A program made the position numbers and the translations under genes. DNA of 64,000 nucleotides, taken from Verrucomicrobiota bacterium (GTDB taxonomy: Bacteria > Verrucomicrobiota > Verrucomicrobiia > Opitutales > Opitutaceae). Shown one piece after another: positions 1 through 64,000 of the stretch. Location: positions 1 through 64,000 of the forward strand of contig CANIWJ010000002.1 in NCBI GenBank assembly GCA_947471035.1. Direction: 5' to 3'. The notes under the pieces are model-generated. The model was not told the DNA's origin, made no database searches, and saw nothing but the letters and a program-made list of their open reading frames with translations. How positions within the stretch are numbered: the first letter of the stretch is position 1; each line of letters starts with the position of its first letter.

Positions 1-44
1 AATGTTGGTATTTGCCGCCCGGAAAATTAAATTCATATAACCCT

Positions 45-812
45 ATGAATAAAAAAACCTCCATCGATCAACATAACGACGAAATACACGAGAATCTCCG
101 TCATTGGAATAAAAAGCCCCAACTTCAAACTGAGTATAAACGTTTCTACCAACAGATCGCCTTAAAACTAGATAATTTACCTAAAGGTGATGTTTTAGAA
201 TGCGGTTCTGGCATAGGAAATATTAAAACCGCCTTCCCTCAAGCAATCACCAGTGATTTATTCCCGAATCCCTGGCTTGATCGACAAGAGAATATTTACA
301 AACTAAACTTTTCTGATAATTCATTGTCAGCAGTTGTGTTATTTGATGTATTTCATCATCTGCAATTTCCTGGAAATGCCTTAAAAGAACTACACAGAAC
401 AGTAAATAATGGAGGTCGAGTAATAATATTTGAACCATCCATGGGCTTACTTGGTCGCATTGTGCTAGGTCTATTTCACCACGAGCCACTTAGTTTATCA
501 AAACCAATCAATTGGTTCGCCTCCAGTGACTTAGACTTGGCTGACACAAAATACTACGCGGCGCAGGGTAATGCGTGGCGTATTTTTAGAGCAAAAGAAA
601 AGAATGCTGAACTCGCTGACTCTGGCTGGCTCGTTAAAGAAATCTCATATTTCCCTGCTTTAGCGTGGTTATTGACTGGTGGGTTCAGAGGTCCATCACT
701 CTATCCGAATTCACTTAAATTTATGATTAAATTTATTGATAGAGCACTTACATTGAATTCGAGGTTTTTTTCCGCTAGAATGATCGTGGTATTAGAAAAA
801 ACTTCAAGGTAG
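45..812 (+). CDS. Class I SAM-dependent methyltransferase
   Basis: This 255-residue protein has a Rossmann methyltransferase fold. Motif I (VLECGSGIGN) lies near residues 50-59, an acidic stretch follows strand 2, and a DVFHHL motif near residue 101 is typical of Methyltransf_11/25 enzymes. The substrate cannot be read from the sequence; small molecules and surface-glycan precursors are both possible. I chose ATG 45, but the frame stays open to the window edge with a TTG at 12, so an upstream start is not excluded. The gene is clearly AT-richer than most of the window and its 3' end overlaps the convergent glycosyltransferase gene by 9 bp. Both features suggest acquired surface-modification DNA. 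Confidence 0.8.
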   Translation: MNKKTSIDQHNDEIHENLRHWNKKPQLQTEYKRFYQQIALKLDNLPKGDVLECGSGIGNIKTAFPQAITSDLFPNPWLDRQENIYKLNFSDNSLSAVVLFDVFHHLQFPGNALKELHRTVNNGGRVIIFEPSMGLLGRIVLGLFHHEPLSLSKPINWFASSDLDLADTKYYAAQGNAWRIFRAKEKNAELADSGWLVKEISYFPALAWLLTGGFRGPSLYPNSLKFMIKFIDRALTLNSRFFSARMIVVLEKTSR

Positions 813-2657
813 GTTTTGCATCCATTTATCAACAGAATCACCGGAAATAGGCTTTATATCACCGCCCTTGTCGCGCATGGCATTTTTGGGAGCCAAATCT
901 TTAGTTGGAATCTCCATTAATTTTTCATCCACTGAGTCAATCTTGCTGAATCTTGTAATCACATAAGGGCGAACGGTAGTCTCTGCAATAACACTGGTCT
1001 TATATGCTGGATGTAGCCAGTCACCTGGAAAAACGGTCTCTTTTTGTGTATCAGGATCCACAAAGAATTGTTGAACAACAAGTGTAGTAAACGTTTTCAG
1101 CTTGTAATGGAAAGCGACCTGACGGGCTCTTTCGTTTAATAGCCCTATTGGCACGCCTTGTATTTTATCTAGAAAAAGCCGTAACCCATCCGGGCTTGCT
1201 ACGACATACGCTGTTGGTGGCAAGCTATTAAAAACTTTTATAGTCCAATCGGCTCGTCGCACATTGTAATTACTAAGAGAGCTGATGGCAGTCGCTGCCC
1301 TAGGTATAGATATGGTAAATACACAAACAATCAACGCCCCCCAAAGAACCTTGGATACCAAAACATTCCTCCACTGCTCAAACAAAAGGTAACACGTGGA
1401 TAATACACAAATCAAAGCAAAGGGTAATATCAAACGACTCACCTCGCTTGCATCCACCTGCCCCCAGTGATAAAACAGTAATACTCCAAAGTTAAAAACC
1501 ACAACCACTGATGCAACCCAAACAGATACTGTACAGGATGAAACGCCTTCTCGAACTATGGACTTTAACTTACCATAAAACATAAATATCATACAAGGTA
1601 AGCCCAAAATAAATATCAACTCAAACGAAGTGCTTCCACGAGAAAAGGCGAAGAAGTAATTTAATGCATGCCCCAAATTATCATAAAAATATTCTAATGA
1701 GAAAGGACTCATCCCTGCGCGTATCTGCCAATTACCTTCAAAATTATCCTGAAAGGTACTCAACCTGAATAAAAATGTCATCATTACTAAGGGAGCTAAA
1801 TAAAGAGAAACATCATATATGACCGAACGCCGCTTAATCCAACCAAGCAAAATAATAATACCGGCCGCCCCCGCAAATACCGCCGATTCGTAGCGTGTAT
1901 TCGCGAGTATGATTGCAACTAGAATCAAAAATCTCTGCGTAGTTTTTTCAGGTTTATCTATAAAAATTGAAGAGCTCCAAATAAACATCAGCACCAAGAG
2001 GAGATTCAACAGCTCAAACCCACCACCTGAGGCATTTTGATAAAACAAGGGGAAAGCCGCAAACAACGAACAGGCAAAATAAGCTGCGTTTAATCCATAA
2101 AAACGATTCGCAGTTACAAAAAGGAATATATAAAACACCCCTACGATCAGCGCATTTAGATAAAAGACGTTCTGTGGCCGATAACCCGTAAGGTCGTGAA
2201 CAAGACTTAAAAGTGAGACGAATACGGGCGGCCGCTTGTTTACTACGCCACCAAGCATACGATAAACACCACCCAGCTCATAACCACTTACGGCAATATC
2301 TGAGCGCCCCTCGTAGTGTATCGCCATGGCTTCCACCCCCAAAACGTACTCATCAGCTGTGACTTTGTAGTTAAATGGCTCGCGGCTCAAACTAAACGCC
2401 GTGCAGAACCCAACAAATAGGATCACAGGCCAGCACGCTGCCGCAGCTCTCCAGTTCCAAACGTATGTGGGCTGTAGAAATTTGTATAAGTCCCAAGCTG
2501 ACAACCCAGCAATTGCAAATACTGCCAAAAAAATCCACCGACTATTTTCACGACAATAAGCTTGAGCGAGATCTGAGTCTAATCCTAATCCGCAAAGTAT
2601 TGCTGTGCCTATAGTTAAAAACAGCCCATAACAAAACAATCGATGTTTAAAGTGCAT
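804..2657 (-). CDS. Polytopic membrane protein, GT-C-type glycosyltransferase candidate
   Basis: This 617-residue protein has about 10-12 predicted membrane segments over residues 1-480 and a hydrophilic C-terminal part of about 130 residues. An acidic TADEYVLG motif sits in the first long external loop near residues 100-107. That is the usual place of the catalytic acid in lipid-linked GT-C enzymes (PMT/ArnT/GT39-like). No closer family is recognised. It would act at the inner membrane with a polyprenyl-phosphate sugar donor. It lies downstream of, and on the same strand as, two type IV pilin genes, so a pilin or surface-glycan substrate is plausible but unproven. Composition is AT-rich. The start falls 5 bp after a hairpin and has no clear ribosome binding site. 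Confidence 0.6.
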   Translation of the reverse strand: MHFKHRLFCYGLFLTIGTAILCGLGLDSDLAQAYCRENSRWIFLAVFAIAGLSAWDLYKFLQPTYVWNWRAAAACWPVILFVGFCTAFSLSREPFNYKVTADEYVLGVEAMAIHYEGRSDIAVSGYELGGVYRMLGGVVNKRPPVFVSLLSLVHDLTGYRPQNVFYLNALIVGVFYIFLFVTANRFYGLNAAYFACSLFAAFPLFYQNASGGGFELLNLLLVLMFIWSSSIFIDKPEKTTQRFLILVAIILANTRYESAVFAGAAGIIILLGWIKRRSVIYDVSLYLAPLVMMTFLFRLSTFQDNFEGNWQIRAGMSPFSLEYFYDNLGHALNYFFAFSRGSTSFELIFILGLPCMIFMFYGKLKSIVREGVSSCTVSVWVASVVVVFNFGVLLFYHWGQVDASEVSRLILPFALICVLSTCYLLFEQWRNVLVSKVLWGALIVCVFTISIPRAATAISSLSNYNVRRADWTIKVFNSLPPTAYVVASPDGLRLFLDKIQGVPIGLLNERARQVAFHYKLKTFTTLVVQQFFVDPDTQKETVFPGDWLHPAYKTSVIAETTVRPYVITRFSKIDSVDEKLMEIPTKDLAPKNAMRDKGGDIKPISGDSVDKWMQNLP

Positions 2658-2662
2658 AAAAG

Positions 2663-2689
2663 AGCCGTCGAATCCTATACTCGACGGCT
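2663..2689 (-). terminator. Intrinsic terminator of the left pilin gene
   Basis: A perfect 9-bp stem (AGCCGTCGA / TCGACGGCT) with a 9-nt loop is followed on the minus strand by CTTTTATG. It lies 19 bp past the stop of the pilin gene and just before the glycosyltransferase start. Confidence 0.75.
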
Positions 2690-2708
2690 ATAAAAACTAA
2701 CGATTTTT

Positions 2709-3059
2709 TTACAAGCTCCAAGATTTGGAGACAGTACCGCTAGAACCATTCCAACTTAAACTGCGCGAAGCACCGGCTGTAAAGGATGTCCAATAGGTCT
2801 CACCAGCTGAGGTTTGAATCGTACTCTTAATGTATTTGTCTGTGCCGACAAGATCCGTAAGGCCGCAGGTGGACGCGCCATTTTCCATTACGAACTGGTC
2901 GATTGCACCGGAAATTTGCCGGACGTTATTATCAATTGCCTTAGCACGTGAGTTGGCGCGAACCTTGGCGAACGCAGGAATTGCCATGGCAGCCAAAAGG
3001 CCTATTATAACCACGACGATCATGATTTCAACAAGTGTGAATCCTTTTTTATTATTCAT
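2709..3059 (-). CDS. Type IV pilin-like prepilin (left copy)
   Basis: This 116-residue prepilin has a short basic leader ending in KKG, the type III signal peptide cleavage motif G|FTLVEIMIVVVIIGLLAA, and Glu at mature position 5. The hydrophobic N-terminal helix would anchor it in the inner membrane and later form the pilus core. The remainder is a small globular domain with one Cys. I chose ATG 3059, which gives a normal six-residue leader; an upstream start at 3074 would add MAYWN. The protein is nearly identical to the neighbouring prepilin (3152-3508), but many codons differ by synonymous changes toward A/T. That suggests an old or exchanged duplicate. Pseudopilin of a type II system is an alternative. 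Confidence 0.9.
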   Translation of the reverse strand: MNNKKGFTLVEIMIVVVIIGLLAAMAIPAFAKVRANSRAKAIDNNVRQISGAIDQFVMENGASTCGLTDLVGTDKYIKSTIQTSAGETYWTSFTAGASRSLSWNGSSGTVSKSWSL

Positions 3060-3100
3060 ATTCCAATAAGCCATTACAAAGTTACTTTATTGTAAATAAC

Positions 3101-3131
3101 AAGGCCGCCGATTTAAATGTTCGGCGGCCTT
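3101..3131 (-). terminator. Intrinsic terminator of the right pilin gene
   Basis: A perfect 11-bp stem (AAGGCCGCCGA / TCGGCGGCCTT) with a 9-nt AT-rich loop is followed on the minus strand by GTTATTTA. It stands 20 bp after the stop of the prepilin gene at 3152-3508 and separates the two pilin genes transcriptionally. Confidence 0.8.
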
Positions 3132-3151
3132 ACCTTTAAACTAAAGCTAAA

Positions 3152-3508
3152 TTACAGATCCCACGACTTGGAAACCGTACCGCTAGAGCCATTCCAGCTC
3201 AAGCTACGCGATGCGCCAGCGGTGAAAGAAGTCCAATAGGTTTCACCAGCAGCGGTTGCAATCGTGCTCTTAATGTACTTGTCGGTGCCGACGAGATCAG
3301 TCAGGCCGCAGGTGGAAGCGCCATTTTCCAGCACGAACTGGTCAATTGCACCGGAAATCTGGCGAACGTTATTATCGATCGCCTTGGCGCGGGAGTTGGC
3401 GCGAACCTTGGCGAACGCGGGGATCGCCATGGCAGCCAGGAGGCCGATGATGACGACGACGATCATGATTTCAACGAGGGTGAAACCCTTGGTATTACGA
3501 TTTTTCAT
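3152..3508 (-). CDS. Type IV pilin-like prepilin (right copy)
   Basis: This 118-residue prepilin has the leader MKNRNTKG, cleavage before FTLVEIMIVV, the mature Glu5 and a single hydrophobic helix, followed by a compact C-terminal domain ending in SWDL. Processing by a PilD-type peptidase is expected from the motif. It differs from the left copy (2709-3059) at only a few residues, mainly in the leader, at one Met/Leu, around the TIATAAG segment and near the C-terminus. Its codon use is GC-richer and matches the chromosome better, so this is probably the resident gene. A strong terminator follows, as expected for a highly expressed major pilin. Assembly genes are not in the window. Confidence 0.92.
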   Translation of the reverse strand: MKNRNTKGFTLVEIMIVVVIIGLLAAMAIPAFAKVRANSRAKAIDNNVRQISGAIDQFVLENGASTCGLTDLVGTDKYIKSTIATAAGETYWTSFTAGASRSLSWNGSSGTVSKSWDL

Positions 3509-3683
3509 AGGGGTCTATATTTAGGATTATCTGCAGTTTTGGCCGGATATTGGCCGTTCAACAGCATGAAACCTATTATACGCAGACCTGACAAGGCATT
3601 TTTACTGGGCATAAATCCTCATTTCTTTGCCACTGCATAAGCGATAGTTGCCCCAACACCCTAGTTCGTTTTCCCCTAAAACT

Positions 3684-4805
3684 ATGCCACCCCGCATACC
3701 CCTTTATCGCATAGTGTTGGCGGCCGCATGCCTGATATTCTCCACTGCTTTCACAAGTGCACAGACCGAACCCAACCAGATTGGGCAGCGGGTCGAACTT
3801 CAGCTCGCCAATGGTGACCGACTCACGGGTGAGCTCATTTGGCGAGCCGATGGCAAGCTTCGTTTCCGATCTCCTATTTTAGGCGACCTCACAATTGCCG
3901 AAACAGATGCAGCCATTTTGGAAACTACCGACCGCAACGACAATCCCGCCAACCCAAATACGGTAACGAGTCCACTAGCTAAAACAGTTTCTTTACCTGC
4001 GAAGAAATCAACAACTGCTCCAGCCATTACGCCAACCACTACCTCCACACCGGCGGTCGCTTCCGTTCCCTCCGCCAGCCCCGCAAACACCAAAATCCCT
4101 CCGATAAAACCTTGGAAGGGTAAGCTGGAGTACGGCTATGTTCAGCAGAGTGGTCTCAAGGATACGCTAAGCTACAACTTACGAGGCGAAGCCGAAAAAC
4201 CGATCGGTAAACATACCCTCAAAGCCACCGGTCGCATTCTCTACGCGGAACAAAACAAACGCCCAAGCGCTGATCGCACCGACTCAAACTTCCGCTGGCG
4301 CTACCAGATTTCCAAACGGACTTTCGCTCAGGCTCAAACCACCTACCTGCGAGATGACATCACCCAAATCCACGCCAACTTTGAGCAAAATGTCGGTCTC
4401 GGCTACCGCATCATCGACCTAAAGCGTCACGCGGTAAATGTCGGCGCAGGCATCACCGGCCAGTATCGCGACTGGGATGCCGGCACAAGCGGCTTCGCGC
4501 CCTATGGCGAGATATTCGAGGATTACACGTTCAAGATCAACGACCGGATCACGCTCAACCAAGATATCGTAGTCCAGTATTCTCCGGCCGACCGGGCCTT
4601 CAACATTCCCGCAACTGGTCGTCCAGCGCCGGTCAATCCTAACACGGAAAACTACAAGATCCGCTTTAACGGTTCGCTCCAAGGAAAAGTCACTGAGCGT
4701 ATTTCCGTAAACTTACGTTTCGAATACGAGTTGGACAACGCGATCCAACTTCAAGGCGCCCGAAAAAATCAACGCATAACCAGTTCTATCGGTTATGCGT
4801 TTTAA
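3684..4805 (+). CDS. DUF481 family outer-membrane protein
   Basis: This 373-residue exported protein has a signal peptide (hydrophobic core VLAAACLIFSTAF, probable cleavage after TSAQ). A short domain at about residues 30-80 (VELQLANGDRLTGELI) resembles a small SH3-like module common in front of DUF481. A Thr/Pro/Ala-rich linker covers residues 90-150. A C-terminal DUF481 domain follows, made of alternating amphipathic strands (YGYVQQSG, YNLRGEAEKP, QDIVVQYSP) and ending in the aromatic strand SIGYAF, as beta-barrel proteins do. DUF481 (YdiY-like) is salt-inducible in enterobacteria, but the function is unknown. I chose ATG 3684 over an in-frame TTG 36 bp upstream because it puts the signal peptide at the N-terminus. 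Confidence 0.75.
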   Translation: MPPRIPLYRIVLAAACLIFSTAFTSAQTEPNQIGQRVELQLANGDRLTGELIWRADGKLRFRSPILGDLTIAETDAAILETTDRNDNPANPNTVTSPLAKTVSLPAKKSTTAPAITPTTTSTPAVASVPSASPANTKIPPIKPWKGKLEYGYVQQSGLKDTLSYNLRGEAEKPIGKHTLKATGRILYAEQNKRPSADRTDSNFRWRYQISKRTFAQAQTTYLRDDITQIHANFEQNVGLGYRIIDLKRHAVNVGAGITGQYRDWDAGTSGFAPYGEIFEDYTFKINDRITLNQDIVVQYSPADRAFNIPATGRPAPVNPNTENYKIRFNGSLQGKVTERISVNLRFEYELDNAIQLQGARKNQRITSSIGYAF

Positions 4806-4821
4806 AACGCTCCACCCTTCC

Positions 4822-5409
4822 CTACTTCTTTGCTTTTTTGGCCGGTTTATCCGCGACCTTCGGCTTGGACTTTGCAACCGAAGTTGGCTTGGTTTTGACC
4901 GCCGTCTTTTGGGGCGTCGATTTTTTCACCGTAGCTTTGGTTTTGACCGGCGTAACTTTCTTTTTTGAGGCGCTTTTTGATACGGTGACTTTAGGTTTTT
5001 TCGCGGTCACTTTGACCACTGCCGCCGCCTTGGTCGCAAATGTTTTTAAATCCACTTCGGCGGCATCCTTCCAAAGTTTATCCAAAGCGTAGTTCTGACG
5101 CTGGTCAGGGGTAAAAAGATGCACCATCACTTGATAGGCGTCCACCACGGTCCAGCCACTGTTGAACCCGCCTTGTTCCATACCGGCAATTTTCACCTTG
5201 GCAGCATCGAGTACCTTTTCGGCTTCGATGCGGAGGGCGCGCAGGTGGGGCTCACTGTTACCCGTGGCCAGCACGAGATAGTCAGTGATGTTGGAAACTC
5301 CGCTCACATGCAGAACCTTTAGCTGGTCAGCTTTCTTGTCCTCCAGAGCGGAAACAAGGGTGCGCAGCAGGGTGATAGTCGGCAGGTCGGGGACGGATAC
5401 AGTGGACAT
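4822..5409 (-). CDS. rsfS: Ribosomal silencing factor RsfS with Lys-rich tail
   Basis: Residues 1 to about 125 match the RsfS/YbeB/Iojap family: SNITDYLVLATGNSEPHLRA, then GGFNSGWTVVDAYQVMVHLF and the YALDKLWKDA end. RsfS binds ribosomal protein L14 and blocks 30S-50S joining when nutrients are low. The family is usually about 105-120 residues. This one is 195 residues and carries about 65 extra residues rich in Lys, Ala, Thr and Pro, resembling a histone H1 tail. I chose ATG 5409 because the longer frame would overlap nadD. It lies 10 bp downstream of nadD on the same strand, the classical nadD-rsfS pairing. Confidence 0.93.
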   Translation of the reverse strand: MSTVSVPDLPTITLLRTLVSALEDKKADQLKVLHVSGVSNITDYLVLATGNSEPHLRALRIEAEKVLDAAKVKIAGMEQGGFNSGWTVVDAYQVMVHLFTPDQRQNYALDKLWKDAAEVDLKTFATKAAAVVKVTAKKPKVTVSKSASKKKVTPVKTKATVKKSTPQKTAVKTKPTSVAKSKPKVADKPAKKAKK

Positions 5410-5419
5410 GAATAATTTG

Positions 5420-6031
5420 TTAAGACCGATACAGGCCAGTTTCCCGGATGTATTCAATCACCTTGTCGGGCACTAAGCCCGTAAGCGTATCTCCTCGCAT
5501 GATTCGCGCCCGAATTTCGCTCGAACTCACGTCCCAGCAACCTGCCATAGAATGCACGTGGTGCACGCGCAACCCCGGCACTCTCGGATGCGCCAGCTCA
5601 TTCCAGGCGTATCCCGGACGGGCATAAACCGCCCACTCTGCCAAGCGTGCCAGCTCTGCCGGTTCACGCCATTGTTCCAGCCGGGCAAATTGGTCCGCTC
5701 CCACGATCCAAATCAAAGACTCCGCCGAGCGCCCTTCGCTTAGAGCACGCAAAGTATCGGCGGTGTAGCTAACCCCGCCTCGGTCAAGCTCCAGATCAGA
5801 TAGTTCTAATCGTTGCTCGCCCGTCTGCTGGGTTAACTCGACCAAAGCTCGTCGCAGCATCTCTTCTCGCTGTTCATTGGAAGCCAACACCCCTGCTGCG
5901 CGCAAGGGTGCCTGCGCCGCTGGCATCAGCAGCACACGATCCAATGCGAGCGCATCCGCCACTGCACGCGCTACCCCGAGATGCCCATAATGCACCGGAT
6001 CAAAGCTGCCTCCGAGGATTCCTGTTCTCAT
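5420..6031 (-). CDS. nadD: Nicotinate-nucleotide adenylyltransferase
   Basis: This 203-residue enzyme joins ATP and nicotinate mononucleotide to make deamido-NAD in cytosolic NAD synthesis. The N-terminal nucleotidyltransferase signature GGSFDPVHYGHLG is intact, with its two His residues. IWIVGADQF and the C-terminal VSSSEIRARI (the SSTxIR element) are also present, and the length is normal for NadD. It is first in a two-gene unit with rsfS. About 100 bp of non-coding DNA separate it from the divergent histidine kinase gene, so the promoters for both directions probably lie there. Confidence 0.96.
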   Translation of the reverse strand: MRTGILGGSFDPVHYGHLGVARAVADALALDRVLLMPAAQAPLRAAGVLASNEQREEMLRRALVELTQQTGEQRLELSDLELDRGGVSYTADTLRALSEGRSAESLIWIVGADQFARLEQWREPAELARLAEWAVYARPGYAWNELAHPRVPGLRVHHVHSMAGCWDVSSSEIRARIMRGDTLTGLVPDKVIEYIRETGLYRS

Positions 6032-6128
6032 TTTTTAAAAGTGTAGCGGCACCCTAGCGGCGACAAGCCCGCCCTCGCATCCCGACGTCGGTCGCCGGTT
6101 CCCGTCATTAAGTTTTGCCAGAAAGAAT

Positions 6129-7367
6129 GTGGCCCGCTGGGTTCTGCTCGTGACCGCTTACCAGACTTTATGGCTCAGCGCCGCAACGCTCGCACTCCTC
6201 GTAGGTGCTGCAGCGTTGCTATGGAGGCAGCGACAGAAACTTCTCCACGCGCGTCAGTCTTTGCAACAAAGCGAGGCGCGCCTCGCTCTCGCGAGTGAAG
6301 CATCCGGCCTTGGGCTCTGGACCTGGCATGTGCCTGCGGACATCATCTGGCTGTCGCCTGGCTTTCGAGCGATTCTCGGTCTCGATGCCGAAACACGCTT
6401 CGGCTACGAAGCGTTTTTTCAACTCGTGCATCCGGAGGATCGCGCCGCCATGCGCCAAGGCTTTGCCGCCGTCACCGCCAAACAACCAACCTTTGAGATC
6501 GAGGCCCGTTTCGTCGGCTCCGACGGCTCGACACGCACGCTGCTTTCACGTGGTCGCGGCAGTTTTTCCCGACCCGATGCGCCGTATTTTGATCGTCTGG
6601 TTGGCGCCAGCTTGGATGTAAGCCAGCAACGCCACGCCGAAACGGAACACCGGCGCCAACGCGACGAACTCGCCCACCTTTCCCGCGTGGCCACTCTGGG
6701 GGAACTAACCGGTACACTGGCCCATGAAATCAACCAGCCCCTGGCCGCCATTTTAACCAACGCCCAGGCTGGACGCCTTTTGGTGGATCATCCCATGCCG
6801 GATCTCCCTGAGCTGCGTCTCATATTGGATGAGATCATTGAAGATGATCTGCGTGCCACTGGAATCATTCGACGCATCCGTACTTTGTTAAAAAAAGCCC
6901 CTCCGGAATTTCGTCCGGTCGTAGTTGCAGAACTGGTTCACGAAACCTTAGAGCTTTTACGGCCAGACTTCGGAAAGCGCGGAGTCACCGCACATGCTAC
7001 GTGCGCACCCGCTACACCCCGCATTGCAGCGGATCCGGTGCAAATTCAGCAGATCTTGATCAACTTGCTTATTAACGCGGCCGACGCTTTGCGCGAACAA
7101 GCGCCACTTGACCGGATCATTGCGGTACGAGTGCGTCCAGGCGCGACTGGGTTCGTTTCGATTCGGGTCGAAGATCGTGGCCCCGGCATCCCGCCAGAAC
7201 GCGTTTCCCTGCTTTTCAAACCCTTTCAATCAACCAAACCCGACGGCTTGGGTATTGGTCTTTCACTCTGTCGCTCCATCGCCGAAGCGCACGGCGGCAG
7301 TCTAACTCTTGCCAACCGTGAAAATGGGCAAGGAGCCGTCGCCACCCTGCATTTACCTATCGCGTAA
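6129..7367 (+). CDS. PAS-domain sensor histidine kinase (FixL-like)
   Basis: This 412-residue protein has one membrane segment at about residues 8-30 and no real periplasmic domain. A PAS fold covers about 48-165 (ASGLGLWTWHVP to LDVSQQRHAE). A HisKA box LAHEINQPLAAIL follows, with the phospho-accepting His at about 199. The HATPase domain shows NLLINAADAL (N box), VEDRGPGIPP (G1) and GLGIGLSLCRSIAEAHGG (G2). The HEINQPL type is typical of FixL/TodS/DctB kinases. The ligand is unknown; the usual FixL heme-PAS histidine is not evident. The start is GTG 6129, because the ATG overlapping it closes at once. The FixJ-type regulator follows 118 bp downstream and is the obvious partner. Confidence 0.9.
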   Translation: MARWVLLVTAYQTLWLSAATLALLVGAAALLWRQRQKLLHARQSLQQSEARLALASEASGLGLWTWHVPADIIWLSPGFRAILGLDAETRFGYEAFFQLVHPEDRAAMRQGFAAVTAKQPTFEIEARFVGSDGSTRTLLSRGRGSFSRPDAPYFDRLVGASLDVSQQRHAETEHRRQRDELAHLSRVATLGELTGTLAHEINQPLAAILTNAQAGRLLVDHPMPDLPELRLILDEIIEDDLRATGIIRRIRTLLKKAPPEFRPVVVAELVHETLELLRPDFGKRGVTAHATCAPATPRIAADPVQIQQILINLLINAADALREQAPLDRIIAVRVRPGATGFVSIRVEDRGPGIPPERVSLLFKPFQSTKPDGLGIGLSLCRSIAEAHGGSLTLANRENGQGAVATLHLPIA

Positions 7368-7485
7368 TTCATTAAATCCAAACTACCGACGATGCTGATT
7401 TGCGCCTTAAGCATAAGTGCGTATCGAGATTTCTGAATTTAGGTTCTTCACGGATTACTCACTGCTTTTAGACCTCGACCCAAAC

Positions 7486-8112
7486 ATGCCAGCAAACGCC
7501 CAAGTTCACCTGATTGACGACGAGCCCACCATTCGTACCGCCGCGCCACGCTTGCTCCGCGCCGCAGGAATTTCCTGCGCAGACTACCCGGATATTGAGA
7601 CGTTTTTAAAAACTCCCAGTGGACCGGTCGTTGCCCCCGCATGCATCCTTCTCGACATAGGTCTACCTGGGCGCAGCGGGCTCGATGCGCAGACCGCCTT
7701 GGCAGGGCTCTACCCGACCCTTCCCATAGTATTTTTGACCGGACGCGACGACGCCTCCTCCAGTGTACGTGCACTCAAAGCCGGTGCCTTTGACTACCTC
7801 CTCAAGCCCATAGACGCGGCTCTGCTCATTCCCTCCGTTCGGGCTGCGTTGAGCCGAAGCTTGGAATTAGCAAACCGACGTCAGGTCGCCGACCAAGACG
7901 CCGGATTGCTCGCGCGACTCACTCCCCGCGAACGTGAGGTGCTGATCCTTGTGACCAAAGGTATGCTCAACAAACAAGTCGCCGAACAGCTAGGCACTGC
8001 GGAAAAAACCGTGAAGGTGCAGCGCGCTAGTGTGATGCTCAAACTCAATGCGGACTCCGTGGCCGATCTTGTCCGTTTCGTGGATCGGCTGGCCTTGCAT
8101 GGTAATAAATAA
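7486..8112 (+). CDS. FixJ/NarL-type response regulator
   Basis: This 208-residue regulator has an N-terminal receiver domain: acidic pocket D11/D12, phospho-acceptor Asp near residue 57 in CILLDIGLPG, the TGRDD switch region and Lys in DYLLKPI. A LuxR-type helix-turn-helix follows (LTPREREVLILVTKGMLNKQ, then AEKTVKVQRA). The layout is that of FixJ/TodT regulators, which bind DNA as dimers after phosphorylation. I chose ATG 7486; a GTG at 7417 would add 23 residues that do not belong to the receiver fold. Its partner is the PAS kinase just upstream on the same strand. The target genes cannot be deduced. Confidence 0.93.
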   Translation: MPANAQVHLIDDEPTIRTAAPRLLRAAGISCADYPDIETFLKTPSGPVVAPACILLDIGLPGRSGLDAQTALAGLYPTLPIVFLTGRDDASSSVRALKAGAFDYLLKPIDAALLIPSVRAALSRSLELANRRQVADQDAGLLARLTPREREVLILVTKGMLNKQVAEQLGTAEKTVKVQRASVMLKLNADSVADLVRFVDRLALHGNK

Positions 8113-8114
8113 AT

Positions 8115-8139
8115 AAGGCGCGCCGACTAGGCGCGCCTT
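8115..8139. terminator. Hairpin between convergent regulator and helicase genes
   Basis: A perfect 10-bp stem (AAGGCGCGCC / GGCGCGCCTT) with a 5-nt loop lies between the convergent response-regulator and DEAD-box helicase genes. The stem is flanked by A/T, but there is no long T-tract on either side. A bidirectional terminator is likely. Confidence 0.65.
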
Positions 8140-8166
8140 GAGTGGATAGAGCCTCGACTATCCAGC

Positions 8167-9978
<1,812 letters not shown>

Positions 9979-10030
9979 AATCCCCAGCGTGCGGAGATCG
10001 CAGTCAAAAGGGTACCTAAAAAAACGGGAC

Positions 10031-11251
10031 TTAAAAAAGGTCGTTTAAAGGACTCTGCCGTCGCTGCTGATTTTTAAAGACCCGCAACAGCTCGGTCAGC
10101 CGCTGTTTCTTGTGATGTCCGCTCAAATCGAGAATCGTCTCCGCCAGCTGCATAGCCTCTTCGCGTAAACCCAACTCGACCTCACGCCAACGCGGCAACT
10201 CCCCGAAATACGGATTCACGAAGGGCCGCAAAGCGACATACCGCGGCTGATGGTGGACTTGGCCAGACTCCGCCTCCAATTCCCCAGCCTGTTCGGTCAG
10301 CAGCTCGCAGTAGATTTTTAGTTTATCTTCGCCCAGTCGCATAAGATCGCCCTGTTCCCGGTGGATAAATTCCAACTCCAAGCGCAACAGCGTGTGTAAG
10401 TCGCCCGCCCGGTAGGCCACGGTGAGTTCCTGCATGAGTTTTTCCTTCTCCGCCCTACGCTCCGGATTTTGCTCCAGATCAGGATGCAGCACCTTGGCCA
10501 GTTGCTTGTAGATGGTGGCAATCCCGCGCTTGCGTGCCTCTTCCAACTCCGCCTCGCGCCGCGCCGCTCGCGCCTGCGCCGCCGTCGCTTTTTTGGACTG
10601 CGGAGGCCGCTCGTGCTCCGGCGAATCCGCGGCGGCGAATTCGTCTTCGCTGAAGATCTTGTCCGGTTCGTTCGAGTCCGCCATCTGCCGCATCATCTCG
10701 GCAAACTGCTCGTCGGGTGTCATATCGGGACGAAGTTTGGAGAAATCGATACCCGCCTGCCGCAACTCTTCCTGCGCTTCCGGATTTTCCTGCAGCGCTT
10801 TCGCCTCGTCGGTTATTTGCTTGAGCGCATGCACCTTTAACTCGTTTTCCCAATCAGCCAAATCCTGTGCATCAGCCGGCAAGCCCTGTGATAACCGGCG
10901 AAGCTGGAGCATGCAAAAATCCCGCATCGTAGCCCGTTGTTTCTTACTAACCGTCTTGGGCTCCAGCCAAAGCCCGCGTAAGGCACGCAGCAACTCCACC
11001 CGTTTGCCATCGGCGATTTTTTCCAAGGGGTGAATGCGCTGTGCGTAATCGTTCAAGGCGCAATCCCAGCGTTTCACCGTGTGCAGTTGCTCGGCGCGCA
11101 AACGCTCGATGCGAGCAACCAGTTTATTAAATTTTGCCTGCATCTTGCTTAGCGGCCTCGCTACCTCGCCAACGATTCTCAAAGCGCGCGGCGACACCGA
11201 CGGCGACGGCTTGGAATCAGCTAGGTGTGCCCCTTCGGATGCTAAACTCAT
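10031..11251 (-). CDS. J-domain-like protein with C-terminal HPD motif
   Basis: This 406-residue cytosolic protein is rich in charged helices. Near residues 235-300 it has a J-domain-like stretch (IATIYKQLAKVLHPDLE, followed by KLMQELTVAYRAGD). The HPD tripeptide lies at about 256-258, the hallmark by which J proteins stimulate DnaK ATPase. The J-domain is unusually placed toward the C-terminus and its N-terminal part is divergent. The first 230 residues are coiled-coil-like with no recognised family. It lies 52 bp upstream of deaD on the same strand, so the two may be co-transcribed. I infer a DnaK co-chaperone; the client is unknown. Confidence 0.65.
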   Translation of the reverse strand: MSLASEGAHLADSKPSPSVSPRALRIVGEVARPLSKMQAKFNKLVARIERLRAEQLHTVKRWDCALNDYAQRIHPLEKIADGKRVELLRALRGLWLEPKTVSKKQRATMRDFCMLQLRRLSQGLPADAQDLADWENELKVHALKQITDEAKALQENPEAQEELRQAGIDFSKLRPDMTPDEQFAEMMRQMADSNEPDKIFSEDEFAAADSPEHERPPQSKKATAAQARAARREAELEEARKRGIATIYKQLAKVLHPDLEQNPERRAEKEKLMQELTVAYRAGDLHTLLRLELEFIHREQGDLMRLGEDKLKIYCELLTEQAGELEAESGQVHHQPRYVALRPFVNPYFGELPRWREVELGLREEAMQLAETILDLSGHHKKQRLTELLRVFKNQQRRQSPLNDLF

Positions 11252-11509
11252 GGTCTAACCGCGTTTCAGACCAGGCCGCATTTCAAGCCAGAAACCCCGG
11301 ACCACGCATTTAACCTTAAGCGCGCGTTACCACCGAACTTATTCGTAACAATGCAGCACGCCAAAAGCCGCACGCCGTTCACTTCATGCGTTCGGGCTTC
11401 CCCGCCTGCATGCGCAAAGTCGACGTTAGGTTAAAACGTGAGAGGGATTTTACTCACCGTTACGCGGCAGCGGCTTGATTTACGCGAGTGTCGTTCCACT
11501 AGTGGGGGT

Positions 11510-12937
11510 ATGTCGCTTTCCCATGACGCGTTGAAAAACGCCTTTTCCACCACCGCGCTCTTTGAGGACAAGAGCTGGCGGTTGGCCCCGGAAGCATGGC
11601 CTCTCACCGCATCACAGGTTGCGGAATTGCGCGAAATTGGCACCGCCTGCCTAGAATACCACAGAGGCTTGGAAACGCTCTACACGCGCAGCGTGGCTGG
11701 GAAAAACCTGTTGCGAAATAAACCGCTGCTCGCGCCGTGGGCATCAGAATATCTGGACCGAGGGAAACCGGAGGCGTTGATCACTCACGCGCGCGACCCA
11801 CGCAACCGCGGCGCGGTCCCGGCAGTGCTGCGACCGGATTTACTACTCACCGACGATGGCTGGGCCATGACGGAACTGGACTCGGTGCCAGGCGGCATCG
11901 GGCTTACGGCCTTTTTGAACCGCCTTTATGCGAACGAAGGCGATGTGCTGGGCGGCGGAGATGCGATGATAAACGGTTTTTACGCAGCAGTTGCGGTGCT
12001 GCGTAGTGATATGCGCAATCCGCTCATCGCCATCGTGGTTAGCGACGAGGCAGCCACCTACCGTCCCGAAATGGAGTGGCTGGCGGAGCAGTTGCAACGG
12101 CAGGGCCGAAGAGTCTTTTGCCTGGGGCCGGACGAAATTTTCCCTCTCGGCAGCGCACTGTGTTTCGATGTGGAGGGTAACCCCGAAAAAATCGACATCA
12201 TCTACCGGTTTTTTGAGCTTTGGGATCTAGAGCGCATTCCGACTGCTCACTATATTTTCGAGGCCTGGGATTCTGGCGAAGTAGTCATCACCCCGCCGAT
12301 GCGAGCGTTTCAAGAGGAGAAGCTGGGACTGGCCTTGTTTCATCACCACCTGTTACAGGATTTTTGGGCAGAACAATTAAGCGCTCAGGCTTTGGCTCGT
12401 CTGCGTTCCCTGATTCCAGCCTCTTGGGTGGTGGATCCAACACCATTACCGCCCGGAGCAACGCTCGTCGGCCCCCAGGTGGGTGGACGGGCGCTCACCG
12501 ATTGGCGTGGATTGGCGGAGGCCTCCAAAAAAGAACGCGAATTGATCCTCAAAATCTCCGGTTACCATGAAACGGCGTGGGGCGCACGTAGCGTGGCTTA
12601 TGGCGCGGATTGTTCACGCGAGGAATGGCAGGGCGCAGTGGATTTAGCCGTGCAAGATGCGCCACAAAACCTGCACTTGCTGCAGGTTTACCGAAAACCC
12701 CGGCGCGCCACCCACTCGCTGTATCCGGTTTCCGGTGCGCCCGCCGCGCCCGAATCCGGTCGTTTGCGCTTGTGCCCGTATTACTTTGTGCGCGGTGACC
12801 ACACGGAGTTGAGCGGCGCTCTCGCCACCTTCTGTCCGCCGGACAAGAAAATCATCCACGGAATGCAAGATGCCGCGCTCCTGCCCTGCACGATACGAGC
12901 CGACACAGCACGGTCTGAACCACCAACAGGCAGTTGA
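11510..12937 (+). CDS. Uncharacterised protein, possible ATP-grasp-like fold
   Basis: This protein has 475 residues from ATG 11510, where an AGTGGGGG stretch could serve as ribosome binding site; the longer frame from 11438 adds 24 unlikely residues. No signal peptide or membrane segment is seen. Segments such as WAMTELDSVPGGIG near residue 125 and ELILKISGYHETAWGARS near residue 345 recall the acidic and Lys/Gly elements of circularly permuted ATP-grasp ligases, as in glutathionylspermidine-synthase-like proteins. The match is weak and by eye only. It stands alone, divergent from the J-domain gene, with the tRNA-Ala gene 62 bp downstream. The substrate is unknown. Confidence 0.6.
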   Translation: MSLSHDALKNAFSTTALFEDKSWRLAPEAWPLTASQVAELREIGTACLEYHRGLETLYTRSVAGKNLLRNKPLLAPWASEYLDRGKPEALITHARDPRNRGAVPAVLRPDLLLTDDGWAMTELDSVPGGIGLTAFLNRLYANEGDVLGGGDAMINGFYAAVAVLRSDMRNPLIAIVVSDEAATYRPEMEWLAEQLQRQGRRVFCLGPDEIFPLGSALCFDVEGNPEKIDIIYRFFELWDLERIPTAHYIFEAWDSGEVVITPPMRAFQEEKLGLALFHHHLLQDFWAEQLSAQALARLRSLIPASWVVDPTPLPPGATLVGPQVGGRALTDWRGLAEASKKERELILKISGYHETAWGARSVAYGADCSREEWQGAVDLAVQDAPQNLHLLQVYRKPRRATHSLYPVSGAPAAPESGRLRLCPYYFVRGDHTELSGALATFCPPDKKIIHGMQDAALLPCTIRADTARSEPPTGS

Positions 12938-12999
12938 TAAATTGATGTTTACTCGCCGCCCAACGCCGTCGCATAAAGTACGCCTCGTTTCTGGCCCAT

Positions 13000-13075
13000 G
13001 GGGCAGTAGCTCAGTTGATAGAGCGCTTCGTTCGCAATGAAGAGGTCGTGGGTTTGATTCCCATCTGCTCCACCA
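13000..13075 (+). tRNA. tRNA-Ala (anticodon CGC)
   Basis: A full 76-nt cloverleaf with encoded CCA can be folded by eye. The acceptor stem GGGGCAG/CTGCTCC includes the G3-U70 pair that is the alanine identity element. The D stem is GCTC/GAGC, the anticodon stem CTTCG/TGAAG carries the loop TTCGCAA, and the T stem is GTGGG/CCCAT. The anticodon CGC at 13033-13035 reads GCG. Position 19 is A instead of the near-universal G and position 56 is T instead of C, so the D-loop/T-loop tertiary pair would be A19-U56. Confidence 0.95.
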
Positions 13076-13226
13076 GAAAAAACCAGAATAGGTGATGGAT
13101 TAGCTACGGTCGGGTTAATTTTGCTACTTAACGAGCTTGGTTCGCGATTTGCTGTTGAAATGTGACCTGCCTTCATAAACTCGCGCGCAATGCGCGATGT
13201 CTATGTCGAGCAACACCTTCCATCCT

Positions 13227-13715
13227 ATGAAAAAAACCGTCGTTAAGTCCGCCGTGAAACCCGCCAGCTCTGCCCCCAAAGCCGCCGCTGCAGCGAAGCC
13301 CGCCACCAAGGTCACCGCAGTGAAGGTCACTGCCGTCAAGAAAGTCGCCAAGACCGCTCCCGCACCTGTAGCGGCACCAGTCACGCCAGTAGTCGTTGCC
13401 CCCAAAGTCACCAAAGCCGTTAAAAAACCCGCCGCCCCCAAAGCCAAACCCGCAGTCGTGACCGCCTCGACGATCATCGTGGCCGCCGTTGACGTGGGCT
13501 TCGGCAATGCACTCACCCTGCGCGGAGAAGGCGCCGGCCTGAGTTGGGAAAAGGGTGTCGCGTTGGAATATAACGCTGATAACAAGTGGTCCGTCTCACT
13601 GCCTGCTTCCGGTCCGATAACCTTCAAGTTTTTGATCAACGACACCACCTGGTCCGTCGGCGAAGATTACTCGGTGCCGTCCGGAGCCAGCGTCGAGCTG
13701 ACACCCGCGTTTTAA
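13227..13715 (+). CDS. Lys/Ala-rich protein with carbohydrate-binding-like domain
   Basis: This protein has about 162 residues. The first 80 are a low-complexity Lys/Ala/Val/Pro tail (KKTVVKSAVKPASSAPKAAA) like histone H1-type nucleoid proteins. Residues 85-162 form a compact beta domain (FGNALTLRGEGAGLSWEKG, then ITFKFLINDTTWSVGEDY). It resembles the CBM20/CBM48 starch- or glycogen-binding fold, with Trp residues in the expected strands. A glycogen- or DNA-linked role is possible but unproven. Starts at 13197 and 13203 are alternatives; none has a clear ribosome binding site. The stop codon directly abuts the stop of the convergent DUF374 gene. Confidence 0.7.
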   Translation: MKKTVVKSAVKPASSAPKAAAAAKPATKVTAVKVTAVKKVAKTAPAPVAAPVTPVVVAPKVTKAVKKPAAPKAKPAVVTASTIIVAAVDVGFGNALTLRGEGAGLSWEKGVALEYNADNKWSVSLPASGPITFKFLINDTTWSVGEDYSVPSGASVELTPAF

Positions 13716-14417
13716 TCAAACCACATCACCGACCGTCGCGTGAGAAACATTCAGCGCGCGAAGCTCCACTTCAAGCTGGGTGGTGACATTATCTGCGCGT
13801 AGCTGGGTTTCGCTAAAAAGCTGCGCGCAGAGATGAATTCGACTGAATGGCTTAGGCAGACGAAACCGGTCCCAGCCAAATAAGCACCAATAGGATTCGT
13901 AGGTGACACCCACGAGAATGATCTTAGCCCCAGAACGGCGGGCGACGATTACCGCGCCAGGTTTCACTGCATAAGCGGGACCGCGCGGTCCATCAGGAGT
14001 GATACCCGCATCCGCGCCGGTTTTTAGCACCCGGACAAGCTCGGTAGCGGCCTCCCTACCGCCCCGTGAGCTGGAACCACGCACCGCGCAAAGTCCCATC
14101 GTCGCAAAAAAAGCCGTAAGCCATGCCCCGTCTTTGCTGGTACTGATCAAGGCATGCAGCGGACGTTGCCCGCGAAACCGCCGGGCGATCTCGGCAGAAA
14201 TAAACAAACGATCATGCCACAGGACATAAAGCTGCGGGCCATCCATCCGACGCATTATCTGCTCAGTGGCCTGGGAACATGTAAACCGTAGCGTAGCGAC
14301 CCAAAGGCGAACGAGTGCGCCAGCTAAAATCGCCAGCCCTCTTTTCCACCCCGCCAGAACTTTTACCCGCGCCTTAGGCGACGGGGACGATGAATGAGGC
14401 GTGAGAGGAAAGGACAT
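13716..14417 (-). CDS. DUF374 lysophospholipid acyltransferase family protein
   Basis: This 233-residue protein matches the DUF374/LPLAT family. It has one N-terminal hydrophobic segment, the motif YVLWHDRLFI (HxxxxD-like acyltransferase site), ISTSKDGAWL, VRGSSSRGG and GITPDGPRGPAY, in that order. Members are thought to transfer acyl chains to lipid or lipid A-type acceptors at the inner membrane, but the acceptor here is not known. Single gene, convergent with the carbohydrate-binding-like gene and divergent from sucC, with a 180-bp gap that probably holds both promoters. Confidence 0.88.
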   Translation of the reverse strand: MSFPLTPHSSSPSPKARVKVLAGWKRGLAILAGALVRLWVATLRFTCSQATEQIMRRMDGPQLYVLWHDRLFISAEIARRFRGQRPLHALISTSKDGAWLTAFFATMGLCAVRGSSSRGGREAATELVRVLKTGADAGITPDGPRGPAYAVKPGAVIVARRSGAKIILVGVTYESYWCLFGWDRFRLPKPFSRIHLCAQLFSETQLRADNVTTQLEVELRALNVSHATVGDVV

Positions 14418-14597
14418 GCTCTATATAACGCGTAAACTTGGGCGGAAAGCGTGTGTGCGAGAAACCTTTATTATGAAGAGAGCTAAATAATCAGGTGCAT
14501 AACCAGTGATTTTTCAGTGCATGGATGAGGTCAATGGAACGTTTTTCTTTTTCGGCGTGCCATGTTTTAGGCACAGGAGTACGCTACATTTTTTCGC

Positions 14598-15779
14598 ATG
14601 AATATTCACGAGTATCAGGCCAAGGCTTTGTTCGAGAAATTCGGAGTCCCCGTCCCCAAGGGTACTGCCGCCAAGTCCTTCGAGGAGTTCGACGCGGCAC
14701 TTGCGACCCTCCCTGAAGGCCCCACCATGGTGAAGTCCCAAATCCACGCCGGCGGGCGTGGAAAAGGCACCTTTACCGATGGCTACAAAGGCGGCGTGAA
14801 ATTCTGTAAAACCAAGGCTGATGCCAAGGAAATCGCCGGCAAGATGATCAACAACACCTTGGTCACCATCCAAACCGGCCCCGCCGGCCGCAAGGTCCAG
14901 ACCGTTTACTTCACCATCGCGAGCGACATTAAGAAAGAATACTACCTCGCCATCCTGCTCGACCGCGCCAGCTCCCGCCCGGTGATTGTCGCCTCCACCG
15001 AAGGCGGTGTAGAGATCGAAAAAGTCGCCCACGACACACCGGAAAAGATCACCAAAATCGTCATCGACCCCGCCTACGGCGTAGCCGATTTCCAACTCCG
15101 TCTGGTCATATCAGCGCTCGAACTCTCCGGTAACGAAGCTAAGAACGCGGCCAAGCTCATCAAGAACCTCTACACCATGTTCTGGGAAACCGACGCCGCC
15201 ATGGTTGAGGTAAACCCGCTCATCACCACCCCGACCGGCGACGTGCTCGCCCTCGACGCCAAAGTCTCCTTCGACTCCAACGCGCTCTACCGCCACCCCG
15301 AGATCGTTGCCTTGCGCGACCTCAACGAAGAAGACCCGAAGGAAATCGAAGCCTCCAAGTTCGACCTGGCCTACATCGCCCTCGATGGAAACATCGCCTG
15401 CCTCGTGAACGGTGCCGGCCTGGCCATGTCCACCATGGACATCATCAAACACTACGGCGGCTCCCCGGCCAACTTCCTAGACGTCGGCGGCGGCGCCTCG
15501 AAAGACAAGGTCGTGGCCGCTTTCAAAATCATCCTCGGCGACGTCAACGTGAAGGGTATCTTCGTTAACATCTTCGGCGGCATCATGGACTGTAACGTGA
15601 TCGCGGAAGGCGTGGTCGAGGCCGTAAAGGAAGTCGGCCTCAAGCTCCCCCTCGTCGTCCGTCTGGAAGGCAACAACGTCGCCGCCGGCAAAGCGACCCT
15701 CGCCAACTCCGGTCTCGCCGTCGTCAGCGGCGACACCATGGCGGACGCCGCCCAGAAGATCGTCAAACTCGTCGCCTGA
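14598..15779 (+). CDS. sucC: Succinyl-CoA synthetase beta subunit
   Basis: This 393-residue subunit makes succinate and ATP/GTP from succinyl-CoA in the TCA cycle, together with SucD. The N-terminus [20 protein letters not shown] and the ATP-grasp elements ([33 protein letters not shown]) are classical. The C-terminal half ([20 protein letters not shown]) contacts the alpha subunit and CoA phosphate. Length is normal. It is the first gene of a two-gene operon with sucD, 47 bp apart, closed by the terminator at 16792. ADP- versus GDP-preference cannot be told by eye. Confidence 0.97.
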
Positions 15780-15826
15780 GCCCGCTCCGGGAAAAACCTA
15801 AATCCAAAAAATAATTACACGTTCCC

Positions 15827-16750
15827 ATGAGCATTCTCATCACTCCGCAGACCAAGATCCTCGTCCAGGGCATCACCGGTGCCTTCGGGGCCAAACACGC
15901 CCAACTATCCCTCGACTACGGCACCCAGCTCGTCGCCGGTGTCACTCCCGGCAAAGGCGGACAATTCTTTGAACATGCCGGGCACAAGGTTCCGATTTTC
16001 AACTCCGTCCACGAAGCCGCCGCTGCCACCGGCGCGACCGTTTCCGTGATTTTCGTTCCGCCTCCCTTCGCCGCCGATGCCATACTCGAATGCGTGGATG
16101 CCGGCCTCGACCTCGCGGTCTGCATCACCGAGGGCATTCCCATCAAGGACATGATCCGCGTGAAGCGCGCCATTACCGGCAAGAAAACCCGCCTCATCGG
16201 CCCCAACTGCCCGGGCCTCGTCACCCCCGGTACCGGCGACAAGAGCAATGGCGGCTGCCGCATCGGCATCGCCCCCGGCTACATTCACAAAAAGGGGCAC
16301 GTCGGCGTCGTCTCCCGCTCCGGCACCCTTACCTACGAAGCGGTTTTCCAAATCACCTCTAAAGGCCTCGGCCAATCCACCTCAGTGGGTATCGGTGGCG
16401 ACCCCGTCAATGGCACCAGCCACCTCGACGTGATCAAGCTCTTCAACGAGGACCCCGACACCAAGGGCATCATCCTCATCGGCGAAATCGGCGGCAGCGC
16501 CGAAGTCGAAGCCGCCCGTTGGATCAAGGCCAACTGCACCAAGCCCGTAGCCGGCTTCATCGCCGGCGCCACCGCTCCTGCCGGCCGTCGCATGGGCCAC
16601 GCTGGTGCAATCGTCGGCGGAGCCGAGGACACCGCCGCCGCCAAGATCGCCGTCTTCCAAGAGTGCGGCATTGAAGTCGCCGTCACTCCGACCGACATGG
16701 CCGACGCGCTCCTCCGCGCCGCCGCCAAAAAAGGCGTTAGCCTCGCTTAA
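15827..16750 (+). CDS. sucD: Succinyl-CoA synthetase alpha subunit
   Basis: This 307-residue subunit binds CoA and carries the phosphohistidine intermediate. It has the CoA-binding Rossmann part ([18 protein letters not shown]), the [12 protein letters not shown] loop, the [20 protein letters not shown] segment and the active His in [10 protein letters not shown] near residue 258. Length is slightly above the usual 290 because of a longer loop around residues 130-145 ([13 protein letters not shown]). It is co-transcribed with sucC and followed 41 bp later by a strong terminator. Confidence 0.97.
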
Positions 16751-16791
16751 AAGCAGAACTCAATGCCCTGAACTTTAGCATCTCGGCTTTT

Positions 16792-16823
16792 CGCCCTCGT
16801 CGCAACCGCGACGAGGGCGTTTT
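16792..16823 (+). terminator. Intrinsic terminator of sucCD
   Basis: A perfect 12-bp GC-rich stem (CGCCCTCGTCGC / GCGACGAGGGCG) with an AACC loop is followed directly by TTTTATTT. This is a textbook Rho-independent terminator. Confidence 0.93.
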
Positions 16824-16903
16824 ATTTGGAGGGAAACTCCATTGCTCGTCGCCGCACCGACTAGACCGAAAAATTTAACATCAACAAACTCCGAGCAAAA
16901 AAC

Positions 16904-16932
16904 GGTCGGCACCTGATAAATCAGGGCCGACC
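16904..16932 (-). terminator. Terminator of the small basic gene pair
   Basis: A GGTCGGC/GCCGACC stem is extended by an inner CCTGA/TCAGG stem with one bulged base and a TAAA loop. On the minus strand it is followed by a GTTTTTTG tract (16897-16903). It ends transcription of the two small minus-strand genes. Confidence 0.8.
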
Positions 16933-16959
16933 GGCTACGCTGAAAGACGTTTTGTTGAA

Positions 16960-17061
16960 CTACCGGGAGTTCTTCTTTTCGCGTTTTTCTGCTTTTTTCT
17001 CCGCTGGGGATTTAAGCGGCTTTTTCTTGGTCTGTTTTTGGGAATTTTGAGATTTGGCCAT
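16960..17061 (-). CDS. 33-residue Lys-rich small protein
   Basis: A short reading frame starts with ATG at 17061 and ends with TAG at 16960. The product begins MAKSQNSQKQTKKKP and is dominated by Lys, Glu, Ser and Gln, ending in EKREKKNSR. It has no signal peptide, membrane segment or Cys. It is fully hydrophilic and probably disordered, or helical when bound to a partner. I infer a nucleic-acid or ribosome-associated role from charge alone. Support for it being real comes from the dedicated minus-strand terminator 28 bp downstream and a similar tiny basic gene 39 bp upstream on the same strand. I do not recognise a family. Confidence 0.6.
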   Translation of the reverse strand: MAKSQNSQKQTKKKPLKSPAEKKAEKREKKNSR

Positions 17062-17100
17062 AATAGTAAGAAGTCCGAGTTTTTGAGCGGAGAGCGAGTC

Positions 17101-17244
17101 TTACTTTTTCTTATTAGCCGCGATCTTGGCCTTGGTGGCCTGCTGTGCGTTGACGAGTGCCTGTTTTTGCTGGTTCACGCCATCAGTCTTTGACTGTTTT
17201 TGTGATGCTTTTTTCTGCGTGGATTTCGGAGACCGGTCGCCCAT
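17101..17244 (-). CDS. 47-residue Lys/Gln-rich small protein
   Basis: The frame runs from ATG 17244 to TAA 17101. The product begins MGDRSPKSTQKKASQKQSK and ends AKIAANKKK. It is rich in Lys, Gln, Ser and Ala with almost no hydrophobic residues, and its C-terminal half could form an amphipathic helix. Small hypothetical proteins starting MGDxSPK are, as far as I recall, found in many Gram-negative genomes, but I know no function. It lies upstream of the 33-residue gene in the same direction, with a GGGGA-rich stretch (17245-17252 read in reverse) in front of ATG. Together they look like a mini-operon. Confidence 0.62.
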   Translation of the reverse strand: MGDRSPKSTQKKASQKQSKTDGVNQQKQALVNAQQATKAKIAANKKK

Positions 17245-17502
17245 GGTGGGGATTCTTTCGTTAAGTTACCTCACCGTCGGAATGTTTGTTTCCCCGAAGG
17301 CGTGACTATCTATCCTGCCACAAACCCCAAGTAGCAAGCTCCGCGGAAAGATTAGTAAGTGTTTCAATATAAGCCGAAAAAGTAACCATCCGGTTTATTC
17401 GCGCAAAAATGCGGATTAGCGACGACGCAAAGGATCGCCTGTTTTTTAACACGCCCGCCAGTTTAAACCTGCAAATCGACGGCAGATACCCTCAATCAAC
17501 TC

Positions 17503-20500
17503 ATGTCGCGCTCCCCTCGCTTCTGGCTGCTAACCAGCGTTTTTCTCCTCACCGCCACGCTACTGGTTTTACGAAACGTCCCGGAGGCAAGCTTCCCTGC
17601 ACCTCCACAAACCCGTTCAGAGTCCCTAATTCGTCAGCAACCAATCGCTGCGGTCCCATTTTCACAAAAGACTTCTGTTACCGGAAACGAACTCCACCCA
17701 GTCAGCATTCCACTTAATTCGGCATTCCTTGCGTGGACGCAGCGCTACATCGCCGCCTCAGCCCTCGCACGCAAGTCACTCCTGCAAGAGGGCGTCGCAC
17801 TCGCTAAAGAACGACTCCCCCAGCTCGCCGCGTTAATTCGCAACGACCCTCGTGCAGCGCTCGCCGCCGCCATACCCCGCGAACTCCGCAGTCAGCTCCC
17901 TGCCGAGATAATAGCCGAGTTGGAGAGTCTCGTATCCGCCCGATCAGAACTGGCCGTCATACAAACATGTCTGCACCCGCCAGGAACCTCCCACGATCAC
18001 GCCGACGACCTCTATCGCGCCACCGTGATCAACAACCGCGAATACCGCGTCCACGTTTACGGATCCCGCCTAACCGACGCCTCTTTGCCCCAAACCTCAC
18101 TAATCGGAATCGCCGTGGACCGCGATCTCGCCATCAGCGAAAGCCGTTTCCGAGTCCTCGCCAGCGGCGAGACCCTCGACGGCCGCCCGCTCTCCGCCAA
18201 CGAGCTTGCCGTAGAAGCAAACGGTCAAATCTCCCGTCTCGCGTCCCCCGATGAACTGCCCGCTTTCGCCAACAACCTAATCATCTCAGAGATTAATCCG
18301 GTAATTAACGAAGCCGACACCGGTGCCGGTTCCAGCGGCGTAACCGGACGCCCCACTCAAGCTTGGACCCACGGCGACAAGAAGCTGCTCGTGATCCGCG
18401 TGGACTTCTCCGACCTCCAGGGAACTCCGATCAACAAATTCGACGGTAACGCTGAAATCACCCCCGCCTATATCCAGAACGTACTTAACGGAACCAATGG
18501 GGTACGCGCTTTTCTCCAAGGAAACAGCTTCGGTAAAACAGATCTCATTTTCAGTGAATCCACAGATGTCACACCCGTTCTGCGTATGCCCAATACCGCC
18601 ACGAACTACGCAACCACCGGTGTCAACGGCGACAATAGTCAGCTGCATACGGATGCCCGCACCGCAGCCGCTGCAGCCCCAGCCCTCTACAACCTCGCCG
18701 CGTACGACCGGATAGCGGTGGTATTTTCCTACCTCGGAGACATTCCCGGTTCAAAAATCACCTACGGAGGCCTGGCCAACATCACCGGTGCCAACCTATG
18801 GGTCAACGGAGCCTTCGATTTGCGGGTCGTCGCCCACGAACTCGGCCACACCTACGGCCTCCGACACTCCAACCTCTGGACCGTCGCTGACGGAAATCCT
18901 GTCTCCCCCATCGGCACATCCCTCGAATACGGCGACCCCTTCGACATCATGGGCGATGGCGATTACTTCGCCTACGATTTCAGCCACTGGAATAAAAGCC
19001 TCCTGCAATGGCTGCCCGACAGCAGTGTGACCCTCGCAACCATCGGCAACACCTACCGGATCTACCGTTTCGACTCGGCGACCGCTGATCTCACCCTACC
19101 CCGCGCGCTCAAAATCGTCCGCGACAATACCCGTGACTACTGGATCGGCTACAGACGCGGCCTCGACAATACCGCCACCGACGGCGGCGCTTACGTCCTC
19201 TGGGGCTACAACAGCGCGCAACAGGGTAATCTGATCGACCTTCTAACTCCGGGATCAAGCCCCGCCGACGCCCCGCTCCCCTTACTAAACACCTTTAACG
19301 ACACCACCGCCGGCATCAACATCCGCCCCACCGCCCAAGGCGGCTCCGGAGCCGAAGAATGGCTCGATGTTCAGGTTACTTTTCAACCCCGTATTCAGTG
19401 GGCCAAAACCGCCTATCTGGTAAACGAACAGGGAGGTAGCGCCGTGCTCTCCGTCACTCGTTCCGCCAACGCCTCCGGCATCGTATCGGTCAACTACACC
19501 ACCAGCGATGGCACTGCGCTCGCCACCTCGGACTACACCACGACCGGCGGCACCCTCACTTGGGCCGACGGCGACACTGCGACCAAAACAGTCACCATCC
19601 CAGTGACCGCCGACGCACTCGTCGAGGGAACCGAAAGCTTCTCCGTCACTCTTTCTTCGGTAAGCGGAGGCGTAATCGCCGACAACGCCACAGCCACAGT
19701 CACCCTGGCTGATCCTGGTGCACGTGATACGACCTTCGCCGCCAACTTCATCAACAACACAGTCAACCGCGTGCTCGTGCAGCCCGACGGCACCTTGTTA
19801 ATCGCCGGTTGGTTTGGCCTTTTACAGGATGCCAACTTTAGCAATTACAACTACGGTCGCATCGCTCGAATTTCCGCTACGGGCGCGCTAGATACCGGCT
19901 TCAATCCCGGCTCTGGTGCAAACGGAACCATCTACGCTCTCGTTCGCCAACCGGACGGAAAAATTCTTATCGGCGGGTCGTTCACCAGCTTTAACGGCAC
20001 CACGCGAAACCGAATCGCACGCATTAACACCGACGGATCCCTAGACACCACTTTCGATCCCAGCTCCGGGGCCGACGGCACCGTTTACACCATCCTCCTC
20101 AAACCCGACGGCACTGTCCTGATAGGAGGAAGCTTCTCCCACTATAATGGCGCAACCCGCAACGGACTGGCCCTTCTCGACCACACCGGAAGCCTTGATA
20201 ATACCTTTGCCGACTTCACCGGTCCCACGGTTTTCAGCATCAAAGCCCTCGCACTTCAAACAGACGGAAAACTTCTTGTTGGCGGCTCCTATTACCATTC
20301 CACCGGAAACTTACGCGCAGGTCTCAAAAGACTAAATACCGACGGAAGCGTGGACGCCACATTCAGTGGTTTAATCGAAGGTGCCAGCGATGCATTCGAT
20401 ACCCAATACCTCGGCGACATCCAAGAAATCGCCATCCAACCCGACGGAAAAATCCTGGTGGCGGGTGATTTCTCCCAATTCAACGGCACCGCTCGAAACG

Positions 20501-21582
20501 GTATCGCCCGTCTCACTAATACCGGCGCACTCGACACCACCTTCAACCCTGACGCCAACGCGCTAGTCTCCGCCCTTCTCCCTCTGCCCGACGGCTCTCT
20601 CCTGATCGGCGGTGACTTCACCACTATAGGCGGAGCTACCGCCACCCGGATCGCCCGCCTGAGCGCATCCGGCTCCCTCGACACCTCCTTCGCTGCCGCT
20701 GGCGGCCACGGGGGCACGGTCGAAGACTTCGCGCTACAAAGCGACGGCAACGTGATTCTCGCCGGCGATTTCGCCTCCTTTCAAAGCGCTTCGCCTAGCC
20801 GTCCAATCTGGAGACTCGTCCCCGGCCTTAGTGCCACGCCCGGGATTGTGCAATTTTCCGCCGACGCCGCCACTGGTGTTGAAGGCACCTCGACCACCTT
20901 CACAGTTACGCGCACCGGCGGTTCCCTCGGCGTATTAACTGTAGGCTACTCCACCGTGGCAGGCACGGCCACTACCGCTGACTACACCACAACCGCAGGC
21001 GTTTTGACTTGGGCCGACGGGGATGCGGCTGACAAAACCATCACCATTCCCATCACCGCCGACGCTTTGGCCGAATCCTCCGAAAGTCTCGTTCTAAACC
21101 TAGGCGCGCCGCAAATCGGGGGCACCCTCCTTGGCGACCGTCAGCAAGCCACCATCACGGTCTCCAGTGCCTTCGTCGCATGGCAAAACTCCTCCTTCAC
21201 CAACTCCGAACTGTCTGACTCCGCCATAAGCGGCGATACCGCCGACCCTGATTCAGACGCATTCGCCAATCTTGCAGAATTCGCCTTTGGACTGGCAGCT
21301 AAAACATCCAACTCCAGCGGAGGCCCCACCACCGCGATTCAAAACATCAACGGCACCGACTACCTGACCATTACGTTCCACCGGCGCGCACCCACGCTTG
21401 ACCTTGCCTACGCGGTGCAAACCAGCGGCGACCTCACCGGAGCTTGGACAACGGATGCAGTCCAGGTCGGTTCTGCCACCTCCAACGGAGACGGCACCGA
21501 AACCGTTACTTACCGCGACAGCGCGACTATAACCGGCACAGCCAAGCGCTTCCTCCGCATCCAAATCACCCGCACCCCCTGA
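17503..21582 (+). CDS. Secreted metzincin-like metalloprotease with Calx-beta and delta-60 repeats
   Basis: This 1359-residue exported protein has an N-terminal hydrophobic signal/anchor at about 5-25 ([17 protein letters not shown]). A protease-like domain follows, with [11 protein letters not shown] at about 445-455, the HExxHxxGxxH zinc motif of metzincins. [10 protein letters not shown] about 30 residues later is a plausible Met-turn, as in M11-type gametolysins. A Calx-beta domain lies at about 630-740, about seven delta-60-type repeats ([23 protein letters not shown]) at about 750-1105, and a second Calx-beta domain at about 1115-1225. The end has an Asp-rich Ca-site-like segment ([17 protein letters not shown]) and a beta-sandwich, as in many large Verrucomicrobia proteins. 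Likely a cell-surface or secreted, Ca-binding protease. Single gene. Confidence 0.88.
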
Positions 21583-21607
21583 GCCGCCACCGTCGCCCCC
21601 AGCATCG

Positions 21608-21626
21608 AGTAACCTAATAGGTTACT
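21608..21626. promoter_or_regulatory. 19-bp palindrome, putative operator
   Basis: AGTAACCTA-A-TAGGTTACT is a perfect palindrome, followed by TTGTG. It lies 101 bp before the ATG of the SEC-C gene. A near-identical site stands before the ABC transporter at 53275-53293, which makes a transcription-factor operator more likely than a chance palindrome. Confidence 0.55.
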
Positions 21627-21727
21627 TTGTGCTGGAGACGACGGCCGATAGAGATAACCGCTCCCTCCCTGGCCCGGCCATTTCCACTCTTGCCGCCGCT
21701 GCCTGTGCCCTCCGCCATAGACCCTTC

Positions 21728-22237
21728 ATGTCCACGACTCCCGACTCATCCCTCTGCCCCTGCGGTTCAGGCCTCGCCTTCGACGCCTGCTGCGGCCCCA
21801 TCCTCGTCGGCGCGCCCGCCCCCACCGCCGCCGCCCTCATGCGCTCGCGCTACACCGCCTATGCCAAGCGCGACTACAAACACCTCGAAAACTCTCTGAC
21901 GGCCGAACAAAAAGCCGATTTCAGCCTGAAAGACGCCCGCGAATGGGCCGAATCCGCGGAATGGCTCGGGCTCGACATACTAGAAACCACCGCCGGTGGC
22001 GAAACCGACCAGCAAGGCACGGTCCGCTTCCGCGCCCGTTTCCTAATCAACGGCGAAAACCGCGAACATCTGGAAAATGCCGCCTTCGCCCGCGAGGACG
22101 GTCGCTGGGTTTACACCGGCGTAGTGGAAGAAAAAGCCGCGCCCGTGCGCCGCGCCGAACCCAAGGTCGGCCGTAACGATCCCTGCCCCTGCGGCAGCGG
22201 CAAAAAATACAAGAAGTGCCACGGCACTACAGCCTGA
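21728..22237 (+). CDS. YchJ-like SEC-C metal-binding protein
   Basis: This 169-residue protein has two SEC-C-type zinc motifs: [15 protein letters not shown] near residues 10-24 and [16 protein letters not shown] at the C-terminus. Between them is the UPF0225/YchJ core ([39 protein letters not shown]), an NTF2-like fold. The biochemical role of YchJ is unknown; SEC-C motifs often mediate protein or ribosome contacts. I chose ATG 21728 because the first Cys motif follows at once; the longer frame from 21629 has no family support. A palindromic site (21608-21626) lies upstream. The ROK gene begins 47 bp downstream and may share its transcript. Confidence 0.9.
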
Positions 22238-22284
22238 GAGCCGCACGTAACCTCGTTCACCCTCGTTCGTCCCTCGCCAACTCC

Positions 22285-23340
22285 ATGACTACCCCCGTTC
22301 GCGACATCTACCTCGGCACCGACTCCGGCGCCACCACCTCCAAAACGGGCGGCGTATTCGCGAATGGGGAACCCGTCTCGCTCAAGCTTCGCCAAAGCTC
22401 TACCAACTCGCAGCTCGGCACCGCCGCCGTCATCGCAGGGTGGATCGAGGGCGCGGAAGGCTTTTTGCAGGACAACGGATTCACTTGGGATCGCGTTGCC
22501 GCCGCCGGCCTTGCCCTGCCTGGCCCCTATCGCAGTTACGGCGTCCTGGATAAATCCGCCAACCTGCCAGCCGCTTTTGCCGGTTGGGATTTTCACGCTG
22601 ATTACGTTGCCGCGCTCTCCCGTGCCGCCGGTCGGTCCATACCACTTTTCGCCGGCAACGACGGGGACTTTGGCGGTGTCGGCGAGGCCGCCCGCGTGAG
22701 AGGTGACACGCCCGCAACCGTGCTTCTCCTCGCCCCCGGCTCAGGACTAGGCGCGGCCTATATCGACGCCCGAGGCCTTCCCCTTTCTGGCGACCACTTC
22801 GCAGGCATGGAGGCCGGCCACATGCCCGTCCCTCTCCATCTGCTCGGCCACGGCCTCGAACGCGTGCCCGCCTTTCGCTGCGGCTGCGGACGCGACTGGG
22901 GTTGTATCGAGGCCTACTCCACCATCTCAGGTTTGCCTCAGTATCTGGATTTCTTCCTGCCCAAACACGCGGGCCACGAGCTTTCAACCTCCACGGACAC
23001 CCCAAAACACCAAGCCCTTTCTCTGCGCGGCCGCGCCCAAAAAGGCGACCCGCTTGCACTGGATATTTTCGATGCCCAAGCCCGTGCGCTCGGCCTGCAC
23101 GTGGCCAATCTGGTCATGGCGCTCGACCCTTGCATCGTAGTCATCGGCGGCGGCCTGATCGACCCGGAAAGCACCACGCCGGAATTCCGCGAACGTTATC
23201 TAAACGGTATTCGCGAGGCCGCCCTGCCTTACCTCTTTCCCAAGCAACGCGCTGAACTCAAACTGGTGCCCGCCACCCTCGGCGAATTGTCGCAAGCCAT
23301 CGGTGCCGCGCTGGTGGCGCTGTATTCGAGCAAGCCCTAA
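22285..23340 (+). CDS. ROK family sugar kinase
   Basis: This 351-residue cytosolic protein has the ROK/ASKHA nucleotide motifs: DIYLGTDSGATTSKTGG near the N-terminus, LALPGPYRSYGVLD, AGNDGDFGGVGE (catalytic Asp), the LLLAPGSGLGAAYID phosphate loop, and the zinc-binding Cys cluster FRCGCGRDWGCIEAY near residues 206-220. CIVVIGGGLI is in the C-terminal domain. No N-terminal helix-turn-helix is present, so it is a kinase rather than a ROK repressor. Glucose or N-acetylated hexoses are the usual substrates. I chose ATG 22285, which places the first nucleotide loop at residue 10. Confidence 0.88.
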   Translation: MTTPVRDIYLGTDSGATTSKTGGVFANGEPVSLKLRQSSTNSQLGTAAVIAGWIEGAEGFLQDNGFTWDRVAAAGLALPGPYRSYGVLDKSANLPAAFAGWDFHADYVAALSRAAGRSIPLFAGNDGDFGGVGEAARVRGDTPATVLLLAPGSGLGAAYIDARGLPLSGDHFAGMEAGHMPVPLHLLGHGLERVPAFRCGCGRDWGCIEAYSTISGLPQYLDFFLPKHAGHELSTSTDTPKHQALSLRGRAQKGDPLALDIFDAQARALGLHVANLVMALDPCIVVIGGGLIDPESTTPEFRERYLNGIREAALPYLFPKQRAELKLVPATLGELSQAIGAALVALYSSKP

Positions 23341-23370
23341 GCCCTCGAAACCCGCCAGATTCCGTCCACA

Positions 23371-23404
23371 AAAAATCCCCGGCATAAAAAGAGCCGGGGA
23401 TTTT
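23371..23404. terminator. Bidirectional terminator between ROK gene and acs
   Basis: AAAAATCCCCGGC and GCCGGGGATTTT form a 12-bp stem with an A-rich 9-nt loop. T-tracts follow on the plus strand (TTTTATTTTT) and A-tracts precede it, so it serves both convergent genes. Confidence 0.9.
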
Positions 23405-23448
23405 ATTTTTACCACACCGGGATGGCTCCCGTGCCGCGAAACCTAAAC

Positions 23449-25407
23449 TCAATCTTCGGCCTGAAGCGCTGCGACCACGGAGAAGTCCTCCAAGGTGCTC
23501 GTATCGCCCTTCACTTCGCCGCCGACCGCGATTTGTTTTAGAATGCGCCGCATGATTTTCCCCGAACGAGTCTTGGGTAGAGCGGCCGCGATACGGATCT
23601 GATCCGGTTTGGCGAAAGATCCGATCTCTTTGCCCACATAGGCGCGCAGATCTTCCTTCAACGCATCGCTCGCCACTACCCCGTTTTTGAGCGACACGAA
23701 GACGACCAGCGCCTGGCCCTTAAGTTCGTCGGGTTTACCCACCGCCGCCGCCTCAGCCACGGCCGGATGCGAACCCAGCGCGCTCTCAACCTCGGCGGTC
23801 CCGATACGATGACCGGAGATGTTGAGCACGTCGTCGATTCGCCCGACTATCCAGAAGTAGCCGTCCTTGTCCTGCTGCGCGCCGTCTCCCGTGAAATACC
23901 AATCCGGATGCTTGGGGAACTCGGAGTAATACGCTTGTTTGAACCGTGCATCGTCGCCCCAGAGCGTGCGCAGCATCGAGGGCCAGGGCTGGGTGATGAC
24001 GAGTTTACCTCCGGTGCCACGCGGGGCCTCTTTGCCGGTCTCGTCCACCACCTTGATGTTAACCCCAAAAAACGGCAACGTCGCCGAGCCCGGCTTCAGG
24101 GGGGTGACACCCGGCAACGGCGCAATCATGATCGAACCCGTCTCGGTCTGCCACCAAGTATCCACAATGGGGCAACGACCTTTGCCGATCATCTTGTGAT
24201 ACCAGCGCCAGGCCTCGGCACTGATCGGCTCACCCACGCTGCCCAGCAAACGCAGCGAATCGAGGCGATGCTTGAGCACATAGTTATCACCCCAGCGCAT
24301 GAAGGCGCGGATGGCGGTCGGCGCGGTGTAGAGAATCGTCAGTCCGTGTCGGTCGATCATCTCCCAGAACCGGTCCGGCTCGGGCTGGTTGGGTGCGCCT
24401 TCGTAGAGGAACACGGTCGAACCATTGGAGAGCAGTCCGTAAACCACGTAGCTATGGCCGGTGATCCAGCCGATATCGGCCGAGCAGAAGTAGCGGTCGT
24501 TTTCCTTAAGATCGAAAACGTAATGGGAAGACAACTTCGCTCCCAACAAATAGCCGGCCGAGGTATGCAACACGCCCTTGGGCTTTCCCGTGGAGCCCGA
24601 GGTATAGAGGATGAATAGAGGGTGCTCGGAATCGAAGGCCTTTGCCTTGTGCTGATTCGGGCCGCCTTTCCAAGCGTCGTGCCACCAAATATCCCGGCCC
24701 TCGTTCATCTGGATTGCCTGACCGGTACGCTTGACTACTAGACAAGCCTGTATGGTGGGGCAGCCCGGGAGCGCCTTGTCCACCGCCGCCTTCAACTCCA
24801 CGATCTTGCCCCGCCGCCAGCCGCCATCAGCGGTGATAACCAGTTTGGCCTTACAATCGTTGATCCGATCCTTCACCGCTTCAGGAGAAAAACCGCCAAA
24901 GATTACGGTGTGGATCGCGCCAACCCGCGCGCAGGCCAGCATGGCAATCATCGCCTCAGGGATCATCGGCAGATAAATGGCCACGCGGTCGCCCTTACCC
25001 ACCCCGAGATTCTCAAACACGTGCGCCAAACGGCAGACGTGAAAATGAAGCTGCTTATACGTGATCGTCCGCACATCGCCTGGCTCCCCTTCAAAAATGA
25101 TCGCGGCCTTATTCTCTCGAACTCCGCCTAAGTGGCGATCAATGCAGTTTTCACATACATTCAAAGCTCCGCCCAAGAACCACTTGGCGTGGGGCGCTTT
25201 CCAGTCCAAAACCTTTTTAAAGGGCTTCCGCCAGATTAACTGCTCCAAGGCCATCCGTTTCCAAAATGTTTCTGGAGCATTGACAGACTCCGCATGAAGC
25301 TTCTTGTAAGCGGCAATATTGCCAAGGTTGGCTTGGCGCTGAAACTCAGCGGTTGGGTTAAACACCCGTTTTTCACGGGTCACGGAAGTGATGTTTTTAT
25401 CCGACAC
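23449..25407 (-). CDS. acs: Acetyl-CoA synthetase
   Basis: This 652-residue enzyme activates acetate to acetyl-CoA by way of acetyl-AMP. The adenylate-forming motifs are intact: [18 protein letters not shown] (P-loop-like A3), [27 protein letters not shown] (A5), [20 protein letters not shown] (A7/A8 hinge) and [13 protein letters not shown] with the catalytic Lys that acetylases target. Length is the normal 650 residues. It is a single gene, convergent with the ROK kinase and divergent from rho. The acs-rho intergenic region holds an inverted repeat at 25439-25477 that could affect its promoter. Confidence 0.98.
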
Positions 25408-25438
25408 GATGGGGAGGTGGTTTTGAGTTGGGGATTAC

Positions 25439-25477
25439 GTGCTAAACCTATATCTTATAGGCCTAATTAATTAGCAC
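25439..25477. promoter_or_regulatory. Nested inverted repeat between acs and rho
   Basis: An outer GTGCTAA/TTAGCAC pair encloses an inner CCTATA-TCT-TATAGG palindrome in an AT-rich stretch. It stands 32 bp before the acs start and about 100 bp before rho. An operator or promoter-region element is plausible; this is inference. Confidence 0.4.
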
Positions 25478-25579
25478 GCAGTTCTTATTCCTGCCACATT
25501 AAGCAGCGTCAAGTCTGCGGGTTAACAACCTGCAGCTCCGCAACTCGGTCTTGTTTATACGCCGATTTCCTCACTCTCC

Positions 25580-27115
25580 ATGCCCGTAAAGAAACCCACC
25601 ACCCGTCGCGCTCCTTCCAAAAAAGCCGCCGCCGCCGCTGCCGCCGCACTCGAAGCCAACCCCGCCGTTCCTGAGCTCGAACTCCAGCCTGCATCCGCGC
25701 CAGAACCCGCGCCTGCTGTAATTCCCGTCCAAATTGCCGCGCAGGCTTCACCTAACCCGGCCGCAGCCATCGCGATCACCCCGCCCACGCCCGTCGCCGT
25801 GCCGATTATCACGCCCAAACCCGCCACCCCGCGCCCCGTGATCGCCGCCCCGGTTTATCCGGAACCACCGGTTGCCGTCGCTATCCCACCCGCACCCGCC
25901 CCCCTTCCGCCTGTCGCCATCATCCCCGCCCCACCTTTAACGGCGGTGGCCACTCCCGTGGTCGTTCCAAGCCCCCCCACACCGGCACCTTATCAGGAAA
26001 ACCTCGTCACCGTCGAAGGCATCCTCGACATCGACACCCAGCGCGGAGGTGGCAACGGCGCCCTCCTCGACCCCACCAAAAACGGCCGCCGCCGCCCCTC
26101 CGACACCTTCATCCCCAAGGAAATGATCCGCCGCTTCCGCCTCAAACAAGGCAGCATGATCAAGGGCATAGCCTGGCCCGCCGAAGGCCGTTACCCCAAC
26201 CCCAAGATGAAGTTCATTCAGTCCGTGGATGGCATCGACGTCGAAGACCGCATCCGCAAATTCGACTTCACCCAGCTCACCACCATCTCCCCCGAGCAAC
26301 AGCTTAAACTGGAGACCAAAGACGGCCGCATGACGACCCGTGCTGTCGATCTATTTTGCCCCGTCGGCAAGGGCACCCGCGGCCTCATTGTAGCTCCACC
26401 CCGCACCGGCAAAACCACTATCCTGCGCGACATGGCCCTCGGCGTGATTGAAAATCACCCCGAATGCCACGTCATGATCCTCCTAGTTGACGAGCGCCCC
26501 GAAGAGGTCACCGACTTCCGCCGCAGTGTCGGCGCCGAAGTTTGGGCCTCCTCGAACGACGACCCGGTGGAAAACCACATCCGCGTCGCCGACCTCGCCA
26601 TCGAACGCGCCCGCCGCCTCGTCGAGGTCGGCCGCGACGTCGTGCTCTTCATCGACTCACTCACCCGCCTCTCCCGCGCCCACAACACCGCCAAAAACTC
26701 CGGCCGCACCGGTTCTGGCGGCCTCGATGTCCGCGCCCTCGAAAAACCCCGCCAACTTTTCGCCAGCGCCCGCCGCACCGAGGAAGCCGGCTCCCTCACC
26801 ATCATCGCCTCTATCCTCGTCGAGACCGGCTCCCGCATGGACGACGTCATATATCAGGAATTCAAGGGCACGGGCAACAGCGACCTCATCCTCGACCGCA
26901 AGTGTGCCGAACTCCGCCTCTGGCCCGCCATCAATATCCAGGCCTCCGGTACCCGCAAAGAAGAACTCCTCATTGAGCCTAAGCGTCTCGAAACGATCCA
27001 CTTCTTCCGCCGCGCCCTTATTCAGGCCAAAATCGAGGAAGCCTGCGAAACCGCCATCTCCCGCCTGGCCAAAACCCGCAACAACGACGAGTTCATCAAA
27101 CTCGTCGGCCGCTAA
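25580..27115 (+). CDS. rho: Transcription termination factor Rho with Pro/Ala-rich N-terminus
   Basis: This 511-residue protein is the RNA-dependent helicase that ends transcription. Residues 1-135 are a low-complexity Lys then Ala/Pro/Val-rich extension (KKPTTRRAPSKKAAAAAAAA) in place of the usual Rho N-domain length. The cold-shock RNA-binding domain follows (VTVEGILDIDTQRGGGNG). The RecA-like motor has Walker A APPRTGKTT near residue 275, MILLVDERPEEVTDF, the Q-loop SLTRLSRAHN and the conserved C-terminal SGTRKEELL and TRNNDEFIKL. E. coli Rho is about 419 residues, so the extension accounts for the difference. Such tails are seen in several phyla. A large inverted repeat starts 11 bp after its stop. 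Confidence 0.97.
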   Translation: MPVKKPTTRRAPSKKAAAAAAAALEANPAVPELELQPASAPEPAPAVIPVQIAAQASPNPAAAIAITPPTPVAVPIITPKPATPRPVIAAPVYPEPPVAVAIPPAPAPLPPVAIIPAPPLTAVATPVVVPSPPTPAPYQENLVTVEGILDIDTQRGGGNGALLDPTKNGRRRPSDTFIPKEMIRRFRLKQGSMIKGIAWPAEGRYPNPKMKFIQSVDGIDVEDRIRKFDFTQLTTISPEQQLKLETKDGRMTTRAVDLFCPVGKGTRGLIVAPPRTGKTTILRDMALGVIENHPECHVMILLVDERPEEVTDFRRSVGAEVWASSNDDPVENHIRVADLAIERARRLVEVGRDVVLFIDSLTRLSRAHNTAKNSGRTGSGGLDVRALEKPRQLFASARRTEEAGSLTIIASILVETGSRMDDVIYQEFKGTGNSDLILDRKCAELRLWPAINIQASGTRKEELLIEPKRLETIHFFRRALIQAKIEEACETAISRLAKTRNNDEFIKLVGR

Positions 27116-27126
27116 ACAAAGGCTGC

Positions 27127-27273
27127 CTAAGAGCCTATCCGGCTAACCAATGGAGTGGCGTTGAGCAGGAAAGCGGGTTCGGCCTAGGCGGCCGAGGCGG
27201 AGGTGGGCCGCCTTGCCGGACGACAAATTTCGCTCCTCGCGCCACTTCATTGGTTAGCCGGATAGGCTCTTAG
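27127..27273. repeat. 147-bp element with 34-bp terminal inverted repeats
   Basis: The arms 27127-27160 (starting CTAAGAGCCTATCCGGCTAA) and 27240-27273 are reverse complements with one mismatch. They enclose 79 bp of GC-rich sequence with no reading frame. Ends of the GAGCC type recall IS5-like elements and MITEs, but no transposase is present. It could also fold as a long terminator hairpin for rho. The whole 365-bp stretch 27116-27480 contains no gene that I can support. Confidence 0.75.
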
Positions 27274-27480
27274 TTCGCTCAAATCGCCCTCTACACGACT
27301 GCTCATTCGTCCGGCCCCTGCACCCAAGGGCCGGACGTTTGCGTTTATGGATTTCGTGTGAACTAAAAAATCCACTCTTGCGGCTCCGCACCTTCGCCGC
27401 CCACTGTTTCCCTTTACTCGCGCCGCAGCCACCTCGGCTTGTCGGCATCTTCGCTCCGTTCTCCTCCGCAAACTACAAGC

Positions 27481-29238
27481 ATGCATAGCTTCTCCGAGCA
27501 GTGTCTCGATATGGCCCGTTCGATGTTGGGCCACAACTTGGACGCCATCCAACCCGATGGCTCCATCCTTTCTGCTCCCGGCGAGGAACCCCGCCCCGAC
27601 GAGCCCGGCCACGTCGCCCTAGCCCTCGGCGAATACTACCGCGCCACCGGCGAGAGCACCCTCAAAGGCTACGATCTCATCGACCTCGCTGCCCGCTGCA
27701 TCACCGCTCAGATGTTCACTGAGCCCCCGGCCGAAAACGGCCTCGCCTACGCCTCGCTCGGTCTCCTTTGCTTCGGTCCCTCCAAAGAGCGCAACCCTGT
27801 CTGGGAACGTCTCGTGGACGAGACCCGCGAACGCATCGATAAGGCTCTCCTTCACCGCTCTGATTACGACAACCACTGGCAGGCCTTCAACGTCGCCAAA
27901 GCCGTCGCCCGCTTCTCGCTAGGACTCTCCAAGAAAGACGAAACCTCCCGTCTCATCGAACGCCTCGTCGAACGCATCAACGCCACCAGCTCGACCGGCT
28001 TCTTCGACGACGCGACCACCGGCCTCGGCGGCAACTTCAACCTTTACGGCGTGATGACCTTCTCGTTCATCCGCTCCGCCCTCCAGCTCCACGCCAACTC
28101 CGGCGTGCGCGATCGCAAGCTCCCCACCCTCCGCACCTACGCCGAGAAATACATCAAGATGATGCCCGACCTCGTCCGCGCTGACGGCCTCGGCTGGGCC
28201 TTCGGACGCGCCGCCGGCGTTTACGGTCAGATGCACTGCATCAGTCTTGTGCTTCAAGGCCTGCGCGACGGCTGGATCGCCGACGCCGACAAACCCAAAT
28301 ACTTCGACCTCCTCCGCCGCCTCTTCGTTTTCTTCTACCAGACCTATCTGGACCAAGAGCACGGCTTCCTCGACCTCCGCGACCCCGAGCGGACCGCATA
28401 CTCCCATCACACCACCCGCATGGCGAACTTCGACGCTGCGCGCTACCTCTGCCAATGGTCCCGCCTCGCCAAAGCCGCCGGCATGCCCCTTACCGGCAAA
28501 CCCGAAGCCCCCCGCACCACCGGCCGCTTCATCATTTTCGACAAAAACTCCCGCAAGGAACAGGGCCTTTTCGTTTACAAGAACGCCGAGACCGGCCTCC
28601 ACGCCCAGATCCCCCTCGTCGGCACCGGAGCCAATCTCACCGCCGACTCCCTGCCCTTCCCCCACTCCCCCGGCGTCTTCGATTGGCCCAACAACATCTA
28701 CGCCCCCATCCTCACCCCCGAACTTACCATCGGCGGCCAGGTACTCATCCCCGCTTTCTACGGCCGCAACGCCGTCACCGGCCTGGGCCTGCGCAACAGC
28801 TTCTTCTTCCGCTACGAACAACCCGAACTGATCAACACCAAGGAAGAACTGCAAAAAGGCCTCGGCTCCGTGAAAGTCCAGTGGACCTTCACCGGTCCGC
28901 AGATCTCGGTCGAATACGCCTTCACCGTCAAACAACCCGTCACCCTCGACAAGTTCCGCTACCAGATCGCCATCGCCGCCCCCCACTCCCGCTACCGCGT
29001 AGCCGGCATGCCCGCCCTCGGCGAACACGGCCACCGCTGCACCGTACAAAAAGACGATTTCCAGGGCGTCTGGCAGGAAACCGAAGTCGTTACCGAAGAC
29101 CCCGCCTATCGCACCAACTTCGGCAAAATCCATTACATCCAGACCCTCATGCGCGATCACCCCCTTAACATGCGCCCAGGTCAGGTTTACCGCTTCGTAG
29201 TCAACTTCGAACCCGACGTCGTCCAGCTAGACGGCTGA
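27481..29238 (+). CDS. Uncharacterised 585-residue protein
   Basis: No family is recognised with confidence. The first about 330 residues are helical with repeated aromatic and His motifs (YDNHWQAFNVAKAVARFSLG, FSFIRSALQLHAN, GWAFGRAAGVYGQMHC). The last about 220 are beta-rich (FVYKNAETGLHAQIPLVG, LGLRNSFFFRYEQ). An alpha/alpha-toroid followed by a beta-sandwich is the layout of heparinase II/III-like and other polysaccharide lyases and of DUF2264-like proteins, so a glycan-processing enzyme is possible. There is no signal peptide, which argues for cytosolic use. I chose ATG 27481 over the longer frame from 27439. It precedes hisF by 163 bp of repeat-bearing DNA. Confidence 0.7.
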   Translation: MHSFSEQCLDMARSMLGHNLDAIQPDGSILSAPGEEPRPDEPGHVALALGEYYRATGESTLKGYDLIDLAARCITAQMFTEPPAENGLAYASLGLLCFGPSKERNPVWERLVDETRERIDKALLHRSDYDNHWQAFNVAKAVARFSLGLSKKDETSRLIERLVERINATSSTGFFDDATTGLGGNFNLYGVMTFSFIRSALQLHANSGVRDRKLPTLRTYAEKYIKMMPDLVRADGLGWAFGRAAGVYGQMHCISLVLQGLRDGWIADADKPKYFDLLRRLFVFFYQTYLDQEHGFLDLRDPERTAYSHHTTRMANFDAARYLCQWSRLAKAAGMPLTGKPEAPRTTGRFIIFDKNSRKEQGLFVYKNAETGLHAQIPLVGTGANLTADSLPFPHSPGVFDWPNNIYAPILTPELTIGGQVLIPAFYGRNAVTGLGLRNSFFFRYEQPELINTKEELQKGLGSVKVQWTFTGPQISVEYAFTVKQPVTLDKFRYQIAIAAPHSRYRVAGMPALGEHGHRCTVQKDDFQGVWQETEVVTEDPAYRTNFGKIHYIQTLMRDHPLNMRPGQVYRFVVNFEPDVVQLDG

Positions 29239-29259
29239 TCGCGACGCTTCGCGTCGCGA
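29239..29259 (+). terminator. Hairpin after the 585-residue gene
   Basis: A perfect 9-bp stem TCGCGACGC / GCGTCGCGA with a TTC loop overlaps the TGA stop codon by 1 bp. No T-tract follows, so termination is uncertain; it could instead stabilise the mRNA 3' end. Confidence 0.5.
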
Positions 29260-29393
29260 AATGACGAATGCCCAATGTCGCATGACGAATGAAATAAAGC
29301 TGTACCACATGTCGGTCCTCGCTCATTCCTCACTTCTGTCATTGGTCATTGGTCATTCGTCATTCGTCATTCGTCATTGGTCATTGGTCATTT
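29260..29393. repeat. GTCATTS heptamer array, two opposed blocks
   Basis: At 29338-29393 eight consecutive 7-bp units read GTCATTG or GTCATTC, the last GTCATTT. At about 29260-29292 degenerate units in the opposite orientation (ATGACGA, ATGCCCA, ATGTCGC, ATGACGA) keep the same 7-bp spacing. The right block ends 8 bp before the hisF start codon. Related arrays lie at 32321-32370 and 59380-59414. Confidence 0.85.
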
Positions 29394-29401
29394 CCTGAGC
29401 G

Positions 29402-30163
29402 ATGCTATCGCGAAGAGTCATCCCCTGCCTCGACGTCCACGCCGGCCGCGTGGTCAAAGGCATAAAGTTCCTCGAACTGCGCGACGCAGGCGACCCCGTC
29501 GAGTCCGCCAAGGCCTACGACGCCCAAGGCGCCGACGAACTCGTCTTCCTCGACATCACCGCCTCCTCAGACGGACGCGGCATCATGCACGACGTCGTCG
29601 CCCGCACCGCCGAGCAATGCTTCATGCCCCTCACCGTCGGCGGTGGCCTGCGCTCCGTCGCCGACATCGAGGCCATGCTCAAAAGCGGGGCCGATAAAGT
29701 CTCGCTTAATACCGCCGCGATCAAGGACCCGGCGCTCATCCGTGCCGCTTCAGATCGTTTCGGTGCTCAGTGCATCGTTCTCGCCATCGACGCCAAACGC
29801 GAACCCGACGGCCGCTCTTGGCGCGTTTACACCCACGGCGGCCGCAACCGCACCGAACTCGACGTCGTCCGCTGGGCCGAGGAAGCCGTCCGCCTCGGCG
29901 CAGGCGAAATCCTCCTCACCAGCATGGATGCCGACGGCACCCTCGCCGGTTTCGACTGCCCGCTCACCCGCGCAGTAAGCGACGCCGTGGGCGTGCCCGT
30001 CATAGCCAGCGGCGGAGCCGGTAAACTGGAGCACTTCGCCGACGCCATCCGCGAAGGCCATGCCAGTGCCGTGCTCGCGGCCAGCCTCTTCCACTTTGGC
30101 ACCCTCACCGTGCCCCAAGTCAAAGACCACCTCGCCGCTAACGGCCTGCCCGTCCGCCGCTAG
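29402..30163 (+). CDS. hisF: Imidazole glycerol phosphate synthase cyclase subunit
   Basis: This 253-residue TIM-barrel enzyme uses ammonia from HisH to form imidazole glycerol phosphate and AICAR in histidine synthesis. Family motifs are clear: [20 protein letters not shown] with the catalytic Asp, [24 protein letters not shown], the second catalytic Asp in [15 protein letters not shown], and [13 protein letters not shown]. Length is normal. The other his genes are not adjacent; hisI lies 16 kb away, so the pathway is scattered. The 5' leader is almost entirely made of heptamer repeats, leaving no recognisable ribosome binding site. Confidence 0.97.
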
Positions 30164-30199
30164 GCCATAGGGGCGTCGCTCGCCGACGACCGTCTCCGG

Positions 30200-30838
30200 T
30201 TAAACGCGACGACGACGCGCGAGCCCTAGGCCCAACGCGCCCAACCCGGCCAAAAACGCCACAGTGGAAGGCTCCGGAATCGCGCTGGGGCCCGAAAAAT
30301 TCGTAAGCGTGACCGTCTGAGTCATAGAAGCACCAGGCATATTCATCATCATAAACATCGGCGGCCCACTCATAAACGACGACCCCATCATACCCATTGC
30401 GCTTAAATTCACAGTCAAAACCTGCCCGCTCGATGCCGAAAACGCGTAATCCGTCCCCGTAGGCGTCTGCGTGACGTTGTCCAATTGAACGTTAAAACTA
30501 CCACCGCTACTACCAATGGAGAAACTGAAAGCGACCGGGCCGGAAGCACTGAACGTATAGGTAAACGCCAATGAAGCGAGTGTTCCTGGAGTCGGACCAA
30601 AGCCGCCATTCCCCGTCGCCGACAAAGTCACCGAACCTGGCGCCGAACTCGTGTTGACCGAAGCATTTCCCCCAGTGGTCGTGAGCAACGCCCCCCATGA
30701 ACCGACGCCGGTAGAGGCCCCACTAACCAAATTATAGGTTTGCGCCGCTCCCACTGCATAATTGCCGGAAAAATCCGCGCGCAGCGCCAGCGCGCTCAAC
30801 ATAAACATCGGAATCCACAGCACTCGGTAAGCCTTCAT
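30200..30838 (-). CDS. PEP-CTERM sorting domain protein
   Basis: This 212-residue exported protein has an N-terminal signal (YRVLWIPMFMLSALALRA). Residues 20-185 form a beta-rich domain with many Gly, Ser and Thr (FTYTFSASGPVAFSFSIGSS). The C-terminal PEP-CTERM anchor is IPEPSTVAFLAGLGALGLGL followed by ARRRRV. In such proteins the PEP motif is recognised by an exosortase and the protein is moved to the surface, often linked to exopolysaccharide. A Met-rich stretch (PPMFMMMNMPGASM) near residues 160-175 is odd. No exosortase is in the window. Convergent with hisF, single gene. Confidence 0.92.
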   Translation of the reverse strand: MKAYRVLWIPMFMLSALALRADFSGNYAVGAAQTYNLVSGASTGVGSWGALLTTTGGNASVNTSSAPGSVTLSATGNGGFGPTPGTLASLAFTYTFSASGPVAFSFSIGSSGGSFNVQLDNVTQTPTGTDYAFSASSGQVLTVNLSAMGMMGSSFMSGPPMFMMMNMPGASMTQTVTLTNFSGPSAIPEPSTVAFLAGLGALGLGLARRRRV

Positions 30839-31040
30839 GATTTTTTAACAGGGCGTTAAACGAAGCACCCAAGTCAAACCACGCCGCCCAAAGCCGATTG
30901 CCTATTAGCTGTAGCACTTACTCTGTGCCCACTTCTTTAGGAAAGGTTATATCAAACACCGCTTGCCTGTCCTGCTCAAACAAGGTGTGCCCGCTCGAAC
31001 CCTTCCCTCCTATCCTCCAACCTAACCAGCGCTTCCCCGC

Positions 31041-32282
31041 ATGAAACCCTTGCCCCTCATGCTCGCCGTCACCGTGCTCGCCCACACGTTTCTCGGCCTA
31101 CTCTTCTGGTTTCGAACTCCCGTGCCTACAGTGCACCCGCGCCCACCGTCCGCCTCAGCGTCCACCGTCCCCGTGGCCTCAGCGCCACTCCCGCAAGCCA
31201 GCGTCAACGCCCTCGGCACCGCCTACGCCGCCAACGACGCCCGCTCCGTCCGTGACCTGCTCCTCGCCGCCGGTCTCTCGCTCGATTCCGTGCGCAACAC
31301 GATTTCCGCCATGCTCTACGAGCAGCACCAAACCCAAATCGATGCCCTCAGCCAAGCCGCGTCCCGCACCGCCGTCTGGTGGCGCGATCTCACACCCGAA
31401 GAACTCCAATCCGAATCCCATTCCGCCCAACTCGACCGCCTCCACGAAAAAATCCAGAACGAACTCGATTCTCTTTTCCCGGAAACCAACGCCGCTTCCG
31501 CGCACGATACCGACGACGATCCGGAACTCGCCTTCCTCCCGCCCGCCAAACAAAAGGCCTTCCTCCAAATCACCCGCGATTATGGCGAAATGATAGAAGC
31601 CGCCAATCTCGCCGCCGGCCGCTTCGAACTCCCCGCTGATCGCGAAAAAATCACCTTCCTCGAAGCCGAGCGCGACCGAGACATCGCCGCAATCCTCACC
31701 CGTGAAGAACGCGAAGCCCTCGAACTGCGCACCTCGCCCCGCGCCTACCAGCTACGTTCCCTAATGACGGGTCTCAAAGCCACCGAAGCCGAATACCGCG
31801 CCATCTTCGCCCTGCAAAAAGCCTGCGAAACCCGCGATGCCGAGCTCGATGTCGCCGACACCGAACTCGCCCAACAAAACCTGCAAAACCAGATCGCCAC
31901 CCTCGTCGGCATCGACCGCTACCGCGCCTACGCCCGCACCGAGGACACCGACTACACCAGTCTCCAAGCCATCGCCGAGCGCTTTTCCATCCCGCCCGCC
32001 ATCATCGATACCCTCTACAACATTCGCGAGCCCATCGCCCAAACCACCCAACGCATCGCGCACGACCCCGGCCTCGACATCTCGCAAAAAGCCTCCGCCC
32101 TCCAAGCCCTCGCCCTTCAAACCCGCCAGCAGATCACAGCTGCCCTCGGCCCCGAAGTCACCGCTGCCTACCTTCAACAGAACATGAGTTGGCTAGGCGC
32201 ACTAGAAGCTGGCCACGTCCTGAGCGTCCAGCCTGCTGGCAACCTCCTCGCCACGCCCCTCCGCCTCGCGCCGATTAATTAA
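31041..32282 (+). CDS. Membrane-anchored helical protein of unknown function
   Basis: This 413-residue protein has one N-terminal hydrophobic segment (LMLAVTVLAHTFLGLLFWF, about residues 5-23) that serves as a signal anchor. A Pro/Ser/Ala-rich spacer lies at about 28-55. A long, mostly helical and charged domain follows, probably in the periplasm, with Glu/Ala/Arg-rich stretches such as ILTREEREALELRTSPRAY. No catalytic motif or family is recognised. The PEP-CTERM gene diverges upstream across a 202-bp gap. The MFS gene begins about 50-180 bp downstream, with a heptamer array between the two. Confidence 0.7.
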   Translation: MKPLPLMLAVTVLAHTFLGLLFWFRTPVPTVHPRPPSASASTVPVASAPLPQASVNALGTAYAANDARSVRDLLLAAGLSLDSVRNTISAMLYEQHQTQIDALSQAASRTAVWWRDLTPEELQSESHSAQLDRLHEKIQNELDSLFPETNAASAHDTDDDPELAFLPPAKQKAFLQITRDYGEMIEAANLAAGRFELPADREKITFLEAERDRDIAAILTREEREALELRTSPRAYQLRSLMTGLKATEAEYRAIFALQKACETRDAELDVADTELAQQNLQNQIATLVGIDRYRAYARTEDTDYTSLQAIAERFSIPPAIIDTLYNIREPIAQTTQRIAHDPGLDISQKASALQALALQTRQQITAALGPEVTAAYLQQNMSWLGALEAGHVLSVQPAGNLLATPLRLAPIN

Positions 32283-32320
32283 TTGCAGGGCGAAGTCACC
32301 GTCACCGCCCCCCGCCGCTC

Positions 32321-32370
32321 CGCCATCCGCCATGCGCCATCCGTCATTGGTCATTCGTCATTCGTCATTC
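32321..32370 (+). repeat. Heptamer array before the MFS gene
   Basis: Three CGCCATC/CGCCATG units (32321-32341) are followed after one base by GTCATTG and three GTCATTC units (32343-32370). It is the same 7-bp family as upstream of hisF. It lies across the proposed ATG of the MFS gene, so either the array is coding or the true start lies further downstream. Confidence 0.8.
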
Positions 32371-33948
32371 CTCCCCGCCCCCCCACCGCCATCCCGCCAC
32401 GCTTTCGCTTCCAAACCCGGTAGCCTTGATCCAAGGTCCGTCCACTCCGCCCCCCCTCTCGCCTTGAACGTCCCCTCGCCCACGATCCCCGGCCCTCATG
32501 GCGCTTCCCCCGAACTAGAAATCTCCCGCCTAGACGAGCCGCGCCGCATCGCCACCACCCAGCGCAAGGCGAACCTCGCCCAAAGCTTCCGCCTATGCAC
32601 TGCCGAGGGCCTGGTCGCCATGCCCATCGTCATCATGACCCTGCCGGTCAACGTCGTGCTGGCCGCGCTCTTCACCAAAGCCCTGCACCTCCCCAACCAA
32701 ACCATCGGCCTGATCAGCTCACTCCCTTTCGCCTGTAATTTCCTCCAAGTCGGCATCACTCCCGTGCTCGCCCGCTGGTTCCCCGCCAAAACCATCTGCC
32801 TGGTGGGCACCTCCATCCACGCGTTCTCCTGGATGTTATTCTGCCTCTTGCTCGGCTTTCTGCCCGAGAATGACCCCGCCGCCGCCGGTCTCTGGATCGG
32901 CACCTGGTTTTTCTTCTCCAGTCTCTGCGGTTCGATCACCGGCGTCTCTTGGAACGCCTGGATCCAGGAATGGGTGCCCAGCCGCCTTCGCGGTAAATAT
33001 TTCGGCCGCCGCAACCGGCTCCTCCAATTTTCCACCCTAACCTTTACCCTGCTCGCCGGCTGGGCCTTGGCCACGTGGGAATACTCCCGTTTCGGCTTCC
33101 AGCTCGTCATCGCCTTCGGCGTCGCCCTCCGCATGCTCTCGATTCTCTGGCAACTCCGCATGCCCACCGAGGCCAGCGCCAAGCCCCCCGCCCAAGGTGC
33201 CAGCCTATCCGCCCAGTTCATCACCCTGCGCCGCTGCCAACCCTTCCTTCATTTCATCGCCTTCGGTGCCCTCTGGTCCTTCGCCGCCAACTGCTTCGGC
33301 CCCTTCTATCACGTTTTCATGTTTGAGGAACTGGGCCTCTCCGCCCTCCAAGTCGGCACCCTCTCCGTCTGCGGCGCGACCGGCGCCGCCCTCTCCATGC
33401 CCGCCTGGGGTGCCCTGTTGGATCGCTACGGCAACAAAAGCGTCATGGTCGTCTCCCTCCTACTCTGGCAGGCCCAAAACTTCGCCTGGTGTTTCATGAC
33501 CCCTGATACCTCCGACTGGCTCTACCCCATGTGGATCTGGGGCGGCGCCACCAACGCCGGTTTCTTCCTCGGCCAGTTCACCCTACTGCTCAAACTCCTG
33601 CCCGTGCCCGCGCGCAACCTAGCCCTCGGCATGAACCTCGCCGTCACCTCGCTCTTCGCCGCCATCGCCCCCATCCTCGGCGGTGCCGTGCTCGAGTTTT
33701 TCCTCGCCCGCCACTCCGCTCTCCCCGTTTACCACGCCTGCTTCCTCGTCCAGCCCCTGCTCGCCATTCCCGTCGCCTGGCTGCTCCTGCGCATCCGAGA
33801 ACCCGCCGCCCGCCCTCTCACCCACGTCGTCGGTGCCATGAGCAATGTCCGCACCCTCGCCAGCCTCTCCGGAGTCTCCTTCCTCGCCCAATACGTATTC
33901 TACCGCAAAGCACGCCCTTCGCGCCCCGAGCCCTCCGACTCCGCCTGA
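32332..33948 (+). CDS. MFS transporter
   Basis: This protein of up to 538 residues has about 12 membrane segments from about residue 95 onward, two six-helix halves and a typical MFS A-loop-like motif between TM2 and TM3 of the second half (MPAWGALLDRYGNKSVMVVS). The substrate is unknown; the overall pattern resembles uncharacterised Verrucomicrobia/Planctomycetes permeases. The start is uncertain. ATG 32332 would place a heptamer repeat array inside the coding region and give about 90 hydrophilic residues first. TTG 32464 (residue 45) is an attractive alternative. The last residues are basic (FYRKARPSRPEPSDSA). No partner gene is evident. Confidence 0.85.
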   Translation: MRHPSLVIRHSSFLPAPPPPSRHAFASKPGSLDPRSVHSAPPLALNVPSPTIPGPHGASPELEISRLDEPRRIATTQRKANLAQSFRLCTAEGLVAMPIVIMTLPVNVVLAALFTKALHLPNQTIGLISSLPFACNFLQVGITPVLARWFPAKTICLVGTSIHAFSWMLFCLLLGFLPENDPAAAGLWIGTWFFFSSLCGSITGVSWNAWIQEWVPSRLRGKYFGRRNRLLQFSTLTFTLLAGWALATWEYSRFGFQLVIAFGVALRMLSILWQLRMPTEASAKPPAQGASLSAQFITLRRCQPFLHFIAFGALWSFAANCFGPFYHVFMFEELGLSALQVGTLSVCGATGAALSMPAWGALLDRYGNKSVMVVSLLLWQAQNFAWCFMTPDTSDWLYPMWIWGGATNAGFFLGQFTLLLKLLPVPARNLALGMNLAVTSLFAAIAPILGGAVLEFFLARHSALPVYHACFLVQPLLAIPVAWLLLRIREPAARPLTHVVGAMSNVRTLASLSGVSFLAQYVFYRKARPSRPEPSDSA

Positions 33949-34066
33949 CCCACCCGCTCACCACCGGCGCAAGGGAACCTTATCACCGCCGGTTGATCTA
34001 TTCGCGCAGGCGCTTTTCATATCGCCACCACTCGACAGCGGACGCCACCTCGTATTAACCAATTTC

Positions 34067-34789
34067 ATGAAACGTAACATCCTTATCGTCATCGCTCTGC
34101 TTGCCTTGCTTGTCGGTCTTCTCTTCGGCTGGCGCTCCTGCCAGCAGACCCGCACCGAAAACACCGCCGCCCTCGACGCCGGCCGCGAAGCCGCCAAGGC
34201 CAACGCCGAGCGCGAACGCCTCGCCGCCGAGCAAAAAGCCGCCGCCCAGGCCACCGAAGCCGCCCGCCTCGCCGCCGAGCAGACCCGCCTCGCCGCCGAA
34301 AAAGCCGCCGCCGAAGCCCAGCTCAAACGCGACGCCGAAGCCGCCGCCGCCGCCGCCCGCCTCGCCGCCGAAGAAAAAGCCGCCCGCGAAGCCGCAGCCC
34401 GCGAAGCCGCCCTCAAAGCCCAGCAAGCCGCCGCCGCCGCCGAGGCCGACCGTCTCGCCGCCCAACGCGCCGCCGACGCCGCCGAAGCCGAAACCGCCCG
34501 CCTCGCCGCCCTCGAAAAACTCAAAGCCCAGCAGGCCCTCGCCCAAGAGGCGTCCACCCGCGAAGCCGCCCGCCTCGCCGCCCTCAAAGCCCAGCAAGAC
34601 CGCGAAACCGCACTCGCCAAAGCCATCGCCGACCTCCAAGCCGAGCTCAGCGCCCGCTTCATCTACGCGACCGACCTCAAGCGCCGCCCCCACTACAACC
34701 AATTCGTCCAGCTGACCAACGCCGAGATCGAAGCCGCCATTAAAAAGCTAAACGACGAAGCCGCCGCCTCTGCCACCCCGGCCAATTAG
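34067..34789 (+). CDS. TolA-like Ala-rich coiled-coil membrane protein
   Basis: This 240-residue protein starts with a short basic stretch and one membrane helix (ILIVIALLALLVGLLFGW, about residues 4-21). Then come about 170 residues of Ala/Glu/Lys/Arg heptad-like repeats (AARLAAEQTRLAAEKAAAEA), a long single coiled coil like domain II of TolA. The last 50 residues (IYATDLKRRPHYNQFVQLTN) form a small folded tail. It probably spans the periplasm, but a Tol-Pal role cannot be claimed because tolQRB are absent. I chose ATG 34067 because the membrane helix follows at once; the frame upstream of it overlaps the MFS gene. The extreme Ala/Glu bias also yields large spurious frames on both strands. 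Confidence 0.8.
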   Translation: MKRNILIVIALLALLVGLLFGWRSCQQTRTENTAALDAGREAAKANAERERLAAEQKAAAQATEAARLAAEQTRLAAEKAAAEAQLKRDAEAAAAAARLAAEEKAAREAAAREAALKAQQAAAAAEADRLAAQRAADAAEAETARLAALEKLKAQQALAQEASTREAARLAALKAQQDRETALAKAIADLQAELSARFIYATDLKRRPHYNQFVQLTNAEIEAAIKKLNDEAAASATPAN

Positions 34790-34926
34790 CCCGCTACAGC
34801 ATGCCAGCGTCCGCCCCCTGGCTTGCTCCGTGCTCCGCCGCCCCCTCGCCGCACATTTTGCCCATTTTTGGGCATGCCGCAGATTTTCGTCGTCCCGTTT
34901 TCCTGATTTGTGGCTAATGTCGCTTC

Positions 34927-36588
<1,662 letters not shown>

Positions 36589-36652
36589 CCCCCCCTTGCA
36601 CTCTGCGGCGAGCGCGCTTGCCCGCTTGCCGCTCCAAGGTTGGCATGCGCCC

Positions 36653-36877
36653 ATGGTTAGCATCGAAACCTCCGATCACGAACGCACCGCCCGGGAGCTT
36701 CAGGCAAAAATTTACCGTGATATGCCCCCGAGACTTCGTATTGCCCAAGCCCTGCGCATGAACGCCGCCATGCGCAGACTGCTCTCCGCCGGACTCCAAT
36801 CCCGCCACCCGGAATGGACCGAGCCGCAACTCCGACGGGCCCTCGCGGAACGAATCCTTTATGCACGCACCGGATGA
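36653..36877 (+). CDS. 74-residue helical protein paired with nucleotidyltransferase
   Basis: This small cytosolic protein is rich in Arg, Ala and Leu with predicted helices (RELQAKIYRDMPPRLRIAQA, RRLLSAGLQSRHPEWTEPQL). Its stop lies inside the next gene, with a 17-bp overlap, so translation is probably coupled. Small helical partners of this kind are often found directly in front of MNT-like nucleotidyltransferases, and a toxin-antitoxin-like or guide role has been suggested for other members of that superfamily. I do not recognise a named family. ATG 36653 is the first good start after the fumarase stop, 64 bp away. Confidence 0.7.
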   Translation: MVSIETSDHERTARELQAKIYRDMPPRLRIAQALRMNAAMRRLLSAGLQSRHPEWTEPQLRRALAERILYARTG

Positions 36878-37421
36878 ACTAAGCCTGTTCGCGCTGCGGC
36901 TCGAAAGCATTGGTGCACCCTACATGATCACCGGGGCCACCGCCGCCATCCTCTACGGACAACCTCGCGTAACCAACGACCTCGACGTCGTACTCGCCCT
37001 CAACGAGTCCACCCTCGCCGCGCTCCTACTCGCATTTCCAGAGGCGGAGTTTTACGTCCCGCCCGAGTCCGTAATCCGCACCGAGCAAGCCCGCCACCAA
37101 CGCGGCCACTTCAACCTCATCCACCTCGAATCCGGCTACAAAGCCTACATCTACCTTTCAGGCGCGGACCCGCTCCACGCCTGGGCACTCCCCCTGCGCC
37201 GTCGTATAGAGTGGAGCCACGAAACCCTATTTTCCGTGGCCCCGCCGGAATACGTGGTCCTGCGCAAACTCGAGTTCTACCGTGAGGGCGGATCGAGCAA
37301 ACATCCGCTTGATATCCGGGCTATCGTGGAAAACACAGGAGTAGACGAGACCGCCATGTCGCCTTGGCTCGACCGCATGAACCTTCACGATCTCTGGCAG
37401 ACGATAAAAACCAGCAGTTGA
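36861..37421 (+). CDS. Nucleotidyltransferase-fold protein (MNT/AbiEii-like)
   Basis: This 186-residue protein has the minimal nucleotidyltransferase signature: MITGATAAILYGQPRVTNDL with the catalytic DLDVVL Asp pair near residues 38-42, then GHFNLIHLESGYKAYIYL, where a third acid would be expected, and VVLRKLEFYREGGSSKHPLD, a helix typical of DUF6036/AbiEii-like proteins. It could nucleotidylate tRNA or protein or be a catalytically weak relative; the third acidic residue is not obvious. It overlaps the 74-residue helical protein gene, forming a two-gene cassette. A toxin-antitoxin or regulatory pair is an inference. Composition matches the chromosome. Confidence 0.8.
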   Translation: MHAPDELSLFALRLESIGAPYMITGATAAILYGQPRVTNDLDVVLALNESTLAALLLAFPEAEFYVPPESVIRTEQARHQRGHFNLIHLESGYKAYIYLSGADPLHAWALPLRRRIEWSHETLFSVAPPEYVVLRKLEFYREGGSSKHPLDIRAIVENTGVDETAMSPWLDRMNLHDLWQTIKTSS

Positions 37422-37488
37422 CCCGTCGTCTCCTCACCGACGCCTCTGCCTCCCCCTTGCTCCCTTCGCGCAAGGAACCGATTGCACC

Positions 37489-39264
37489 GTGCAGCGCCTC
37501 CGGCTCCACTCGCCCCCTGCGCGTCTGCCGCAAAACCTCCCTCCACTTGTGTCCGCCCCCGCTCTCACTCTCGCTTTCGACGACCATAACCGTCTCGCCA
37601 TACGCTTCAGCCCGCTCGGCCGCGAGCCCGCCGACGGCGCCCCGCTCCCCGGCCTGCACCTAAGTCCGTTCCGCTTCGAACTCCGCGTTCAGGACTCCGT
37701 TTACCAAGTCGCCCTCGGTTCCCTCGTCGGCGCAGCCCCGCTCAAGGATACCAGCATCCTGTTTTACTCCCTCGCAAAACTCGCCCGCACCCCCGCCGCC
37801 AACACGCCCTTGCTCGCAGCGCTCCTTCCCGCGCTCGACCCCTACCTCATCCAACTGCCCTACCTCCACCTCGGCGAAAACGACTTCATCTACAAATTCC
37901 GCCCCGCCCAGGAGCGCAACACCGCCATCTACGCCCAGGACGCCGCCAGCAGCGCCCTCTATCAATCCGCCCTCTGCACCGCGATCAAGGCCCTCGCCCG
38001 CCGCCACGAACGCTCCGCCACCGAACCCGTTGCCCTCGATTTCGGCGCGGTCCGCTACCTCCTCCCCAGCCACTTCGGGTTTTGCCTGGGCGTGAAAAAC
38101 GCCATCGAACGCGCCTACGAGACCCTCGCCGAAAACCCCGGCCGCCGAGTCTTCATGCTCTCCGAGTTGATCCACAATTCCTTCGTAAACGACGACCTGC
38201 TCCGCCGCGGCCTGCGTTACCTGCAATCCGACAAGGGCGTGCCCTTCACCGTCTCCGGGGCCAAGGCCGCCCACGGCACCGCCTCCCCCGCCGACCCCTT
38301 GCTCTGGGACCAGCTCACCCCGGACGACATCGTCATCATCCCCGCCTTCGGCGCGACCGACGACGACAAGCGCCGTCTCGTCCGCCAGGGCCTCGCCGTC
38401 TTCGCCCACGACGCCACCTGCATGCTGGTGGAAAAAGTCTGGAAAGCCGCCCGCGCTTACGGCCGCGAGGGCTACACCGTCATCATCCACGGCAAACACG
38501 AACACGAGGAGACCAAGGCCACCTTCGCCAACACCCGCCGCCACGCCCCCTCCCTCATCGTCCGCAACCTCGCCGAGACCCGCACCCTCGCCGCCCTCCT
38601 GCCCCGCCGCGCCGAACCCGCCGCCCAAGCCGAGTTCGAGGCCGCCTTCGCCGGCCGCCACACTGAGGGCTTCTCCGTCGCGCGCGACTTGGAGCACGTC
38701 GCCGTGGTCAACCAAACCACTCTCCTGGTAAACGAAACCCGCGAGATCGCCGCGTATCTGCGCGAGACCTACCTCGCCGCCTGCGGACCCGACCCCGTCG
38801 GCACCCCCGCCCGCGTCGGCGGCCAGGGCCGCAACGACACCCTCTGCTACGCCACCCAGGTAAACCAAGACGCCCTCGGCCGTGCCCTCGCCAGCCCGCT
38901 TGACGCCGCCTTCGTCATCGGCGGACGCAACTCCTCCAACACCTACCAACTCCACCGCCTCTGCGAGGAACGCCTCGGCGCGTACGCGTTTTTCATCCAG
39001 AGCGAAGCCGATATCCACTCGCTCACCGAAGTCGCCCACTACGTTTTTCCCTCCCACGGCCCCGGCGGCGCAGGCGGTCACACCGAGCTCCGCCCACTCT
39101 GGCCCGGCGAGACCTTCGCCCGGCCCCGCCGCATCCTCATCACCGGCGGCGCATCCTGCCCCGACGGGCTTATCCAGGCCGTCATCACCCGCATCAACAC
39201 CCTCTTCCCCGCCGACCGCCTGCGCCCGATCTCCGCCGTGCTGACCGAGCTCGAAACCCGATGA
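37489..39264 (+). CDS. ispH: 4-hydroxy-3-methylbut-2-enyl diphosphate reductase, N-terminally extended
   Basis: This 591-residue enzyme performs the last step of the MEP isoprenoid pathway with a 4Fe-4S cluster. Cluster Cys residues lie in HFGFCLGVKNAIERAYE (about C199), HDATCMLVEKVW (about C311) and RNDTLCYATQVNQDALG (about C453). The substrate loop GGRNSSNTYQLH and SHGPGG are also recognisable. IspH is usually 310-400 residues; here about 190 N-terminal residues without a recognised family precede it, and the Cys spacings are longer than in E. coli (84 and 101). The start is GTG 37489, with GTG 37549 as an alternative. Its stop overlaps the GreA/B-like gene by 4 bp. Confidence 0.9.
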   Translation: MQRLRLHSPPARLPQNLPPLVSAPALTLAFDDHNRLAIRFSPLGREPADGAPLPGLHLSPFRFELRVQDSVYQVALGSLVGAAPLKDTSILFYSLAKLARTPAANTPLLAALLPALDPYLIQLPYLHLGENDFIYKFRPAQERNTAIYAQDAASSALYQSALCTAIKALARRHERSATEPVALDFGAVRYLLPSHFGFCLGVKNAIERAYETLAENPGRRVFMLSELIHNSFVNDDLLRRGLRYLQSDKGVPFTVSGAKAAHGTASPADPLLWDQLTPDDIVIIPAFGATDDDKRRLVRQGLAVFAHDATCMLVEKVWKAARAYGREGYTVIIHGKHEHEETKATFANTRRHAPSLIVRNLAETRTLAALLPRRAEPAAQAEFEAAFAGRHTEGFSVARDLEHVAVVNQTTLLVNETREIAAYLRETYLAACGPDPVGTPARVGGQGRNDTLCYATQVNQDALGRALASPLDAAFVIGGRNSSNTYQLHRLCEERLGAYAFFIQSEADIHSLTEVAHYVFPSHGPGGAGGHTELRPLWPGETFARPRRILITGGASCPDGLIQAVITRINTLFPADRLRPISAVLTELETR

Positions 39265-39734
39265 ACAAAGAAGCTCTCCGCGCCGCCGTCATCGCCAGCC
39301 TCCAGGCCGAATTCACCCGCCAGACCCACGCCGCGCTGGACTCGCGCGAAGAGTCGATCAGCGAGGAAAGCCGCGCTGAAAACAAATACGACACCCACGC
39401 CCAGGAAGCCGCCTACCTCGCCGAAGGCCAGGCCCGGCTCGCCACCGAACTCGCCGCCGGCATCGCCGCCTGGAGGTCATTCGCCCTGCCTCCCGAGGGC
39501 CATTCCCGAGTGCAGCTCGGCACCCTCGTCACCCTGAAAGTCGGCCCGCGCACCGACCACCTCCTGCTCGGCCCCAGCAACGGCGGCCTGGCCCTCACCC
39601 ACGAAGGCGTCGAAATCACCGTCGTCACACCCACCTCCCCCATCGGCCGCGCCCTACTCGGTCAGTCTACCGGTGCCAACCTGCCCCCTCCGCGCAAAGG
39701 CGCCCCTGCCCCGCGCATCGCCGACCTCAGCTAG
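39261..39734 (+). CDS. GreA/GreB-like C-terminal domain protein
   Basis: This 157-residue protein starts by ATG overlapping the ispH stop (ATGA), so translation is coupled. Its N-terminal part is helical (ENKYDTHAQEAAYLAEGQAR), as in the Gre coiled coil, and the C-terminal beta domain contains TPTSPIGRALLGQSTGA, close to the SPIGRALLGK hallmark of GreA/GreB. Gre factors bind the RNA polymerase secondary channel and rescue backtracked complexes. Here the acidic tip is not the classical one, so a variant function is possible. The tail is Pro/Lys-rich. I am fairly sure of the fold and less sure of the activity. Confidence 0.72.
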   Translation: MNKEALRAAVIASLQAEFTRQTHAALDSREESISEESRAENKYDTHAQEAAYLAEGQARLATELAAGIAAWRSFALPPEGHSRVQLGTLVTLKVGPRTDHLLLGPSNGGLALTHEGVEITVVTPTSPIGRALLGQSTGANLPPPRKGAPAPRIADLS

Positions 39735-39792
39735 GCCGGTTAAAAACCGACGCGCCCTTGCCACGGTCTAGCCATCCGCTACATAGAACTTC

Positions 39793-40038
39793 ATGAAAAC
39801 TACATATTCGGTGACTGAGGGTCAGGCGCAGTTCCCCCAGTTGGTTAAAAAATCGGCGGACGATCTCATCACCATTGAACGCCACGGAACGGTTGCTGCC
39901 TACTTGGTGGGTCGAGAGCGCATGGAGGCCATCGCCGAGACGATGGAGCTGCTCGCCAACGATGCTTTTCGCGTAACCTTGAAAAAATACCGGTCGGGCA
40001 AGCTACCCATGAAGCCCTTCAGCGCCTCCGATGTATAA
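39793..40038 (+). CDS. Phd/YefM-type antitoxin
   Basis: This 81-residue protein has the Phd/YefM N-terminus (YSVTEGQAQFPQLVKKSADD, then ITIERHGTVAAYLVGRERME) that dimerises and binds operator DNA. The C-terminal tail (KKYRSGKLPMKPFSASDV) would wrap the toxin. It overlaps the downstream RelE/ParE-like toxin by 8 bp, the usual layout of a type II module. Autorepression of the promoter before 39793 is expected from the family. Confidence 0.9.
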   Translation: MKTTYSVTEGQAQFPQLVKKSADDLITIERHGTVAAYLVGRERMEAIAETMELLANDAFRVTLKKYRSGKLPMKPFSASDV

Positions 40039-40303
40039 GATCAACACGTCGGAACAGGTGGCTGGGTTCATCGCTCGTCTCGCCCCGACGCCGCGCCTCA
40101 GAGTTCGCAAGGCCATAACCAACCTCGCCCGTGACGTGGGGGACATACGCGCGCTGGAAAATGATCTGAGCGGCTTTTATCGTCTTAAAGTCGGGCAATA
40201 TCGCGTCGTGTTTTGTTACGCCGCCCCCTCGACTATCGATTGCATTTTCGCCGAAGAACGAAAGCTCGTTTACGAAATATTCTCCGCCTTGCTTCGTGAA
40301 TAA
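40031..40303 (+). CDS. RelE/ParE-family toxin
   Basis: This 90-residue protein belongs to the RelE/ParE fold: YKINTSEQVAGFIARLAPTP, LENDLSGFYRLKVGQYRVVF and CIFAEERKLVYEIFS. The FYRLKVGQYRVVF strand pair with several Arg/Lys is typical of RelE mRNA interferases, but the exact catalytic residues cannot be confirmed by eye; ParE-type gyrase inhibition is an alternative. It follows the Phd-like antitoxin with an 8-bp overlap, so the pair is probably translationally coupled. The module sits between the Gre-like gene and a lipocalin gene. Confidence 0.9.
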   Translation: MYKINTSEQVAGFIARLAPTPRLRVRKAITNLARDVGDIRALENDLSGFYRLKVGQYRVVFCYAAPSTIDCIFAEERKLVYEIFSALLRE

Positions 40304-40375
40304 GATGCCCGGCACTTATCGCTCCCCGAACCAAACCCCGTTTGCTTAAACACCCGGGCCGCGTCCGGTATCGCC

Positions 40376-40909
40376 ATGCACCGCCTCGCCCCCGCCCTTC
40401 TCGGTTTTTCCCTGCTTGGCCTGTTCACCGGCTGCGCTTCCACGCCCAAGACGCTGCCCGCCACCGTCGCCCACGTGGACCTCGATCGCTACCTAGGCCG
40501 TTGGTATGTGATCAGCCACGTCCCCTACTTCCTCGAAAAGGGCAAGGTCGCCTCCTACGACACCTACGCCCGCCGCCCCGACGGCAAACTGGTGAACAAC
40601 TTCACCTTCCGCCCCGGAACCGTCACCGCTCCCGAAAAGACGTGGGAAGGCGTCGCCTGGGTCACCGACACCACCACCAACGCCACCTGGAAGGTGCAGT
40701 TCGTCTGGCCCTTCTCCGTCACCTATAAAATCTTCGCCCTAGATCCCGCGTATAACTGGGCCGTGGTCGGCACCGGCGACGCCGGCCTGCTCTGGGTCCT
40801 CGCCCGCGAACGCCAACTCGCCCCCGACACCTACACCGCCATCCAGGCCGAACTCCGCACCCGGGGCATCGACCCCGCCCCGCTCGTGCTCGTTCCGCAG
40901 CCGGAATGA
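40376..40909 (+). CDS. Lipocalin family lipoprotein (Blc-like)
   Basis: This 177-residue protein has a lipoprotein signal (LLGFSLLGLFTGC) with Cys near residue 20. The lipocalin structurally conserved region 1 follows (LDRYLGRWYVISHVPYFLEK), then YARRPDGKLVNNFTFRPGT and the late strand YNWAVVGTGDAGLLWVLARE. This matches bacterial outer-membrane lipocalins such as Blc, which bind lysophospholipids or other lipids. It probably acts at the outer membrane, inner face. The following lipoprotein gene starts 55 bp downstream and may be co-transcribed. Confidence 0.9.
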   Translation: MHRLAPALLGFSLLGLFTGCASTPKTLPATVAHVDLDRYLGRWYVISHVPYFLEKGKVASYDTYARRPDGKLVNNFTFRPGTVTAPEKTWEGVAWVTDTTTNATWKVQFVWPFSVTYKIFALDPAYNWAVVGTGDAGLLWVLARERQLAPDTYTAIQAELRTRGIDPAPLVLVPQPE

Positions 40910-40964
40910 TTAAACTCTGTATTTGCCCGCGCGACTGCGTTTGATCCGCGCTTTTCCTTTCACC

Positions 40965-41714
40965 GTGCTCCCTCGCCGTTTCCTTTCTTCCCTGCTCGTC
41001 GTCGTTTCGCTTGCCCTCGCCGCCTGCTCCGAGCCGCCCCCCACCAGCCCGGCATCGCTGCCCGCCACCACCGTACTCGAAACCCTCACGCCACCGCCCG
41101 CCGAGCTCCTCGCCGCGCTCGAGGGTTTCCGCGCCGAAGGCCCGAAAGGCTGGGCCTTCACCCAAACCACGACCGGCGGCGGCAAAGATCGCGTGGAGCG
41201 CTTCAACCCGCGCCTGCCCGGCCCCGATCGCTGGACGCTCATCACCGAAAAAGGCGCGCCCGCTACCGACGAACAAAAACAACGCTACCGCGAAACCCGC
41301 CCCGTCTTCGACGCCTCGGCCAATCTCGCCGGCCAGCTCGACCTTGCCCAAGTCGAGGTCGTGGCCCGCGCCCCCGAGCGCACCACCTACCAATTCCGCC
41401 TCGTGCCCCAGGGCGAAAAAGACCTCACCGCCCTCCACATGCGCGCCCGCTTCACCCTCGAACATACCAGCCACACGTTTAGCAAGGTGGAATTGTTCAA
41501 CGCCGAGCCCTTTAAAGCCGCCAGCAGCCTCACCATCGTCGAAGCCCGCACCATTTTGGAGTACTCGCCCCCCGCCGAAGGCCGGCCCGCGCTGTCCCGC
41601 GAGATCAGTATGCACGTCAGCGGCCGCCGTTTCTGGTTTCGCGATTTCACCGAGACGGTCGTCAGCCGTTTCAGCGAACACGAAAACGTCGCCCGCCCTG
41701 CCACCGCGCCGTGA
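40965..41714 (+). CDS. Uncharacterised lipoprotein
   Basis: From GTG 40965 this is a 249-residue lipoprotein with signal LSSLLVVVSLALAAC (Cys near residue 21), then a Pro/Thr-rich linker. The folded part (KGWAFTQTTTGGGKDRVERF to SGRRFWFRDFTETVVSRF) alternates strands and charged segments and ends Pro/Ala-rich. No domain is recognised. The N-terminus is read from a GTG because this places the lipobox correctly; an upstream TTG at 40923 is possible but adds 14 residues before it. It lies between the lipocalin and another secreted protein, all on the plus strand with 55-72 bp gaps. Confidence 0.7.
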   Translation: MLPRRFLSSLLVVVSLALAACSEPPPTSPASLPATTVLETLTPPPAELLAALEGFRAEGPKGWAFTQTTTGGGKDRVERFNPRLPGPDRWTLITEKGAPATDEQKQRYRETRPVFDASANLAGQLDLAQVEVVARAPERTTYQFRLVPQGEKDLTALHMRARFTLEHTSHTFSKVELFNAEPFKAASSLTIVEARTILEYSPPAEGRPALSREISMHVSGRRFWFRDFTETVVSRFSEHENVARPATAP

Positions 41715-41786
41715 CGTGACGCCTCGCCCGGCGGGCTCCAACACTCCCCGGTTGCCTCACCACCCGACTCGCGTTTAGTTCCGCTC

Positions 41787-42701
41787 ATGCCCCTTCCGTC
41801 GCTCCGCCCCGCGCGCCGCCTTGGTCTTATCATGCTTGGCTTGCTCACCCTGGCCTGCGCCCACACCAGCTCCGCACAAACCACGCCGCCCTCATCCGCC
41901 ACTGCCGCGCCGATACGCCTGACCGGCAGTAACGGCCGTGAAGTCGAGTTCGCCGGCATCTGGGAAGCCCGCCCCGAAGGGCTGGTCGTCCTGACCACCG
42001 CCGAAGACCAGCCCGTCACCGTGGCCTGGGAGAAATTCGACCTCGAACGGCTCAAAACCGCCCAGCCCGCCCTTGAAGCCGCCCGCCAGCGCGCGCGTTT
42101 CCTGCGCAGTCCGCAGCCGGTCAACCTCGGCCTTTTCGCCGGTCTGCTCACTCCCGCCCAGGCCGGCACCGAACTGCGCCATCTGCTCGATACCGCGTTG
42201 GTCCTGAAGGTGCCCGTGCGCTACCGCACCACCACCACCTCGACCAACACCACCACCCTCATCCCGCCCCGCCCCATCATCTACAACGGCCTCGTACTCC
42301 CGCCCCCGCCCGACGCCCCTGCCTTCGTCGCTCAGACCAACAAAACTGTGAGCGAAACCCGTTTCAGCCCCGACGAATTCGCCACCACCCCCCGCCGCAC
42401 GCTCGAAGTGCTGGCACGCACCGACGGCATCGCCGCCCAAGACCGCCGCGATTTGTTCGATCTGGTGAAAACCAACCCCGACCTGATGGAAACCGTCGCC
42501 GGCGGACTGGAGCGCATCCTCGCCTCCCTGCCCCCGCGCCACCTCCTGCCGAAAGACCCGACCGTGATCACCTTCGTGCAACGCGTGCCCGAGTTCGCCA
42601 CCGGTCTGCGCGCCCTCAGCACCGCCATCACCATCAACTACGCCGACCAAGTCCTGATCCGGGATCTACTCCGCCTGGTCGACGGCGAAGCACTTAGGTA
42701 A
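41787..42701 (+). CDS. Uncharacterised exported protein
   Basis: This 304-residue protein has an Arg-rich N-terminus and a signal segment (LGLIMLGLLTLACAHTSSAQ, probable cleavage after SAQ). A short beta domain at about 40-90 (RLTGSNGREVEFAGIWEARP) resembles the small SH3-like module of Verrucomicrobia secreted proteins. A helical region follows, ending SLPPRHLLPKDPTVITFVQR. A Thr-rich stretch (TTTTSTNTTTLIPPRP) lies near residue 150. No enzyme motif is seen. It is convergent with pyrD, whose stop lies only 6 bp away. Confidence 0.65.
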   Translation: MPLPSLRPARRLGLIMLGLLTLACAHTSSAQTTPPSSATAAPIRLTGSNGREVEFAGIWEARPEGLVVLTTAEDQPVTVAWEKFDLERLKTAQPALEAARQRARFLRSPQPVNLGLFAGLLTPAQAGTELRHLLDTALVLKVPVRYRTTTTSTNTTTLIPPRPIIYNGLVLPPPPDAPAFVAQTNKTVSETRFSPDEFATTPRRTLEVLARTDGIAAQDRRDLFDLVKTNPDLMETVAGGLERILASLPPRHLLPKDPTVITFVQRVPEFATGLRALSTAITINYADQVLIRDLLRLVDGEALR

Positions 42702-42707
42702 TCCAAC

Positions 42708-43772
42708 TCAACGACCAATGCCGACGCGCTGCCGCTCGGCGCACGCCCGGGCCAGCTCGGCGGCGAAAAACGGTCCCTCGTAAATCATGCCGGTATAAAC
42801 CTGGACCAAGGTCGCGCCCGCATCGAGTTTCTCGCTCGCGCCCGCCGGATCGGTGATGCCGCCCGCCGCGATGATAGGCAGCTTCCCGCCCGTCGCCTTC
42901 GCGATGTAACTCACGATCTGGGTGCTCTTGCGCAGTAAGGGCGCTCCACTCAACCCGCCCGCCTGACCGATCGATTCAAAATACCCCGGCCGGGCCAGCG
43001 TGGTATTTGTAGCAATTATACCCGCTAAACCGAACTCCGCCACCACGCCCAGCGCCGCGTCGATCTGCGGCCAGCTCAGATCCGGTGCGATTTTGAGCAA
43101 CAGCGGCTTGCTCCCTGCCCCGCGTGCCCGATTGGCCGCGCTAAGCGCGCCGAGTAACTCGCGCAACGGTTTCTCATCCTGCAGGGCCCGCAAACCGGGC
43201 GTGTTCGGGCTGGAAACATTCACCACCAGATAATCCGCATAGTCAGCCAGACGGCCAAAACTCGTGAGATAATCCTGCGTCGCCTCCTCGTTCGGCGTGA
43301 CCTTGGACTTACCCAGATTGATCCCCAGCGGGATGCGCCGCCGCCCCACTCCGGGCTGCGTTGCCAGACGCGCCGCCACCGCCGCGCTGCCCTCGTTGTT
43401 AAAACCCATGCGATTGATCACCGCCTTCTGCTCAGGGTAACGGAAAAGACGCGGTTGCGGATTACCGTCCTGTGCCAGCGCCGTTACCGTGCCGATCTCC
43501 ACATGGCCGAAACCCAGCGCGGCCGCCGCCTGCCAGGCACGTGCGTTTTTATCGAAGCCCGCCGCCATCCCCACCGCGTTGGGGAATTCCAATCCAAACG
43601 CCGTCACCGGTCGGTGCAGCTTCGGATCGAGCCGGTTCCACGCCTCCAAGACGCGGCAGACCGGAGTGATCCAGCCCAACGTGGCGAGCGCGGTTACGCC
43701 TCTTTCATGCGCCTCTTCGGGATCGAGACGAAACAAGAGCGGCTTGGCGAAAGTGCGATAAAGGAGGCCCAT
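42708..43772 (-). CDS. pyrD: Dihydroorotate dehydrogenase, quinone-dependent (class 2)
   Basis: This 354-residue enzyme oxidises dihydroorotate to orotate in pyrimidine synthesis, passing electrons to membrane quinones. The N-terminal helices (YRTFAKPLLFRLDPEEAHER) are the membrane-binding part of class 2. FMN-barrel motifs follow: NAVGMAAGFDKNA, GHVEIGTVTALAQDGNPQPR, NRMGFNNEG, LVVNVSSPNTPGLRALQ with the catalytic Ser, IIATNTT and IAAGGI. I chose ATG 43772 (MGLLYRTF), since this fits other PyrD N-termini; upstream there is an AGGAGG-like stretch only inside the gene. The upstream non-coding space with the acidic-protein gene is about 180 bp. Confidence 0.97.
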   Translation of the reverse strand: MGLLYRTFAKPLLFRLDPEEAHERGVTALATLGWITPVCRVLEAWNRLDPKLHRPVTAFGLEFPNAVGMAAGFDKNARAWQAAAALGFGHVEIGTVTALAQDGNPQPRLFRYPEQKAVINRMGFNNEGSAAVAARLATQPGVGRRRIPLGINLGKSKVTPNEEATQDYLTSFGRLADYADYLVVNVSSPNTPGLRALQDEKPLRELLGALSAANRARGAGSKPLLLKIAPDLSWPQIDAALGVVAEFGLAGIIATNTTLARPGYFESIGQAGGLSGAPLLRKSTQIVSYIAKATGGKLPIIAAGGITDPAGASEKLDAGATLVQVYTGMIYEGPFFAAELARACAERQRVGIGR

Positions 43773-43948
43773 GGAACGTGCATCCCATGCGCTTGCCCCG
43801 CCCAAAGGCAAGTGCCGCGCGCACCCGGCCCGCCACCCGCCCGCAAACCCGTTTTGACCCTACGCAAAAAACCTCATTTTCGCGGTTTGACTCGACCACT
43901 TCCGCACGCATGGCTGCGTGCCCCCTCCCCTTTTTTACTCAAAAAAAC

Positions 43949-44800
43949 ATGTCCAACACCTCTGCAATTCTCGACTGGTGCATCGTACGTCTCGGCGAAG
44001 ATCAAAACTGGTGGGTTGATGAAGTCAGCGACCCGGTGCGCTGGGATACCGATGGCCTGAGCATCATCGACCCGCGCCAGGCCGCCCACCTCATCGAACT
44101 CTGCGAACCCCTGCGCGACTACGGCTTTGACCAGGATCTGTTCGAGGCTGCCTTTATCACCTTCCGCATCGAGAAAGAGGCCGGCAAAGCCCGCATCCGC
44201 CTTAAACGCGTCAAAGACTCCGTTTTCGATTCCGAAGAGAAACTCTTCGTCCTGGCCGACGTGGTGGACGACGAAAACGGGCCCTTTGCCGATCTGCTCG
44301 ACCACCTTACCCGCTGCCGCGTAAAGCTGCTCAACGACGTCTTCAAATTCGAGTCCAAGCTCACCGTGGACGAGGTCGAGGACGAGCTGCGCGAGGAACA
44401 AAACGCCAGCTTCATCGAGGGCAAAGCCGTTCACGTTTTTGACGAACTCTGCTCCATCCTCGACTACACCCCGGCGGGCTTCGACGAAGACGAGGACGAC
44501 ACCGATCGCGTCACCGCCACCGAAGACGACGCCGAGATCGACGACGCCGACTTGCCCACCGTAGAAGACGAGGATGACGAATCCATCAAAGGCGACGCCT
44601 CACTCAAGTGGGACGACGAAGATGACGAGAAGGACGACGACGACGCGCCCAAAAAAGCCAAAGGCGAGGACGACGAGGACGAAGACGAGGACGACGAAAA
44701 GGCCAGCGACGACGATGATGACTCGGACGACGACGACAAACCCAAGGCCAAGGCTAAGTCCAAACCCGCCCCTAAGCCCAAGGGCGGCAAGAAACGCTAA
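43949..44800 (+). CDS. Acidic protein with poly-Asp/Glu tail
   Basis: This protein has 283 residues. The first about 180 form a globular domain (WCIVRLGEDQNWWVDEVSDP, LKRVKDSVFDSEEKLFVLAD) with no family that I recognise. The last about 100 residues are extremely acidic Asp/Glu runs, then a basic Lys/Pro end (KPKAKAKSKPAPKPKGGKKR). The chain is thus strongly polar with a charge switch at the C-terminus. A nucleic-acid-mimic or chaperone-like role for such tails is possible, but this is inference. ATG 43949 follows an A-rich stretch; the frame reaching back to 43778 overlaps the pyrD region and is not used. A strong terminator follows at 44830. Confidence 0.75.
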   Translation: MSNTSAILDWCIVRLGEDQNWWVDEVSDPVRWDTDGLSIIDPRQAAHLIELCEPLRDYGFDQDLFEAAFITFRIEKEAGKARIRLKRVKDSVFDSEEKLFVLADVVDDENGPFADLLDHLTRCRVKLLNDVFKFESKLTVDEVEDELREEQNASFIEGKAVHVFDELCSILDYTPAGFDEDEDDTDRVTATEDDAEIDDADLPTVEDEDDESIKGDASLKWDDEDDEKDDDDAPKKAKGEDDEDEDEDDEKASDDDDDSDDDDKPKAKAKSKPAPKPKGGKKR

Positions 44801-44829
44801 GCGCCCGATTCGCTACACCCTTCGCGAAC

Positions 44830-44859
44830 AAAACGCCACCCGCTCCCGGGTGGCGTTTT
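44830..44859 (+). terminator. Intrinsic terminator of the acidic-protein gene
   Basis: A 13-bp stem AAAACGCCACCCG / CGGGTGGCGTTTT with a CTCC loop is followed by GTTTTT. Strong Rho-independent signal; it may also serve the convergent Dabb gene. Confidence 0.92.
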
Positions 44860-44896
44860 GTTTTTACTCAAACGAGGCGGAACGGCTTCGTGCCGA

Positions 44897-45199
44897 TCAC
44901 AACGCGTCGTAAATCTGCACCCGTTCCCAATCGCCCTTGAACCGCGCCAGAAAGGCCTTGTGTACCGGGTCAATTTGGTAGGCGTCATGCGCCGCCACGT
45001 CCTCAAACAGAGCGGTAATGGCAAAATCATAACTGGCGTCCACCACCGGACGGGGCGGGATCGGAGCAGGCGCACCTATGTGCATCTTGCTCACGCTGGA
45101 GATAGTGCTTAGCGACTCCAAACCCTCGCGCCGAAACGCCTCGCGAGCAGCGGGCGAGAGATCTTTGCGGAGCCAGAAAACAACGGTGTGTACAAGCAT
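44897..45199 (-). CDS. Dabb (stress-responsive alpha/beta barrel) protein
   Basis: This 100-residue protein has the dimeric alpha/beta-barrel (Dabb) signature: VHTVVFWLRKDLS, then VDASYDFAITALFEDVAAHD and YQIDPVHKAFL. The His in the VHTVVFWL strand is conserved in the family. Members include plant stress proteins and bacterial proteins of unclear function, some with cyclase roles. Single gene, convergent with the acidic-protein gene and sharing its terminator region. The start ATG 45199 has a 118-bp gap to the divergent DUF971 gene. Confidence 0.9.
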   Translation of the reverse strand: MLVHTVVFWLRKDLSPAAREAFRREGLESLSTISSVSKMHIGAPAPIPPRPVVDASYDFAITALFEDVAAHDAYQIDPVHKAFLARFKGDWERVQIYDAL

Positions 45200-45317
45200 G
45201 GTGTAGGTGGAAGATTAAAAACGAAACCATAGGCTTCCTGCGCTGCCCCACCCGCCGCGAGCCCAAAAATCCCTTTGCACCCGCTCGTCCGCCGCCTAGT
45301 TCTCCCCCCTCCCCCTC

Positions 45318-45623
45318 ATGCCCGCTCCACTCAACATCCAACTCATCGGCCCCGAAGTGGCCATCGCATGGGATGACGGCGTGGAAACCTACTTCCTCGG
45401 CGAGGACTTGCGCGCAGCCTCCCCCAGCGCCGAAAACATCGGTGAACACGATATTCTCGGCAACAAGTACGGCGGCGACGGCCCCAAGCGCTTTCCCGGG
45501 GTCACGGTCCTGAACTGGGAAAAAGTCGGAAACTACGCCCTGCGCTTCGATTTCAGTGATCGCCATCGCACCGGCCTTTTCACCTACGAGCTTCTGCGCG
45601 AGCTGGCCGAGCGACATCGTTAG
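45318..45623 (+). CDS. DUF971 family protein
   Basis: This 101-residue protein matches the DUF971/GBBH N-terminal-like fold: VAIAWDDGVETYFLGEDLRA, then VTVLNWEKVGNYALRFDFSD and RTGLFTYELLREL. A related domain opens gamma-butyrobetaine hydroxylases and is also found next to iron-sulfur carriers, so a role in Fe-S handling has been proposed for the family; no direct evidence is in the sequence. It ends 128 bp before hisI. Confidence 0.88.
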   Translation: MPAPLNIQLIGPEVAIAWDDGVETYFLGEDLRAASPSAENIGEHDILGNKYGGDGPKRFPGVTVLNWEKVGNYALRFDFSDRHRTGLFTYELLRELAERHR

Positions 45624-45751
45624 GAGCGCCCCGGCCCGCCCGTGTCGGCTCCGCTCCCGTTCATCGCCTACATCCCGCCCTTCGCTGCCTTCGTGCCGCG
45701 CGCCGCGTTCCCTTCGTCCCGTCCTGTTTCTCAGACCAACTTCTCACCACC

Positions 45752-46198
45752 ATGTCCTTTCCCGCCCGCACCACCCTCGCCGAAATCGAACTCGGCTCCA
45801 CCCTCCAGCCGAAATTCGGCCCCGACGGCCTCATCCCCTGCATCACCCAGGACATCGCCACCGGGCAGATATTGATGTTCGCCTTCATGAACGCCGAGTC
45901 CCTCGGCCACACCCTTAAAACCAAAAAAGCCACCTACTGGAGCCGCTCCCGCAACAAGCTTTGGTGCAAGGGCGAGGAGTCCGGCAACGTGCAATGGGTG
46001 AAAGAGCTCTACACCGACTGCGACCAGGACGTGCTGCTCATCAAGGTCGAGCAATCCGGTGCCGCCAACGCCTCCTGCCACAACGGCTACAAGAGCTGTT
46101 TTTACCGCAAACTCGAAGACCTCGACGGCACCGATTTCAAACTCAGCTTCCAAGGCCAGCCGCTCTTCGACCCCGCCACGGTTTACAAAAAGAAGTAA
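45752..46198 (+). CDS. hisI: Phosphoribosyl-AMP cyclohydrolase
   Basis: This 148-residue enzyme opens the adenine ring of PR-AMP, the third step of histidine synthesis. Family motifs are clear: LIPCITQDIATGQILMFAFM, ATYWSRSRNKLWCKGEESGN, the zinc-site stretch YTDCDQDVLLIKVEQ and the Cys pair ASCHNGYKSCFYR. No HisE domain is fused, so the pyrophosphohydrolase must be elsewhere. The protein ends in KKK. The start ATG 45752 precedes the conserved region by about 30 residues. The next gene, the P-type ATPase, converges 20 bp downstream. Confidence 0.97.
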   Translation: MSFPARTTLAEIELGSTLQPKFGPDGLIPCITQDIATGQILMFAFMNAESLGHTLKTKKATYWSRSRNKLWCKGEESGNVQWVKELYTDCDQDVLLIKVEQSGAANASCHNGYKSCFYRKLEDLDGTDFKLSFQGQPLFDPATVYKKK

Positions 46199-46218
46199 GC
46201 CCGGCTGTCGCCCGGGTG

Positions 46219-48177
46219 CTACAACACCACGGCCCCCGCCTGAGTGCTGCGCAGCGCCCGCACACCCACCCACGCGCTGGATCCGACCATCAGCAACGCC
46301 GCCACCACCGGGTGCAGCCAGCCTGCCGCCGCCAACGCCATACCCGCAAGGTTGTAGGCGGCGGCGAAACGCAGATTGCCGTGTACGCCCGCCACCACCT
46401 CGCGCGCCAGTCGCACCGCCTCGGGCAAACGCCGTAAATCATCTCCCCCGCAAACCGCCATAGCCGCCGCCCGCGCGAGCTCATTGCCGCCCCGCAGCGC
46501 CAGCGAACACGACGACACGCCCATCGCGGCCGCATCGTTCACCCCGTCGCCCGCGAACAAGACCCGCCGGCCACCCGCCGCCAGCTCCGTCACCCGCGCG
46601 GTTTTTTCCGCCGGGGTCAGCCCCGCCCGCACTGCCAAGTCCTCCCCCCAAGGCCCGCCCGCCAACCCGTTCCCTGCCTGGGTATCACCGGTTAAAATCT
46701 CCAACTCCAAGCCCAGTTCGCGCAGCTCGACCAGCGCCTCGGCCAGCCCTTCGCGCCAGGTTTCGACCAAGGTCACCCGCGCCGCCTCCACACCATCCAC
46801 CGCCACCCAGACCGTCTTCGTGTCCCCCGCGCCGTCCACGCCGCCGCAAAACGCCCGCTCCCCCACCCGCACTCGGCCCACCCCCGCCGCCTCGGCCTCT
46901 ACCCCCTGCCCCGCGCTTACCCGTAGCTCCGAAACTTCCCGCGCCGCTCCGCGCTCCAAACTCCTTTCCGTCAGCGCCCGCGCCACCGGATGCGCCATAC
47001 CGCGCTCCACCGCCGCCACCGCCGCCTTCAGCTCTTCCTCACGTCCGCGCCAAGCTTCAGAAAACTCCCAGCCCACCACCGTTAACCGCTCCTCCGACAG
47101 GGTGCCCGTCTTGTCAAAACACACCTGATCCACCCGCGCCAACGCATCCAAAAAATCCCCGCTGCGCGCCACGATGCCCAACCTCGCCAATCGCGCCAGC
47201 CCGCCCCACACCGCCACCGGCGTCGCCAATCCCATCGCGCACGGACACGCCACCAGCAGCACCGCCATCGCGTTAAACAAAGCCCGGTCCCAACTCGCCC
47301 CGCCGACTAACCAAGCGCCAAAGGTCGCCGCGCTCACCCCCAGCACCACCGGCAGCCACCACGCCATCAAGCGATCCGCCTGCGCCTGCAAGGCCGACGG
47401 CGCCAGCCGCGCCTCCGCCACCGCGCGCAACACCCCATCCAAACGCCGCGGGCCCGCCTCGGCCACGATCACCAGCCGCCCGTCCCGCGCATGCGTGCCC
47501 GCCCACACCCGATCTCCCGGCCCGCGCGACGCCGGACGCCATTCGCCCGTCATCGCCGCTTCCTCCACGTAGGCCCGCCCCTCCGCTACCACGCCGTCCA
47601 CACAGATCGCCCCGCCCGGGAAAACCACCACCCGCTCGCCGCCGCGCAGGCTAGCCACCGCCCGCCTCTCCTCGCCGCCCTCCGGCCCGAGAACCACGCA
47701 CGTCTCGTATTTCTCCGCCACCGCGTCCGCCGCCCGCAACGCCGCCGCCCGGCTGCGCGCGCCAACCATTTTGCCCAAAGTGTGCACCGCCACCAACACC
47801 GCCACCACCTCGTAGTAAATCGACCCCCGCCCCGTCAGCGTGCTGGTCACCGACCCCGCCAAGGCCCCGAGCAGGGTGACCAGAAACAGCAGGTCGATCG
47901 ACACCCGCCGCGCCCTCACTGCCGACCACGCCTCGCCCACCATGTCGCGTCCCAGAAAAACCAGCACCCCCAACGCGCTCGCCAACAGCCCGCCATGCAC
48001 CAGCCAGTAAGCCGCGCCTTCTGCCGGAGTCAGATTTACCGCCAGGGAAAAAATCATCGCCTGCGCCGCCACCGCCAGCCCTATGCCGATGCGCAACCAA
48101 CCCCGTTGCACCACCTGTGCATCCGCCTGCACGCCCGGCTCGGCGTCGGCGGCATTCAAATCGGTTCGGTTCGGCAT
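46219..48177 (-). CDS. Heavy-metal P1B-type ATPase
   Basis: This 652-residue protein has the P1B architecture without an N-terminal metal-binding domain. It shows eight predicted membrane segments and the transport-site motif LLVACPCAMGLATP (CPC). The phosphorylation loop is VCFDKTGTLSEER, the HP locus is GMAHPVARAL near residue 410, and FAGDGVNDAAAM is the hinge. The actuator motif is AAMTGEWRP in place of TGES. CPC enzymes usually export Cu(I) or Ag(I), or load metal into oxidases (CcoI/FixI); the exact metal cannot be assigned. I chose ATG 48177, because the reading frame up to 48363 adds 62 unlikely residues. It is divergent from nifJ. Confidence 0.88.
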   Translation of the reverse strand: MPNRTDLNAADAEPGVQADAQVVQRGWLRIGIGLAVAAQAMIFSLAVNLTPAEGAAYWLVHGGLLASALGVLVFLGRDMVGEAWSAVRARRVSIDLLFLVTLLGALAGSVTSTLTGRGSIYYEVVAVLVAVHTLGKMVGARSRAAALRAADAVAEKYETCVVLGPEGGEERRAVASLRGGERVVVFPGGAICVDGVVAEGRAYVEEAAMTGEWRPASRGPGDRVWAGTHARDGRLVIVAEAGPRRLDGVLRAVAEARLAPSALQAQADRLMAWWLPVVLGVSAATFGAWLVGGASWDRALFNAMAVLLVACPCAMGLATPVAVWGGLARLARLGIVARSGDFLDALARVDQVCFDKTGTLSEERLTVVGWEFSEAWRGREEELKAAVAAVERGMAHPVARALTERSLERGAAREVSELRVSAGQGVEAEAAGVGRVRVGERAFCGGVDGAGDTKTVWVAVDGVEAARVTLVETWREGLAEALVELRELGLELEILTGDTQAGNGLAGGPWGEDLAVRAGLTPAEKTARVTELAAGGRRVLFAGDGVNDAAAMGVSSCSLALRGGNELARAAAMAVCGGDDLRRLPEAVRLAREVVAGVHGNLRFAAAYNLAGMALAAAGWLHPVVAALLMVGSSAWVGVRALRSTQAGAVVL

Positions 48178-48368
48178 CGCGTAAACCTGCCATCGCCACC
48201 CATTCCCACCCAAAAGGCAAAACCCTTGTCCAACCCGACCGATACCGGTCCTCCGCACAAAAACCGCGCCCCCTACGCCAAACCCCGCGCAGCCCTTTAA
48301 CGCGTATTTTGGCATTCTAATACCCGTCGCATCGGCGCAAACCGCGCCCTCTTGCGAACCCATCGCAC

Positions 48369-51300
48369 ATGCCCACCGCCGCTCCCGCCGCCCCGCTCTC
48401 CCCTGCCGCCGCCAAACCCGCCGCCCGCGCCCTGCCTGCCTTCGTTACCTGCGACGCCAACGAAGCCGTTGCCTCCGTCGCGCATCGCTTGAGCGAGTTC
48501 ATCGCCATCTACCCCATCACGCCGTCCTCCCCAATGGCAGAATCCTGCGACGAATGGTCCTCCGCCGGTCGCAAAAACATCTGGGGCGAAGTCCCCAAAG
48601 TCGTCCAACTCCAGTCCGAGGGCGGCGTTGCGGGCGCAGTACATGGCGGCCTCCTAGGCGGCACCCTCACCACCACCTTCACCGCTTCCCAAGGGCTACT
48701 CCTGATGTTGCCCAACCTTTACAAAATCGCCGGCGAGCTCCTCCCCTTCGCGCTCCACGTCACCGCCCGCTCCCTCGCCGCCCAGGGCCTCTCCATTTTC
48801 GGCGACCACTCCGACGTCATGGCCTGCCGCCCCACCGGCTGCTCCCTCCTCTGCTCCAACCATCCCCAGGAAGCCCAGGACCTCGCCCTCATCTCGCACG
48901 CCGCCACCCTCAACGGTCGCCTCCCCATCATCCATTTCTTCGACGGCTTCCGCACCTCTCACGAGATTTCTAAAATCATCCCCCTCTCCGACGACGTGCT
49001 GCGCGCCATGATCGACCCCGCCGCCCTCGCCGCCTTCCGCGCCCGCGCGCTCACCCCTGACCGCCCCAAGATTCACGGCACCGCCCAAAACCCCGACGTC
49101 TATTTCCAAGGCCGCGAAACCGTTAACACCTTCGTGGACGCCTTCCCCGCCATCGTCTCCGACGCCATGGCCAAGTTCGCCGCCCTCACCGGCCGCAAAT
49201 ACTCGCTGGTCGAATACTACGGTCACCCCCAGGCCGAGCGCGCCATCGTCGCCATGGGCAGCGGCATCGAGGCCCTCCAGTCCGCCGCCGACCACCTCAA
49301 CGCCGAAGGCCAGCGCGTCGGCGTCATCGCCATCCGCCTTTTCCAACCCTTCCCCGTCGCCGACTTCCTCGCCGCCCTCCCCCCCACCGTGCGCACCCTC
49401 GGCGTGCTCGACCGCACCAAGGAGCCCGGCGCCGTCGGCGAACCCCTTTACCAGACCATTCTCGCCGCCCTCGCCCGCGCCGAACACCCCACCTCCGTGC
49501 CGCCTTCCCGCGTCTTCGGCGGCCGCTACGGACTCGGCTCCAAGGAATTCACCCCCGCCATGGCCCTGGCTGTGTTCCAACACCTCAACACCGCCCGCCC
49601 CCGCCACGGCTTCACCATCGGCATTCACGACGACGTCACCCACACCTCCATCCGCTGGGACGACGCCCTTGAAATCGAAGCCCCAGGCGTCCGCCGCTGC
49701 GTCTTCGTCGGCCTCGGTGCCGACGGCACCGTCGGCGCGAACAAGAACTCCATCAAAATCATCGGCGAACAGACCGACTTCTTCGCCCAAGGCTACTTCG
49801 TTTACGACTCCAAGAAGTCCGGCTCCGTCACCGTTTCCCACCTACGTTTCGGCCCGCAGCCCATCCACGCCCCCTGGCTGGTTCGCACCGCCCAGTTCGT
49901 CGCTTGCAGCCAGTTCAGCTTCGTCGGCCGCACCGAAATTCTCGGCTACGCCGCCCCCGGTGCCACCGTCCTGCTCGACTCACCCTACGACGGCGCAACC
50001 ACTTGGGATAAACTCCCGCGCGACTGGAAACAGACCATCCTCGCCAAGAAAATCCGCCTCTACGTCATCGACGCCAACGGCGTCGCCTCCGCTGCCGGCA
50101 TGGGCCGCCGTACCAACACCGTTCTCCAAACCTGCTTCTTCGCACTTTCCGGCGTGCTGCCCCAGGACGAGGCCATCGCCCACATCAAGAAGGCCATCAC
50201 CAAGACCTACGCTCGCAAAGGCGACAAGGTCGTGCAGATGAACCACGCCGCCGTGGACGCCGCCCTCGCCGGCCTCATCGAGGTCGCCCTCCCCGCCGCC
50301 CTCGACGCCGCCGACTCCGCGCCCGCCCCCGACCGCTTCGCCGCCTTTACCGAGAAATTCCACCGCGACGTCACCGCCCGCCTCCTCGCCGGCGAAGGCG
50401 ACCTCCTCCCCGTCTCCGCCATGCCCGTGGACGGCGGCTGGCCCACCGGCACCACCCGGCTCGAAAAACGCTCCATCGCCCTGGAAATCCCCAAGTGGGA
50501 CTCCTCGCTCTGCATCCAGTGCAACAAGTGCGTCTTCGTCTGCCCCCACGCCGCCATTCGCGCGACCCACGTCGCCCCCTCTGACCTGGTCGGCGCCCCC
50601 GCATCCCTCACAACCGTTCCCTTTCGCTCCAACGAGCAACCCGGCCGCCGCTACTTCCTGCAAGTCGCCCCCGACGATTGCACCGGCTGCTCGCTCTGCG
50701 TCCAGGTCTGCCCGGCCAAGGACAAGACCAACCCCCGCCACAAGGCCCTCGACCTCGTGCCCATCACCCCCGTCCTCGAAACCGAGCGTGCCAACTGGAA
50801 CTTCTTCGAGAATCTCCCCTCACCCGACCGCGCCAAAACCGACTTCACCACCATCAAGGGCAGCCAGTTCGCCAAACCCCTCTTCGAATTCTCCGGTGCC
50901 TGTGCCGGCTGCGGCGAGACTCCCTACGTGAAGCTCCTCACCCAGCTCCTCGGCGACCGCCTCATCATCGCCAACGCCACCGGCTGCTCCTCCATCTACG
51001 GCGGCAACCTCCCCACTACTCCCTACACCAAAGACGCCGCCGGCCGTGGACCCGCCTGGGCCAACTCCCTCTTCGAAGACAACGCCGAGTTCGGCCTCGG
51101 TCTGCGCCACTCCGCCGACCAACGATTCGCCACCGCGCGCAAACTCCTCGAAAAACTCGCCCCCCGCCTCGACTCCGACCTGGTCTGCGCCCTCACCGCC
51201 GCCTACCCCGCCACCGAAGGCGAACTCGCCACCCGTCGTGCAAAGATCGCCCTCCTCAAAGGCGAACTCCTCCACCTCGCCCCCGACCCCGAAGCCGCCC

Positions 51301-52034
51301 AACTCAGTCTCCTCGCCGACGAACTCATCAAGAAATCCGTCTGGATCCTCGGCGGCGACGGCTGGGCCTACGACATCGGCTACGGCGGCCTCGACCACGT
51401 ACTCGCCTCCGGCACCAACATCAAGATCCTCGTCCTCGACACCGAGGTTTACTCCAACACCGGCGGCCAATCCTCCAAGTCCACCCCCATGGGTGCCGTG
51501 GCTAAATTCGCCTCCGGCGGCAAAGCCACCGGCAAGAAGGATCTCGCCCTCATGGCCATGCACTACGGCCACGTTTACGTCGCCCGCGTCGCCTTCGGCG
51601 CCAAAGACAGCCAGACCCTCGCCGCCCTCCGCGAAGCCGAGGCCTACGACGGCCCCGCCCTCGTCATCGCCTACAGCCATTGCATCGCCCACGGCTACAA
51701 CCTCTCCCACGGCCTCGACCAGCAAAAGCTCGCGGTCGACACCGGCTACTGGCCGCTCTTCCGCCACGACCCCCGCCGCGCCGATAAAGGCGAACCCGCC
51801 CTCGTCCTCGATTCCGGCGCACCCAAGGCAAACCTAAGCAAATTCACCGAAGGCGAGACCCGCTTCGGCATGCTCCAGGCCATCGCCCCGCAGCGCGCCG
51901 AGGAATTCGCCGCCGAAGCCCAACTCGCTCTGCGCACCCGCTACGCCCTCTACCAACACCTCGCCACGCCGGCCGCCGGCCCCGAACCGGCCCCGGCACC
52001 CGCCGCGTCCACCCCCGCCACTCCGTCCGCCTAA
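48369..52034 (+). CDS. nifJ: Pyruvate:ferredoxin (flavodoxin) oxidoreductase
   Basis: This 1221-residue single-chain PFOR makes acetyl-CoA, CO2 and reduced ferredoxin from pyruvate. Domains run in order: the pyrimidine-binding part with YPITPSSPMAE near residue 50, the gamma-like domain (VFVGLGADGTVGANKNSIKI), and the ferredoxin-like domain with CIQCNKCVFVCPHAAIR (about 715) and CTGCSLCVQVCPAKD (about 771) for two 4Fe-4S clusters. The TPP domain follows, with CAGCGETPYVKLL (about 845), TGCSSIYGG, GDGWAYDIGYGG and NTGGQSSKS. The tail is Ala/Pro-rich. Length fits the family (about 1170-1200). The DHOD-like gene follows 19 bp downstream, a common pairing. Confidence 0.97.
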   Translation: MPTAAPAAPLSPAAAKPAARALPAFVTCDANEAVASVAHRLSEFIAIYPITPSSPMAESCDEWSSAGRKNIWGEVPKVVQLQSEGGVAGAVHGGLLGGTLTTTFTASQGLLLMLPNLYKIAGELLPFALHVTARSLAAQGLSIFGDHSDVMACRPTGCSLLCSNHPQEAQDLALISHAATLNGRLPIIHFFDGFRTSHEISKIIPLSDDVLRAMIDPAALAAFRARALTPDRPKIHGTAQNPDVYFQGRETVNTFVDAFPAIVSDAMAKFAALTGRKYSLVEYYGHPQAERAIVAMGSGIEALQSAADHLNAEGQRVGVIAIRLFQPFPVADFLAALPPTVRTLGVLDRTKEPGAVGEPLYQTILAALARAEHPTSVPPSRVFGGRYGLGSKEFTPAMALAVFQHLNTARPRHGFTIGIHDDVTHTSIRWDDALEIEAPGVRRCVFVGLGADGTVGANKNSIKIIGEQTDFFAQGYFVYDSKKSGSVTVSHLRFGPQPIHAPWLVRTAQFVACSQFSFVGRTEILGYAAPGATVLLDSPYDGATTWDKLPRDWKQTILAKKIRLYVIDANGVASAAGMGRRTNTVLQTCFFALSGVLPQDEAIAHIKKAITKTYARKGDKVVQMNHAAVDAALAGLIEVALPAALDAADSAPAPDRFAAFTEKFHRDVTARLLAGEGDLLPVSAMPVDGGWPTGTTRLEKRSIALEIPKWDSSLCIQCNKCVFVCPHAAIRATHVAPSDLVGAPASLTTVPFRSNEQPGRRYFLQVAPDDCTGCSLCVQVCPAKDKTNPRHKALDLVPITPVLETERANWNFFENLPSPDRAKTDFTTIKGSQFAKPLFEFSGACAGCGETPYVKLLTQLLGDRLIIANATGCSSIYGGNLPTTPYTKDAAGRGPAWANSLFEDNAEFGLGLRHSADQRFATARKLLEKLAPRLDSDLVCALTAAYPATEGELATRRAKIALLKGELLHLAPDPEAAQLSLLADELIKKSVWILGGDGWAYDIGYGGLDHVLASGTNIKILVLDTEVYSNTGGQSSKSTPMGAVAKFASGGKATGKKDLALMAMHYGHVYVARVAFGAKDSQTLAALREAEAYDGPALVIAYSHCIAHGYNLSHGLDQQKLAVDTGYWPLFRHDPRRADKGEPALVLDSGAPKANLSKFTEGETRFGMLQAIAPQRAEEFAAEAQLALRTRYALYQHLATPAAGPEPAPAPAASTPATPSA

Positions 52035-52053
52035 TCCTCGACCCGGCCCCGCC

Positions 52054-53046
52054 ATGAAACTCGTCACCGACTACCTCGGCCTCCGCCTCCGCACTCCCCT
52101 CATCATCGGTGCCTCTCCGTGCTGCGATGACCTCGACCTCTGCAAAAAACTGCAGGACGCCGGCGCCGGCGCCCTCGTCATGCACTCGATCTTCGAGGAG
52201 CAAATCGAGTTGGAGGAAAACGCCCGCTTCCGCCTGCTCGACGGTATCGCCGAGAGCAACCCCGAGGCTTCCAGCTACTTCCCCCACTACGACGACTACG
52301 CCCTCGCCCCCGATCTCTACGTGCGTCAAGTCGCCCGCCTTAAAGACGCGCTCCATATCCCCGTCATCGCCTCCCTCAACGGCCACCGCCCCGGTGGTTG
52401 GATCGACCAGGCCCGCCGCCTCGAAGCCGCCGGCGCCGACGCCCTCGAACTCAATCTCTACTCCCTCGCCACCGATCCCGACATGGATTCCGACGACGTG
52501 GAATCCGAACTGCTCTTCGTGGTCGGCCAAGTCGTCGAAGCCAGCAGCATCCCCGTCTCGGTAAAACTCTCCCCCTGGCACACCGCCCCCGCCCACTTCA
52601 TCCGCCAGGTCGAGCTACGCGGCGCGCGAGGAGCTGTCCTGTTCAACCGCTTTTATCAACCCGACTTCGACCTCGAGGATCTGGACGTGAAGCCCCAGCT
52701 CCGCCTCTCCGATTCCTCGGAGCTGCTCATCCGCCTGCGCTGGCTCGCCATCGTATCGCCCCAGAGCAAGCTCAGCCTCGCGGCCAGCGGCGGCGTGCAT
52801 ACCCCCGAGGACCTGATCAAGACCATTCTCGCCGGTGCCCACGCCACCCAAGTCGTTTCCACCGTGCTGCGCCACGGCCCGGCCGCGGTCACGTCACTGC
52901 TCTCCGGCCTGGAAACTTGGATGGACGAACACGAATACACCTCGGTCGCCGAAATGCGTGGCGCGCTCAACCTCGCCCGCTGCCCCAACCCCACCGCCCA
53001 CGAACGCGCCAACTACCTCCACGTCCTCCAAAGCTGGAAAGTGTAA
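52054..53046 (+). CDS. Dihydroorotate dehydrogenase-like protein linked to nifJ
   Basis: This 330-residue FMN-barrel protein of the PyrD superfamily starts MKLVTDYLGLRLRTPLIIGA and contains VIASLNGHRPGGWIDQARRL, ADALELNLYSLATDPDMD, ISVKLSPW-like PVSVKLSPWHTAPAHFI and LAASGGVHTPEDLIKTILAG. It lacks the catalytic Ser/Cys loop context of true PyrD, and the pyrD gene is elsewhere in this window (42708-43772). Proteins of this type commonly sit directly behind nifJ, and a redox role coupled to PFOR is likely but unknown. It is probably co-transcribed with nifJ (19-bp gap). Confidence 0.88.
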   Translation: MKLVTDYLGLRLRTPLIIGASPCCDDLDLCKKLQDAGAGALVMHSIFEEQIELEENARFRLLDGIAESNPEASSYFPHYDDYALAPDLYVRQVARLKDALHIPVIASLNGHRPGGWIDQARRLEAAGADALELNLYSLATDPDMDSDDVESELLFVVGQVVEASSIPVSVKLSPWHTAPAHFIRQVELRGARGAVLFNRFYQPDFDLEDLDVKPQLRLSDSSELLIRLRWLAIVSPQSKLSLAASGGVHTPEDLIKTILAGAHATQVVSTVLRHGPAAVTSLLSGLETWMDEHEYTSVAEMRGALNLARCPNPTAHERANYLHVLQSWKV

Positions 53047-53083
53047 CTCCTTTCGCCGTTCCGCGCCCGGTATTCCCGCTGCG

Positions 53084-53154
53084 CCCTTCCCCGTTGCAGC
53101 CCTAACTTCAGGCGGTCCCCCCCTTCCCGTTGGAGTCCCGCCTTTAGACGGTCC
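53084..53154. repeat. Tandem imperfect 35-bp repeat in intergenic DNA
   Basis: CCCTTCCCCGTTGCAGCCC... at 53084-53118 is repeated as CCCTTCCCGTTGGAGTCCCG... at 53121-53154, with about 27 of 34 positions alike and both ending in CGGTCC. Each half can form a small hairpin (CCGCC/GACGG type). The 330-bp stretch 53047-53376 has no supported gene; besides this it holds the palindrome at 53275. Confidence 0.6.
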
Positions 53155-53269
53155 GTGCGTATAGCACGTGCCTGCAGCACCGATCGCCGTCCGGAGCCCG
53201 GTGCCTCCACTTCACCTCTCCTCCCAGGACCTCACCGGCATGGGTGTTTTTTTGCCGCCACTCCCAAAA

Positions 53270-53298
53270 GACAAAGTAACCTATTGGGTTACTTTGTC
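53270..53298. promoter_or_regulatory. Palindrome before the ABC transporter, putative operator
   Basis: GACAAAGTAACC and GGTTACTTTGTC form a perfect 12-bp inverted repeat around TATTG. Its core (53275-53293) matches the perfect palindrome at 21608-21626 with two base differences. It lies 79 bp before the transporter start, a normal place for an operator. The regulator is unknown; winged-helix families such as HxlR or MarR bind sites of this size. Confidence 0.55.
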
Positions 53299-53376
53299 GC
53301 GAACCCGTTCTCAGCTCGAGCACTCCACCCTTGCCCGCCTGCCGCTGCCACGTTGCTCTGACCTGCTTCCCCCGAC

Positions 53377-55230
53377 GTGACCCGCCCCAGCTCGCTCCTC
53401 GAAAAAACCCGCCTCTTCCTCGCCCTCGCCCGACCCTTCTGGTCCTCCGAGGAACGCTGGCCCGCCCGCCTGCTCCTCGCCGCCATCGTCCTGCTTACCC
53501 TCGCGCAAAACTGGATCGCCGTCCGCCTCTCCTACTGGAACCGCGACTTCTTCGATACCATCCAGCGCGGCGACTACGCCTTCTTTGTCCATCTCGGCGT
53601 CGCCTTCCTCGGCTTCATCTTTTGCTCCATCGCCTTCTGGCTCGCCGAGGACTATCTCTTTTCCTCCCTGAAAATCCGCTGGCGCCGCTGGATGACCGAC
53701 CGCTTCCTGCGCGACTGGCTCGGCGACCGCGCTCACTATCTCGGCCAGCTGGACGGTCACCAAGGGGACAACCCCGACCAACGCATCAGCGAAGACATCC
53801 GCTCCTTCGTCTTCACCACCCTCGACCTCGGCAAACAACTCTTCGCCGCCATCGTCTCCCTCGCCTCCTTCGCCATTATCCTCTGGGGCCTTTCCTCCTC
53901 TGGCGCCGCACTTCCTCCTCCCCCCGCCTACCCCTTCCCCGCCCTGCCCGAACACCTCGCCTGGCTCACCTCGCCCGTCGTCATCACCTGGGATCTGTAT
54001 GTAGCTTTCACCTACGCCATTGCCTCCTTTCCCGGGCACCTGGTCTGGATCTGCCTCGCCTACTCCCTGCTCGGCATGTGGCTGGTCGGCCGCGTCGGCC
54101 GCCCCATCATCGGGCTCAACTACGAGATGCAAAAGCTCGAGGCCGACTTCCGCTTCGGCCTCGTGCGCCTGCGCGAAAACAGCGAAAGCACCGCGCTGGT
54201 AAACGGCGAACGCGCCGAACGCCGAACCCTCGGCACCCACTTCACCCGCATCGTCGGCAACTTCAACGCCACCCTACTGCGCCGCCTCCACCTCAACGCT
54301 TTTAAGTCCGTTTATTACCAACTCTCCGACTTCGTCCCCATCCTCCTCTCTGCCCCCCGTTTTTTCGCCGGCGCCCTCAGCCTCGGCCAGCTCACCCAGC
54401 TCACCGGCGCGTTCAAAAACGTCCAAAGCAACTTCAACTTCTTCATCAACGCCTACGAAACCATCGCCAGCTGGTGGGCCATCACCGAACGCCTCGACGG
54501 CTTCCAGCGTGGCATCGAACACTCCCGACACCTGCGCGATGCCCAGGCCGAGATCTACGCCGCCGGCCGCAGCGAAGACCGCCTCGAAGTCACCGACCTC
54601 GCCCTCTTTCGGCCCGACGGTCGCCTGCTCATGGCTCCCTTCAGTTTCACCGTTCGCCCCGGCGATTCCGTGCTCATTACCGGCCCCTCCGGCTGCGGCA
54701 AAAGCACCATCCTGCGCTCCCTCGTCGGCCTCTGGCCCTACGAACGCGGCCGCGTGCTCCTCCCCGAGCCCTTCGACTGCATGGTGATGCCGCAAAAGCC
54801 CTACCTGCCCATCGGCACCCTGCGCGCCGCCCTCGCCTACCCCCGCGAAACCCTGCAATTCGACGACGCCATTTGCCAGCGCGCCCTCGCCCTCTGCGAA
54901 CTGCCCGCCCTCGCCTCCCGCCTCGACGAAGAAGCCCACTGGGCCCAAGTCCTTTCCGGCGGCGAACAACAACGCCTCGCCCTCGCCCGCGTCTTCCTGC
55001 ACCGCCCTGCCTGGCTGTTTCTCGACGAAGCCACCGCCGCCATCGACGAAAACGCCGAACTCGCCTTCTACCACAAACTCTGCGCCGCCTTCCCCGGCCT
55101 CACCTACGTGACCATCGCGCACCGCAGCAGCCTGCGCAACGTCCACACCCGACACTTCCTGATCGAACACGCCGGCGACGGCACCCTCGCCCTCCGCGAA
55201 GACCGCACTCCCGCCATCCCACCCACCTAA
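53377..55230 (+). CDS. SbmA/BacA-type ABC transporter (YddA-like)
   Basis: This 617-residue protein fuses a membrane domain of six helices (residues about 25-320) to an ATPase domain (about 390-600). The membrane part carries the family stretch [20 protein letters not shown], typical of SbmA/BacA and YddA, plus [14 protein letters not shown]. In the ATPase, Walker A is GPSGCGKST near residue 435, the signature [15 protein letters not shown] and Walker [13 protein letters not shown] are intact. Such proteins move peptides or lipids across the inner membrane; the substrate here is unknown. The start is GTG 53377. A shared palindromic site lies 79 bp upstream. Confidence 0.92.
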
Positions 55231-55339
55231 AGCCTGCTCAACACTCCTCGCACTGAGGTGCCGCACCCAGGTAAATCGCTTCTCACGCTCCCCCAGCTTG
55301 ACCTTCCCGCCGCGACGCATCGACTCATTCCCTTTTACC

Positions 55340-56611
55340 ATGTCCCTGAACGCCTCCTCCCTCCAGCAACTCGATCCCGAGATCTACGGCTTCATTGCCG
55401 CCGAACGTGCCCGTCAGGAGAGCCACATCGAGCTCATCGCGTCTGAAAACTTCACCTACCCGGCCGTCATGGAGGCCCAGGGCAGCGTGCTGACCAACAA
55501 GTATGCCGAGGGCTATCCCGGCAAACGCTGGTACGGCGGCTGTGAACACGTTGATAAAGTCGAACAACTCGCCATCGACCGCGCCAAGACCCTCTTCGGC
55601 GCCGAACACGCCAACGTCCAGCCCCACTCCGGTTCCCAGGCCAATTTCGCCGTTTACACCGCCGTCCTCCCCCTCGGCGCCAAGATCCTCGGCATGAACC
55701 TCAGCCACGGCGGCCACCTCACCCACGGCAACCCGGCCAACTTCTCCGGCAAACAATACACCTTCGTCCAATACGGTGTGCGCGAGGACACCGGCTTGAT
55801 CGACTACGACGAGCTCGCCGCCGTCGCCCTGCGCGAGAAACCCGTCATGATCACCGTCGGCGCTTCCGCCTACTCGCGCGTCATCGACTTCGCCCGCATG
55901 GGTGAAATCGCCCGCTCGGTCGGTGCCTTCCTCTTCGCCGACATCGCCCACATCGCCGGCCTCGTCGCCGCCGGTGTTCACCCGTCGCCCGTCCCGCACG
56001 CCGACTTCGTCACCACCACCACCCACAAAACCCTGCGCGGCCCGCGTGGCGGCCTCATCCTCTGCAAGGCCGCCCACGCCAAAGCCATCGACTCCGCCAT
56101 GTTCCCCGGCGGCCAAGGCGGCCCGCTCATGCACGTCATCGCCGCCAAGGCGGTCTGCTTCGCCGAGTGCCTCAAACCGTCCTTCAAGACCTACGCACAG
56201 CAGGTCGTGGCCAACAGCCGCGCCCTCGCCGCCGCCATGATCGCTCGCGGCTACAAGCTCGTCTCCGGCGGTTCCGACAACCACCTCTTCCTTGTCGATC
56301 TCCGCCACAACCTGCCCGAGCTCACCGCCAAGAAGGCTCAGGAGACCCTCGATCTCGCCCACATCACGTGTAACAAGAACACCGTCCCCTTCGAGACCCG
56401 TTCGCCCTTCCAAGCCTCGGGCATCCGCCTTGGCACCCCTGCGGTGACCACGCGCGGCCTGGTCGAAGCCGACATGGACGTGATCGCCGAGGCCATCGAT
56501 ACCGTACTCAAGGCCATCGGCACCGACCGCGAACCCGCCGCCCTCGAAACCGCCAAGAAGCTCGTCGCCACTTTGGCTGCGAAATACCCACTCCCCTACG
56601 CGAAGCTGTAA
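55340..56611 (+). CDS. glyA: Serine hydroxymethyltransferase
   Basis: This 423-residue PLP enzyme converts serine and tetrahydrofolate to glycine and methylene-tetrahydrofolate. Motifs are clear: [57 protein letters not shown], the PLP lysine at about K230 in [13 protein letters not shown], and the C-terminal [16 protein letters not shown] chose ATG 55340 after comparing the family N-terminus; the frame from 55298 adds 14 residues. A strong terminator follows within 20 bp, so it is a single-gene unit. Confidence 0.98.
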
Positions 56612-56630
56612 ACGCTCAGAGGGAGCTCAC

Positions 56631-56679
56631 ATCCCCGGACTCAGGTTTGTCGTAACAAACACTGATCCGGGGATTTTTT
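56631..56679 (+). terminator. Intrinsic terminator of glyA
   Basis: A long stem with outer ATCCCCGGA/TCCGGGGAT, a middle TCAG/CTGA and an inner GTTTGT/ACAAAC pair around CGTA is followed by six T residues. Strong Rho-independent terminator. Confidence 0.93.
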
Positions 56680-56736
56680 ATGTTCCAGCGTCAGCCTAAA
56701 TGACCGCTGTCTCCGAACTCCGATTCGGTTCCGAAA

Positions 56737-57156
56737 CTAATCCGCAAGCGGAAGCTCCAGCCGCCGAGCCGCCTCGATCATGCGTTTGTCCTTGGTAAAC
56801 AAGGCCCCCGCCTCGATTCCTAGATAAGTCGCCAGATGAATGGCATCCAGAGTGCGAAGCGGCACCTGCGGATTCACCTTCGCCATCACCTCAGCGGCCT
56901 CCCGCACCACGTGCCCGTCCAACGCCACCAATTCGATCACATCATCCAGCAGGTGTTCCTCAAATAGCTGCCAAACCCGCTGCCTCAGCGAAGGAGTAAT
57001 TACCTTGTTGCGCTCCTTCGCCAACAAGGCCGACCAGAGTTCCGTGTAGAGTAACTCCGACGAAACCAAACGCTGCCCGCTCACGATTCGCTGACACGCC
57101 TCCGAGTCCGGTTCGCGGGTGTACAGCTTCACCGCCACGCAAGTATCAATATACAT
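56737..57156 (-). CDS. vapC: VapC-type PIN-domain toxin
   Basis: This 139-residue PIN-domain ribonuclease has the four acidic positions: Asp in MYIDTCVAVKLY, Glu in SELLYTELWSALLA, and Asp residues in RTLDAIHLATYL and LFTKDKRMIEAARRL. VapC toxins cut tRNA or rRNA when unneutralised. It is the second gene of the module, 20 bp after the antitoxin, and ends about 130 bp from the glyA terminator on the opposite strand. The match to the family is good; the target RNA is unknown. Confidence 0.9.
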   Translation of the reverse strand: MYIDTCVAVKLYTREPDSEACQRIVSGQRLVSSELLYTELWSALLAKERNKVITPSLRQRVWQLFEEHLLDDVIELVALDGHVVREAAEVMAKVNPQVPLRTLDAIHLATYLGIEAGALFTKDKRMIEAARRLELPLAD

Positions 57157-57176
57157 AGGCGCGTCATTTCAGCCGC

Positions 57177-57506
57177 TTAGTAACGCGAATCGCGCTCCGC
57201 CCGCTCCGTCTCGGTCGAGTCTGGCCCCATCGGCTGATCAGTCAGGAACGCTCCCAAAGGACGCCATGGTTTACCGCCCATGATCGGACGGAATTTCACC
57301 AGCATCGCCTTCGGCTGGCCATCGCTTGTCACCACGATTTCCTCGCCATCTGCGACCCGCTGCAAGAGCGCCGACAACTGATCCTTCGCCTCACGCACGC
57401 TCACACTTGCGCGCGTGCGCGGTGCCACCGAGGTCTCTTCCAGCGTGTCCTTACCCGCCTCTTCACGCGCCTTCAAAAGGGGTGCTATGACCTTCTTGGA
57501 TTTCAT
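57177..57506 (-). CDS. Phd/YefM-type antitoxin of the VapC module
   Basis: From ATG 57506 this is a 109-residue antitoxin. It starts with a basic stretch (MKSKKVIAPLLKAREEAGKD). The Phd/YefM DNA-binding part follows near residues 35-75 (ASVSVREAKDQLSALLQRVA, then EEIVVTSDGQPKAMLVKFRP). The C-terminal tail (TDQPMGPDSTETERAERDSR) would bind VapC. The ATG lies inside a perfect 34-bp palindrome (57499-57532), so the start and the operator coincide. The longer frame to 57632 crosses the palindrome and is less likely. The ftsK gene diverges 94 bp upstream. Confidence 0.88.
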   Translation of the reverse strand: MKSKKVIAPLLKAREEAGKDTLEETSVAPRTRASVSVREAKDQLSALLQRVADGEEIVVTSDGQPKAMLVKFRPIMGGKPWRPLGAFLTDQPMGPDSTETERAERDSRY

Positions 57507-57532
57507 GTGGCCAACATTGGCCACATGAAATC
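57499..57532. promoter_or_regulatory. Perfect 34-bp palindrome over the antitoxin start
   Basis: GATTTCATGTGGCCAA-CA-TTGGCCACATGAAATC is a perfect 16-bp inverted repeat with a 2-bp centre. It contains the antitoxin ATG (57504-57506) on the minus strand, and its mirror half offers another ATG on the plus strand. Toxin-antitoxin operators are usually autoregulated palindromes, so this is probably the antitoxin binding site. It might also affect the ftsK promoter. Confidence 0.75.
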
Positions 57533-57600
57533 CCCCACAAGTCTTTTTCGACATTTCTTTATCTTTCCCGTCGCACTGCCCTTTGTTGTTTCCTCTCCCC

Positions 57601-59361
57601 ATGTCGGCTTCCGCACCCACTACGTTTTCCAACCCCGACTCCCTCGACGCCGAGCTCGCCGAGGATCACCGGTTGCTCGCGCTCTGGCACGAAGAACTGG
57701 CCGCCCGCCGCGAGGAACGCACCACTTTGCAGGCCCGCCACCGTGATCGTATCGAAGACGCCCTCGATCACTTGGAATCTCTCCGCCAAAACGCCCGCGC
57801 CCGCCAGGCCGACATCGCCGCCATCGGTACCGAGCTCCCCGCCCCTGACTCCGAACCCACCACTCCCGGCTCCCCGCTCCCGGCTCCCCGATCCTTGCCC
57901 GCCCCGTTCACGCCCGACGACCTCGTCGGCTACCACCTACCCTCGCTCGACTTGCTCCGCCCCGCCTCCGCCGATGAGAAACAACTCGTCCCGCCTGAGG
58001 AGGTCGCAGCCAACAAACACATTCTCCAAAACACCCTCGATAGCTTCGCCGTCGATGCCTTCGTGTACGACTCCATCGTCGGCCCGCGCGTCACCCAATT
58101 CCGTGTCAAACCCGGCTTCGGCGTGCGCGTCGAGGCCATCGCCGCCCTGGAAAAAAACCTCGCCCTCGCGCTCTCCGCCAACGCCGTGCGTATTCAGGCG
58201 CCCATACCGGGCGAGAGCTTCGTCGGCGTGGAGACGCCCAACCGCCACTCCGTTCCCCTCGCCCTGCGCGCCGCCTTCGAGTCTCCCGCCTGGCGCGATT
58301 CCACCGCCGAGTTGCCCATCATCCTCGGGGTGGACATCACCGGTCGCCACGTCATCTGCGACCTCGCCAAAGCCCCTCATGCCCTCATCGCCGGCGCGAC
58401 CGGCTCGGGAAAATCCGTCTGCATCAGCAACATCATCCTTTCCCTGCTTTACCGTTTCCGCCCCGACCAGCTGGAGCTCGTCCTCATCGACCCCAAAATC
58501 GTCGAATTCGCCATCTACCGCGACCTGCCCCACCTCATCCATCCGGTCGTCACCGATCCCAAGCAAGCCTGCCAGGCCCTCAAGTGGCTGGTCCGCGAAA
58601 TGGAGCGCCGCTATCAAGTTTTGTCCGAGAAAAACGTGCGCAACCTCTCCGGCTACAACGCCAAGGCCGCCACCGAGGGCTTCCCGCCCCTGCCCTTCAT
58701 CGTGCTCATCATCGACGAACTGGCCGATCTCATGATGACCGCCGCCACTGAGGTCGAGACGCCCATCGCCCGCCTCGCCCAGATGGCCCGCGCCGTCGGC
58801 ATCCACACCATCCTCGCCACCCAACGCCCTTCGGTGAACGTCATTACCGGCGTCATCAAGGCCAACTTCCCCACCCGCGTCGCGTTTCAGGTCTCCTCGC
58901 AAATCGACAGCCGCACCATCCTCGACGGCAAAGGTGCCGAGGCCCTCCAAGGTCGCGGCGACATGCTCTACAGCCCGCCCGGGCTCGGCCGCCTGCAACG
59001 CCTCCAGGCCCCCTTCGTGGACGACGCCGAGGTCGAGCAGATCGTTGCCTCGCTCAAAGCCCAGCTCCAACCCCGCTACCGCGTCGAGCTACGGCCCGAG
59101 GACGCCCCCGGCGGCGGCGAGGATGTGCTCGGCGACAGCGAGACTCACGCCGGCCTCGACCCCATGATCAAGGAAGCCCTGGAGATCATCGCCTCCCACG
59201 GCCGAGCCAGCACCAGCTACCTGCAACGCCGTCTGCGCATCGGCTACAACCGCGCCGCCAGCCTGATCGACGAAATGGAAAAACGACGCTTCATCGGCCC
59301 TCAAGTCGGCAACAACCCCCGCGAAATCTACGTCCAGCCCGGCGACCTCCACCTCGACTAA
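57601..59361 (+). CDS. ftsK: FtsK/SpoIIIE-type DNA translocase lacking membrane domain
   Basis: This 586-residue translocase has no hydrophobic segments, while typical FtsK has four N-terminal membrane helices. Residues 1-60 are helical (RHRDRIEDALDHLESLRQNA), then a Pro-rich linker. The alpha domain follows, then the RecA-like motor with Walker A GATGSGKSV near residue 266 and Walker B FIVLIIDELADLMM. The conserved HTILATQRPSVNVITGVIKA and the C-terminal winged helix (gamma domain: ASTSYLQRRLRIGYNRAASL) are present. The winged helix would read KOPS-like polar sequences and activate Xer recombination. Soluble short FtsK versions are known in some phyla. I chose ATG 57601. It diverges from the VapBC module. 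Confidence 0.93.
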   Translation: MSASAPTTFSNPDSLDAELAEDHRLLALWHEELAARREERTTLQARHRDRIEDALDHLESLRQNARARQADIAAIGTELPAPDSEPTTPGSPLPAPRSLPAPFTPDDLVGYHLPSLDLLRPASADEKQLVPPEEVAANKHILQNTLDSFAVDAFVYDSIVGPRVTQFRVKPGFGVRVEAIAALEKNLALALSANAVRIQAPIPGESFVGVETPNRHSVPLALRAAFESPAWRDSTAELPIILGVDITGRHVICDLAKAPHALIAGATGSGKSVCISNIILSLLYRFRPDQLELVLIDPKIVEFAIYRDLPHLIHPVVTDPKQACQALKWLVREMERRYQVLSEKNVRNLSGYNAKAATEGFPPLPFIVLIIDELADLMMTAATEVETPIARLAQMARAVGIHTILATQRPSVNVITGVIKANFPTRVAFQVSSQIDSRTILDGKGAEALQGRGDMLYSPPGLGRLQRLQAPFVDDAEVEQIVASLKAQLQPRYRVELRPEDAPGGGEDVLGDSETHAGLDPMIKEALEIIASHGRASTSYLQRRLRIGYNRAASLIDEMEKRRFIGPQVGNNPREIYVQPGDLHLD

Positions 59362-59379
59362 ACCCGCGCCTCTCCTCCT

Positions 59380-59414
59380 TCATTCGTCATTAGACATTCG
59401 TCATTCGTCATTTT
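59380..59414 (+). repeat. Heptamer array behind ftsK
   Basis: Five 7-bp units read TCATTCG, TCATTAG, ACATTCG, TCATTCG and TCATTTT. It belongs to the same family as the arrays at 29260-29393 and 32321-32370 and stands 18 bp after the ftsK stop, 20 bp before the next ATG. Confidence 0.8.
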
Positions 59415-59434
59415 CGTCCCTCCCTGTACCCACC

Positions 59435-60070
59435 ATGCCCACCGCCGCCACCTCGCCCATCCGCACCTGGTTCCCGACCCGGATTTACTGCGCCCCACTC
59501 CAAGCCTCTGCGCTCACCCGCTTCAACACTGAGCTCGCTCAGGAATGCCGCCAACTGCGCGACTTCGACGCCGAGGGTCGCGCCTGGTCCAAGAAAAACT
59601 ACCCCGGCGGCTACACGAGTTACGCCTCGATGAATACCCTCCACCAGTTCTCCAGCACCTTCGCCGACCTGGAGAAAAAGATCCAGCGCCACGTGCGCAC
59701 TTTCGCCAAGGCCCTCGACATGGACCTGCGCAACCGCGAGATCCGCATGACTGATTTCTGGGTCAACATCATGCCCGAGACCGCCAGCCACTCGATGCAC
59801 CTACACCCCAACAGTTTCATCAGTGGCACCTACTACGTGGTGACGCCGGAAGGTTGCCCCGGTCTCAAATTCGAGGATCCGCGTCTCGCCTCTCTCATGG
59901 CCGCCCCGCCCAAACTGCCCACCGCCGACGCTTCCAACCGCCTCTACACCACCTACCCCGCCGAGGCAGGCAACGTCATCCTCTTCGAGAGCTGGCTGCG
60001 TCACGAAGTCGCGCAAAACCGCTGCGCCGAGGAGCGCATCAGCGTGAGCTTTAACTACAGCTGGAGCTGA
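59435..60070 (+). CDS. 2OG-Fe(II) oxygenase-like protein (TIGR02466 type)
   Basis: This 211-residue protein resembles the 2OG-FeII_Oxy_5 family: WFPTRIYCAPLQASALTRFN, WSKKNYPGGYTSYASMNTLH, then SHSMHLHPNSFISGTYYV with the metal His and LKFEDPRLASLM. The distal His and Arg lie in SWLRHEVAQNRCAEERISVS. The HxH-like first pair plus distal His would hold Fe(II), and the Arg binds 2-oxoglutarate. The target is unknown; family members often occur near phage or tRNA/protein modification genes. It lies after the heptamer array and converges on the GH43 gene. Confidence 0.85.
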   Translation: MPTAATSPIRTWFPTRIYCAPLQASALTRFNTELAQECRQLRDFDAEGRAWSKKNYPGGYTSYASMNTLHQFSSTFADLEKKIQRHVRTFAKALDMDLRNREIRMTDFWVNIMPETASHSMHLHPNSFISGTYYVVTPEGCPGLKFEDPRLASLMAAPPKLPTADASNRLYTTYPAEAGNVILFESWLRHEVAQNRCAEERISVSFNYSWS

Positions 60071-60097
60071 CCGCAGTACACCGGTTCCAAGCCTGCG

Positions 60098-61207
60098 TCA
60101 CGAAGTCGGCCGATCAAACACCGTCAAATCCCAACAACCCCGCCACTCCAGCGTGTAGCGATCCTTCTCGAACTTCACCGGCAGCCATATGTAACCGCCC
60201 TTGATGTGATCCTCCGGTCGCCACACATCGAGCATCGCGATAAAAGCTCCCGGCCGTCCCTGCACCGGCAGCACGTGGGTGCTTTGTCCACCGAAGGTCA
60301 GCGCGGGGCCGAGCTTTTGCTTTGGGGTCGCGCCGACGCACGGATTCCCCAGCTCCGTCCAAGGCCCCCAAATACTATCCGCGACGGCGGAACGCGCGGT
60401 GTTGGGATTCCAGCCCGTGCAGTGCGACGATAGCATCCAGTAGCGACCGTCCCGCTTGAACAAGGCCGGCGCCTCATGCCAAAGATATTCAAAAATTCGC
60501 ACCCATTGGCCGGAGTGTGAGAGGTAGTCATCGCTCAGCTTGGAGATGTGCAGCGCGGAATTCTCCTCCGAGGAAAACACATGGTAAGCCGCACCGTCGT
60601 CATCCACGAAAAGCGTCATATCCTTGGCCATCTGGCCACCATGGAAATCGCGCCCCAGGAAATCCATCTTGGCCCGGTCGGGATGCGGACTCCCCCAAAA
60701 AGCTGTGCCGAGTAGCTTCTGCGCTTCCTCCAGCCCGGCCTTCTGCTGCTCCGTAACGTTTAACGGCCACACCCCGGCATCCGGCCGCACCGCACGCTGG
60801 TAAACATACGGCCCGGTCGGCGCATCAGCCACCGCCACCCCGCTCACGCCGTCCTTGCGGCCCTTGCCCTTCCGTTCGAGGTGAAACCACATCACGAACT
60901 TTCCGGTCCGGGCGTTATGGATGACCTTCGGCCGTTCAATGATACACCCCTTCGCAATCTCGCTCTGCGGATCCTCCGACACCGCCAGCGCGATGCCTTC
61001 GTCCTTCCAGTTGTACAAGTCACTGGAGGCATAGACGTGCACGCCCACCTCCGCCTCGTCGCCGCTGATTTTGTGTTCGCCGAACCAGTAATAAACGCCG
61101 TCGTGAAACAAGATTCCGCCGCCGTGCGCGTTAATATGAACGCCTTTGTCATCAGGCCAGGGCTGGTCGGAATAAAAGCCAGTGCGGGGCAGGGAAGAGG
61201 AGGTCAT
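60098..61207 (-). CDS. Glycoside hydrolase family 43-like enzyme
   Basis: This 369-residue protein folds as a five-bladed beta-propeller like GH43. Motifs include VHINAHGGGILFHDGVYYWF (catalytic Asp region), CIIERPKVIHNARTGKFVMW, MAKDMTLFVDDDGAAYHVFS, WHEAPALFKRDGRYWMLSSH and GGQSTHVLPV. The Glu in HEAPALF is a likely general acid. Substrates of such enzymes include arabinans, xylans and galactans; the closest group appears to be the galactan-type. No signal peptide is seen, so it may act on imported oligosaccharides. It diverges from the AraC-type regulator, a typical enzyme/regulator arrangement. Confidence 0.87.
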   Translation of the reverse strand: MTSSSLPRTGFYSDQPWPDDKGVHINAHGGGILFHDGVYYWFGEHKISGDEAEVGVHVYASSDLYNWKDEGIALAVSEDPQSEIAKGCIIERPKVIHNARTGKFVMWFHLERKGKGRKDGVSGVAVADAPTGPYVYQRAVRPDAGVWPLNVTEQQKAGLEEAQKLLGTAFWGSPHPDRAKMDFLGRDFHGGQMAKDMTLFVDDDGAAYHVFSSEENSALHISKLSDDYLSHSGQWVRIFEYLWHEAPALFKRDGRYWMLSSHCTGWNPNTARSAVADSIWGPWTELGNPCVGATPKQKLGPALTFGGQSTHVLPVQGRPGAFIAMLDVWRPEDHIKGGYIWLPVKFEKDRYTLEWRGCWDLTVFDRPTS

Positions 61208-61296
61208 GAAATTTTGGGGTTACCCGCCCAGCATACCCGGGAATCGCACCTCGAACAATGCCTTGGACTTCAGGAAAAATACGCTAGATTCCAATA

Positions 61297-62193
61297 ATGG
61301 AATCGCCCTCCCCCAGCGAGCCGTCTCAAGCCCCGCGCCGCATCACAGTATCGCCCACCACTCGCTTCATCGAGTTTCCCTGGGGTAGCAAAGTAGGCTG
61401 GCCCCTGCGCGAAATCGGCGTAACCGAGATCGGCTACGACTACTTCGACCAAAGTTTTCTCTGCGGCACGCCCTCGTCGCCGATTCACCTCTTATTCTTC
61501 GTACACTCAGGGGCGGTGGAAGTGGATTTTGGCCGGGGCTTTACCGCCATCCCCGCTACCAGCTGGGCTTTGTGCCCGGCAGGCACACCCCACTGGATTC
61601 GTGTCCGAAAGGGCGGCGCGGAAGCGCTCTGGGTGCATCTACAGGACCTTCCCCGCTGGCGCTTTATCCGCGCTCACGGTCCGGAGATTCTGCCCATTAA
61701 AAACGCCCGAATACTTAAAAATTCTATGCTGGAGGCGGTGCGTGAAGCGAGCGGCACCGAGTATGGTGCCTATCAAATGGCGCACTCCCACGTGAACATC
61801 CTCCGCCTGCAGCTAATCCGCGAAATCGACCATGCCTGCCGCCGGGAAGCCGATCCGATGGTGTCGCGTTTCTCCGAGCTCTGGAGCCGGGTAAACGCGC
61901 GCCTCGGTGAAAACTGGACGGTCGAACGCCTGGCCGCCGAGATCCACCTCAGCCCAAGCAGTCTCTACCTGCACGCCGCCCGCCACCATGGCGTAAAACC
62001 AATGCAGATGGTCACCCGCCTCCGCATCGAGCGGGCGAAGGACTTGCTTTTACACGGCGACGATACCCTGGAATCCATCTCCAGCTCAGTGGGTTACCAA
62101 ACCCCCTATGCCTTATCGGCCGCCTTTCTGCGCGAGACCGGACTCCGTCCCGGCCAATACCGAAAAACCCATCGCGAAACCGACAAGGCATAA
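61297..62193 (+). CDS. AraC-family transcriptional regulator
   Basis: This 298-residue regulator has an N-terminal cupin-like sugar-sensing domain at about 20-160 (HLLFFVHSGAVEVDFGRGFT, PAGTPHWIRV) and a C-terminal double helix-turn-helix at about 200-290. It shows WTVERLAAEIHLSPSSLYLH, MVTRLRIERAKDLLLHG and ISSSVGYQTPYALSAAFLRE, all typical of AraC/XylS proteins. It probably controls the divergently transcribed GH43 gene across the 89-bp intergenic region and responds to a related sugar. The ATG 61297 is clear. Promoter elements in the gap are not obvious by eye. Confidence 0.93.
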   Translation: MESPSPSEPSQAPRRITVSPTTRFIEFPWGSKVGWPLREIGVTEIGYDYFDQSFLCGTPSSPIHLLFFVHSGAVEVDFGRGFTAIPATSWALCPAGTPHWIRVRKGGAEALWVHLQDLPRWRFIRAHGPEILPIKNARILKNSMLEAVREASGTEYGAYQMAHSHVNILRLQLIREIDHACRREADPMVSRFSELWSRVNARLGENWTVERLAAEIHLSPSSLYLHAARHHGVKPMQMVTRLRIERAKDLLLHGDDTLESISSSVGYQTPYALSAAFLRETGLRPGQYRKTHRETDKA

Positions 62194-62284
62194 TCGCAAA
62201 CGTCCACGTAAAGTGGACGAACCGCCCCCGTCCGATCCGATTACCCAACACACCCGGTTCGCTTTTCGATTAGCCACGTGCACC

Positions 62285-62518
62285 GTGGAAACCGTGCTCG
62301 TCATCCGCCGCCTCACCGACCGCCATCGCGCCTACACCGGCATTTTCCTGCCCGGCGAGCCTCCGAGGATTTTCCCCACTTCCGATGCCGAGCACGGACG
62401 CATCCTGCAAATCTACAAACAAGACCGCCCCTACGCCGACATCGTAAACGACTTCAGCGAATTCGCCCTCGGTCACGACCGCCCGCTACCTGCCGCTTCC
62501 ACCATCGACACCCGCTGA
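62285..62518 (+). CDS. Uncharacterised 77-residue protein
   Basis: From GTG 62285 the frame gives 77 residues (METVLVIRRLTDRHRAYTGI to AASTIDTR). The reading frame continues upstream without a stop into the AraC gene, so the start is uncertain; GTG 62294 is another choice. The sequence is hydrophilic with a short strand-rich middle (AYTGIFLPGEPPRIFPTSDA) and no recognised family. It lies 24 bp before the YqeY gene on the same strand and may be co-transcribed with it. It may also be spurious. Confidence 0.45.
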   Translation: METVLVIRRLTDRHRAYTGIFLPGEPPRIFPTSDAEHGRILQIYKQDRPYADIVNDFSEFALGHDRPLPAASTIDTR

Positions 62519-62542
62519 CCCGCCGCGCAGCCTGCCCCACCC

Positions 62543-62992
62543 ATGCCCACGATCTACGAGACCCTTCGCGCCGATATCATCGTCGCCATGAAAGCCAAAG
62601 ACTCCGCCCGCGCCACCAGCCTGCGCACCGCGGACGCCGCCGTGCAACGCGCCTCCATGGACCTGGCCAAACCCATCGACGACGCGCTCGTACTCACCAC
62701 CCTGCGCAAAGCGGTGAAAAACCTCCAGGACGCCAACGCCGAGTTCACTAAAGGCGGCCGCGCCGACCTCGTCGCCACCAACTCCGCCGAGATCGCCATC
62801 CTGGAAAAATACCTGCCCGCCAGCCTCGACGCCGCCAAAGTAGCCGCCCTGGTCGATGCCGCCATCGCCGCCACCGGAGCCACCACCAAAAAAGAAATGG
62901 GCAAAGTCGTCGCCGCCCTGAAGCAAAGCCCCGAGGCCGGCCTCATCGATTTCGGCTCCGCCAGCAAACTCATCCAGTCCAAACTAGCCTGA
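62543..62992 (+). CDS. GatB/YqeY domain protein
   Basis: This 149-residue protein matches the YqeY family: YETLRADIIVAMKAKDSARA, LRKAVKNLQDANAEF, LEKYLPASLDAAKVAALVDA and KEMGKVVAALKQSPEAGLID. The domain is the tail of GatB in tRNA-dependent amidotransferases and probably binds tRNA, but stand-alone YqeY proteins have no assigned reaction. It lies between the 77-residue frame and a hairpin-rich intergenic region, which probably contains its terminator. Confidence 0.9.
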   Translation: MPTIYETLRADIIVAMKAKDSARATSLRTADAAVQRASMDLAKPIDDALVLTTLRKAVKNLQDANAEFTKGGRADLVATNSAEIAILEKYLPASLDAAKVAALVDAAIAATGATTKKEMGKVVAALKQSPEAGLIDFGSASKLIQSKLA

Positions 62993-63009
62993 GTCCGACA
63001 GGTCCGGGG

Positions 63010-63152
63010 AGCGCACGCGTCCCGCGTGTGCTGTTCGGCGTCCCGCCGAACAGTTCCGTTTAGCACGGATCAACTACCCACCGGTCCAATCCGCCCCCCT
63101 GAGGCCATTGGCCGACCCATCGACACCCCCAAGGTTTCGCAAAGCGAAACCT
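63010..63152. other. Hairpin cluster after the YqeY gene
   Basis: Three hairpins occur in 140 bp. They are an imperfect GCGCACGCG-TCC-CGCGTGTGC at 63010-63030, a perfect 10-bp CTGTTCGGCG-TCC-CGCCGAACAG at 63031-63053, and a perfect AGGTTTCGC-AAA-GCGAAACCT at 63132-63152. The second is followed by TTCCGTTT and is the likely terminator. The first two share the loop TCC. A weaker CCGCT/AGCGG stem lies near 63180. No gene is seen in 62993-63215. Confidence 0.6.
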
Positions 63153-63215
63153 CTTCGCCCCAGCAGCGCTCATTGAGCCGCTGCATTAGCGGTTAACCCC
63201 TTCCGATCTCACCGC

Positions 63216-63599
63216 CTACGGATCACGTCGCCCCGCCTTCGTTTCCGCCCGACGCCGCTTCTGCTCCACCAACAAAGCCTTTTGTCGAGCGCTCCGCTTC
63301 CGATTCACCCGCCGCGCCTTGGCCCGCTCCGCCACCCGTTCCGCCTCGGCGGCGCGCAGACGCGTTTCCAGTTTTTCACAAAAAAGTTCCCAAGCGATCA
63401 CACGATTCGCGGCTTGGCTGCGTTCCTGCTGACAGCGCACATCGGTAGCGCTCGGCTTATGCCGCAGCACCACCGTAGAAGCCGTCTTATTAATCTTTTG
63501 CCCACCCGCACCCGAACCACGAATAAACACCTCTTCCACATCGCTCTCCAAAACGCCCAACGCGTCGAGCCGAGTCTTGATTTGAAGTGGTAAATCCAT
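63216..63599 (-). CDS. Peptide chain release factor-like GGQ protein
   Basis: This 127-residue protein has the GGQ-type motif in [20 protein letters not shown], then [20 protein letters not shown], the core of release factor domain 3. The C-terminal half is a Lys/Arg-rich helix ([20 protein letters not shown]). No stop-codon-recognition domain is present, so it resembles ArfB/YaeJ or mtRF-R-type proteins that rescue stalled ribosomes with the basic tail in the mRNA channel. The start ATG 63599 is clear. It diverges from the MoxR gene. Confidence 0.9.
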
Positions 63600-63679
63600 T
63601 GTTCGACTCTTTACGTCCCAAAAAACGCAACCCTCGCCCTTCGCGCGAGTCCCAAAAAACTTCCTCCACCCACGTCCTC

Positions 63680-64000
63680 ATGCTTACCGGTCCCGTTTGG
63701 TCTGAAAAAATCCGTGCAGAAATCGCCAAGGCCGTCATCGGCCAGCACGATGTTATTGAACGCCTGCTCCTCGCCTTGCTGGCCAACGGCCACGTCCTGC
63801 TGGAGGGCATGCCCGGCTTGGCTAAAACCCTCCTGGTCAAATCCCTGGGCACCGCCCTCGGCGTCCAATGTGAACGCATCCAGTTCACCCCCGACCTGCT
63901 CCCCAGCGACGTCGTCGGCACCATGATTTTCTCCCCCAAGGACGCCGCCTTCGCCCCCCATCGCGGCCCTATTTTCGCCAACCTCGTCCTCGCCGACGAA
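63680..64000 (+). CDS. MoxR-family AAA+ ATPase, partial at window end
   Basis: The reading frame runs from ATG 63680 past the window end, so only the first 107 residues are seen. The start MLTGPVWSEKIRAEIAKAVI, the Walker A loop GMPGLAKT near residue 46, LLPSDVVGTMIF (MoxR-type) and the beginning of Walker B (LVLADE) at the end place it in the MoxR/AAA_3 group. These proteins work as chaperones with VWA-domain partners, often in a moxR-DUF58-transglutaminase cluster; the partner genes would lie beyond the window. A TTG at 63599 in frame is an alternative start. Confidence 0.92.
   Translation, partial: MLTGPVWSEKIRAEIAKAVIGQHDVIERLLLALLANGHVLLEGMPGLAKTLLVKSLGTALGVQCERIQFTPDLLPSDVVGTMIFSPKDAAFAPHRGPIFANLVLADE

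Follow-up and report, generated by a model that had tools for sequence, protein, structure and literature searches.

A conserved leader hairpin upstream of two tiny Lys-rich protein genes in Verrucomicrobiota

Are two very short, Lys-rich reading frames that follow each other on a Verrucomicrobiota contig genuine genes, what sets their expression, and in which process would their products take part? The frames lie on the minus strand of the window, the whole 64,000-nucleotide stretch analyzed here: MGD (17101 to 17244) encodes a 47-residue Lys/Gln-rich peptide beginning MGDRSPK, and MAK (16960 to 17061) encodes a 33-residue Lys-rich peptide beginning MAKSQNSQKQ. An earlier note on this DNA had described them as a translated mini-operon with its own terminator, had likened the start of the longer peptide to that of small hypothetical proteins present in many genomes, and had considered a nucleoid, ribosome or RNA-binding role.

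Organization and coding capacity of the unit

MGD and MAK are separated by 39 nt (17062 to 17100) and are followed on the same strand by an intrinsic terminator (16897 to 16933), in which a hairpin (16903 to 16933) runs into six T (16897 to 16902). This hairpin with its T tract has a predicted stability of -25.2 kcal/mol (z -5.4), which none of 200 shuffled sequences reached, and it was not listed by a simple ungapped terminator scan of the window because the stem contains a bulge. The locus therefore presents the marks of an operon, namely close, co-directional genes and a GC hairpin with a T tract. The frames, their spacing and the hairpin with six T had been given exactly to the base in the earlier note, whose unit of two genes and a terminator stands but overlooked the conserved promoter and leader hairpin upstream of MGD.

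Upstream of MGD we identified a -35-like hexamer, TTGCTA (17332 to 17337, minus strand), whose position is conserved over 49 aligned loci, and, 17 nt away, a -10-like hexamer, GATAGA (17309 to 17314, minus strand), for which the family consensus is GGATAA or GGATGA. Relatives carry TTGCTA or TTTACA, about 17 nt and GATAAx at a near-fixed distance upstream of the leader. A consensus scan reported no sigma70-type promoter above threshold upstream of MGD, so the promoter call rests on conservation and not on consensus score; on this basis we infer that the unit uses a sigma70-like promoter. Between promoter and MGD lies a 42-nt leader element (model R1; 17263 to 17304, minus strand), composed of a hairpin and a GAGnCAAC tail, and a Shine-Dalgarno-like GAAAG (17255 to 17259, minus strand), read from the sequence, appears as GAAAGGA in many relatives. 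The unit is flanked by a convergent plus-strand frame (15827 to 16750), which we take to be the succinyl-CoA ligase alpha subunit, and by a divergent 1359-residue frame starting at 17503. A strong plus-strand terminator (16792 to 16819) behind the convergent frame faces the minus-strand terminator of the mini-operon. The divergent frame (17503 to 21582, plus strand) shares its intergenic region with the MGD promoter, and its translation presumably comprises a zinc-protease-like motif, Calx-beta-like stretches and repeated units.

Both peptides have a net charge of +10, a pI of 10.6 and no aromatic residues, and among the 232 ATG frames of 30 to 100 residues in the window they alone contain at least 35% Lys plus Gln, in line with the hydrophilic, Lys/Gln-rich character noted before. 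Pairwise comparison with the window copy gave dN/dS values of 0.027 to 0.129 for MGD (computable in 10 of 15 comparisons) and 0.023 to 0.063 for MAK (7 of 11, plus one pair without non-synonymous change), values being given only where dS was computable and a non-synonymous change was present, since the remaining pairs have saturated silent sites. The synonymous-rate comparison proposed in the earlier note thus returned purifying selection (0.02 to 0.13 where measurable). Pooled pN/pS was 0.20 for MGD and 0.076 for MAK, and the variable columns at codon positions 1, 2 and 3 numbered 21/12/42 among 47 MGD codons and 6/3/26 among 31 MAK codons. Together with the adjacency of MGD and MAK, the dN/dS values and codon-position bias back the earlier proposal that these are translated small genes, and they give good support to MGD and MAK being real genes under purifying selection in genus and family. 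That the frames are untranslated and the transcript a non-coding RNA, as their shortness and their lack of annotation in the libraries used would allow, is already contradicted by the pooled pN/pS, by the third-position bias and by the occurrence of MAK alone elsewhere, and we give this reading almost no credence.

Certain peptide positions are invariant (MGD.SPK and QK). MGD was modeled as one long helix, predicted over residues 6 to 45, and MAK with a helix predicted over residues 19 to 32; these single-helix models have a mean pLDDT of 74 to 76 and carry no functional signal. Profile searches of Pfam and NCBIfam returned no model matching MGD or MAK, those of PHROGs gave profile matches only at E 0.24 to 0.51, which we took as noise, solved structures yielded nothing credible for either protein, and a literature search found the peptide strings in no paper. 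Homology between MGD and MAK was rejected (6 aligned columns, probability 1%).

A leader hairpin confined to MGD and MAK

Comparison of upstream regions revealed a strongly conserved element just before MGD, ACGCC-nn-CGG-GGAAACnAACATT-CCG-nn-GGTGAGnCAAC, whose hairpin (17272 to 17302 in the window, minus strand) consists of the arms CGCC/GGTG and CGG/CCG, a 2-nt internal part and the conserved loop. In an alignment of 49 sequences, 48 of them distinct, changes on both sides occurred in 7 of 10 pairs and 85.8% of cells were paired, as against 39 to 49% with slid partners. The covariation score was reached by none of 500 shuffles, a control that related sequences can exceed by kinship alone, so that the slid control and fully restored stems (L045, L056 and L091 among them) weigh more. 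G-U was the commonest pair at two positions (23 and 27 of 48), and the many G-U pairs argue for an RNA rather than a DNA operator. We consider it well supported by these alignments that the leader is a structured element, with a covarying helix 5' of the gene, that is conserved across genomes. The minimum-energy fold of the window's own 78-nt leader contains the upper stem only, and a second hairpin (TGAG/CTCA) was rejected since it did not rise above shuffles (160 of 500). Rfam has no match to the leader; the matches at E up to 10 within 16850 to 17600 belong to three other families, lie below the gathering score and fall off the leader. Since the promoter-like elements stand at a near-fixed distance upstream, the transcript should begin at about the hairpin. 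Downstream of MGD, four loci (L071, L101, L103 and L105) carry a conserved hairpin (CTGTCTC...GAGACAG type), with no clear T tract behind it.

Searching 57 whole genomes with the leader model gave 13 matches at E<=1.4e-5, of which 12 stand directly before MGD and one, in genome G035, stands 25 nt before a lone MAK. Since all 13 precede MGD or a lone MAK, the leader serves MGD and MAK alone. Among 288 genomes of the phylum, all eight matches of that strength likewise precede MGD or MAK, and neither gene lies near the 10 weaker matches. At the inspected loci, weaker matches adjoin neither gene, except for two that precede MGD; three weak matches of the 57-genome set had no locus and lie outside those inspected. 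The 80 MAK loci contained 20 leader matches at E<0.001: the leader precedes MGD in all 18 loci where MGD is present (once as a 24-residue remnant), at least eight of which apparently coincide with rows of the leader model, and it precedes MAK in two of the 62 loci with no MGD nearby. In two loci where MAK lies upstream of MGD (L206 and L223), the leader is still directly before MGD. Among the matches listed from the scan of the species collection described below, the 80 contigs that were kept comprise 48 that gave model rows, eight held-out contigs that match the leader at E<0.001, two that are cut off upstream (L080 and L083) and 22 without the leader, one of which (L109) has a weak match (E 0.22) in the expected position. 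L117, itself doubtful, is alone in having the leader among the contigs titled as other phyla, and members outside Verrucomicrobiota are without it as far as seen.

A wider leader regulon was considered and rejected: within the own genome, a pattern search gave a single exact match, that of the MGD/MAK locus, and 57 places in all with up to two mismatches versus 27 for the reversed control, and the weak model matches lack MGD or MAK. In one locus (L200, 731 to 805), MGD is cut down to 24 residues, still preceded by the leader and followed by an intact MAK, and in two others (L033 of G035 and L201 of G756) the leader stands about 25 and 45 nt directly before MAK without MGD, which looks like a deletion of MGD from the unit.

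How tightly the two genes are coupled can be gauged from their spacing. Among the matches listed, a same-strand MAK lies within 134 nt of MGD in 20 of 79 MGD loci (19 downstream, one upstream), one further locus has MAK 4.2 kb away, and over 177 loci counted as distinct genes, 27 of 101 MAK have MGD within 500 nt. The full set of leader, MGD and MAK is present in a cultured relative, Verrucomicrobia bacterium IMCC26134 (L051). Because most MAK are without MGD, and few of those have the leader, the pair is not obligatory; judged by these positions, MGD and MAK are linked partners.

Distribution and gene neighborhood of relatives

Of 57 genomes, 19 have relatives of MGD, the own genome counted, and 17 have relatives of MAK; within the family MAK occurs in 99 of 250 genomes, and within the phylum in 38 of 288. 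MGD occurs in 10 of 240 genomes of the phylum and in 4 of 377 from the phylum of a Proteobacteria-titled contig, three of these four being weak (E 8e-5 to 6e-4). A scan of the species collection returned at least 587 pattern matches; among the matches listed, 128 encode relatives, of which 80 were kept, and relatives occur on contigs titled Verrucomicrobiota, Proteobacteria, Acidobacteria, Chloroflexota, Rhodothermaceae and Abditibacterium. The family of small hypotheticals named in the earlier note thus finds support as a patchy one, with members under the titles of several phyla. A wide occurrence of such peptides in Proteobacteria found no confirmation: for L117, titled Betaproteobacteria, 1 of 299 genomes of its phylum matched, and this was its own genome, for which reason we suspect that the contig, which carries a Verrucomicrobiota-type leader, may be misbinned. 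A phage origin was rejected, as viral contigs gave 96 pattern matches and no relative is encoded by any of them, and a BLAST search of plasmids gave no match, a result weakened by the low-complexity filter of BLAST. One Rhodothermaceae-titled contig (L086) has two near-identical MGD copies (423 to 554 and 3823 to 3954) 3.3 kb apart.

Clustering of the frames around MGD and MAK disclosed two recurrent neighbors, which Pfam identified as RNA_pol_Rpb6 (omega, rpoZ; E 3e-8) and RRM_1 (E 2e-22). Using tblastn over 177 loci (0.88 Mb), we located 20 rpoZ places, each no more than 600 nt from MAK or MGD, and 12 RRM places, 10 of them within that distance. As many MAK loci span only 1.7 kb, proximity by itself tells little there, and the weight lies in the number of rpoZ places against the roughly 0.2 expected in 0.88 Mb if each genome of about 4 Mb has one. 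Counted as distinct genes within 600 nt, rpoZ accompanies 19 of 101 MAK and 2 of 92 MGD, and RRM 6 of 101 MAK and 4 of 92 MGD. In 14 cases MAK lies 26 to 218 nt downstream of rpoZ on the same strand, including three loci (L252, L253 and L256) with MAK 26 to 31 nt behind the rpoZ match, and elsewhere other orders and orientations occur.

The rpoZ cases come from genera g1, g7, g15, g19 and g49 and from locus L064, and the RRM-MAK cases from g4, g7, g15, g44 and g179. That the orientations vary and that five or more genera of the family are represented argues against a single inherited event, and the concentration of rpoZ neighbors in g7 and g49 (16 of 20, eight each) implies few independent events. 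No rpoZ or RRM gene lies near the window's own copy, and this absence, together with shared descent, limits the neighborhood evidence. Clustering of longer frames around MGD showed no convincing conserved neighbor, RRM genes being probably hidden by longer antisense frames. As the main functional evidence, the rpoZ/RRM neighborhood suggests a role in RNA or transcription. It is this part of the role raised in the earlier note that is favored, and nothing was found that points to a nucleoid or ribosome family.

A possible role in RNA or transcription

We propose that the locus is one self-contained transcription unit, in which a sigma70-like promoter would be followed by the leader hairpin, MGD, MAK and the intrinsic terminator. 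Its products, two unrelated, strongly basic, partly helical small proteins, would most likely have RNA as their target, or else nucleic acid at RNA polymerase or close to it, and would serve as small accessory factors in transcription or RNA metabolism. The hairpin would form at the extreme 5' end of the mRNA and set the expression of the unit, most likely through post-transcriptional control in which the conserved GGAAACnAACATT loop is read either by a protein, perhaps MGD, or by a small RNA. We hold this reading, two nucleic-acid-binding small proteins that work with RNA or RNA polymerase under the control of their leader, to be slightly better than an even bet. Computation established purifying selection on both genes, their co-linearity, the confinement of the leader to them and the rpoZ/RRM neighborhood in relatives. 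Charge and helical models suggest nucleic-acid binding, and gene neighbors point to a partnership with RNA polymerase or RRM proteins. The leader probably has a regulatory action: its dedication to MGD and MAK suggests unit-specific post-transcriptional control, perhaps by the unit's own product, and it may alternatively be an mRNA-stability hairpin or a small-RNA target.

The low-complexity Lys/Gln/Ala composition could also describe unspecific polycations, such as stress or desiccation protectants or nucleic-acid counter-ions, and the leader, with a hairpin predicted to start around +1, could then serve only to slow mRNA decay, as 5' stems at a transcript start protect mRNA. Mere charge does not call for the invariant MGD.SPK and QK positions, nor mere stability for a sequence-conserved loop, and the rpoZ/RRM neighborhood also speaks against this explanation, which we consider possible but rather unlikely. 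A second proposal makes the leader a DNA operator with dyad symmetry that is bound by a transcription factor; it draws on the imperfect inverted repeat at the promoter and the hairpin predicted near +1, but the abundant G-U pairs break the DNA symmetry, the loop is conserved as well as the arms, and no target other than MGD/MAK appeared in 57 genomes, which makes an operator improbable. As for a small-molecule riboswitch controlling the pair, a short structured leader with a conserved loop has the right appearance, but the second helix is unsupported, no expression platform was seen and the leader is linked to MGD/MAK only, when riboswitches usually head several operons; we regard this as very improbable.

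The proposed leader-controlled unit has parallels among known systems. Genes for ribosomal and other RNA-binding proteins can have autogenously regulated leaders that are short, structured and gene-dedicated; the MGD/MAK leader is likewise short, structured and dedicated to a small basic protein gene, but no known family matches the leader or its genes, and binding of the product to its leader is only putative. In the Downstream-peptide and glnA leader motifs a structured RNA also stands upstream of a tiny conserved peptide gene, but the MGD leader differs from them in sequence and host group, and Rfam places no match on it. A passage in PMC9333190 links bacterial RRM proteins (Rbp1 of Synechocystis) to cold adaptation; MGD and MAK resemble these in being small and, by their RRM gene neighbors in relatives, RNA-related, but Pfam finds no RRM domain in either. 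Similarly, rpoZ is a frequent neighbor and, in some genera, the apparent operon partner of MAK, but neither MAK nor MGD is an omega homolog by Pfam. By these comparisons the unit would resemble a small gene that encodes an RNA-related protein and is controlled by its leader, and it stands outside every Pfam, NCBIfam and Rfam family tested; the global catalogue of microbial small ORFs introduced in PMC11364881 is the type of survey in which such unnamed families may be listed.

Two unnamed small-protein families thereby gain hard evidence of being genes, and a candidate cis-regulatory RNA absent from Rfam is added. The neighborhood provides a functional lead, to RNA polymerase omega and RRM proteins, in a phylum with little-studied transcription accessory factors. 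In the boldest version, which we hold doubtful, a new class of leader RNA would be bound by its own tiny basic protein, forming an autoregulatory loop for two factors at RNA polymerase (omega) and RRM proteins, a Verrucomicrobiota accessory module unnamed in the annotation libraries used. If an MGD or MAK protein does read its own leader, protein and leader would form one of the smallest autoregulatory pairs of RNA and protein, and one easy to reconstitute.
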